From positions 1-34,154 of IMG/VR virus record IMGVR_UViG_3300044712_002672: 34,154 bases of DNA. The stretch is one strand, 5' to 3'. This DNA comes from a virus. Position numbers and translations under genes: made by a program. The notes below the pieces were generated by a model. The model had not been told where the DNA came from. It saw only the letters and a list, made by a program, of their open reading frames with translations, and made no database searches. Shown here piece after piece: positions 1 to 34,154 of the stretch (position 1 is the first letter of the stretch; each line of letters opens with the position of its first letter).

Positions 1-819
1 CAGAGAAACCCGGTGTTCCACTACTATATCAAGACCGAGATAACACTCTTCGCCTGTTCGCCGCCGGCCCAGATGTTTGCTGCCAGCGTCCTCGGTTATG
101 GTACGATGTTCCTTGCCGGAGTCGATTTTGGCTTTGACGCGAAGCTATCCCGGTTCACCAACTACACCAAGAAGCGCGATCCGCAGCCCATTTCGGCCAT
201 CAAGCGCATCTTTGGGTATAAAGAGGGTGATATCGGCATATGGGAAGAGCACAAGCACGAGACACCGCCCAACTACGATGGCCCGCCCATGGATGGGAAT
301 ATGCATCCCGACACCATTGTGTTGTCCAACAATGGGTTGCTCACCCAAAGTGTCCACGTCTACTATAAGAAAAACTTCCTGTCAGCCTGGAATCTGTGCG
401 GAAAGACCATCTATCGGATGGGCCACGGGATAATGACCGAGGTTCCCGAGGTCAAGGTCGAGGATGTGATGGCCCGTCAGGGGTACGGCTACACCACTCA
501 GCCACAAGCCTACATAGAGGAACAGTCCGAGAACTATCTGGCGACCGTGGGAGCCTTTGTCCTTAATACCAGCGCGGGCAAGCTGTTCATAGAAGCAAAA
601 GATCCCGAGAATGACCTTGTGGCCTACATGAAAGGTATGCGGAGCCGATACGTCTGCGATATCTGCGGGATACACCTTACCCACCCTGAATTGGACGTGG
701 ACCATTCAGGCGACCTGTGCCCTCGGTGCCAGAGAGGCCATACCAAGCACGAGATAGAGGTAGACATCGAATCCAACATGGCCAGGATCAGGGCTAGGCT
801 ATCTTCCAAAAAGCCGTGA
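1..819 (+). CDS. DUF115/MptE-like protein with C-terminal zinc motif (5' partial)
   Basis: The reading frame is open to the first base of the window, so the gene is truncated at the left edge; the GTG at 13 is only the first internal start. The segment with ASVLGYGTMFLAGVDFGFD resembles the nucleotide-binding part of DUF115 (6-hydroxymethylpterin pyrophosphokinase MptE-like) proteins, which share a Rossmann-type fold with some glycosyltransferases and occur in phages. Near the C-terminus, CDIC and CPRC pairs about 20 residues apart look like a treble-clef or ribbon zinc site. It lies just upstream of the terminase genes. The reaction is unknown: it could modify a sugar or nucleotide, or simply use the fold. 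Family assignment is from memory of motifs and is moderate. Confidence 0.6.
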   Translation, partial: QRNPVFHYYIKTEITLFACSPPAQMFAASVLGYGTMFLAGVDFGFDAKLSRFTNYTKKRDPQPISAIKRIFGYKEGDIGIWEEHKHETPPNYDGPPMDGNMHPDTIVLSNNGLLTQSVHVYYKKNFLSAWNLCGKTIYRMGHGIMTEVPEVKVEDVMARQGYGYTTQPQAYIEEQSENYLATVGAFVLNTSAGKLFIEAKDPENDLVAYMKGMRSRYVCDICGIHLTHPELDVDHSGDLCPRCQRGHTKHEIEVDIESNMARIRARLSSKKP

Positions 820-832
820 TATGGTGTATACT
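804..832 (+). promoter_or_regulatory. Promoter for a near-leaderless terminase small subunit mRNA
   Basis: TTCCAA (804-809), a 17-bp spacer and TATACT (827-832). The sequence TGGTGTATA (822-830) recurs exactly at the promoter at 8065-8073, which supports a shared phage promoter class. A start 7-8 bases after the -10 would fall at about 839-840, directly at the ATG at 841. A second TATAAT at 837-842 overlaps the start codon and is less likely. Confidence 0.5.
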
Positions 833-840
833 TCTGTATA

Positions 841-1209
841 ATGAAGCGGGAGAAGAAGGTAGACGGTCCTAAGCGCCCTGTCGGGCATCCCTTTGTCCAT
901 GACAGGAAGGCCCTGCTGGTCAAACTTGAACAATACATAGAGGAGACCGAGGTCCCGATAGTGGCTGAGTTCGCCTACAAGAACGGGTTGCACCGACAGC
1001 AACTGTACGACATGGCCGAATTAAGCGACGCTATCAAAAGGTTAGTGACCAAGAAAGAGGCCGCCTTAGATAGAAAGGCTCAGATGGGCGAGATGCCCAT
1101 GGCCTTTGCCATATTCTCGCTCAAGCAGCTAGGATGGCGGGACAACCAAGACATCAACCATAGCGGTTCGGTGAGCTACAAGGTGATACCGGACAAGGGT
1201 GAGGATTAG
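841..1209 (+). CDS. terS: Terminase small subunit
   Basis: 122 residues, the usual size of small terminases. An N-terminal basic stretch with GHPFVHDRKALL (compare the GRPTKY start of many small terminases) is followed by a helix-turn-helix-like segment (about 35-60: EFAYKNGLHRQQLYDM) and a C-terminal oligomerisation-like region ending in LKQLGWRDNQD, typical of phage DNA-packaging proteins that recognise pac/cos DNA and hand it to the large subunit. The large terminase follows after two small genes. The first in-frame ATG after a stop at 817-819 is 841, and it has no Shine-Dalgarno sequence; a promoter -10 sits 8 bases upstream, so the message may be leaderless. Confidence 0.8.
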   Translation: MKREKKVDGPKRPVGHPFVHDRKALLVKLEQYIEETEVPIVAEFAYKNGLHRQQLYDMAELSDAIKRLVTKKEAALDRKAQMGEMPMAFAIFSLKQLGWRDNQDINHSGSVSYKVIPDKGED

Positions 1210-1213
1210 CCTT

Positions 1214-1411
1214 ATGCGTGATAAGGTAAAGATTGACAATGGCGTAAAGGTTGTATGCTCTTGTTCGCCAGATGTCGATGTTTTGGCCGATACTATGCTT
1301 TCCGTTCAAATGTCAAGGCTAAAGGATGAGAACGCACGGCTTAAGAATGAGATAAAAATCTTAAAGCAAAATCGGATTGGGATTATGCCTAAAAAATGCA
1401 AGGAGGGCTAG
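1214..1411 (+). CDS. Small hypothetical protein with coiled coil
   Basis: 65 residues from ATG 1214, with GAGG about 10 bases upstream. A GTG at 1199 overlapping the previous gene is an alternative. An N-terminal half with a CSC motif is followed by a predicted coiled coil (LKDENARLKNEIKILKQN). I do not recognise a family. Codons are more A/T-rich than in the flanking terminase genes, which fits an acquired accessory gene inserted between the two terminase subunits. Confidence 0.5.
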   Translation: MRDKVKIDNGVKVVCSCSPDVDVLADTMLSVQMSRLKDENARLKNEIKILKQNRIGIMPKKCKEG

Positions 1412-1412
1412 C

Positions 1413-1637
1413 ATGGCAGGGACATCGGCAGGAGCTAAGAAAGGTTGGGCCGGGCGCAGCAGGAAAGGCAATACTAGCCCAAAAGCCCAGCGGATTATTT
1501 ATATGTCGAAATCGCCTAAGGGCATAGCATCAAATATGCGCATGGCTGGTTCTATGTCGGAAGGGCCCAAGGGTAGGGCTGTTATGAGGAAAGAATCTAA
1601 AATGGCATTAAAGATCAGGAAACGGGCAAGGGGTTAG
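1413..1637 (+). CDS. Small basic SAGAKKGW-family protein, copy 1
   Basis: 74 residues from ATG 1413, preceded by AAGGAGG at 1399-1405. It begins MAGTSAGAKKGWAGRSRKG and is very rich in Lys, Arg and Gly. A protein starting MAGNSAGAKKGWKSR is encoded at 11408-11590, so the window carries two paralogues. Such basic mini-proteins are common beside phage terminase and head genes, but I know no proven role; nucleic-acid binding is an inference from charge. A/T-richer codon use than its neighbours. Confidence 0.6.
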   Translation: MAGTSAGAKKGWAGRSRKGNTSPKAQRIIYMSKSPKGIASNMRMAGSMSEGPKGRAVMRKESKMALKIRKRARG

Positions 1638-1640
1638 CCC

Positions 1641-2900
1641 ATGTCCAGCGTAGTCGAGGTCAACCTTACCGGGTCCATCAGCCAGAAGATGAACCCGGCC
1701 TTCCGGCCCTTGGTATCCAACAAGGACCGGATACAGGTTCTCGTCGGCGGCGCTTCAAGCTCCAAGTCCTTCAGCACGGCTCAGAAGCTCCTATACAAGG
1801 TCATGGCCGAGGACGGCCATAAGGTTCTCGTGGTCCGCAAGGTGGCTGCCACGCTCAGGCATAGCTGTTTCGACCTGCTGTTGGCCATCATGGCCGACTG
1901 GAACATGCGGGCCTTGTTCAAGATCATGCAGACCGACCTGTCCATGAAGTGCCTAGTCAATGGCAACGAGATACTGTTTACCGGACTGGACGATGTAGAG
2001 CGGCTCAAGTCTATCCACGGGGTAACTGATATCTGGATTGAGGAAGCCAGCGAGATAACCGAGGCGGATTTCAACCAGCTTGACCTGCGGCTCCGTGGCG
2101 AGACGAAGCACAAGAAGCAGATTACCTTGACCTTGAACCCTATCAGCGCGCAGCACTGGATCAAAAAACGTTTCTGGGACAGGCAGGAAGACTCTGCCCT
2201 TACCCACCACAGCACCTACAAGGACAACCGCCACATAGATGCCGACACCATCCGCCGGCTGGAAGGGATAACCGATCCCTACTTCCGGGATGTGTACGTC
2301 CTTGGCAAGTGGGGTATCTTTGCCAACGCCGTCTTTACAAACTACGTCATCGAGGACTTCCCGTATGGCGAGGATGACCTAGAGAACGTCAGCCAGGGCA
2401 TGGACTTTGGCTACGCCCACGCCTCGGCCCTTGAGCGGGTGGGATTCAGGGACGGCGAACTATACGTCTTTGACGAGCTATACGGTAAGGGCTGGACAAA
2501 CCGGGACTTCATCCGATACATGGGCGAGTACTTTGGCGATAAGGCGTTCCAGTGGCCCATTACGGCGGACTCAGCCGAGCCTGACAGGATCGAGGAATGG
2601 TATAGGGAAGGATACACTGGTGTGACTCCTGCCAAGAAGGGCGCGGGCTCTTTGCGTTTCGGCATAGACTACCTGTGCAACCGCAGGATACATATCCATG
2701 CCACCAGATGCCCGCACTTCATTGCGGAAATCCAGCAGTTCAAGCGCCGCGAGGACAAGGACGGCAACGCCATAGATCAGTTTGTCGAGCTAAATGATGA
2801 TACGATAGCGGCTGTGCGGTATGCCACGGAGTACATCTGGAGCAATGCTGGCTCCACCTGGGCTCCCTCTGAATACAGCGCATCCGATCTGGGACTCTAG
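1641..2900 (+). CDS. terL: Terminase large subunit (ATPase-nuclease)
   Basis: 419 residues, normal for PBSX/Terminase_3-type large subunits that pump DNA into the procapsid and cut concatemers. The N-terminal ATPase has Walker A GGASSSKS (36-43) and Walker B DIWIEEAS (130-137), with the catalytic Glu after the WIE. The C-terminal RNase H-like nuclease shows GMDFGYAH (first Asp 255), ITADSAEPDR (Asp 310) and a late NDDTIAAVRYA (Asp 386/387), the three usual metal ligands. ATG 1641 follows the previous stop by 3 bases with a purine-rich AAGGGG upstream. The gene directly precedes the portal, the standard order. Confidence 0.95.
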   Translation: MSSVVEVNLTGSISQKMNPAFRPLVSNKDRIQVLVGGASSSKSFSTAQKLLYKVMAEDGHKVLVVRKVAATLRHSCFDLLLAIMADWNMRALFKIMQTDLSMKCLVNGNEILFTGLDDVERLKSIHGVTDIWIEEASEITEADFNQLDLRLRGETKHKKQITLTLNPISAQHWIKKRFWDRQEDSALTHHSTYKDNRHIDADTIRRLEGITDPYFRDVYVLGKWGIFANAVFTNYVIEDFPYGEDDLENVSQGMDFGYAHASALERVGFRDGELYVFDELYGKGWTNRDFIRYMGEYFGDKAFQWPITADSAEPDRIEEWYREGYTGVTPAKKGAGSLRFGIDYLCNRRIHIHATRCPHFIAEIQQFKRREDKDGNAIDQFVELNDDTIAAVRYATEYIWSNAGSTWAPSEYSASDLGL

Positions 2901-2909
2901 GGAGTTGCC

Positions 2910-4379
2910 ATGGACCTTCTACGTACCGACAAGGACACGCTGACCTCGGATGACATCCTTGCCCAGATAGCCGATTACGAGGCCAAGGAAGTGCCCGAGC
3001 TTGACAAGATGTGGGACTACTATGAGGGCGAGAACTGCAAAATACTGGATAGGAAGACGCCCGATCCCAACAACCCTGACAACAAGATCGTGGTGCCCTA
3101 CGGCCGCAAGATCATCAACACCTTCACTGGCTACGCTTATCGACCGCACTACATCACCTACAAGGCCAACGTGGAGATGGAGGGCGCGGATGCGGCGACG
3201 ATGCCTGCCAATCCTGCCGAAAAGGTGTTCATGCAGGAACTACAGCATGTGTTCGATGACAACAACGAGCATATCAAGACATCCAGGGCCGGCAGGAACA
3301 CGGGCATCTTCGGCCTGAGCTACGAGCTGCTGTACTTCGACATGATAGGCAACGAGGTTGATCCTCGGTTCTTTACCGTGGACCCTCGCCAGATGATCCT
3401 TTTGTATGACTACGCCCCGGAGCCCAACATCAAGATGGCGATCCGGTTCTACAAGATCAACAAAAACAAGTACAAGGTGGAAGTGTACTACCCTGACAGG
3501 GTGGAGCTGTACGACAGGACGCGGGACGACCTGGAAAACAAGTGGCACCTCATCCCTACGGCCGCCAGCCCTAACTTCTTTGGCACGGTCCCTGTGGTGC
3601 CCTACTACATGGGCGATGAGGCCCAGAGCATCATCGAGCCTGTCATCAGCCTGATAGATGCCTATGACGTGCTGTTCAGTGACAGCATGAATGAGTTCGA
3701 CAGATTCGCCTTTGCCTATCTCGTGATGAAGAAGTTTGGCCTGACCGATCCTGTCCAGAAGAAAGACCCGACCAAGGAAAACTGGGCGCTGAAGCTTTTG
3801 AAGCGCAGGCGCATCTTCGAAAACCTGCCTGCCGACGCTGATATAAAGTTCCTGACCAAGGATATTCCCACTGAGTTCATCCAGTACATGGCCCAATCGC
3901 TCAGGGATCAGATACACATACAGAGCCATGTGCCAGACTTCACCAGCGACAAGATGGCCGGGACTTCGGGCATCGCCATCCAGCGGCTGATGTTCGACTT
4001 TGAGAACCTTGTCTCGTCGGCCGAAGCGGACTTTGATGTTGGCCTGTACCGACGTATCGAGCTTCTGGCCGATGTACTGGGCAAGCTGGGCCGACCTACC
4101 GGGACACCTGACATGGTGACCATCAGCCACAAGCGCAATGTGCCGCTCAACCTACAGGAGTTCGCCCAGACGGCCCTGACCATGAACCAGGCAGGATTCT
4201 CGAAGTGGTTACAGGCAGACATCATGCCGGACGATATCATCCCCAATGTTGAAGAGGAACTGGACAGGCAGGATGAGGAGGCGAAGGCTTCCTTCGACGC
4301 CATGCAGTTCGGGCCTACAGGACTAGATGCCGGGGCCTCCGAGCCGATACCCCCGGAAGGAGCGAACAATGGCGCTTAA
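2910..4379 (+). CDS. Portal protein (SPP1 gp6-like)
   Basis: 489 residues. The opening (LTSDDILAQIADYEAKEVPELDKMWDYYEG, shown here only in part), the KIVVPYGRKIINTFTGY segment and the late FTSDKMAGTSGIAIQ stretch fit the SPP1 gp6-like portal family, the dodecameric ring at the capsid vertex through which DNA passes and to which the adaptor binds. The C-terminus is acidic and Pro/Gly-rich. It lies directly after the large terminase and overlaps the next gene by 11 bases. Start ATG 2910 has GGGAG 9 bases upstream. Confidence 0.93.
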   Translation: MDLLRTDKDTLTSDDILAQIADYEAKEVPELDKMWDYYEGENCKILDRKTPDPNNPDNKIVVPYGRKIINTFTGYAYRPHYITYKANVEMEGADAATMPANPAEKVFMQELQHVFDDNNEHIKTSRAGRNTGIFGLSYELLYFDMIGNEVDPRFFTVDPRQMILLYDYAPEPNIKMAIRFYKINKNKYKVEVYYPDRVELYDRTRDDLENKWHLIPTAASPNFFGTVPVVPYYMGDEAQSIIEPVISLIDAYDVLFSDSMNEFDRFAFAYLVMKKFGLTDPVQKKDPTKENWALKLLKRRRIFENLPADADIKFLTKDIPTEFIQYMAQSLRDQIHIQSHVPDFTSDKMAGTSGIAIQRLMFDFENLVSSAEADFDVGLYRRIELLADVLGKLGRPTGTPDMVTISHKRNVPLNLQEFAQTALTMNQAGFSKWLQADIMPDDIIPNVEEELDRQDEEAKASFDAMQFGPTGLDAGASEPIPPEGANNGA

Positions 4380-4743
4380 AGTACCCAATGTGGGCGAGCA
4401 GGAGTTTCTGACCCGCGCCCTGACCTACGAGGGCTCGAAGCTCAAGCTGTACACCAACAACTACGTTTGCACCGAGACCTCGGTTGTTGGCGACTTCACC
4501 GAGTGCGCTGTCGCAGGCTACGCGGCCAAGACCTTACTGTCTGGTTCTTGGACAACCTCAAGCACGGCGACTTATGCCGAGCAGGAGTTCCTACCCACCA
4601 CGGCGACGAGCGTGTACGGTTACTACGTGACCAACTCAGCGGCCAGTGTGGTGCTGTGGGCCGAGCAGTTTACGGGCGCTCCCTACGTCATCCCTGCCGG
4701 CGGTGGGTCGATCAAGGTCACGCTGAACATCACTGCGGACTAA
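4369..4743 (+). CDS. Virion-associated protein of the LYTN/DFTE/GYAAKTL type
   Basis: 124 residues from ATG 4369 with GGAAGGAG at 4355-4362, overlapping the portal stop. The motifs LKLYTNNY, DFTECAVAGYAAKTL and a beta-rich tail ending in GGGSIKVTLNITAD match a small phage protein family usually found among head/portal genes and annotated as hypothetical or structural. Probably a beta-sandwich virion component. Function is not established; the assignment rests on remembered motifs and position. Confidence 0.65.
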   Translation: MALKVPNVGEQEFLTRALTYEGSKLKLYTNNYVCTETSVVGDFTECAVAGYAAKTLLSGSWTTSSTATYAEQEFLPTTATSVYGYYVTNSAASVVLWAEQFTGAPYVIPAGGGSIKVTLNITAD

Positions 4744-4760
4744 GGGAGGATGATACGGCT

Positions 4761-5576
4761 ATATCAAGCTATGACGGCCTCGTAGCCGGTTTGGCAAGTG
4801 GCCAGTCCTTCCTCTTTTCCAAGGCCAGCATCGCAAATACTGGAGCCAACTCGCAGTGGAGCCTGTGGCGGGCCACGGGCATCCCTGTCCAGCCTGCTGC
4901 TCCCACTGCCACGGTGGTCACTGTTGTCACCGCCATCACGGATACGACAGGATCGATCAACTACGGCATGCAGGTGGCCACGGGCCAGACTGCCTACATC
5001 GCCAAGCTGGCCATAGTGGGATCGGTCACCAACGCCCTGTTTGTGGCCGACAGGCTTGTCCACAATGGCGGATTGGCGCACAACACCACGGCGCTCAACA
5101 CTTTCAACACCTTCACCCTGCCGTCTGACCGTGGCCTGGACCTGACAAACTACACCGATGTCCACTGGTTCCTTGAGATTTACACCGATATCGGCGTCAC
5201 CGCGAATACCTGTACGGTCACCTACGATAGCCCTACATCGTCCACCCAGACCGTCGCCATATCCCTTGGCGGGGCCTCGCCCCTGAACAGGGCGGGCAAG
5301 CTGATAGAGATACCGCCCAACGCCGGACATCCCATCGTGGATATCAAGTCCACGCGCATGACCACGGCCTCGGCTGTGGCTGGTAGTTATGGCATCACGG
5401 CGTTGAAAGAGCATGGCATGTATCCCATGGGCACGGTCAATGTCGGTGTTCTGTACGACTTCGCGCAGGCTGGACTGCATGACATTCCTACAACCGCTAG
5501 CATCATGTTCTACGTGATGTGTACCACCACGAGCACGGGTATAGTCTCTGGCATGATGCGGGTGGTCAAGGGATGA
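4761..5576 (+). CDS. Phage virion protein (SSYDGLVAGLASGQ family), start codon uncertain
   Basis: About 270 residues of good coding sequence. SSYDGLVAGLASGQSFLF and SQWSLWRATGIP match a phage structural family found near portal genes, apparently secreted into the head or decorating it. The start is odd: GGGAGG at 4744-4749 is followed by ATG 4750 in another frame, which stops after 11 codons. In the coding frame the candidates are ACG 4755, ATA 4761 or, as first ordinary start, TTG 4791, which would remove conserved residues. The gene ends in an ATGA overlap with the next gene at 5573-5576. A one-base deletion after ATG 4750 would explain the arrangement. Confidence 0.65.
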   Translation: MSSYDGLVAGLASGQSFLFSKASIANTGANSQWSLWRATGIPVQPAAPTATVVTVVTAITDTTGSINYGMQVATGQTAYIAKLAIVGSVTNALFVADRLVHNGGLAHNTTALNTFNTFTLPSDRGLDLTNYTDVHWFLEIYTDIGVTANTCTVTYDSPTSSTQTVAISLGGASPLNRAGKLIEIPPNAGHPIVDIKSTRMTTASAVAGSYGITALKEHGMYPMGTVNVGVLYDFAQAGLHDIPTTASIMFYVMCTTTSTGIVSGMMRVVKG

Positions 5577-6598
5577 CGCGCTACCAGGACGGTCAATGGC
5601 CGTCCTATGGCGGCTTCAATGACAATCTGGCCCCTGCCTTGGAGCGTGGCCGCTCTTCCGCAATCTTGCGGAAAAGCGATCCGCATGACCGGGCCGCATG
5701 GATCTTGCAGGATGGGTTTTTCGGCAGTACCTCGAACGCCTTCTCGTGCACCGGATCAGGTACCCTAGCCTTCAGTGGCAATGCAGTTGCCAGCCAGAAC
5801 TACATCTATGCCGGATCGGGATCGTTGCTGTTTGACGGTGCTGCCACTACAAGCTTCTCAGGTGGCGCGGCTTTCACGTTTTCCGGATCGGGCACGCTGT
5901 CATTCAGTGGTGCGGCGACAGCCAGCCAGAATTACATCTACGCAGGATCGGGTAGCCTAGCCTTCACGGGCGCGGGTACGACCAAACAAGCGTACATCTT
6001 CGCCGGGGCTGGGGCATTATCCTTTACGGGCGATGCCGGGAGCGTATTCGGCACCCTGTATGCAGGATCGGGCACGCTTGCCCTGTCCGGGGCGGCGATC
6101 ACCAGCCAGGCTGTCACCAACTATACCTTCGCCGGCTCAGGCACGCTGGCATTTTCGGGTGCTGGATCTAGCTACCTCACCCTGTCCACGGCCGGGACCG
6201 GCACTCTAGCGCTGTCAGGATCGGCCACGACATCCAAGGGCTACATCACGGCAGGATCGGGTACCATCGACCTGTCAGGGGCCGCGAGTTCGTACCTCAC
6301 CCAGCCCTATGCGGGATCGGGCACACTCTCGCTGTCGGGCGCGGCGCAGACTTCGTATTCCGGCGCAGTGGCCTTCTCCTTCACCGGATCAGGAACGATC
6401 CTATTTGCTGGAAGGGCCTACGTTCCACGTGGAACGGGCGAGTGGACCATAGGCATGACGAGCGTACAGCCTGGGACCATGGCGAGCGCCCTGCAACCCG
6501 GCCTGTCGGCAAGCGTCCTACAGCCGGGCATAGGAGTTATGGTGTACCAGCCCTCGATTGACATGATAGACGTATATCCGATGATGGAGGCCGCGTGA
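5573..6598 (+). CDS. Repetitive beta-structured virion protein (GSGTL repeats)
   Basis: 341 residues from ATG 5573, which overlaps the preceding stop. After a 50-residue head (SYGGFNDNLAPALERG) come about eleven repeats of 19-24 residues (57-283) with core (Y/F)AGSGTLxFSGAA, each likely a two-strand beta unit, followed by a short region with four QPG/QPS motifs (about 297-330: SVQPG, ALQPG, VLQPG, VYQPS). Such repeats suggest a fibre, spike or solenoid on the capsid or neck. It lies among head genes, so a head fibre is a reasonable guess. No enzymatic motif is visible. A perfect 16-bp palindrome sits at the end of the repeats. Confidence 0.75.
   Translation: MTRYQDGQWPSYGGFNDNLAPALERGRSSAILRKSDPHDRAAWILQDGFFGSTSNAFSCTGSGTLAFSGNAVASQNYIYAGSGSLLFDGAATTSFSGGAAFTFSGSGTLSFSGAATASQNYIYAGSGSLAFTGAGTTKQAYIFAGAGALSFTGDAGSVFGTLYAGSGTLALSGAAITSQAVTNYTFAGSGTLAFSGAGSSYLTLSTAGTGTLALSGSATTSKGYITAGSGTIDLSGAASSYLTQPYAGSGTLSLSGAAQTSYSGAVAFSFTGSGTILFAGRAYVPRGTGEWTIGMTSVQPGTMASALQPGLSASVLQPGIGVMVYQPSIDMIDVYPMMEAA
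5741..6420 (+). repeat. Eleven imperfect tandem repeats of about 60-75 bp (coding)
   Basis: Each unit contains a variant of GCCGGATCGGGCACGCT and encodes AGSGTLxFSG plus a variable linker. Units differ at many third positions, so they are old, but several share long identical cores, which implies continuing exchange between copies. Useful as a variable-length locus. Confidence 0.8.
6421..6436. other. parS-like perfect palindrome
   Basis: CGTTCCACGTGGAACG is a perfect 16-bp palindrome. Its 14-bp core GTTCCACGTGGAAC is the same as the core of bacterial chromosomal parS sites that bind ParB (general form TGTTYCACGTGRAACA). It lies inside a structural gene and encodes ordinary residues (YVPRGT), so chance cannot be excluded. 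No parA or parB is present in this window. Confidence 0.4.
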
Positions 6599-6936
6599 TG
6601 CCAACCTTAGATGATGCCGTCGAGGGCTCCACCTACGTGGTCATTGTCTCGTTTGTGGATGAGGCTGGGTCGGCCATGGTGCCTGTGACTGCTCTTTGGT
6701 CGCTTAGGGATAACACCGGGGCCATCGTCAATTCCCGGTCCAATGTCCCACTGACGCCTGCCACATCCATGTCGGTGGTGCTGTCGGGGTCGGACCTTGT
6801 ATACGAGCCCAATAGCCATTCCCTTCGCACCCTGACTGTAACCGGCACCTATGATGGATCATACGGCAACGATTTGCCGATAGCCGAGGAGTACAGCTTC
6901 AATGTCCGTCCTCTTGTCGGGATAGCCGATGCCTGA
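6598..6936 (+). CDS. Ig-like beta-sandwich head protein (hypothetical)
   Basis: 112 residues from ATG 6598, with GGAGG at 6586-6590 (7-base spacing); GTG 6595 is less likely. Alternating hydrophobic strands (STYVVIVSFVDEAG, ALWSLRDNTG, SLRTLTVTGTYDG, EEYSFNVRPL) look like an immunoglobulin-like fold, of the kind often found as small capsid or tail decorations. It overlaps the following head-morphogenesis gene by 8 bases. No specific family recognised. Confidence 0.6.
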   Translation: MPTLDDAVEGSTYVVIVSFVDEAGSAMVPVTALWSLRDNTGAIVNSRSNVPLTPATSMSVVLSGSDLVYEPNSHSLRTLTVTGTYDGSYGNDLPIAEEYSFNVRPLVGIADA

Positions 6937-7891
6937 TCTGTCCAAGCTTCAAAAGGCAGTCTTGGCCGATCTTGCCAAGCGCGAGGCGCTCTATGCCAAG
7001 GAGATACAGGATAGCCTCGCCCTTGCTCTGCGAGCCATCTATGGAGAAATGACGCTGATATATTCCAAGTGGGCCAAGAACGGGAAACTGACCAAGGCCG
7101 AGATGACGGCCTACAACAAATACGCCACCATGGAAAAGAACGTTCTGGCGAGGCTTGATCCTGCCTTGAAGGCCAACATAAAGACCATCAAGCGCCTCCT
7201 GCCCGAGCAGTATCAAGCCAGTTTTTTCGAGTCCGCATGGGCTATAGATCAGGCTACCGGGGTGCGGCTGGATTGGGGCATGGTCAATACCAAGGCCAAC
7301 TTGGCTGCAATGGACATTGCCAATCCCAAGAACATCGAGATTGCCAACGCCCTCAAGAACTACACCATCGATGCCAAAAAGCACATACGATCAGCTTTGC
7401 TCAACGGCCTGACCTTGGGCAAGAGCTATCCGCAGATGGCCAAAGACCTCGAGAAGGCCAACCTCAAGATAGCGTCCAATGCCATGACGATAGTCCGTAC
7501 CGAGGGCCAGCGGGCGCAGAACAAGGGCCAGGATGATGCTTACCTAAAGGCTATAGAGAACGGTGTCGAGGGCGTCATGGTCTGGGACGCCACCTTCGAC
7601 GATAGGACTAGGCCCGAACACGCGGCCATGGATGGCGTGGTCAAGTCCAAGGACGGGTACTATCACGGCGCTATCGGCAAAGCACAGTATCCCGGCGATC
7701 CGAACCTGCCGCCTGATCAATCAATCAACTGCCGTTGCCATGAGCGCTTCGAGATATCCGGCTATGCTCCGCAACTTGTACGCACGCGGGCCGAGGGCGT
7801 TCTCCCATTCCAGAGTTTCAAGGAATACGCAAACCAATATCATCCTGACTGGCTGGGCCGGAAGGGATTCGAGAAGCTGAAGGAGGTATGA
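6929..7891 (+). CDS. Minor head protein (SPP1 gp7 / Mu F-like)
   Basis: 320 residues. The C-terminal domain carries the family hallmarks: IVRTEGQRAQNKGQ, VWDATFDDRTRPEHAAMDG and PPDQSINCRCHERFE with the conserved Cys-Arg-Cys. Proteins of this family bind the portal, enter the procapsid in a few copies and help head assembly or DNA delivery. The N-terminal 150 residues are helical and Lys-rich. Position after the portal and before scaffold/capsid is the expected one. Confidence 0.9.
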   Translation: MPDLSKLQKAVLADLAKREALYAKEIQDSLALALRAIYGEMTLIYSKWAKNGKLTKAEMTAYNKYATMEKNVLARLDPALKANIKTIKRLLPEQYQASFFESAWAIDQATGVRLDWGMVNTKANLAAMDIANPKNIEIANALKNYTIDAKKHIRSALLNGLTLGKSYPQMAKDLEKANLKIASNAMTIVRTEGQRAQNKGQDDAYLKAIENGVEGVMVWDATFDDRTRPEHAAMDGVVKSKDGYYHGAIGKAQYPGDPNLPPDQSINCRCHERFEISGYAPQLVRTRAEGVLPFQSFKEYANQYHPDWLGRKGFEKLKEV

Positions 7892-7892
7892 C

Positions 7893-8042
7893 ATGCCGCT
7901 TACCAAGAAGGGTGCCAAGATCAAGAAGGCGATGGTGGAGGAGTATGGCAAGAAGCGCGGTGAATCGGTGTTCTACGCCAGTGAGAACAAGGGCAAGATC
8001 AAGGGAGTCACGAAGAAGAAGCCCAAGAAGAAGGGTAAGTGA
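7893..8042 (+). CDS. Small basic phage protein (KKGAKIKKAM...VFYASENKGKIKGV)
   Basis: 49 residues from ATG 7893, with AAGGAGG at 7880-7886. It starts MPLTKKGAKIKKAMVEEYG and contains VFYASENKGKIKGV, then a poly-lysine tail. This pattern recurs in many unrelated phages, always as a tiny gene near head genes, generally annotated as hypothetical. Strongly basic, so nucleic-acid binding or packaging with DNA is plausible but unproven. Confidence 0.8.
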   Translation: MPLTKKGAKIKKAMVEEYGKKRGESVFYASENKGKIKGVTKKKPKKKGK

Positions 8043-8046
8043 CAAC

Positions 8047-8075
8047 TTGCGCTAGCACCCATTGTGGTGTATAAT
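8047..8075 (+). promoter_or_regulatory. Promoter before the scaffold-capsid block
   Basis: TTGCGC (8047-8052), 17-bp spacer and a perfect TATAAT (8070-8075). TGGTGTATA (8065-8073) is identical to the element before the small terminase. It lies in the 53-bp gap between genes and would raise capsid transcription. Confidence 0.6.
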
Positions 8076-8095
8076 TTATCATAAGTGGAGGACAT

Positions 8096-8296
8096 ATGGG
8101 ATTGGCGAGGCAGAGGATACTGGATGCGAGGGCTAATCGGCAGGCAAGCATGACTGCGCGGTACGGCACTCAGTCTGTCCAGGTTCCACAGCCCACAGGC
8201 TTTCCCACCACGGGAAATGTGGAAGTCAGGCGGCGAGGCAGGCCGCCCAAGCATATGGACCGGCAGGACACTGGGACTGCACGGGACGGAGGATGA
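8096..8296 (+). CDS. Small hypothetical protein with AT-hook-like motif
   Basis: 66 residues from ATG 8096, with GTGGAGG at 8085-8091. Arg- and Gln-rich with no hydrophobic core, probably disordered. Residues 45-52 read RRRGRPPK, the core of an AT-hook that inserts in the minor groove of A/T-rich DNA; this may equally be a short basic tail. It is first in the scaffold-capsid transcription unit. No family recognised. Confidence 0.55.
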   Translation: MGLARQRILDARANRQASMTARYGTQSVQVPQPTGFPTTGNVEVRRRGRPPKHMDRQDTGTARDGG

Positions 8297-8297
8297 C

Positions 8298-8924
8298 ATG
8301 ACCTTGCAGGATGTGAAGGCTTTTCTTGATGAGAACGCGAAAGAGCCCGAGGTGGCCGAGTTTGTCAAAGGGCTGCCCGTGGTGTCGCCGGATATCGTTT
8401 CCGGCTACCTTCAGACGGGCGAGGGCAAGGCTTTGATCCAGCCTCTGCTGGACCAGCGGGTAACCGACGCCATCAAGACGCATGACGAGAAAAGCAAGGC
8501 CAAGATCGAGGCGGCAGTCAAGGCCGGGATCGCAGCCGAAATGCTCAGGCTCAGCCCGCAGGAGACTCCTGCCGAAAAGAGGCTGCGCGAGGTCGAGGAC
8601 AAGCTCAGGCTCAGGGACGAGGAGATGGAGCGCGAGAGGATCAACGGCAAGATCAGGGAGTTGGCGCACAAGGAAGGCATCAGGCCTGAGTTCCTTGAGC
8701 ATCTCAACTTCACGACCGTTGAGAGCGCCGAGTCCTACTTCAAGGCCCACAAAGCCGAGGCCGAGGCCATCAAGACCTCGTTGGCTAAAGAGTTTGCCGG
8801 CGGTATGCCCAAGCCTGGCATGGGCGCGCCCAAGGGGAGGCGGCCGGACCTGGCCGCGATGTCGCAGGATGATCTGATCAGACTGGAGATGGATGGCGCT
8901 CTTGACGAGGCCATGACCGGATAG
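8298..8924 (+). CDS. Scaffolding protein
   Basis: 208 residues from ATG 8298 with ACGGAGG just upstream. The middle is highly charged and helical (about 75-140: KSKAKIEAAVKAG, EKRLREVEDKLRLRDEEMERE), a coiled coil typical of scaffolds. The C-terminal part is Gly/Pro-rich and ends in a small acidic helix. It sits directly before the major capsid gene, the standard scaffold position, and would guide procapsid assembly before being lost. Assignment is from architecture and position. Confidence 0.8.
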   Translation: MTLQDVKAFLDENAKEPEVAEFVKGLPVVSPDIVSGYLQTGEGKALIQPLLDQRVTDAIKTHDEKSKAKIEAAVKAGIAAEMLRLSPQETPAEKRLREVEDKLRLRDEEMERERINGKIRELAHKEGIRPEFLEHLNFTTVESAESYFKAHKAEAEAIKTSLAKEFAGGMPKPGMGAPKGRRPDLAAMSQDDLIRLEMDGALDEAMTG

Positions 8925-8937
8925 AAAGGAGGACCGT

Positions 8938-9810
8938 ATGGGTCTGGAGAACTTTGTACCGCAGATTTGGAGCGCGAAACTCTTCGTTCGGCTCCGCAAG
9001 GCGCTGGTGTTCAACGGCGTGGTCAACACCGACTACGAGGGCGAGATCACCGGCATGGGCGACACCGTCCATATCAACGAGATCGGACCGATCACCGTCA
9101 ACGACTACACCAAGTACGGGTCGCTGACGTGGCAGGCCCTGACGAGCGCCCAGAAGACGCTCCTGATCGACCAGGCCAAGTCCTTCAGCTTCGCCATCGA
9201 TGACATCGACACGGTGCAGCAGTCGCCCAAGGTCATGAACGCGGCCATGGACGAGGCGGCCTACGCCATCGGCAACACCATCGACCAGTTCATCGCGGCC
9301 CTGTACGCGGGCGCGGGCGTCACCGGATCGGCCACCTACATCGGCTCATCCGGGTCGAGTCTGTCCGTCAGTTCTGGCAACGTCATCGAGACGCTGTCCT
9401 ACGCCGGCAGGTACCTCTCCGAGGCCAACGTGCCGCAGGACAACCGCTGGATCGTCATCCCTCCGTGGATGCACCAGAAGCTCCTGATGGCCGAAATCGG
9501 CGGCATCAGCGCCACGGCGGTCCCGAAGGTCGGGCCGGATCTCATCGTCAACGGGTATGTCGGATCGGCCATGGGCTTCTCCAACATCCTCGTGTCCAAC
9601 AACGTCTCAGCCGCGTCCGCCGCGGGCCAGTACCGGGTAATGTGCGGGAGCAGGAGCGCGATCAGCTACGCGGGCCAGATCGCCAAGATCCAGCCCGTCC
9701 AGCGCGAGTCGTACTTCGACAGCGGCCTCAAGGGCCTCTACGTGTACGGTGCCAAGGTTGTCCGCCCGGAGGCCCTCTGCACCATGTACCTCATCGAAGC
9801 TGCGGGCTAA
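8938..9810 (+). CDS. Major capsid protein
   Basis: 290 residues. Strong AAAGGAGG before ATG 8938. The sequence (N-terminal helix FVPQIWSAKLF, GDTVHINEIGPITVNDY, QAKSFSFAIDDIDTVQ, NRWIVIPPWMHQKLL, SYAGQIAKIQPVQRESYFDSGLKG) matches HK97-fold coat proteins of the P22 coat/gp5-like type in many siphoviruses. Codon use is more G/C-ending and uniform than in neighbours, as expected for the most abundant protein. It lies between scaffold and the small virion gene at 9826. Confidence 0.9.
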   Translation: MGLENFVPQIWSAKLFVRLRKALVFNGVVNTDYEGEITGMGDTVHINEIGPITVNDYTKYGSLTWQALTSAQKTLLIDQAKSFSFAIDDIDTVQQSPKVMNAAMDEAAYAIGNTIDQFIAALYAGAGVTGSATYIGSSGSSLSVSSGNVIETLSYAGRYLSEANVPQDNRWIVIPPWMHQKLLMAEIGGISATAVPKVGPDLIVNGYVGSAMGFSNILVSNNVSAASAAGQYRVMCGSRSAISYAGQIAKIQPVQRESYFDSGLKGLYVYGAKVVRPEALCTMYLIEAAG

Positions 9811-9825
9811 GGTAAGGGGGAAAAT

Positions 9826-10209
9826 ATGGCGAGCACTTCCGTCACTGTCATCACGCCGACTCTTCTGGGGGCCGTCGTCACCGCATCCGCGTCGGTGGCC
9901 ACCGGGGAGTCCTGCACCATCGTCGCCAGCACCGCACAGGGTGCTCTCGACGTAGCCAACCTCTTCGTCCGCATCGCGGCCTCGGGTGGATCGGTGACGC
10001 CGACCCTCGTTGCCGGTACGCGGTACTCCATGGTAGGGCTGGGCAACAAGGCCCTGACCGCCATCGCGTCCTCCACGACCGCCGTCATCGGTGGCCAGGA
10101 CTTCGAGGATGCCCGCTTCCTGAACACGGCGGGAACCATCGTGTTCAACATCGTCGGGACCGGAACGGCGGTGTTCGAGGCGTACCAGCGCCCGAGGGCA
10201 ACCGAGTAG
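9826..10209 (+). CDS. Small virion protein next to the capsid gene (decoration candidate)
   Basis: 127 residues, Ala/Thr/Val-rich and beta-like throughout, without charged helices. It begins MASTSVTVITPTLLGAV after a purine-rich leader (AAGGGGGAAA). It shares the G/C-ending codon bias of the capsid gene and is followed by a terminator, which suggests high co-expression with the coat protein. Capsid decoration is an inference from position and composition. Confidence 0.55.
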   Translation: MASTSVTVITPTLLGAVVTASASVATGESCTIVASTAQGALDVANLFVRIAASGGSVTPTLVAGTRYSMVGLGNKALTAIASSTTAVIGGQDFEDARFLNTAGTIVFNIVGTGTAVFEAYQRPRATE

Positions 10210-10215
10210 CAATAT

Positions 10216-10279
10216 GACGGGCGGGATGTCACCTCCTCCGGCTTGACCTCCTGTGGACCAAATCTCCCGCCCGTCTTTT
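10216..10279 (+). terminator. Intrinsic terminator after the capsid block, loop with anti-SD sequences
   Basis: An 11-bp perfect stem, GACGGGCGGGA (10216-10226) with TCCCGCCCGTC (10265-10275), is followed by TTTT. The 38-nt loop contains TCACCTCCT, identical to the 3' end of 16S rRNA, and a second ACCTCCT. Either could pair with GAAGGAGG (10283-10290), the ribosome binding site of the next gene. Probably lets some transcripts stop after the abundant capsid genes. Confidence 0.85.
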
Positions 10280-10296
10280 CTTGAAGGAGGCCCTTG

Positions 10297-10827
10297 ATGC
10301 CAACCAGCAGATTCCATCCTACCGACGAAATGGGTGGGCTGATAGCGATAGACCACGTCCACGCGATGATCCACAAGGGCCTGCATTTCACCGCCTCGCA
10401 GAACAACACGCTTGCCGCGGCCTCGGCCCTCAACATCCTCATCACGGCGCCGGCTTCTCCGAGCTACCACTTCACCGCCGAGGTGGACGTGGACGCGCCG
10501 GCAACGATCACCTTCTCGAAGGCTCCCAACGCCACCGCCACGGGCTCGACGGCAATCGTCGCCTACAACAACAACGAGAACAGCGCCAATACCTCGACCC
10601 TGACACATGTCTGGGGCGGGGCGTATACCTCTTCGGGTACGATCCTCACGACCTACGTCATCGGATCTGTCTCGGGCGTGGGTGCCAACAGGACCGAGAT
10701 CGGCGGTTCTCAGGCCGGCAGGGCCGAGGTGGAACTGGGCGCGTCGAGCGTCCATCTCCTGCGCGTCCTGCCAGGAGCCGCGACCTGCGTCACGACGGTG
10801 CGGATGTACTACTACAGGGAGACCTAG
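10297..10827 (+). CDS. Virion structural protein (head fibre-like family)
   Basis: 176 residues from ATG 10297, with GAAGGAGG at 10283-10290. GLHFTASQNNTLAAASALNI, YHFTAEVDVDAPATITF, NNENSANTSTLTHVWGG and a C-terminal GGSQAGRAEVELGASSVHLL match a phage family with a central jelly-roll-like beta domain that is seen just after capsid genes. Likely a surface or neck protein. Its translation may be influenced by the terminator loop immediately upstream. Confidence 0.65.
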   Translation: MPTSRFHPTDEMGGLIAIDHVHAMIHKGLHFTASQNNTLAAASALNILITAPASPSYHFTAEVDVDAPATITFSKAPNATATGSTAIVAYNNNENSANTSTLTHVWGGAYTSSGTILTTYVIGSVSGVGANRTEIGGSQAGRAEVELGASSVHLLRVLPGAATCVTTVRMYYYRET

Positions 10828-10828
10828 C

Positions 10829-11398
10829 ATGGTGGTGACGGCAACCGAGGTGACGGTATTCTCCAATATCTCCGCTTCCGCCGTCACCGTCGCGGCCTCC
10901 GGCTTGATTCCCATAGTCCAGGACCGGATCAACCTGTTGACCAACAATTACTTCACGACCGAGCTTCAATTCGAGGAGCTGGTCACCTTCAACGCCACGG
11001 CCAGGACCATCACCTGCTCGACCGAGCATTTCGAGCGCTGGAACTTCCTCGCCGGCGACGACATGATGGTGTACCGATCCTATCGCAATGATGGATACTA
11101 CACCCTGCTGTCGGTCAACCAGAAGGTCGCCACGCTTGCCACGGGTTCGACGGTGGTGGACGAGCTTTCTGGCCAGTCCATCCTGCTGTCGGTGGTGAAG
11201 TGGCCCAACCCGGTCAAGTACGCCGCGGCGCAGATGGTCGCCTACGACTACGATGTCCGGCCATCTGTATCCGCCGGGATACGGTCCCGGTCCCTTGGGC
11301 CGTGGTCCGAGAGCTACGGCGGGGATGAGGGCGAGTTCGGCTATCCCAAGGCGATACTTGAGGCCCTTGTGCCCTATCGCATCGCGAGATTGAATTAG
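10829..11398 (+). CDS. Head-tail adaptor (gp6/gp15-like connector)
   Basis: 189 residues from ATG 10829, which follows GGGAGA. The N-terminal half contains helices and a beta hairpin; the end (SAGIRSRSLGPWSESYG, then GYPKAILEALVPYRIARLN) carries the pattern 'SxSLGxWSxSY...P..IL..L.PYR' typical of adaptor proteins that dock under the portal. It is followed, after a small basic gene, by the stopper and gp10-like genes, the expected order. Family call rests on this pattern and position. Confidence 0.7.
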   Translation: MVVTATEVTVFSNISASAVTVAASGLIPIVQDRINLLTNNYFTTELQFEELVTFNATARTITCSTEHFERWNFLAGDDMMVYRSYRNDGYYTLLSVNQKVATLATGSTVVDELSGQSILLSVVKWPNPVKYAAAQMVAYDYDVRPSVSAGIRSRSLGPWSESYGGDEGEFGYPKAILEALVPYRIARLN

Positions 11399-11407
11399 GA
11401 GGCCATT

Positions 11408-11590
11408 ATGGCGGGTAATAGCGCGGGAGCCAAGAAGGGCTGGAAAAGCCGGGCCATGAGGGCTCATTCTGCTGGCTTATCCAAAAGCAAACAGAAGATG
11501 TTTGCGTCCACAGACAAAAAGAGAATGGGCAAGACAGCATCTTGGCGCAAGGCAAATCCCAATGCCGGAGCCTCAAAGAGGTTTGGCTAG
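11408..11590 (+). CDS. Small basic SAGAKKGW-family protein, copy 2
   Basis: 60 residues from ATG 11408 with AGGAGG upstream. It starts MAGNSAGAKKGWKSR, matching the start of the protein at 1413-1637, while the remainder differs (contains GLSKSKQKMF and a C-terminal KRFG). Very Lys-rich. Codon use is A/T-richer than in the flanking connector genes. The role is unknown; its placement between head-completion genes suggests a virion or packaging partner, or a mobile passenger gene. Confidence 0.6.
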   Translation: MAGNSAGAKKGWKSRAMRAHSAGLSKSKQKMFASTDKKRMGKTASWRKANPNAGASKRFG

Positions 11591-11593
11591 ACA

Positions 11594-11923
11594 ATGCTCC
11601 GTGACCTCTTGACCCTCACCAACGTGCAGGTCCGGCGCAGGACGGCATCCTATGACGGGCAGGGCGAGACATCCCATGCCTCGACCCTGACCACACTGCC
11701 CTGTGCCGTGATCTGGTCACCGAGCCAGAGCAAGCCACTCTTGTCGGACAAGATCACGCGCATGTCAACGCATGTCCTGGTCACCCTTCCCGCGGACTAC
11801 ACCTTCACCGTGGATGACTTTGAGGTCACCTACGGCGGCAACACCTACAGGATAACCGGGCCTTCGGACGACATCATGGGCAAGGGTGAGATAACCGTCA
11901 CGGGACTGGAGCTGATGAAGTGA
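11594..11923 (+). CDS. Head closure / stopper protein (SPP1 gp16-like)
   Basis: 109 residues. The opening LRDLLTLTNVQVRRRT and the two beta segments (STHVLVTLPADYTFTVDDFEVTYGGNTYRITG) fit the small beta-barrel stopper family that closes the portal channel after packaging. It is preceded by the adaptor and followed by the gp10-like gene. Stop and the next start share TGATG at 11921-11925. Confidence 0.75.
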   Translation: MLRDLLTLTNVQVRRRTASYDGQGETSHASTLTTLPCAVIWSPSQSKPLLSDKITRMSTHVLVTLPADYTFTVDDFEVTYGGNTYRITGPSDDIMGKGEITVTGLELMK

Positions 11924-12369
11924 TGAAGACCACGGTCAGCAAGGTCTGGAAGGGCTCCGAGGTCAAGGTGGCCGGACGCAAGGTCACGGGCAAGTCCGCC
12001 TATGAGATCGGCCTTATCGTCGAGGGCCAGGCGAAGTTGCTTGCGCCCAAGGATACAGGCTACCTTGCCGCCTCGATCACCACGCAGGCTTTCGGTGGCC
12101 TCGGGACCGTTCCTGACGCCCCTTCTATCCATGGTTCAGGAGATAACAAGATCGGGCTTGCCATATTGGACATGATCATCCAGTCGCCTGCTACCGATAA
12201 CGAGGTCCATGTCGGTACTCCCTTGTTCTACGCGCCCTATGTCGAGTTTGGCACGGTCAATTCTGATGCCCAAGCATTTCTTCGGCCTTCTCTCGACTTG
12301 GCAAAAGGCAAAACACTCACCATCCTTGAGCATAACAGCAGGATGCAGTTCGCGGAGTACATGAAATGA
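11923..12369 (+). CDS. HK97 gp10-like neck/tail protein
   Basis: 148 residues from ATG 11923 (GTG 11920 is alternative). The pattern LIVEGQAKLLAPKDTGYLAAS, HVGTPLFYAPYVEFGT and AQAFLRPSLD is the hallmark of the HK97 gp10/SPP1 gp16.1 family, which helps join tail to head. It sits in the canonical neck gene order and overlaps the next start by ATGA. Confidence 0.9.
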   Translation: MKTTVSKVWKGSEVKVAGRKVTGKSAYEIGLIVEGQAKLLAPKDTGYLAASITTQAFGGLGTVPDAPSIHGSGDNKIGLAILDMIIQSPATDNEVHVGTPLFYAPYVEFGTVNSDAQAFLRPSLDLAKGKTLTILEHNSRMQFAEYMK

Positions 12370-12770
12370 CGCCGGCCCAAGCCATCGGAGCTACGCTCAA
12401 CGCCGCCACTGCCATAACGGCGCTGGTATCCACGCGGATATACCATGGCTTGCGTCCTGGCGGCACGGTGGTGCCATCCATCAACTATTTCGAGCTTGCC
12501 GGCGGTACAAGGGCCAATGGCTTCGAAACGGTGACCTATAGCCTCAACTGCCGGGCTGTCACCGCTGCCACCGCCTTGCAGATAGCTAGGTCTGTGGTGG
12601 ACCTATTCCATGGCACGTCGGGACGAGGCACCTATGGCTACCAGACAGGGTTTGAGGTATCACGGGCCTCGCTCAGGCAGACGCAGGGCGTGATACCTGA
12701 AACCGCCGACAATATGTATAATGCGCCTGTGGACATACAGTTTGTATATCCGACTTCCTCGGTCTCTTAA
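12366..12770 (+). CDS. Tail completion / terminator protein (DUF3168-like)
   Basis: 134 residues. MTPAQAIGATLNAATAITALVSTRIYHGLRP followed by INYFELAGG and a C-terminal DIQFVYP strand has the length and order of SPP1 gp17/lambda U-type tail terminators that cap the tail tube at the head-proximal end. Located between the gp10-like gene and the major tail protein, as expected. Confidence 0.75.
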   Translation: MTPAQAIGATLNAATAITALVSTRIYHGLRPGGTVVPSINYFELAGGTRANGFETVTYSLNCRAVTAATALQIARSVVDLFHGTSGRGTYGYQTGFEVSRASLRQTQGVIPETADNMYNAPVDIQFVYPTSSVS

Positions 12771-12782
12771 AGGAGGGACACA

Positions 12783-13334
12783 ATGCCCGTATACCAGAAC
12801 GCAACGGTAACCGACTCCAAGATAGAGATCGGAAACTACACCATCTCGACCCATCCCACGGCAGGCTCCACCGCCGCCGCCGCCGGGTGGATCAACCTCG
12901 GTGCAGGCATGGTCAAGAGCCTCGCCTATGCCCCGGAGGCGTACACCTCGCAGGCCGGCAACGCCATCGACCCTATCCAGGGCATCGCCAGGGAGACGGC
13001 CACCGTCGAGATCGACCTGATCGAGTACGACGGTTCGAGCTTCTCGGTGTTCAGCAACGGCACGATCACGGGCTCCACGGGTTCGCTCCTTGTCGGTGGT
13101 CAGACCAACGCCGTATCGGGCCGAGGGCTCAAGCTGGTCAACACGCGCAAGCTGGCTGCCGGCGGGACCACGCAGACCACTACCTATGTGATCAACAACG
13201 CCTTCATGACTACGGGATTCACCATGAATCCCAAGTCGGACAACGACGCTGATCCGGTGAACGTCTACAGCTTCTCGGTGCTGTGCAAGCAATACGCCAC
13301 CGCCGGTACCATCTTCTCGAAGACGGTAAGCTGA
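12783..13334 (+). CDS. Major tail (tube) protein
   Basis: 183 residues after a strong AAAGGAGG. A beta-rich sequence with ATVTDSKIEIGNYTIS at the start and GFTMNPKSDNDADPVNVYSFSV near the end. It shows the G/C-ending codon bias seen in the capsid gene, consistent with high expression. Position after the tail completion gene and before the frameshifted chaperones defines it as tube protein. Motif support alone is modest. Confidence 0.8.
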   Translation: MPVYQNATVTDSKIEIGNYTISTHPTAGSTAAAAGWINLGAGMVKSLAYAPEAYTSQAGNAIDPIQGIARETATVEIDLIEYDGSSFSVFSNGTITGSTGSLLVGGQTNAVSGRGLKLVNTRKLAAGGTTQTTTYVINNAFMTTGFTMNPKSDNDADPVNVYSFSVLCKQYATAGTIFSKTVS

Positions 13335-13711
13335 TGAAAGTAGAAGACCTTGATATCCTTCGCCCCGAAGAGCGGATTGTCCGCATCGGGGGGAAGGACA
13401 TTGACGTAAGTTTCATCCCTTGCGGGATCACATTCGAGATCGACCGTATCATGCAGGAACTCACCAGCATGAACCAGTCGGAAATCGTGTCCAACCTTGA
13501 AAAGACCAAGCGGGCTTTTGAACTATCCATCGATCTGTGCGCCGCGTTCTGCTCCCACAAGCATCCTGAGATGGACGCTCAGTGGTTCAAGGACAATGCA
13601 GATGTGCATCAGGTGGGGGCCTTCTCCACCGCCATCAGGGACGCCCTCACACGCGCCTATGCGGGCGTGGAGGCTTCGGGCCCAAAACAGAGGGCGACCA
13701 AGAAGAGGTGA
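13334..13711 (+). CDS. Tail assembly chaperone (gpG-like)
   Basis: 125 residues from ATG 13334, which overlaps the tail-protein stop by one base. It opens MKVEDLDILRPEERIVRIGG and has an IDVSFIPCGITFEID segment, as in many siphovirus chaperones that bind the tape measure during tail assembly. A canonical slippery heptamer CCCAAAA (13681-13687) lies eight codons before its stop, and an open -1 frame continues for 93 codons. Confidence 0.85.
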   Translation: MKVEDLDILRPEERIVRIGGKDIDVSFIPCGITFEIDRIMQELTSMNQSEIVSNLEKTKRAFELSIDLCAAFCSHKHPEMDAQWFKDNADVHQVGAFSTAIRDALTRAYAGVEASGPKQRATKKR

Positions 13712-13968
13712 TACGGCTTGGTCGCCTGTTCGTGAGCATGGCCCTGATGTATCCATGGGCCACCAAGGAGTACCTGTTATGGGAAATGACCATCGGCCAG
13801 ATACTCCTCTACCACAACAAGGGCATGGAAATCCGGTCTGGAAAGGATACGTCATCGGGGCTCCTTGGCAAGAGCGCGAAGGAGTTGCGGCAGATGCGTG
13901 ACGAGGCCCGCAGAATCTTTGAGGCCGAAGGCAAGGCGCAACTTCGCGCCAAGTATGGGGACATCTAG
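13334..13968 (+). CDS. Tail assembly chaperone fusion (gpG-T-like) by -1 frameshift
   Basis: Predicted 211-residue product: the first 118 codons of the chaperone, then a -1 slip on C-CCA-AAA and 93 codons of the next frame (starting TEGDQEEVIRLG, ending AKYGDI). The added domain contains VSMALMYPWATKEYLLWEM and ELRQMRDEARRIF. There is no good start for an independent protein in that frame. Two-product chaperones made by -1 frameshifting are a conserved feature of long-tailed phages, placed exactly here before the tape measure. Confidence 0.85.
13681..13687 (+). other. -1 ribosomal frameshift slippery site
   Basis: CCCAAAA fits X-XXY-YYZ in the zero frame (codons CCA, AAA). After slipping, the frame reads Pro-Lys then ACA GAG GGC. 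It follows GGG, giving a run of purine/pyrimidine blocks. No strong downstream stem was obvious by eye. Confidence 0.85.
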
Positions 13969-16203
13969 ATGGCCATAGGCGAGATGATTGTCAGGATTGT
14001 CGGCGATAACGTCGAGTTCGACAGGGCTATAGACAAGTCCGATGACAAACTGACCGCATTCGGTGACAAGGCTATCAAGGTAGGCAAGTCACTGACTCTT
14101 TTTGTCACCACGCCGCTTCTGGGTCTGGCCGCCGCCGCCGTCAAGTCCTCGGCCACCATGGAGTCTCTGGAGGCATCGTTTACAACCATGCTTGGATCGG
14201 CCACCAAGGCGACCAAGCTGATGACCGACCTGAAAAAAATGGCGGCCGTGACGCCTTTTGAAGCCACCGACCTTGCCGCCGCATCCAAGACGCTCTTGCA
14301 GTTCGGGGTAGCTAACGAGAAGCTTCTGCCTACCCTCAAGATGCTGGGTGACGTATCCGGAGGTAACAACCAGCGATTCAACTCGATGGCTCTCGTCTTT
14401 GGCCAGATTCAGTCGGCCGGTAGGTTGATGGGCCAGGACCTCTTGCAACTCATCAACGCAGGGTTCAACCCGCTTCAGGAGATCAGCAAGAAGACGGGCG
14501 AGACCATGGCCGAGCTTAAAGCCCGGATGGAGAAGGGCGGCGTCTCTGCCATCGAGGTATCGGACGCCTTCAAGACGGCCACCGCCGCAGGCGGGTTGTT
14601 TTTCAAGGGCATGGAGACTGCATCCAAGACGCTGGACGGGCTTATCTCCACCATGAAGGACGATCTGGCTACCTTTGGCCGGTCCATGGTTGACCAGTTC
14701 ATGCCGATGATAAAAGAGGCCGTCAAGGATGTATCTGCCTTGGCCCAGGCCCTCACGCGCATGGATGAGGGTACCCGAAGTGCCGTTCTTGTGGTCGCTG
14801 GATTAGCGGCAGGGCTGGGGCCCCTTATCTTTGGCTTGGGTGTGGCTACCAAGGCTGTAGCTACATTCAAACTAGGTCTTGAGCTACTGGGCAAGAATCC
14901 ACAAATACTAGTCCTTGTCGGCCTTGTAACGGCCACCCTCTTGGTTGCAAACGCCTTTAAGCAAGCCAAGATAGAGTCAGATGCTTATGCTGCATCGCAG
15001 AAAAGACGGGCTACCCTTGAGGAAGCCCTTTTGCTCATGTCCAAGGCGCAGATAAGGATAGACGCTGACGATAGGATTTTAAAGAAAGCAAGAATAGACA
15101 GTGGGAATAAGCTACTCACCATGGAACAGGCTCTTACTGATGAAGGCTATAAGCAACATCAGCAAGATTTGCAGACCATAAGTTCCAAGCAAAAGATAGT
15201 CAATGCCTATGACAACGAGAAGATAGCGGCGGATGATGCAAGCGAAGCGGCGGCAAGAGCGGCACAGGCAGAGGCCGACAATATAAAGATAACGGTAAAA
15301 TCCACCGAAGCGCACGAGAATCTGCGTGGTGGCATCCAGGGGAAGGTAGAATGGCAAGAAATATCCACCATACTCATGGAAGGAAGGCAAAGACGGGCCG
15401 AGGAAGCATCGCTGTTCAACGTCGAGGAAACCATAGTCGCAGTCGAGGCCTTGGGCGAGGCATACAAAGAAGCTACCCCACTTGGCAATGGCCTTTTTGA
15501 AAGCCTCTTGCCTAAGATAGTTGAAAACAATGATAAGTGGAAACAACAGCGCGACAATATGTTCCTGTTCCTCGATATGCTCCCCAAGGTCACACAGATA
15601 TACAATGACTTTGCCAAAAACCAGATAGACCAGATCACGGCGGTGAGCGATGCCGATCTAGCCGCGAACGAGAAGCGCTTCAAGGATGGGTTGATATCCC
15701 AGAATGAATACGAGGCAAACAAGGCGGCTATAACCAAAAAGGCCGCGCAGGACGCCTACGCCGTCAATCTGGCCACATTCCAAGCCAACCAAAGGCTACA
15801 GGCGGGGCAGGCCATCATCGATACGGCTTCGGCCATCATCGGCTTCCTGGCCCGACCCGGCGGGTTCGCGGGAGTTGGCCTGTCGGTCATGGCTGGTATA
15901 TTGGGCGCGGCGCAGCTTGGCGTGATAGCTGGCCAACAGCCTCCCGCGCCTCCGGCCTTTGCCGATGGCGGCATCGTAATGCCATCTACGGGTGGCACAC
16001 TGGCCCAAGTAGCCGAGGCAGGCCAGCCCGAGGTCATCTTCCCGCTGGACGAGCTCAACAGGTTCTTGGGCGGGGGATCAGGTGGTGGTGGGGGTGGTGA
16101 TATCCATCTACAGGTTAACCTTGATTCCCGGCCATTCCTTGACACGATCTTCCCGGCCACGCGCAACCGCCGGGTGCTGATAAGCGCGGGGGCGGTGGTA
16201 TGA
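13969..16203 (+). CDS. Tape measure protein
   Basis: 744 residues, helical and Ala/Lys-rich, the longest gene here. N-terminal IVRIVGDNVEFDRAIDKSDDKL, then the tape-measure domain (about 55-240: MESLEASFTTMLGSATKA, MGQDLLQLINAGFNPLQEIS). Hydrophobic stretches near 270-325 may insert into the host membrane. The C-terminus is Gly-rich (GGGSGGGGGG) with a basic end. By the usual 0.15 nm per residue, a tail of about 110 nm is expected. Codons in roughly 14900-15640 are A/T-richer than the ends, so the middle may have been exchanged. Confidence 0.93.
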   Translation: MAIGEMIVRIVGDNVEFDRAIDKSDDKLTAFGDKAIKVGKSLTLFVTTPLLGLAAAAVKSSATMESLEASFTTMLGSATKATKLMTDLKKMAAVTPFEATDLAAASKTLLQFGVANEKLLPTLKMLGDVSGGNNQRFNSMALVFGQIQSAGRLMGQDLLQLINAGFNPLQEISKKTGETMAELKARMEKGGVSAIEVSDAFKTATAAGGLFFKGMETASKTLDGLISTMKDDLATFGRSMVDQFMPMIKEAVKDVSALAQALTRMDEGTRSAVLVVAGLAAGLGPLIFGLGVATKAVATFKLGLELLGKNPQILVLVGLVTATLLVANAFKQAKIESDAYAASQKRRATLEEALLLMSKAQIRIDADDRILKKARIDSGNKLLTMEQALTDEGYKQHQQDLQTISSKQKIVNAYDNEKIAADDASEAAARAAQAEADNIKITVKSTEAHENLRGGIQGKVEWQEISTILMEGRQRRAEEASLFNVEETIVAVEALGEAYKEATPLGNGLFESLLPKIVENNDKWKQQRDNMFLFLDMLPKVTQIYNDFAKNQIDQITAVSDADLAANEKRFKDGLISQNEYEANKAAITKKAAQDAYAVNLATFQANQRLQAGQAIIDTASAIIGFLARPGGFAGVGLSVMAGILGAAQLGVIAGQQPPAPPAFADGGIVMPSTGGTLAQVAEAGQPEVIFPLDELNRFLGGGSGGGGGGDIHLQVNLDSRPFLDTIFPATRNRRVLISAGAVV

Positions 16204-17975
16204 GGCTGTTGTACGACAACATAGTGGATGGCCTGTCCGCCGCATCGGTGGTGGCATCGTCCTCTGACGCGAGTTTCCCGGCCACCAACGTGCAGGACGA
16301 GCGGCTGGCCAAGCGGTGGATGAGCGACACCGGAGCTACGGCCCAGACGGTCACTTTCACTCTGCCAACCTTCCCGCTGTATCCAGATAGCGCGACAGGG
16401 ACAACGTACATACAGGATGCATGGGCGACCAATGACGGATGGGTAGCTGGCGGTAGCGCGACGATAAGTGTGGCCTCGGCTCCTGGCTGTATACGTGCCA
16501 TATGGGCATCTGCCACTACTTTTGGTATATACAGGACGATATCCGGGGTATCTGCGAAGACAGGTATAGTCAGGATACGCGGCAGTAGTGCCATGACTAT
16601 TGTGGCATCCACTTTGGCAGGGACTGCTTACTCCTCTTTTTCTATTGCCACTTCGTGGTCAAACATATCATTTGATTTCCCGTCTGTTTCATCGAACCTT
16701 TATTTATCTAATGATGCAGGAACAAGTGGCAGATATTTTGACGCTGACTTCATCTACGTTGGCGATGGCACCTACACCACCACCCTTCCGGACCTGAGCG
16801 GTAATGGGAATGTGGGCACGGTATCCGGGGCGATATCCGTATCAGCCACATCGGGCACCATCCTGCAATTTGACGGCGTCAATGACAGGATCGCTTACTC
16901 TCCAACCTTGGGTATAGTCAGCGACTTCAGCGTGGGCATATGGGCCTCGGAGTCATCCACCACGGGCACGCGGATATTGTTCAGACTTGGCGCGGGATTC
17001 AACACCAATGGTGTGTACGCACAGGCAGGTGGCGCAAGCTCAAATTACTCGTTCCAGTGGGGCCGGGCGGGTGCATCTGAAAGCGGTGGATTCTTTGCGC
17101 TTACCTCGGCGCTTGATTACCATGTGCTTACCTATACGGCCGCTACCAAGACGTGGACCACCTATAAGAACGGCGTGCTTGTGTCTTCTGGCACGCTGAC
17201 CAATACTCCCGTGGCTCCCACCAGCGCCCTTGAGATAGGCGCATACGCATCAAACAACTATTTTGCCGGTAGCATCGGAGAGGCGCATATATACGGCAGG
17301 GTCTTGTCTCTTGCCGAGATAGGCAAACTGTATGCGGGTACCAGATGGCTGGGAGAAAATAGCAGCCTTGTCGGCAAGTGGGAGCCAAACTGCGGCTATG
17401 GGATCAACACTACCGCCATACTGGGCCATAACATCCTGCATGGCACCATCGCCAAGATACAGGCCACAAACAACAGTCTAGACTGGACCACGCCGGAGCT
17501 GAACACAACCCTGACGGTCAATGATGGTGCCATCCTCAACTTCGCCACTACCGCAAGTGTGTACAAGTACTGGCGCTTCTACTTCTACGGCCAGGGCTCC
17601 ATCGAGGTCGGCCGGATGTGGCTGGGCAAGTACCTGACTATCGATCCATCCGCCTTGGAAGGTTTCAAGGTCACCATGAAAAACTCTGACGTGGTGGCCC
17701 ATGGGAAGGACCGCCAGAAGTACGCCACGCCGGGCTACTCATGGCGCGTATTCGACCTGAGCTTCCCGGCCACGCGGGAGGACATGATCTACCCGCTGAC
17801 GGTCATGCGGGAGGCTGTAGGCAACCATAGCAGCATGATATTCTGCAACTTCGATACGATCAGGGACTACACCCTGGTTGAACCCTGCTACGTGAGCATC
17901 AACGGCGACCTGAGCTTTACGCAAAAGGACCGGGATGGCTTCACGTGGAGCATCGTACTTGAGGAGGAACTGTAA
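16200..17975 (+). CDS. Distal tail protein with inserted LamG-like carbohydrate-binding domain
   Basis: 591 residues. The start (MRLLYDNIVDGLS...FPATNVQDERLAKRW) and the end (about 397-591: AILGHNILHGTIAKI, YKYWRFYF, IEVGRMWLGKYL) look like two halves of one beta domain known from phage tail proteins. Between them lie a carbohydrate-binding-module-like segment (about 68-195) and a LamG/concanavalin domain (about 195-380) with LPDLSGNGNVGTV, LQFDGVNDRI and GEAHIYGRVLSLAEI. Part of the first insert (16600-16740) is clearly A/T-richer. Likely at the tail tip, binding surface sugars. Overlaps the tape measure by ATGA. Confidence 0.75.
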   Translation: MRLLYDNIVDGLSAASVVASSSDASFPATNVQDERLAKRWMSDTGATAQTVTFTLPTFPLYPDSATGTTYIQDAWATNDGWVAGGSATISVASAPGCIRAIWASATTFGIYRTISGVSAKTGIVRIRGSSAMTIVASTLAGTAYSSFSIATSWSNISFDFPSVSSNLYLSNDAGTSGRYFDADFIYVGDGTYTTTLPDLSGNGNVGTVSGAISVSATSGTILQFDGVNDRIAYSPTLGIVSDFSVGIWASESSTTGTRILFRLGAGFNTNGVYAQAGGASSNYSFQWGRAGASESGGFFALTSALDYHVLTYTAATKTWTTYKNGVLVSSGTLTNTPVAPTSALEIGAYASNNYFAGSIGEAHIYGRVLSLAEIGKLYAGTRWLGENSSLVGKWEPNCGYGINTTAILGHNILHGTIAKIQATNNSLDWTTPELNTTLTVNDGAILNFATTASVYKYWRFYFYGQGSIEVGRMWLGKYLTIDPSALEGFKVTMKNSDVVAHGKDRQKYATPGYSWRVFDLSFPATREDMIYPLTVMREAVGNHSSMIFCNFDTIRDYTLVEPCYVSINGDLSFTQKDRDGFTWSIVLEEEL

Positions 17976-19012
17976 TGGCATTCAGCCAGATAAGCACGAG
18001 TGTCACTATTTTGAATTCCGGACTCATAGGATATATGGGCGTGAGCCTGACCAATTATACATCCACATCATTGTCCTTGATCGCCAGTGGGTCAGGAGTG
18101 GAAGTAGCTGGGGCCTTTTTCAAAGCTGATAGCGACATCACTCCCAATGCCACATCATGGACTGCTATCACCACGGCCACTACCGCATATCTTGCCGTTG
18201 TCCCTTCTGGAACCGCCGGTTCACAAATACTCTCCGCCTCATGGACAGCCACGTCGCCAACGTGGAGTTCAAGCAAGCAAGGTTGGTACGCGTCGGCTGC
18301 ATCGTCCACGCGGATCATCGGCAGTGCTTATAAGAATGGAGCTGCCAGCCAGCATCACAAGTTTGTGTATGGGCAAAACAATGGGCCAGCTTCGGATTCC
18401 CAGAGGAAGAGAATAACACACTTCTCCACATCAGGCACGATCATAATTCCATACGGTATCACCAGAGTGTATGTCACAGGGTGCGCCGCAGGAGGCGATG
18501 GGATATATAGTGCCACTTCCGGATCGGTGATGTTTGGTGGTGGTGGTGGTAGTTGGGCCATCCAAGAGCCTTTCAGCGTCATACCTGGTGAGACCTTGAC
18601 GGTAACATTGGGGCCATCATCATCACCCACCACAATAGCGGGGCTCACCGGAACATTCACACTGAATGGTGGAGCCAATGCAGTGGCGGGGGCCGGGTTG
18701 TCCGCCGGAGGTGCCATCGGGTCAGGCACCGGAGCTGGCGGCAACGGCGGTGGGGTTGTGCTTGGCAGCGCCAGCGATGGTGCTCCCGGATTCCAAGCCG
18801 GGGGAATCACCACAATCATGAATGGTGCGGGCCCCACTGACCCTACTCCTGCTGGATATGGCGGTGGAGGCGGAGGAAAGGTTAAAAATGTTTCTGGATG
18901 TGGTGGGGGCGGAGGTGGGAGTTGGGGGCCAGGAGGGCATGGTGCGTTGGATATTAGTGGACTATTGGCAGCCTTACCCGGTGGACCGGCTCACCTCATA
19001 ATAGAGTGGTAG
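17975..19012 (+). CDS. Glycine-rich tail fibre / adhesin protein
   Basis: 345 residues after GAGGAGG. The N-terminal 130 residues are Ser/Thr/Ala-rich beta sequence. The second half begins ITHFSTSGTIIIPYGITRVYVTG and continues with many polyglycine loops (FGGGGGSW, GYGGGGGGK, CGGGGGGSWG) up to the end. This is the layout of glycine-rich receptor-binding tips, whose exposed loops contact the host surface and vary rapidly. It lies between two tail-tip genes. Good candidate for the main host-range determinant. Confidence 0.75.
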   Translation: MAFSQISTSVTILNSGLIGYMGVSLTNYTSTSLSLIASGSGVEVAGAFFKADSDITPNATSWTAITTATTAYLAVVPSGTAGSQILSASWTATSPTWSSSKQGWYASAASSTRIIGSAYKNGAASQHHKFVYGQNNGPASDSQRKRITHFSTSGTIIIPYGITRVYVTGCAAGGDGIYSATSGSVMFGGGGGSWAIQEPFSVIPGETLTVTLGPSSSPTTIAGLTGTFTLNGGANAVAGAGLSAGGAIGSGTGAGGNGGGVVLGSASDGAPGFQAGGITTIMNGAGPTDPTPAGYGGGGGGKVKNVSGCGGGGGGSWGPGGHGALDISGLLAALPGGPAHLIIEW

Positions 19013-19013
19013 T

Positions 19014-20435
19014 ATGAGCTTCGTCACCGAATCCGCCAAATCAACAGCCCCAGCCAGAGTGCTGCTGCAGATTCACATCGGCACCAGGAATGTCCAGTGG
19101 ATCAACGTCGGAGCTGGGATTTGGTATGTCAACTTTGACGCACTGTATCCCGAGGTGGATGCCACGTTGCTTAGTGGGTTTACGGTGCAGGCTTTCGGTG
19201 ATGTAGGATCGGTGTATGTGGATTCAATCCAGCTTGAGCAGAAGACAAGTCTTGCCTCGGTTACCGCAGGCTCATTCTACTATGATCGGGCCAATCGGGA
19301 AGTGCACGTATGTACACCAATGTACGACGATCCGATCATGCATGATATTGCCCTCGGCGTGGTAAACGGATTCAGTTTCAATGAGTTTGTCCCGACAGGA
19401 TCGTACACCCTGTACGAGGGCAGGCTACGAGGTTCGCCCTCGGTGTCGATATCCCGCGATCCCATGTTCTTCGGGAAACTGCAATTCGACACCGGCAGCT
19501 TTGAGTTGATCAACACCGATGGCGATCTTGATACTCTCGCCACTCAGGATGTCTACGGGAACGAGGCGCGGGTCTACCTTGGATATGATGGATTGGACAT
19601 ATCCGAGTATCAACGTCTATACACCGGAAGCGTCGAGGCCATAAAGGTTGGTGAGGAAACCGTCACTGTAAGCGTCACCGACAAGAGGAAGAGCCTGTCG
19701 AGGCAGATTGAATACCTATGCGTGGCGAAGAACGCCCTCGATGCCATAGCCGAGATACTGCTCAACGCATACGGAGTCACCTACTCATCCACCTACTACG
19801 ACACCACCGCATGGGCCGCCGCTCAGGCCACCGCGCCGCTTGTCACCATCAAGGTGGGCGCAGGATACAACGCCACCAGCATGTCGGCCATAGACATGAT
19901 CGAGAATATATGCGCCTCAGTCCCTGGTGTACTTTTGATCAACGAGGCCGGGCTATACAGTTTCAAGACAATCGGTGCCACTGTCACCGCGACCACCACC
20001 ATCCAATCCTATGACGCCATCGGTAGACACGAGGTGTCGTACGACCCGACCGAGGTTATATCGTCCTGCCGCATCTTGTACAATCACGATTGGACGGGCA
20101 CCACGTCGGACAACGCCTACACCAACATAGACCACGAGGCCACGGCGTTCTCTCGATACAAGGTCTACAACGAACGCGAGTTCGCCACATGGCTCCATGA
20201 TGAGACCTACGCCATACCCTATTCCGAGACCATCATGGATTATTTCGACGCCGTGCATGGTCGGGGCACTGTCGAGGTGGGCATGGCTTACTACGGGCTA
20301 GAGGTAGGGGATTCGGTCTACATAGAGTTCACGCGCGGGCAATCGACCATGATAACAACCACCGAGTGCGAAGTCACCGGGATAACCTACAACTTGGACA
20401 AACCAACCATGACCATATCCTATCGCATGAAGTGA
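19014..20435 (+). CDS. Tail tip / baseplate hub-like protein
   Basis: 473 residues. Beta-rich start (APARVLLQIHIGTRNVQWINV), a middle with RDPMFFGKLQFDTGSFELIN, GNEARVYLGYDGLDISEYQRLYTGSV and VSVTDKRKSLSRQIE, which resembles the hub-type fold of siphovirus tail proteins, and a C-terminal EVGDSVYIEFT...CEVTGITYNLDKPTMTISYRM as in proteins describing local tail-tip barrels. No lysozyme or peptidase motif seen. Last gene of the tail block. Confidence 0.65.
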   Translation: MSFVTESAKSTAPARVLLQIHIGTRNVQWINVGAGIWYVNFDALYPEVDATLLSGFTVQAFGDVGSVYVDSIQLEQKTSLASVTAGSFYYDRANREVHVCTPMYDDPIMHDIALGVVNGFSFNEFVPTGSYTLYEGRLRGSPSVSISRDPMFFGKLQFDTGSFELINTDGDLDTLATQDVYGNEARVYLGYDGLDISEYQRLYTGSVEAIKVGEETVTVSVTDKRKSLSRQIEYLCVAKNALDAIAEILLNAYGVTYSSTYYDTTAWAAAQATAPLVTIKVGAGYNATSMSAIDMIENICASVPGVLLINEAGLYSFKTIGATVTATTTIQSYDAIGRHEVSYDPTEVISSCRILYNHDWTGTTSDNAYTNIDHEATAFSRYKVYNEREFATWLHDETYAIPYSETIMDYFDAVHGRGTVEVGMAYYGLEVGDSVYIEFTRGQSTMITTTECEVTGITYNLDKPTMTISYRMK

Positions 20436-20444
20436 GGCAAAATC

Positions 20445-20654
20445 ATGTCAACGGCTGAGATCATAGGCGTCATCCTAGCAGGCTTCACGCTCATCGGCGG
20501 GCTTGTATCGTTTGTCCTGTCGATAATCGTAGGCAACAACACGCGGGCCATGGATGGGCTCAAGCAGATAACCGATCATCATGCGAGCAGGCTGGAAAAC
20601 CACGAGGGCCGGATCGTCAAGATCGAGACCGTCCACGAGGTAGAATCACGGTGA
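20445..20654 (+). CDS. Small membrane protein with coiled coil (holin-accessory-like)
   Basis: 69 residues: one N-terminal membrane helix (about 5-29: IIGVILAGFTLIGGLVSFVL) then a charged helix with HHASRLENHEGRIVKIE. The arrangement, and position between tail and lysis genes, resembles haemolysin XhlA-type or other lysis-accessory proteins, though the membrane segment is N-terminal here. Its stop overlaps the next GTG start. Confidence 0.55.
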   Translation: MSTAEIIGVILAGFTLIGGLVSFVLSIIVGNNTRAMDGLKQITDHHASRLENHEGRIVKIETVHEVESR

Positions 20655-21133
20655 CGCAAGATATCCAGCGGCGCGCTGCGGCCATCGGAAAGACGGGGTG
20701 CTACTACCTGTCCATTTTGTCGCTGGCCGAGCAGCTGGGGGCCGGGAAACTTGATCCATTGGACCTTTTCGATGTGTTCCTGTCCCGTGGATGGGTTGGA
20801 CAGGATGCCTTCATGAACGACCCTGCCGCCATCCTTGGCTTTTTGACAAAGCAATCATGGAAAATCAGGAAGGCGGGAGACGGGAAAGATTCGGCAGGGA
20901 AGCCCTATGACATTCCGCTGGCATACACTCTCGTGGCTGGTGAATACGAGATACTCAGGTTCGAGCGCCCGCTGTTGCCGAACGAACGGCCATCGGCGGA
21001 CACGGCGCATTTTGTCCGGGGCAAGGGATCGGGAACCTTGGACAAATCGCGGATACTCTGGGACCCTTGGATCGATTCGCGGGCCGTATCGGCCGGCCGA
21101 TTGGTATCAAGAAGGATATTCACGCGGGCATAA
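20651..21133 (+). CDS. C39-like / DUF261-like protein, lysin candidate
   Basis: 160 residues from GTG 20651. IGKTGCYYLSILSLAE near the N-terminus, DTAHFVRGKG near 117-125 and ILWDPWIDSR near 135-144 give Cys17, His120 and Asp138 in the order and spacing of papain-like C39-type cysteine peptidases. The family resembles DUF261 proteins known from spirochaetes and phages (from memory). Lying directly after a membrane protein in the lysis region, it may be the endolysin or a virion peptidase; no other lysin is evident in the window. Activity is an inference. Confidence 0.55.
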   Translation: MTQDIQRRAAAIGKTGCYYLSILSLAEQLGAGKLDPLDLFDVFLSRGWVGQDAFMNDPAAILGFLTKQSWKIRKAGDGKDSAGKPYDIPLAYTLVAGEYEILRFERPLLPNERPSADTAHFVRGKGSGTLDKSRILWDPWIDSRAVSAGRLVSRRIFTRA

Positions 21134-21142
21134 AGGAGCATC

Positions 21143-21925
21143 ATGAAACGCGGCCTTATTCTATCGGATTTGCATTGCGGATCGGTGGGAGGGCTCACGC
21201 CTCCAGGCTTCATGCAGGATGATTTAAGATCGGTTCAGGAAACGTTCTGGCATTGGTTTTACGAGAACATGGGCATGTATGGCCCATATGATTTCCTTGT
21301 TGGATGCGGCGATCTGGTGGATGGCGAGGGCAAGAAGGGTACGCTGTCCACGGCTTTCTCCGATGTACGAAAACAGGCCCGGTGCGCCACTGCGGTGCTT
21401 GAGGCCACTGGCGTAGATCCATCGATGATGTTCCTTGTGCGTGGTTCGCCCTTCCACACAAACGGGCCGGCTGAATATGAGGACAAGATAGCCGATGACC
21501 TCGGATGCTCGATCAAGGATGTGCAGAAGCTCGATGTCGAGGGCTGGAAAATCCATGTGCGGCATGTCACCGGACGTTCGGACATTTCTTATGGGCAAGG
21601 CACACCTGCGCTCAAAGAGCTGGCCAGGATGGAGCACGAAGCCTTCATCGAGTCAAAGGATGCGCCGGATATCATACTACGCGGGCACGTCCATTATGCC
21701 ATTTCCGTCCAGCGTGATGGACGCATGTCCATCACCTGCCCATGTCTTTGTCTGCCTATAGACTCGTCCAATGGGCGCAGGTACATGGCATGGACGTACA
21801 CTGTGGGTTTCGGGGTATTGGAGTTGGACAAGGACCGCGAACCCGTCTATAGGACCGTAGTGATGCCTGTACGGCTTGTCCATGGCGAAGGGTACAACCA
21901 ACTTACCTGGGGAAACCATGCGTGA
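21143..21925 (+). CDS. Metallophosphoesterase
   Basis: 260 residues. Calcineurin-like motifs are present: DLH (9-11), GDLVDG (56-61) and RGHVHY (180-185). The usual GNHD/E motif is replaced by RGSPFH (100-105), which keeps a His but not the Asn. Enzymes of this fold hydrolyse phosphomono- or diesters with two metal ions. Phage copies normally lie with nucleotide or DNA genes; here it is between a lysis candidate and a Myb-like gene. Substrate unknown. Confidence 0.85.
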   Translation: MKRGLILSDLHCGSVGGLTPPGFMQDDLRSVQETFWHWFYENMGMYGPYDFLVGCGDLVDGEGKKGTLSTAFSDVRKQARCATAVLEATGVDPSMMFLVRGSPFHTNGPAEYEDKIADDLGCSIKDVQKLDVEGWKIHVRHVTGRSDISYGQGTPALKELARMEHEAFIESKDAPDIILRGHVHYAISVQRDGRMSITCPCLCLPIDSSNGRRYMAWTYTVGFGVLELDKDREPVYRTVVMPVRLVHGEGYNQLTWGNHA

Positions 21926-22157
21926 AAACGTGGATATAGCCATCCCTGAGAAACTGCGTGAAGCTTTCGAATCCTTGCCTGATGTCAGGTGGGGCGGCCC
22001 CAAGCCATTTACCCAGGAAGAGGACGCAGCCCTATTGAAATATTGGCCAGTCAAGGTAAAATCCCATGTGGCACGGGTTCTAGGCAGGGCAGAGGGACTG
22101 TGCAGGAAAAGATACAATGAGCTTGTGGAGGGCAAGGATGCGGGTCAGGATACCTGA
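21918..22157 (+). CDS. Myb/SANT-like DNA-binding protein
   Basis: 79 residues from ATG 21918, overlapping the phosphoesterase stop. Residues about 25-70 (PFTQEEDAALLKYWP, HVARVLGRAEGLCRKRYNEL) show the spaced Trp/hydrophobic pattern of a Myb-like three-helix domain, seen in small phage regulators. Might control late genes; no operator could be assigned. Confidence 0.65.
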   Translation: MRENVDIAIPEKLREAFESLPDVRWGGPKPFTQEEDAALLKYWPVKVKSHVARVLGRAEGLCRKRYNELVEGKDAGQDT

Positions 22158-22452
22158 AGCTTTCACCTTGCATGGCCAGCGGTTCATTGTTACTATGGAC
22201 CCTGCATTGTGCGCCAAGACCGGCAATCGTGGAGAGGCTAGACTGGGGTATAGCGAAATAGCAATCCAACCTGAGATTGAGTCAGAGCCGCAACCGCAAA
22301 GCCGTGTCGAACAGGCTTTTATTCACGAATTGGTGCATGGCATCTTATTCCACATGGAATCGTCCTTAAATGACGATGAAAAATGGGTGAACCTATTTGC
22401 TAACCTCTTGCACCAAGCGCTATCAACCATGGAATACGGGGGCAAGAAGTGA
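22138..22452 (+). CDS. Zincin-like metallopeptidase-fold protein
   Basis: 104 residues from ATG 22138 with GGAGG at 22126-22130. It carries HELVHGILFH (63-72), an HExxH zinc site, followed by NDDEKWVNLFANLLHQAL, a combination found in many small phage proteins annotated as zincin-like. At about 100 residues it is a minimal domain. Target unknown; possible roles include cleaving a host or phage regulator. Codons are somewhat A/T-richer than the tail genes. Confidence 0.75.
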   Translation: MRVRIPEAFTLHGQRFIVTMDPALCAKTGNRGEARLGYSEIAIQPEIESEPQPQSRVEQAFIHELVHGILFHMESSLNDDEKWVNLFANLLHQALSTMEYGGKK

Positions 22453-22769
22453 AACTATTTTGGTCAAAGACTTTGGACATCATCGACAATCTGCTTGCTT
22501 ATGTCCTGACCATGGTTGGCATCGTGGCATCGAATTATATACCGATGATCAAGACAAACGGCCACATCGACTTTACCGTTGATGTATGGCGATTGGGTAT
22601 ATCGGCTATCGTGGCGCTGATCATCGTGGGCAAGCAAGAGACCGTATCGCCCGACGAGATGGGCAACACGGAAAAATCGCGGGCCGGTAGAAGGAAAAAC
22701 TTCGTGCCCCGGATGGCCAACGCCGTGGCCCAAGGGATAGCATGGAACACCATCATGCAGATGGCATAG
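22449..22769 (+). CDS. Holin-like membrane protein
   Basis: 106 residues from GTG 22449, whose GTGA overlaps the previous stop. Two hydrophobic segments (about 13-33: LLAYVLTMVGIVASNYI; about 47-63: LGISAIVALIIVG) and a basic C-terminal tail (SRAGRRKNFVPR) give a class II holin-like topology. It directly precedes the spanin-like pair. Function inferred from topology and position. Confidence 0.6.
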   Translation: MKLFWSKTLDIIDNLLAYVLTMVGIVASNYIPMIKTNGHIDFTVDVWRLGISAIVALIIVGKQETVSPDEMGNTEKSRAGRRKNFVPRMANAVAQGIAWNTIMQMA

Positions 22770-22777
22770 GAGGGAGG
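22769..22777 (+). promoter_or_regulatory. Shared ribosome binding site for two overlapping reading frames
   Basis: GGAGGGAGG offers two Shine-Dalgarno registers. GGAGG 22769-22773 lies 4 bases before ATG 22778; GGGAGG up to 22777 lies 5 bases before ATG 22783. The two starts are in different frames. Confidence 0.6.
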
Positions 22778-23179
22778 ATGCGATGCGCGTCAGTACTGGC
22801 CTTTGCCTTCTTGGCATTGGGATTATCCTGGGCTCAGGTGGAGTTGTCGCCATCGACTATTTCGCCACAGGAGGAGCCCGGCATCAACTGGAACGAGCTA
22901 GACTTGCTCTTGCTGAATCTGAGCGCAGAAGCGGAGAGCTTACGAGCGAACTCGCAGAGTCTCAGCGACTCGCTGCAAGTGGCGTTAAACGGCTCGAAAC
23001 AGCTATCAAGCAAGCTGGCAAAGTCACAAGTTCTGGTGAGCGAATTACGGTCCTCGTTGCTGCTATCCGAGCTTTCGTTGAGTCGGCTAAAGCGTACTAT
23101 GGACATTGAGCTATGGGTCTGGAGGGGTGTTTCGGCCATAGGCTTGGCCAGCACCTTGGCAGTCCTCATCTTCCACTAG
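22778..23179 (+). CDS. Signal-peptide/coiled-coil/C-terminal TM protein (spanin-like, frame A)
   Basis: 133 residues. N-terminal signal sequence (SVLAFAFLALGLSWAQ), a long Leu/Ser/Ala-rich coiled coil (about 35-110) and a C-terminal membrane helix (GVSAIGLASTLAVLIF). Codons end mostly in G or C, matching the rest of the phage. It contains the whole gene at 22783-23109 in another frame. There is no lipobox Cys, so it is not a classical o-spanin. Likely the partner in an envelope-disruption pair. Confidence 0.65.
   Translation: MRCASVLAFAFLALGLSWAQVELSPSTISPQEEPGINWNELDLLLLNLSAEAESLRANSQSLSDSLQVALNGSKQLSSKLAKSQVLVSELRSSLLLSELSLSRLKRTMDIELWVWRGVSAIGLASTLAVLIFH
22783..23109 (+). CDS. Rz-like i-spanin candidate nested in another gene (frame B)
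   Basis: 108 residues from ATG 22783 with the better-spaced ribosome binding site. An N-terminal membrane anchor (about 6-26: GLCLLGIGIILGSGGVVAI) is followed by a charged periplasmic-type helix (RARLALAESERRSGELTSELAESQ), the layout of i-spanins such as lambda Rz. It lies wholly inside the 22778-23179 gene but in a different frame. Codon bias is weaker than in frame A, so it may be the younger frame. Function inferred from layout and position. Confidence 0.55.
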   Translation: MRVSTGLCLLGIGIILGSGGVVAIDYFATGGARHQLERARLALAESERRSGELTSELAESQRLAASGVKRLETAIKQAGKVTSSGERITVLVAAIRAFVESAKAYYGH

Positions 23180-23207
23180 CCCGAGTTTCGCTACCTTGGG
23201 ACACCGG

Positions 23208-23237
23208 GCCGGGGCGGTATATACCCCGGCGTTTTTG
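23208..23237 (+). terminator. Strong intrinsic terminator closing the late region
   Basis: GCCGGGG (23208-23214) pairs with CCCCGGC (23224-23230), followed by GTTTTTG. It lies 29 bases after the last lysis gene and 13 before the next promoter, dividing late from early genes. Confidence 0.88.
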
Positions 23238-23249
23238 TCCCTTTTATGC

Positions 23250-23277
23250 TTGACATATGCCGATATTGGGATAGTAT
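23250..23277 (+). promoter_or_regulatory. Early promoter 1
   Basis: Consensus TTGACA (23250-23255), 16-bp spacer and TAGTAT (23272-23277). Preceded by TTTTATGC, so that TTTTATGCTTGACA is identical to the promoter at 30820-30833. Drives the replication/regulatory block. Confidence 0.75.
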
Positions 23278-23304
23278 TGGTATAGGTCAAGCATGGGAGG
23301 TCAT

Positions 23305-23478
23305 ATGGACAACAGCAACTTTTTCGCGCGCATCGCCATACTCTGCCGCAAATTGGGCCTCAACGAGACGGACGAGTCGGTGGCCGAATGGTGCTACAAC
23401 CAGGACGAGGCCATCTACATGACCGATCCGCAGGACGTGGCCTACATGATCGCAGAGTACTGCGAAATCACCGTATAA
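23305..23478 (+). CDS. Small hypothetical acidic protein
   Basis: 57 residues from ATG 23305, with GGGAGG four bases upstream; ATG 23293 would place that site inside the gene. First gene behind early promoter 1. Acidic and helical (ESVAEWCYNQDEAIYM, DVAYMIAEYCEITV), with three Cys but no zinc pattern. No family recognised. The position suggests an early regulator or host-directed peptide. Confidence 0.6.
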   Translation: MDNSNFFARIAILCRKLGLNETDESVAEWCYNQDEAIYMTDPQDVAYMIAEYCEITV

Positions 23479-23487
23479 GGAGGGATT

Positions 23488-23727
23488 GTGGCCATCAAGA
23501 TCAAATCCTACCGACTGAGCCAGCGCGGGGCCCGGGGTTGTGCCCTGACGCTTCCCGCCGTATGGCTCAACGACCTCGGCCTCAAACCGGGCGTCCGGTT
23601 GGATGTCTACCGGGATGATCAGGACAGGATCATCATCTGCCCGCCCGGCGTGCTTCCCGGCGTGGATCTGTCAAGCGGCGAAGCAAGGGAAATAAAGGAA
23701 GCCCTGAAATGCAAGACAAGGAAGTGA
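23488..23727 (+). CDS. AbrB/SpoVT-like transcriptional regulator
   Basis: 79 residues from GTG 23488 after AAGGAGG. The N-terminal 50 residues (IKSYRLSQRGARGCALTLP, WLNDLGLKPGVRLDVYRD, RIIICPPG) fit the swapped-hairpin AbrB fold that binds DNA as a dimer. Second gene of the early transcription unit, so it could tune early or late promoters. Overlaps the next gene by 19 bases. Confidence 0.75.
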   Translation: MAIKIKSYRLSQRGARGCALTLPAVWLNDLGLKPGVRLDVYRDDQDRIIICPPGVLPGVDLSSGEAREIKEALKCKTRK

Positions 23728-24062
23728 TTCCGCCTATATTCTGTGACGTCTGCGGGTGCAAGATGGATGCTTCTGGCGGATTCAAGGTTCAGTGCGACAA
23801 TTGCATCAGGCTCGACCGGACACCGACCATGCGCTCCATCGGGCGCAGCATGGCCAGGAATGTACCCTACTGGACGTACATCGCCGACCGGCAAGAGTTC
23901 GAGCGCATGGCCAGCGAGCGCGGGTTCATGGCAATGGCTGACGGTTCCATCGTAGCCAGTGAGACGTTGGGCGAGCGGCTGAGAAACGAACGGACAAACT
24001 CATTCCATGTAGGTGAAGATTTGTCGAGGCATGAAAGCACGATAGTCAAGGAAAGATGGTAA
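23709..24062 (+). CDS. Zinc-ribbon hypothetical protein
   Basis: 117 residues. FCDVCGCKMDASGGFKVQCDNC gives two Cys pairs (CDVC and CDNC) about 17 residues apart at the N-terminus, a small zinc ribbon. The remainder is helical and charged (DRQEFERMASERG). Starts inside the AbrB-like gene and overlaps the next possible frame. DNA or protein binding is likely; no specific family recognised. Confidence 0.6.
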   Translation: MQDKEVIPPIFCDVCGCKMDASGGFKVQCDNCIRLDRTPTMRSIGRSMARNVPYWTYIADRQEFERMASERGFMAMADGSIVASETLGERLRNERTNSFHVGEDLSRHESTIVKERW

Positions 24063-24103
24063 ACCGTGCCGTTGGCATGGAACGAAAAGACAAGGAGGAA
24101 GGA

Positions 24104-24673
24104 ATGGGCATCATTGTGAAAGACTCAGGCGGACAGGATTTCGAGGTTCCCAGCGTGGGAGTGCATAGGGCGATTTGCATCACCGTGGATGACCTCGGGC
24201 TCCAGCCGGGCTTCAACCAGGGCGACAATCCGAAGGAGCAGGTATTCGTTCTGTGGGAGCTTGAGGAAAAGGACTCGAAGGGAAAGCATTTCACCATCGG
24301 CAAGTTCTACACCAAGTCGATCCACGAGAAAAGCACGCTGGGCAAAGACCTTGTATCGTGGCGAGGAAGGCCTTTCACCGAGGCCGAGCGGGCGGCGTTC
24401 GATCTGGACAACATCAAGGGCAAGCCCTGCCAGCTTAACCTCGTGCCTACTCCGGCCGGCAAGGTGAAGGTGCAGGCCGTAATGTATCCATCGTGCGAGG
24501 TGGGCACCGATGGCAAGCGCCATATCACGCTTCACTGGGCACCCGAGACTGATTCCAGCTACATCCATCCGGCTGTCAGCAATGCGCGGGAAAAGGCGAT
24601 CCACAAGCCCGCCACATCTACGCCGCAGACCGGGGCCGATGGCTTCACCGACGACGTGCCTGGGGATTGGTGA
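24104..24673 (+). CDS. Replication/ssDNA-binding-like phage protein (NGO0469-type)
   Basis: 189 residues from ATG 24104, with AAGGAGG at 24092-24098. GIIVKDSGGQDFEVPSVGVH, QVFVLWELEE, KSTLGKDLVSWRGRPFTEAE and DLDNIKGKPCQLNLV match a phage family that NCBI names as a replication initiation protein (NGO0469 family), which has an OB-like beta core and occurs with recombination genes. The C-terminal tail is acidic (ADGFTDDVPGDW), as in single-strand binding proteins. ssDNA binding is the most likely role. Confidence 0.7.
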   Translation: MGIIVKDSGGQDFEVPSVGVHRAICITVDDLGLQPGFNQGDNPKEQVFVLWELEEKDSKGKHFTIGKFYTKSIHEKSTLGKDLVSWRGRPFTEAERAAFDLDNIKGKPCQLNLVPTPAGKVKVQAVMYPSCEVGTDGKRHITLHWAPETDSSYIHPAVSNAREKAIHKPATSTPQTGADGFTDDVPGDW

Positions 24674-25092
24674 TGGACATTCCCGCCGCGCATCGCAACA
24701 CGGCTTTTGTCGGCAGGATCGTGTTTGATTTGCCGAGGGAGTACGAGGATGCATGGCGGGAACTGTGCAGAAAAGGGGAGAAGCGCGGCGACTGGTTCCG
24801 GCTTGTCATCGAGCTTCCCAAGCGGGCTAGGTCCACGGGCAAGTACAGCCAGTCCGCGCATATCAATGGCCACTGCGCCCAGATCGCCCAAGACACGGGC
24901 AACGATTTCACCGCAGTCAAGATGTTCATGAAAACCGAGGCCATCTCGCAGGGTTGGCCATATACCAACTTGCCCGATGGATCAGTGGTTCCCAAGAGCG
25001 AGTCCACGGCGACGGTGGAAGAAGCAACGATACTCATCGATGTCATCCATCGTTTTGCGGCCGAATGGAACATACGGCTTAAGGAGGAATGA
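24673..25092 (+). CDS. NinB-like recombination-associated protein
   Basis: 139 residues from ATG 24673, overlapping the previous stop. The segment RSTGKYSQSAHINGHCAQIAQDTGNDFTAVK, then TATVEEATILIDVIHRFAAEWNIRLKEE, resembles NinB/Orf-like phage proteins that load recombinases onto SSB-coated DNA. Directly after the ssDNA-binding-like gene, which supports a recombination role. The call is from remembered pattern and is moderate. Confidence 0.5.
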   Translation: MDIPAAHRNTAFVGRIVFDLPREYEDAWRELCRKGEKRGDWFRLVIELPKRARSTGKYSQSAHINGHCAQIAQDTGNDFTAVKMFMKTEAISQGWPYTNLPDGSVVPKSESTATVEEATILIDVIHRFAAEWNIRLKEE

Positions 25093-25214
25093 TGACAGAA
25101 ACAGGGTTCAACTGGGGCGTGTACGTGCTGGGCGTCTTTGCCCTGTTCTCGTATGGCCTTCTGGCGGTGGCGTACTATCTAACAGGCAAGATCAATGGCA
25201 CCAAAGCCAGGTAG
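25092..25214 (+). CDS. Single-pass membrane mini-protein
   Basis: 40 residues from ATG 25092 (ATG 25089 possible), AAGGAGG 25081-25087. One membrane helix (about 9-30: GVYVLGVFALFSYGLLAVAYYL) and a short basic tail (KINGTKAR). Overlaps the next gene. No family recognised. Confidence 0.55.
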   Translation: MTETGFNWGVYVLGVFALFSYGLLAVAYYLTGKINGTKAR

Positions 25215-25371
25215 CGACGAGGCCATAGAGCAGGGCTGCACCTGCCCTGTTCTTGACAACTGCCATGGCAAGGGCTATCCCTTGGGCCATGTCGAGGGTA
25301 TGCCACATTACTGGATCAGCCACGATTGCCCGATCCATGCGCCCAATGACGCGGAGGATGTAGGTGGTTGA
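25195..25371 (+). CDS. Small Cys/His-rich phage protein (GCTCPVLDN family)
   Basis: 58 residues from ATG 25195. Contains PGSDEAIEQGCTCPVLDNCHGKG and HYWISHDCPIHAPND, a pattern I recognise from many phages as a conserved protein of unknown function. Four conserved Cys and several His suggest metal binding. Overlaps both neighbours, and the next gene starts within its last codons. Confidence 0.75.
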   Translation: MAPKPGSDEAIEQGCTCPVLDNCHGKGYPLGHVEGMPHYWISHDCPIHAPNDAEDVGG

Positions 25372-25699
25372 GAAGGTACTTCATCCACGCTGGGGGGCGG
25401 ACGTGGGGCACAATGGGCCTGATTGTGTCTGCCTCTCGCGTGGCCGATTCCTTGAGCCAACAGCCAATGGCTGCGAGCGCAGGGAGCCTAAACCCAAGCA
25501 TGTGTTCCTGCCGGCTGATCCCTTGCGCTCGACAATGGTACGCAGGCCGGACGGGCTTGTGGAGACCTTCCCTAGTCTGGCGCAAGCCCTTATATCCTGC
25601 GGGCTCACCAAGTGGGGCGGATCGGCGTGCAGGAACATGCGGCGGTGGGGCATCCATAAAACCAAGCAGGGATACACTTTGACATGGGAGGTTCCGTGA
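25364..25699 (+). CDS. Hypothetical phage protein
   Basis: 111 residues from GTG 25364, with GGAGG at 25353-25357. The second half (HVFLPADPLRSTMVRRPDGLVETFPSLAQAL, RNMRRWGIHKTKQGYTLTWEV) reads like a small fold with an HTH-like helix pair, as in phage NUMOD/AP2-like DNA-binding modules, but I cannot assign a family. The first 30 residues are less convincing and a later start is possible. Confidence 0.5.
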   Translation: MVEKVLHPRWGADVGHNGPDCVCLSRGRFLEPTANGCERREPKPKHVFLPADPLRSTMVRRPDGLVETFPSLAQALISCGLTKWGGSACRNMRRWGIHKTKQGYTLTWEVP

Positions 25700-26013
25700 T
25701 CGTCGCCTATCTTTCCGGACCCATAACGGGTATCAAGGATTACAAAGACAGGTTTGCCAAAGCAGAGGCCAAATGCCTCAACGTGGTGGACCAGACTATC
25801 AATCCTGCCAAGACGCCGCTACGGGATGATTGGGAATGGCTGGACTACATCATCACCGACCTGTCCATGATGCGCGAGGCCACGGTGATGGTGCAGTTGC
25901 CTGGATGGAAGGACAGCCGGGGCGTGATGATGGAGCGGCTGATGGCCTTTTGTTTGGGCATACCGATAGTGATGCTGGACGAAATAGAGGAGTATGTGCA
26001 ATCGTTAGGATAA
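25696..26013 (+). CDS. DUF4406-like nucleoside deoxyribosyltransferase-fold protein
   Basis: 105 residues from GTG 25696 (GGGAGG at 25686-25691), or ATG 25684. IVAYLSGPITG at the N-terminus, INPAKTPL, and REATVMVQLPGWKDSRGVMMERLMAF fit the DUF4406 family, which has a Rossmann-like fold related to nucleoside 2-deoxyribosyltransferases. Phage copies may act on nucleotides or modified bases; the adjacent helicase-methyltransferase makes DNA metabolism plausible. Confidence 0.8.
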   Translation: MIVAYLSGPITGIKDYKDRFAKAEAKCLNVVDQTINPAKTPLRDDWEWLDYIITDLSMMREATVMVQLPGWKDSRGVMMERLMAFCLGIPIVMLDEIEEYVQSLG

Positions 26014-26024
26014 CAGGAGGTCAA
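26009..26024 (+). repeat. 16-nt translation-initiation module, copy 1
   Basis: GATAACAGGAGGTCAA is repeated exactly at 30867-30882. Both copies end directly before (or one base before) an ATG and contain GGAGG. Confidence 0.7.
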
Positions 26025-28261
26025 ATGGACTATCAGGAGTTCTTGGACAAGAAAAAACCGTGGACAGGGCCACGGGGCTGGCGATGGTGCCGGAGCTTAA
26101 TCCCATGCTGTTCGATTTCCAGCATGACATCGTGTCATGGGCGTTGAAGCGCGGACGAGCAGCGATCTTTGCCGACTGCGGTATGGGCAAGACCCCGATG
26201 CAACTTGAGTGGGCCCGGCACATCCCTGGTCGGGTGCTGATCGTAGCTCCGCTTGCGGTATCGGCACAGACCATCCGCGAGGCGGAGAAGTTCCATGAGG
26301 ACCCGCTTGAGTATTCGCCCGATGGCTCCGTGACATCGAGGATCACGATAACCAACTACGAGCGGATAGAGCATTTCGATCCCGAGATGTTCACCGGGAT
26401 AGTGCTGGATGAATCGTCGATTCTTAAAAGTTACACGGGCAAGTATCGCACCGAGCTTATAGAGCGGTTCGGCAAAGTGCAATATCGTCTTGCATGCACG
26501 GCTACTCCGGCTCCAAACGACTTCATGGAGCTTGGCAACCATGCCGAGTTTCTCGGAGCGATGAAGCGCACGGAAATGCTATCCATGTTCTTTGTCCATG
26601 ATGGAGGGGATACGCAGCAATGGCGGCTCAAGGGCCATGCCGAGTCCGAGTTCTGGAAGTGGATATGCTCATGGGCCGTGATGATCCGCAAGCCTTCCGA
26701 TCTTGGTTACGATGATGGCAAGTTCATCCTGCCTGAACTGAGGATGCACCAGATAACGGTGCATACCGAAGAGCCGACCGATGGTATGCTGTTCGCGGTC
26801 GAGGCCCAGACGTTGCAGGAAAGGCGGGGAGCCAGGAGGGCCAGCATCGCCGACAGGGTCAAGGCTTGCGCCGACAAGGTGAACAGTCTTGATTCACGGT
26901 CGATAGTCTGGTGCGATCTCAATGACGAGTCGCATCAACTCACGAAGGCCATACCTTATTCAATCGAGGTTGAAGGTGCCGATACCGAAGAGCATAAGGT
27001 CAATGCGCTTCTCGGTTTCTCGCAAGGTGCCATCAAGACGCTTGTCACGAAGCCGCGCATCGCAGGGTTCGGGATGAACTTCCAGTCATGCCATAACGTG
27101 TTTTTTGTGGGCCTGTCCGATTCATACGAGCAGTTCTACCAGGCCGTCCGAAGATGCTGGCGGTTTGGCCAGACAGATCCTGTCGATTGCTACGTGGTCA
27201 CATCGGACATCGAGGGAGCCGTGGTAAAGAACATCCAACGCAAAGAGGAGGACGCGAATAGAATGGCTGAAATGATGGTCGCCAACATGCATGAGATAAA
27301 CGAGGCCAATATCAAGGGCATGACGAGGACAAAGGATGAATACAAGGAAGGCGTGCAATCTGGAAACGGCTGGACCGTGTACCTTGGCGATTGCGTGGAG
27401 CATACTGCGAAACTTCCGGACGAGTCCGTACACTTCTCGGTATTCTCGCCGCCCTTTGCCTCGCTGTTCACCTATTCCAATTCCGACAGGGACATGGGCA
27501 ACTCCAAGGATGACGAGGAGTTCGCGCGGCACTTCCAATACCTCATCAAGGAGCTTTACAGGGTACTGATGCCGGGACGGCTTGTCAGCTTCCATTGTAT
27601 GAACATTCCCACAAGCAAGACGCATAACGGCTACATCGGCATACGCGACTTCCGGGGCGACCTTATCCGGGCTTTTGAAGCCGAAGGATTCATATTCCAT
27701 TCAGAAGTCTGCATCTGGAAAGACCCGGTGACGGCCATGCAAAGGACGAAGGCCATAGGGCTCTTGCACAAGCAGCTTGTCAAGGATTCCGCCATGAGCC
27801 GGCAGGGAGTGCCCGATTACCTTGTCACCATGAGGAAGCCGGGGGTCAATCCCGAGCCGGTCGAGGGTGAGCTTGACCACTACTGCGGTGCCGAAGGGAC
27901 GTTTCAGTCAACGGGCAGGCTGTCAATCGACATCTGGCAGCGGTACGCAAGCCCGGTATGGATGGACATCAACCCTTCGGACACCTTGCAGAAGGATTCG
28001 GCCCGTGACGAGAAGGACGAGCGGCACATATGCCCGCTTCAGCTTCAGGTCATCCATCGGGCGCTTCAGCTTTGGACGAACCCAGGGGATACGGTGCTGT
28101 CACCTTTTGCGGGCATCGGCTCCGAGGGCTACGAGTCCATCAAGCTTGGCCGGAAATACATCGGGATAGAGTTGAAGGAAAGCTACTATCGGCAGGCGGT
28201 GGCCAACATGAAGGCCATAGAGCGGGAATGCACCACGGGGATACTAGACTTCGGAGTATGA
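26025..28261 (+). CDS. Helicase-DNA methyltransferase fusion, N-terminus out of frame
   Basis: 733 residues from GTG 26060. The N-terminal SF2/SNF2-type helicase has ADCGMGKT (38-45), a DEAH-like LDESS (116-120), TATP (147-150) and QAVRRCWRFGQ (361-371). The C-terminal methyltransferase has SPPF (463-466) before FAGIGSEG (about 683-690), the beta-class order; SPPF often marks N4-cytosine enzymes. The natural start is ATG 26025 (GGAGG upstream), whose 11 codons MDYQEFLDKKK run into the helicase only after a -1 shift at an A6 run (26052-26057); this gives KKKTVDRATG. The enzyme could protect phage DNA. Confidence 0.85.
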
Positions 28262-28274
28262 TTTAGGATACAAT
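28245..28274 (+). promoter_or_regulatory. Promoter for the structured RNA
   Basis: TAGACT (28245-28250), an 18-bp spacer and TACAAT (28269-28274), overlapping the end of the methyltransferase gene. Transcription would begin near 28281, just at the start of the folded region. Confidence 0.6.
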
Positions 28275-28304
28275 ATCCGCGTCCTCCTTCGGCAGAGGTG
28301 GACA

Positions 28305-28331
28305 ATGCGCCTTGACAGGGGCATACTATGA
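28305..28331 (+). CDS. Possible 8-residue leader peptide
   Basis: ATG CGC CTT ... CTA TGA, with AGAGG seven bases upstream. Its Shine-Dalgarno lies in the arm that pairs with the loop of the terminator, and its stop touches the base of the long stem, so translation could affect termination. Very short; could be chance. Confidence 0.3.
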   Translation: MRLDRGIL

Positions 28332-28406
28332 GAGCCGTTTACGAGTCCAGGGAAGCTGTCACTTCCCTAACCTCTGCCGGGGGGACTCGTAGGCGGCTTT
28401 TTATTT
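28331..28406 (+). terminator. Intrinsic terminator with 18-bp stem
   Basis: Stem 28331-28348 with 28383-28400 followed by TTTTTATTT (28398-28406). Ends the structured RNA or attenuates transcription into the initiator gene. Confidence 0.8.
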
Positions 28407-28417
28407 GGGGGCAGCCA

Positions 28418-29227
28418 TTGGGCAAACGGTTTTTTGATACCGGGATATTTGATCGCCCTTGGTATAGAGACCTTCCACCGCATGAAAAGAAGGCTTGGGA
28501 TTTCATAACCGCCCGATGCGATCCGGTGGGAGTATGGCACTTTGATCCCAAAGGGGCCGAGTTTTGCATCGGCCAAGAAGTTGACTGGAATGAGTTTTCC
28601 AGGAAATGCAATGGTAACATAGAGGTGCTCCCTTCGGGGAAATGGTGGCTAGTTGATTTTTGTGGGTTCCAGTACGGGCCGCTAAAACCATCTTGCAAGC
28701 CGCACGCAAGTTACCTTTCGTTGCTTGAATCTCACGGGCTTGAATCAAGATTCCAGAAGACCGCCAAGGGGTTTGTCTTTACTCGATTGCCTCTTGATAC
28801 TAAAAATCAAAGGGTATCCAAAGGGTATGGTAAGGGTATCCATACCCACAAAGAAAAGGAAATAGAAAAGGAAATAGAAAAGGAAATAGAAAAGGAAATA
28901 GAAAAGGAAGAGGAAGAGAGGATTGTTCTGGGAGAGTTTGCCAACGTGAGACTATCAAAGAAGGACCACGCGGCGCTTGTGGCAAAGTATGGGGTTGATC
29001 AGTCTTTGGCAATAATCGAGAAACTATCAGCCTACAAGTCTGAGAAAGGCAAGGTGTATAAAAACGACATGGCTGCTATCCGGCTTTGGGTGTTGGAATC
29101 CATGGGAGCCAAACCATTGCCGCCAGATGCCCCTAGCTGTCCGATATGCGGACATGAACTTTCCGATAACATTTGCCCGAACGCGGCATGTCCGCAATAC
29201 GAGGATAACCATGAAGAACCTTTCTAA
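28418..29227 (+). CDS. Phage replication initiator-like protein
   Basis: 269 residues from TTG 28418 with GGGGG six bases upstream; an upstream ATG 28328 would place coding sequence across the terminator stem and is rejected. The N-terminal domain (KRFFDTGIFDRPWYRDLPPHEKKAWDFI) is of the winged-helix type seen in phage DnaD/O-like initiators. The middle has four KEIEKEIE-type repeats, encoded by exact 12-bp repeats, and the C-terminus has a CPIC...CPNAACP zinc motif. Directly upstream of the DnaB-type helicase. Likely binds the origin in its own gene and recruits the helicase. Clearly more A/T-rich than the late genes. Confidence 0.7.
   Translation: MGKRFFDTGIFDRPWYRDLPPHEKKAWDFITARCDPVGVWHFDPKGAEFCIGQEVDWNEFSRKCNGNIEVLPSGKWWLVDFCGFQYGPLKPSCKPHASYLSLLESHGLESRFQKTAKGFVFTRLPLDTKNQRVSKGYGKGIHTHKEKEIEKEIEKEIEKEIEKEEEERIVLGEFANVRLSKKDHAALVAKYGVDQSLAIIEKLSAYKSEKGKVYKNDMAAIRLWVLESMGAKPLPPDAPSCPICGHELSDNICPNAACPQYEDNHEEPF
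28810..28906 (+). other. Candidate replication origin inside the initiator gene
   Basis: Three direct repeats AAGGGTATSS begin at 28810, 28821 and 28832 (11-bp period); the last forms GGGTAT-CC-ATACCC, an inverted repeat. Immediately after are four perfect 12-bp copies of GAAATAGAAAAG (28859-28906), a strongly purine-biased A-rich tract. Iterons next to an A-rich strand within the initiator gene mirror the lambda O origin. Confidence 0.55.
28859..28906 (+). repeat. Four perfect 12-bp tandem repeats
   Basis: GAAATAGAAAAG x4, in frame, encoding the charged EIEK-type helix of the initiator. Followed by a degenerate GAAGAGGAAGAG. Copy number is likely variable. Confidence 0.9.
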
Positions 29228-30506
29228 TCCTGAATACGAGCGTGCCCTTCTCGGCGCTATCCTCCTGGATAATCGCGTTCTTGAGGAACATCCAATCTCG
29301 GCAGCTCTTTTCAGTTCCGATTTTTGTCTAGAAGTGTTTCGATGGATTGAAAAGACGATAGCGCGTGGTGCTGTGGCCAACATCATGGAAATAGGCTTGA
29401 TGATGCCCCAAGACGCGGCGGAGGTCGCCAATCTGACAGACATAGGAACTACGGCCAATTCAGGATTCCATTTCAAGCAACTTTCGGAAACGGCCCGGAA
29501 ACGAGGCATAGCCAAATTGGCGCGGGATATGGGCGAGATGGCCTACGATGAAAATCTTGATGCTGATGCTCTGTTTGCCTATTGCGACAAGGCGTTGCTT
29601 GAAGTATCCGATATTCGCGGCATAGGCTATATGCCCATGATCGATTTTATGCGTGCCACTACGAAGGAGATTGGAAAGGCGATAGAATCCAAAGGGGCCC
29701 TTTTAGGTGTCCCTACCGGGTTCAGCAAGCTCGACGACAAAACGAACGGGTGGCAACGTCAGAATCTTATTGTAATTGGTGCTAGGCCAGGAGCAGGGAA
29801 AACGTCGATAGCTTTGAACATGGCATCGGCGGCACTGCGGGCAGATGTCCCTGTGGGTTTTTTCTCGGCAGAAATGAGCGGACCGGCCATCATCAAGCGC
29901 ATGATAGCCGACTGGGCACAGGTCGAGTATAAGCGGGTGCAGTCGGGGCTTATGGGGACAAGAGACATCGAAGCCATAACGGAAGCTTGCGAAAGGTTGG
30001 CTGTCCAGCATCTTTTCATCAACGATGCTGCTGGGATCGGCCTTGCCGGCCTTGTTTCTGATGCCCGCAAGATGCGCCGCCGTGAGAATATAGGCATATT
30101 GTTTATTGATTATCTTTCGTTGATTTCAAATCAACAGAAAAACGTACCGAGACATGAACAAGTGGCAGAGATAAGCCGGTCATTAAAAGGGTTGGCCCGT
30201 GAACTTGATATCCCTGTGGTAGTGCTTTCCCAGCTTACGCGAGAAGCCCAAGGGGAACGGCCCAAGTTATCTCAACTTCGTGATTCCGGTGCCGTCGAAC
30301 AGGATGCTGACATGGTGATCCTTCTTTTTAACCGTGGGTTTGTAGACGAAACCAAAAGCCAAGTCAAGATCGATCTAATCGTCGAAAAGAACCGCAATGG
30401 GGCTACTGGGGATATTTCGATGTTGTTCAGGCCAGGCGTCATGCGATTCGCTGAGCTAGATGGCACTTGGGGGCCCGTAAAAGCATCAAGAGGTGGTGAA
30501 CACTGA
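29211..30506 (+). CDS. dnaB: Replicative DNA helicase (DnaB-like)
   Basis: 431 residues from ATG 29211, with GAGGATAACC upstream. N-terminal DnaB domain (EYERALLGAILLDNRVLEE), linker, then RecA-like ATPase: Walker A GARPGAGKTS (190-199), catalytic Glu in FFSAEMS (221), Walker B LFIDYL (297-302), PVVVLSQLTR (335-344) and the SGAVEQDADMV arginine-finger region. Length and motif order are those of phage DnaB hexamers that unwind the fork. It follows the initiator gene, as in lambda-type O-P replication blocks. Confidence 0.93.
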   Translation: MKNLSNPEYERALLGAILLDNRVLEEHPISAALFSSDFCLEVFRWIEKTIARGAVANIMEIGLMMPQDAAEVANLTDIGTTANSGFHFKQLSETARKRGIAKLARDMGEMAYDENLDADALFAYCDKALLEVSDIRGIGYMPMIDFMRATTKEIGKAIESKGALLGVPTGFSKLDDKTNGWQRQNLIVIGARPGAGKTSIALNMASAALRADVPVGFFSAEMSGPAIIKRMIADWAQVEYKRVQSGLMGTRDIEAITEACERLAVQHLFINDAAGIGLAGLVSDARKMRRRENIGILFIDYLSLISNQQKNVPRHEQVAEISRSLKGLARELDIPVVVLSQLTREAQGERPKLSQLRDSGAVEQDADMVILLFNRGFVDETKSQVKIDLIVEKNRNGATGDISMLFRPGVMRFAELDGTWGPVKASRGGEH

Positions 30507-30814
30507 TGCGCCGTACCTTCATTTCGTCCAAAAAGCACCGCAGGCCAGCCGCCGAGAGCAAGGTCATGGCCGAGTACCGTGCCTCCCATCCTGTCTGCGA
30601 AGCCTGCCGGATGGAGCCGACAAAGGACGCCCACCACATCGTATCCGAGAAGTCCGGCGGGCCAACCGAGGACTGGAACTTGCTTGGGTTATGCTTTTAT
30701 TGCCATACCAACGGCGTCCACATGATGGGCTGGAAACGGTTTAGCGACAGGTGTCCATCAGTGGCAGGAAAGATAGCCGGGGCCAGGATCCGTATGGGCA
30801 GGTCGCTAAAATAG
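30506..30814 (+). CDS. HNH endonuclease-like protein
   Basis: 102 residues. CEAC (31-34), DAHHIVSEKSGG (41-52), NLLGLCFYCH (58-67) and a later His 72 form a zinc-stabilised HNH/betabeta-alpha-metal nuclease core. Could nick DNA in packaging, recombination or as a homing-type gene. It ends the replication block, without an obvious terminator before the next promoter. Confidence 0.8.
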   Translation: MRRTFISSKKHRRPAAESKVMAEYRASHPVCEACRMEPTKDAHHIVSEKSGGPTEDWNLLGLCFYCHTNGVHMMGWKRFSDRCPSVAGKIAGARIRMGRSLK

Positions 30815-30827
30815 CTACATTTTATGC

Positions 30828-30855
30828 TTGACAGGCCGAGAATAGGTGGTATGGT
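30828..30855 (+). promoter_or_regulatory. Early promoter 2
   Basis: TTGACA (30828-30833), 16-bp spacer, TATGGT (30850-30855). TTTTATGCTTGACA (30820-30833) is identical to early promoter 1 at 23242-23255, and the spacer has the same length. Drives the right-end cluster. Confidence 0.7.
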
Positions 30856-30866
30856 AGGAGTATCGA

Positions 30867-30882
30867 GATAACAGGAGGTCAA
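30867..30882 (+). repeat. 16-nt translation-initiation module, copy 2
   Basis: GATAACAGGAGGTCAA, identical to 26009-26024; here one base before ATG 30884. Confidence 0.7.
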
Positions 30883-30883
30883 G

Positions 30884-31069
30884 ATGATCATCACTAGGGA
30901 CTATGCCAAAAGGCTGATTGCAAAGGGAAATGCCTACTATGTGGCAGGATCGGCACGGGACAGTCTTACTACGGCCAACAAAGAGGGAATCTGCTATGCG
31001 GTGGTGAACCGCATTGACATACAGCGGGTGGACCACTTTGCCGTGTTGCCGGTGGACATCCATGCCTGA
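30884..31069 (+). CDS. Small early hypothetical protein
   Basis: 61 residues. First gene behind early promoter 2 with a strong AGGAGG. The sequence (MIITRDYAKRLIAKGNAYYVAG, VVNRIDIQRVDHFAVLP) looks like a compact alpha/beta domain. No family recognised. The promoter-proximal position favours an early host-directed or regulatory protein. Confidence 0.6.
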   Translation: MIITRDYAKRLIAKGNAYYVAGSARDSLTTANKEGICYAVVNRIDIQRVDHFAVLPVDIHA

Positions 31070-31250
31070 ACTGCATCCATTGTTTGCCCAGATACTAAAG
31101 CCCTGGGCCCCGCCAACCGGGTCGATCACTAACTACTACAGCGAGGGCTACGACAAGGACGATGCGCCCTGCGGCTACAGGTCCGGCGACTGCTGCGCCA
31201 TGGGCACGGGGTGCCTGTCCTGCGGCAACACCCCAGGGGTGGAGGCATGA
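31062..31250 (+). CDS. Cys-rich hypothetical mini-protein
   Basis: 62 residues from ATG 31062, overlapping the previous stop. The C-terminal half has five Cys (APCGYRSGDCCAMGTGCLSCG), possibly a small metal site. No family recognised. Overlaps the next start by 4 bases. Confidence 0.5.
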   Translation: MPELHPLFAQILKPWAPPTGSITNYYSEGYDKDDAPCGYRSGDCCAMGTGCLSCGNTPGVEA

Positions 31251-31837
31251 CCATCCTCACCGCCCCCCAGTCCGCGCAGGTGCGCGAGGCGCTGCAGCTT
31301 GAGCCCCATTACTATTGCGAAGACTCTTGGTATACCTGCCCAGCCTCGCCAGAAGGATGCTCCAAACCGGACGCAGGGAATGATTGTGATTGCGGAGCGG
31401 ATAGGCGGAACGCGCTTCGCACCGCCGCCCTCGCCCTCCTCGTCCCGGCCCCGGTGAGCGAGGACGCGGCGGAGTTCCAAGACGCCATTTACCGCATTGG
31501 GCTAACAAAATGCGCTACTCCCGACTGTCCAGTCTGCAAAAACAACAGGGAGCGCGGTTCCGCCCTCATCGCCGCCCACGACGCCTCGCTAATAGAGCGC
31601 GTAAACACGGGCTTGGGCGTAGGGCTGCATGGCGAAAAAGCAGGGGAGGATGCGATGAAGATCGCCCGCACCGATCCTGTGGCCCATAGGATTGCGAAAG
31701 TGATCCAATATGGCCTAGTTGACCGCGACGCGGCCCTCGTGGAGCGGTGCGTCGAGGCGGTGGAGGCACTGTATGTACCGCACGATTACAAGCACGCAGT
31801 AATCTCCGCCATCCGTGCGGAAGGAGGGACACGATGA
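31247..31837 (+). CDS. Hypothetical protein with Cys clusters
   Basis: 196 residues from ATG 31247 with GTGGAGG upstream. It appears to be built of three parts: a helical start (SAQVREALQLEPHYYCEDSW), two Cys clusters (CDCGADRR; CATPDCPVCKNN) linked by an Ala/Pro segment, and a helical C-terminus (VAHRIAKVIQYGLVDRDAALVERCVEAVEAL). I do not recognise a family; mosaic architecture is common in this right-end cluster. Confidence 0.5.
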   Translation: MTILTAPQSAQVREALQLEPHYYCEDSWYTCPASPEGCSKPDAGNDCDCGADRRNALRTAALALLVPAPVSEDAAEFQDAIYRIGLTKCATPDCPVCKNNRERGSALIAAHDASLIERVNTGLGVGLHGEKAGEDAMKIARTDPVAHRIAKVIQYGLVDRDAALVERCVEAVEALYVPHDYKHAVISAIRAEGGTR

Positions 31838-32490
31838 AAGCATGGTACTTCGCCCCGCCCGACAACCGGCTGGCGAACGGCGACGGGCGCAAGATCGCCC
31901 TCGGGACGACGCACAAAGTCGAGGGTCCGCCGGTGCTGCGCAAGCACGGACTGCACGCATCGGTGCAATTAGTCGACGCATTGCGATACTCGGCAAGCGG
32001 CATCCTCTACGAGGTCGAGCTGTCGGGCGAGATCTTCGAGGGCGACGACAAGTGCGCCGCCACGGAGCGGACCTATATCCGTGGCGGGATCGACTTGAGC
32101 GACACGTTCCGCGAGTTTGCCCGGTGGTGTGCCCTGTCGGTCGCGCATCTATGGGACATGCCCGCCGTGGTCCGCGAGTACCTGGAGACGGGCGATGAGT
32201 CCAAGAGGACCGCCGCACGGGCCGCCGCACTGGACGCCGAATGGGAGGCCGCACGGTATGCCGCAAGGGCCGCCGCATGGGCCATCGCCCGGGCCGCCGC
32301 ATGGGACGCCGCATGGGACGCCGCACTGGACGCCGCACTGGCCGCCGCACTGGACGCCGCACTGGCCGCCGCACTGGACGCCGCACTGGACGCCGCATGG
32401 GCCGCCGCATTGGAGGCCGCAAGGGCCGCCCAAAACATCAAGCTGGTCGAGATGTTCGAGGCCGCATGGGCCAAGGGAGGGACACGATGA
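31834..32490 (+). CDS. DUF7666-like protein with Ala-rich repeat tail
   Basis: 218 residues from ATG 31834 (GGAGGG upstream). The first 125 residues (MKAWYFAPPDNRLANGDG, RKHGLHASVQLVDALRYSASG, LYEVELSGEIFEGDDKCAATERTYI) match a phage/bacterial domain of unknown function usually called DUF7666. The rest is about 18 tetrapeptides (D/A/E)-A-A-(L/W/R), which should form a long helix with an aromatic stripe. Such Ala-rich tails often follow this domain. Biological role unknown. Confidence 0.65.
   Translation: MKAWYFAPPDNRLANGDGRKIALGTTHKVEGPPVLRKHGLHASVQLVDALRYSASGILYEVELSGEIFEGDDKCAATERTYIRGGIDLSDTFREFARWCALSVAHLWDMPAVVREYLETGDESKRTAARAAALDAEWEAARYAARAAAWAIARAAAWDAAWDAALDAALAAALDAALAAALDAALDAAWAAALEAARAAQNIKLVEMFEAAWAKGGTR
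32212..32429 (+). repeat. 12-bp minisatellite (Ala-rich tetrapeptides)
   Basis: About 18 units of the type GACGCCGCACTG or GCCGCCGCATGG in frame. The central units (32318-32400) are nearly identical, so unit number is likely to vary between relatives. Because of the 12-bp period, all frames on both strands are open here. Confidence 0.9.
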
Positions 32491-33491
32491 CCGACCTCGA
32501 CAAGGCCCGCGAGGATGCAATCAACGAAGCCATTGACAGGCTGGCCGCTTTAACTGGCGATGATTTCCATGGCTACCGCTCTGAGATTTGGGCAGTAGCC
32601 GCGCAGGTATGGCGCTCTGCCCTCGCCGCCCGCCAGAGCCCCGCCGAGGGTGATGCGCAACCTAGCCGAGAGTGGGCATTTGACCGCTACCACTACGGCA
32701 TCCGCATGGCCGAAGGAGCGCGGGTCATTGCCAAGACCGAATACGAGGCGATGGCAAAAGCCCAGGCGCTTTTCCCGGAACCCGAAAATAGGCACGACAC
32801 ATTCTACCTGCGTCCCGATCAATCGAGGGGACGTTATCGCTTCGACGTCGCCCTCCTCTCCCGCCCCTCGCCGCAGAGCCCTGTCGTAATCGATAGAGGC
32901 ATCGGCTCATCCAACGGATCGCCCGGCGCTACGTCGGACACCGTACAGGACACCAGATACACCGCCTCGTCCCCGACGTGGACCGACCGCGACGCCCAGT
33001 GGCAGGACGCCCTACGGACGCACGGCATGGGAGAGGGCGCGATCATCGACCTGTGGCGGTCGCTCCGCCCCTCGCCCGCGGCCGAGGCCATCGATGATAA
33101 ATACGAAGGGTTCCTCATACAGAGCGGCGAAATTGTGCCAATGGATTTAAGGAGTAGGCGCCCCTCGCCGCAGAGCCCAGCCGAGGAGGGGGAGCGGAGA
33201 TGGTGCCATACCTGTGCATGGAGTGGTGCGGACACCGGGACGGGGTGCAGGGAGCCCGTGTGGCTTGCTACGCGGGAGTATACCTGCTCTTCCAAAGAAC
33301 ATGAGAAATGGACTCCAAAGCCGACTGCGCCCGTGGCCGGGGGGCCGGAGGTGGGGGATGTGGTGATCTACTACCACGACGAGGACTACGTGTCCGTCGA
33401 AATATGGGATGAGCTGTGGTCGACGACAAAGCCCATCGTCCTCATGCGCCGCGCCGAGGTCGAGCGCATCGTCAAGGAGGCGAGGAAATGA
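32487..33491 (+). CDS. Mosaic hypothetical protein with repeated Pro/Ser linkers
   Basis: 334 residues from ATG 32487 with AGGGAC upstream. Segments (helical start DLDKAREDAINEAIDRLAAL; WAFDRYHYGIRMAEGARVI; RDAQWQDALRTHGMGEG; a CHTC...GC zinc-like patch; DVVIYYHDEDYVSVEIWDELW) are separated by copies of RPSPQSP or close variants. Two linkers are encoded by the identical 20-mer at 32862-32881 and 33159-33178. It looks like several small phage proteins joined by recombination at the linkers. Function unknown. Confidence 0.5.
   Translation: MTDLDKAREDAINEAIDRLAALTGDDFHGYRSEIWAVAAQVWRSALAARQSPAEGDAQPSREWAFDRYHYGIRMAEGARVIAKTEYEAMAKAQALFPEPENRHDTFYLRPDQSRGRYRFDVALLSRPSPQSPVVIDRGIGSSNGSPGATSDTVQDTRYTASSPTWTDRDAQWQDALRTHGMGEGAIIDLWRSLRPSPAAEAIDDKYEGFLIQSGEIVPMDLRSRRPSPQSPAEEGERRWCHTCAWSGADTGTGCREPVWLATREYTCSSKEHEKWTPKPTAPVAGGPEVGDVVIYYHDEDYVSVEIWDELWSTTKPIVLMRRAEVERIVKEARK
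32862..32881 (+). repeat. 20-bp direct repeat, copy 1
   Basis: CGCCCCTCGCCGCAGAGCCC, identical to 33159-33178. A degenerate copy begins near 33066. All are in frame and encode RPSP-type linkers. Confidence 0.8.
33159..33178 (+). repeat. 20-bp direct repeat, copy 2
   Basis: Second exact copy of the linker-coding 20-mer at 32862-32881, 297 bp apart, a multiple of three, so recombination between copies keeps the frame. Confidence 0.8.
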
Positions 33492-33691
33492 ACCAATGGG
33501 TATATGTGGTCCTGATCGTACTGTCGCAGTTACTGCTGGTGATTGCGTCGATCAAGGAAGGACGAGACGCGAGACGGCGCAAGGCCGAGCTTGAGCGATA
33601 CATAGACAAGATGATGGCGAGCAACGCCCGGATATCGGACCTGTTTGCCGAGTGGACCAAGGCCGAGCGCGGCAAGGAGGCGAGGGAATGA
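33488..33691 (+). CDS. Small membrane-anchored coiled-coil protein
   Basis: 67 residues from ATG 33488 after GGCGAGG. An N-terminal membrane helix (YVVLIVLSQLLLVIASI) is followed by a charged helix (GRDARRRKAELERYIDKMM). It resembles an Rz-type topology but is away from the lysis genes. Overlaps both neighbours. No family recognised. Confidence 0.55.
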   Translation: MNQWVYVVLIVLSQLLLVIASIKEGRDARRRKAELERYIDKMMASNARISDLFAEWTKAERGKEARE

Positions 33692-33876
33692 AACCAAAGA
33701 TGTCACCAGGGGAACTGCGGCTTAACGCAGATGAGCCTACCAAGAAGATCATCGACGCCTTGAACGTCTGCGATTGGACATGGTCAGGGCTTGTCGAACT
33801 ACTGGCGCGCAAGTACACGCAGTCTGATATGGAGGAACTGGCCTACTACGCCGCCGAGCGCGGCAAGGGGGAGTGA
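33688..33876 (+). CDS. Small hypothetical protein
   Basis: 62 residues from ATG 33688, overlapping the previous stop, with GCGAGGG upstream. Helical (KKIIDALNVCDWTWSGLVELL, YTQSDMEELAYYAAERG). No family recognised. Overlaps the following start by one base. Confidence 0.5.
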   Translation: MKPKMSPGELRLNADEPTKKIIDALNVCDWTWSGLVELLARKYTQSDMEELAYYAAERGKGE

Positions 33877-34154
33877 TGGAAGGGAGCCTGCACATCTGCG
33901 CCCCTCCTGTGGTCAAGCATGATGCCCGCAAGATGCGGTGCCCCGACTGCAAGAAGGAGTCGCTAGTCCTGACCTTTTTCTACGAGTGGTACGGCCCCGA
34001 CTCAACGTGCCTCCGGTGCGGGCGACGGTGGAGCGACGGCGAGTGGATGCCTCTGGACTTCGTTCGCGGAGCGAGGCGCAAGAGCAAGGAGTCCGCGAAA
34101 CGCCGATGGCGGGAGCTTCGCGGCAAGGGAGGGGACCGTGGGCAAGGAACTTGA
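33876..34154 (+). CDS. Zinc-ribbon hypothetical protein
   Basis: 92 residues from ATG 33876 (GTG 33873 also possible), complete at the last base. CPDC (22-25) and CLRC (45-48) form a zinc ribbon, followed by WSDGEW and a very basic tail (RRKSKESAKRRWRELRGKG), suggesting nucleic-acid binding. Last complete gene in the window. Confidence 0.6.
   Translation: MEGSLHICAPPVVKHDARKMRCPDCKKESLVLTFFYEWYGPDSTCLRCGRRWSDGEWMPLDFVRGARRKSKESAKRRWRELRGKGGDRGQGT
34138..34154 (+). CDS. Start of a further gene (cut by window end)
   Basis: GGGAGGGG (34128-34135) is followed by GTG 34138 and an open frame (VGKEL) in a different frame from the zinc-ribbon gene. Tight overlaps of this kind are normal here. Only five codons are visible. 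Confidence 0.35.

Follow-up and report, generated by a model that had tools for sequence, protein, structure and literature searches.

The leader of the initiator gene repC of plasmid pT181 is a plasmid rep leader that works by transcription attenuation. In the repZ leaders of IncI and IncL/M plasmids, the loop of a 5' hairpin matches, as its complement, a site immediately ahead of rep, and the effect is exerted on translation via repY, with a leader peptide. In the RepR leaders of plasmids pIP501 and pAMbeta1, a terminator precedes the initiator gene, alternative pairings decide read-through, and loop contacts matter (PMC4981023). Among phages, the replication genes of P4 are blocked by RNA-directed premature termination, and the Gifsy-1 RNA IsrK exists both as a terminated small RNA and as a read-through mRNA (PMC4825925). 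The put and EAR RNAs act as RNA without a phage protein (review, PMC11658703).

Here, we describe an RNA element ahead of a replication initiator gene in the viral record IMGVR_UViG_3300044712_002672, analyzed over positions 1 to 34,154 (the whole 34,154-nt stretch is called the window). Like P4 seqA/CI and Gifsy-1 IsrK, it has a predicted promoter, a structured untranslated leader, and a predicted intrinsic terminator before phage genes (PMC4825925). It also shares with them internal complementary segments, here called A and A', and the P4 target is a replication operon, as it is for three of the four copies found here. P4 and IsrK give a terminated RNA and a read-through mRNA from one promoter; here, such a layout is predicted from the sequence. 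However, P4 has three complementary sites (seqA, seqB, and seqC), and only A and A' were found in the window record. The element also has no Rfam match, and we see no sign of a distinct RNA resembling CI.

The attenuators of pIP501 and pT181 likewise lead a replication initiator, as do three of our copies, the fourth leading a DUF5131 gene. Their mutually exclusive terminator and antiterminator are calculated here for two copies and not for the other two. The pIP501-type leaders differ in being controlled by a counter-transcribed RNA and in measuring approximately 300 nt, in contrast to approximately 125 nt here; a scan of our leader, limited to sigma70-like sites, scored no minus-strand promoter-like site at 9/12. 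In contrast to the IncI and IncL/M repZ leaders, a predicted intrinsic terminator intervenes here, and there is no conserved leader ORF. Compared at the level of layout, the HK022 put and EAR RNAs likewise place hairpins at the 5' end of an early transcript; the present element differs in ending in its own predicted terminator and a Shine-Dalgarno sequence.

A structured element between a methyltransferase gene and rep

The main called genes of the window are all on the plus strand; two short calls on the minus strand, at 22834 and 25192, are doubtful. The parts of the element and rep, as described below, are on the plus strand. The element, as delimited by covariance models R1 to R3, spans 28277 to 28408. 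Its upstream neighbor is a gene for a helicase-DNA methyltransferase fusion (26060-28261), and the gene that it leads is the replication initiator gene rep (28418-29227; replisome organizer, PHROG 13246). The N termini of Rep homologues, which begin MSKRF or MAKRM here, set the rep start at TTG 28418, 10 nt beyond the element and preceded by a Shine-Dalgarno-like GGGGG (28407-28411). We rejected ATG 28328 as an alternative start that would lengthen Rep at its N terminus, since the homologue N termini correspond to 28418 and this ATG is not conserved. Within Rep, positions 28860 to 28915 encode an in-frame repeat, KEIEKEIEKEIEKEIEK, built from a repeated GAAAAGGAAATA unit, which is a probable linker of variable length.

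A preliminary description of this DNA had listed several parts of the element, and these are present. The sigma70-like promoter TAGACT-N18-TACAAT (28245-28274) is a 9/12 match whose -10 box ends 6 nt before the GUC of hairpin A; the match is weak alone, given that seven 9/12 matches occur across the region against 6.3 expected by chance. The long stem, described as 18 bp, is continuous and has 19 pairs when G-U is counted (28330-28348 with 28383-28401); its 3' arm and U-run occupy 28383 to 28402, with the U-run at 28398 to 28402. Atop it stands the inner 7-bp hairpin (28349-28368; 28349-28355 with 28362-28368). The further hairpin is a small one at approximately 28371 to 28382 and includes most of strand A' (ACCUCUGCCG, 28370-28379). 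The partner of A' is strand A (CGGCAGAGGU, 28290-28299), and the perfect 10-nt complementarity between the two does cross the long stem. AGAGG lies ahead of an 8-codon ORF (MRLDRGIL*, 28305-28331) that overlaps ATG 28328 and that we judge incidental.

That description had missed the TTG 28418 start, the two 5' hairpins, and an exchange of partners considered below. Hairpin A (GUC...GAC, 28281-28303), which bears strand A on its loop side, begins at the predicted +1, and hairpin B (28305-28324) follows it at a distance of one nucleotide; the two stand directly after the promoter. In the window copy, a dyad, GGATA-CAA-TATCC (28267-28279), is centered on the -10 box of this promoter and could be a repressor site.

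The calculated fold of the window element has an energy of -66.8 kcal/mol (z score, -5.7), and none of 200 shuffled sequences is as stable; the terminator part by itself has a z score of -6.7. In a fold scan of the whole window, the element ranks among the stretches of lowest energy and lowest z score. The element ends in a stable GC-rich hairpin with a U-run behind it, as expected of a predicted intrinsic terminator.

Four covarying copies in three phages

Covariance model R1, built from the window element alone, recovered a full-length homologue in a second record, IMGVR_UViG_3300001866_000029 (G002; 69.4 bits, E value of 1e-16). Model R2, built from two sequences, found two copies (a and b) in a third, IMGVR_UViG_3300025009_000254 (G001; 71.6 and 47.1 bits, E values of 7e-18 and 3e-11); the E values of these searches are rough, as the calibration was shortened. 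The family sample is therefore four copies from three metagenomic phage records. Model R3, built from the four sequences, found no fifth copy in the three records or in the other sequences scanned.

The compensatory changes that the preliminary description had proposed to look for by covariance search were found at 27 of 45 base pairs (41 cells) across the four copies, with 93.8% of cells paired. Shuffled alignments gave a mean of 11.4 covarying pairs, and none of 500 reached 27; when the structure was slid by 1 to 3 columns, at most 12 pairs covaried and pairing fell to 41 to 51%. The terminator stem accounts for 12 covarying pairs out of 19, the inner hairpin for 5 of 7, the two helices of hairpin A for 5, and hairpin B for 4 of 7. 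The alignment was fitted to the covariance model, which favors the model's own structure; a check that does not depend on the model is that G002 and G001a adopt the same fold de novo. In G001b, the terminator half of this fold is present in the minimum structure and hairpin A is not.

Since four homologous copies show covariation, the element is very probably a real structured RNA that has not been described before, and we regard it as a new RNA family whose general kind is already known. This supports the earlier view of a self-contained, pseudoknot-capable RNA between the two genes, with its own predicted promoter and terminator. In agreement with the claim that no family of this layout is known, Rfam gave no match at the gathering cutoff for the window or the homologues, and none at an E value of ≤1 in the homologues; no curated Rfam model of P4 CI/seqA, IsrK, or the C4 RNA class matched either. 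Phage early-gene control, which in most known cases relies on proteins, would gain in it a strongly covarying RNA family not described before.

The four copies share one anatomy: a sigma70-like -10 box is followed by two hairpins, then by a long predicted terminator that has three parts and a U-run, and finally by a Shine-Dalgarno sequence and a start codon. Their -10 boxes (TACAAT, TAAAAT, TATATT, and TAGAAT) all end exactly 6 nt before the GUC of hairpin A, and this fixed spacing places the predicted +1 at hairpin A. At the other end, the U-run, present in all four copies, is followed by a Shine-Dalgarno sequence and a start codon 9 to 11 nt past the element, with no space for a second promoter.

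The genes led are different. The window copy precedes rep itself, the G002 copy a 79-amino-acid ORF and then a rep gene (PHROG 1408/15768), and the G001b copy a 64-amino-acid ORF, a small ORF, and then a rep gene (Lin1244_N/PHROG 2562). Three of the four copies therefore lead replication-initiator operons, with initiators from different PHROG families. The remaining copy, G001a, leads a DUF5131/radical-SAM-like gene and no replication gene. The occurrence of one element before different initiator families in dissimilar phages points to a common way to set the timing or amount of the onset of DNA replication.

The element follows the methyltransferase, not the initiator family

The preliminary description had proposed that homologous phages carrying the initiator gene without conserved pairing would speak against the element. 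Such relatives exist: the element is in none of about two dozen viral and bacterial Rep relatives, the nearer of which have 45 to 60% identity, and most of them start close behind the preceding gene. The gap before one relative (L199) holds a different, simple hairpin, GCCTGCCG/CGGCAGG. Yet the element tracks the methyltransferase rather than the initiator family. The methyltransferase is 79 to 81% identical in the three element-bearing phages, compared to 27 to 39% for most other shared proteins, and the element is absent from the scanned records with methyltransferase relatives at ≤67% identity or with replicative-helicase relatives. The helicase-methyltransferase gene thus appears, from these identities, to have been recently exchanged among the three phages. 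As the three are otherwise dissimilar, the cassette and the methyltransferase together probably mark a phage group sharing hosts.

Searches by sequence returned no further copies. BLASTn of the element against phages and plasmids gave nothing beyond a single 21-nt chance match, and a scan of 247 genomes of one bacterial phylum, run without a positive control, did not find the element. Exact-pattern matches in IMG/VR to the A/A' pair (20) and the terminator stem (13) were discarded as coding sequence or unrelated inverted repeats with the rest of the layout absent; the hairpin A pattern matched nowhere in IMG/VR. Protein- and pattern-based searches had missed the homologues, the first of which R1 then recovered; a covariance model of a single sequence can thus find RNA families of this sort where sequence search fails.

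The crossing A:A' pairing is kept while its letters change

Perfect A/A' matches occur in all four copies, with lengths of 10 nt in the window (CGGCAGAGGU), 7 nt in G002 (CUAGCGG), 6 nt in G001a (CGGCAU), and 10 nt in G001b (CUGGCGGCGU). The letters differ in each copy while the complementarity stays. The summed length of 33 compares with a shuffle mean of 16.2 and is reached by none of 20,000 shuffles, and the cognate assignment of A to A' is the best of the 24 possible. Such cognate loop pairing gives a clear, testable prediction of RNA self-recognition. Individual matches are less telling: the 6-nt match of G001a is not significant by itself (P = 0.08), and the 10-nt window match is modest by itself (6/5,000 under a null that keeps hairpins A and B and permutes their pairs). 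Pairing across the six core A:A' columns reaches 95% of cells, in contrast to 27 to 50% when slid; covariation there is weak (33/500 shuffles).

In folds calculated for the growing window transcript, hairpin A persists to about 28375, the extended A:A' helix is the minimum from 28378 to 28394, and hairpin A with the terminator prevails from 28396. Cotranscriptional probabilities give the same order, with hairpin A yielding to A:A' at 28378 and A:A' to the terminator at 28396. Four GTCC/GGAC blocks exchange partners between the two states, making the window copy bistable in the computation. For the transcript ending at 28387, none of 1,000 sequences with a shuffled upstream part is as stable as the real one, and 10 of 1,000 are when the hairpins are preserved. 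The window A:A' helix displaces just the top few terminator pairs, which suggests that it may slow rather than prevent the terminator.

The competing 10-bp helix of the preliminary description thus stands for the window and G001b, in which A:A' is the calculated minimum during synthesis. It does not extend to G002 and G001a, in which a loop-loop complementarity of 6 to 7 nt is never the minimum-energy fold. A nested antiterminator was therefore rejected as a general rule, its fold being calculated in two of four copies; the general feature appears to be a loop-to-loop contact, of which the long antiterminator helix would be a stronger form.

A probable attenuator and its alternatives

About 15 nt separate the end of the predicted terminator from the rep start codon. 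This gap is too short for a second promoter, so rep would have to be transcribed through the terminator. With the downstream gene reachable by read-through only, we read the element as the promoter and 5' leader with which a phage early operon begins, acting as a transcription attenuator, with a probability of roughly 0.6. This favors the attenuator over the stable noncoding RNA that the preliminary description had offered beside it. In such a scheme, the RNA would start at about 28281 and fold hairpins A and B. The long hairpin and U-run would then form, and most transcripts would stop at about 28402, giving an RNA of approximately 122 nt. As long as the terminator is only partly synthesized, the hairpin A loop strand could instead pair with A' beside the terminator 3' arm; in the window copy, the resulting helix (minimum from about 28378 to 28394) could hold up terminator formation or prevent it, so that polymerase would enter rep, which has its ribosome site immediately after the U-run. 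In this reading, the element would work as an on/off switch, with A:A' promoting read-through and not termination. Tuning would most simply come from a second RNA in competition for one of the two strands, or from a protein of the phage or its host.

The main rival, possible if not probable, is a trans-acting small RNA. Here, the terminated RNA of approximately 122 nt would pair through its loops with nascent leaders of its kind and lower or raise read-through into rep, as a dosage-sensing feedback or immunity RNA working like P4 CI or Gifsy-1 IsrK while being neither. The self-contained promoter-to-terminator unit is consistent with this, as are the loops, which diverge between copies with cognate pairing kept and differ even between the two copies of G001. 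The P4 replication-gene block and IsrK provide precedents (PMC4825925). The 17 unpaired columns that are invariant among the four sequences are scattered, and the lack of a long conserved unpaired run also fits an RNA of this type. However, cis pairing also accounts for this loop pattern, duplexes between cognate strands are not in every case calculated to be more stable than noncognate ones, and the window record holds no third complementary site of the P4 kind. A broader and tentative idea, which we consider somewhat unlikely, is that of a portable control cassette of approximately 160 bp (promoter, self-recognizing loops, and terminator) that has come to stand before initiators from different families. 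Its terminated RNA would sense phage genome dosage in trans through loops diverged to the point that each copy would recognize only itself.

A plain, unregulated, leaky terminator that merely lowers expression is unlikely. The terminator stem is indeed the strongest and best-conserved part, with 98.7% of cells paired across the four copies, but such a terminator needs neither hairpins A and B nor the promoter spacing nor A:A', and all of these are conserved. Distinctly unlikely is a riboswitch or protein-bound leader with the 5' hairpins and their loop-loop contact as aptamer. Leader, terminator, and gene form its usual layout, and the hairpin B region is the most sequence-conserved stretch between the window and G002. 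The scattering of the invariant unpaired columns argues against it, as do the replication genes and the DUF5131 gene, which share no common metabolite, and the lack of an Rfam riboswitch match. It is very improbable that hairpins A and B modify polymerase as a processive antitermination RNA of the HK022 put or EAR sort: two hairpins one nucleotide apart right behind the promoter recall these RNAs, which set a precedent for action without a phage protein (PMC11658703), but the likeness considered is one of layout, the element has its own strong predicted terminator, and A:A' is left unexplained. Ribosome-mediated attenuation, whether from ATG 28328 or, as the preliminary description had proposed, by translation of the overlapping 8-codon leader, is hardly credible and was dropped as a general mechanism because the ORF is absent or frameshifted in the other three copies and shows no cluster of rare codons (AGG and ATA are not rare in the window phage, so rare-codon stalling was rejected). 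Computed for the window copy, however, masking by a ribosome at UGA 28331 turns A:A' into the minimum fold even at full length; with the ribosome at AUG 28305 instead, the terminator persists.

Other features of the window

The lowest fold z score in the window belongs to positions 23195 to 23300, just ahead of the early genes. A strong terminator (GGCCGGGG...CCCCGGC, TTTTT) is followed there by a dyad with 20-nt arms (23246-23265 and 23275-23294) that encloses the promoter TTGACA-N16-TAGTAT. This dyad and promoter are probably the main early promoter and its operator. In the late small-gene cluster, positions 32241 to 32474 form a repetitive stretch that is Ala rich in one frame and reads RRTGRR in the other.
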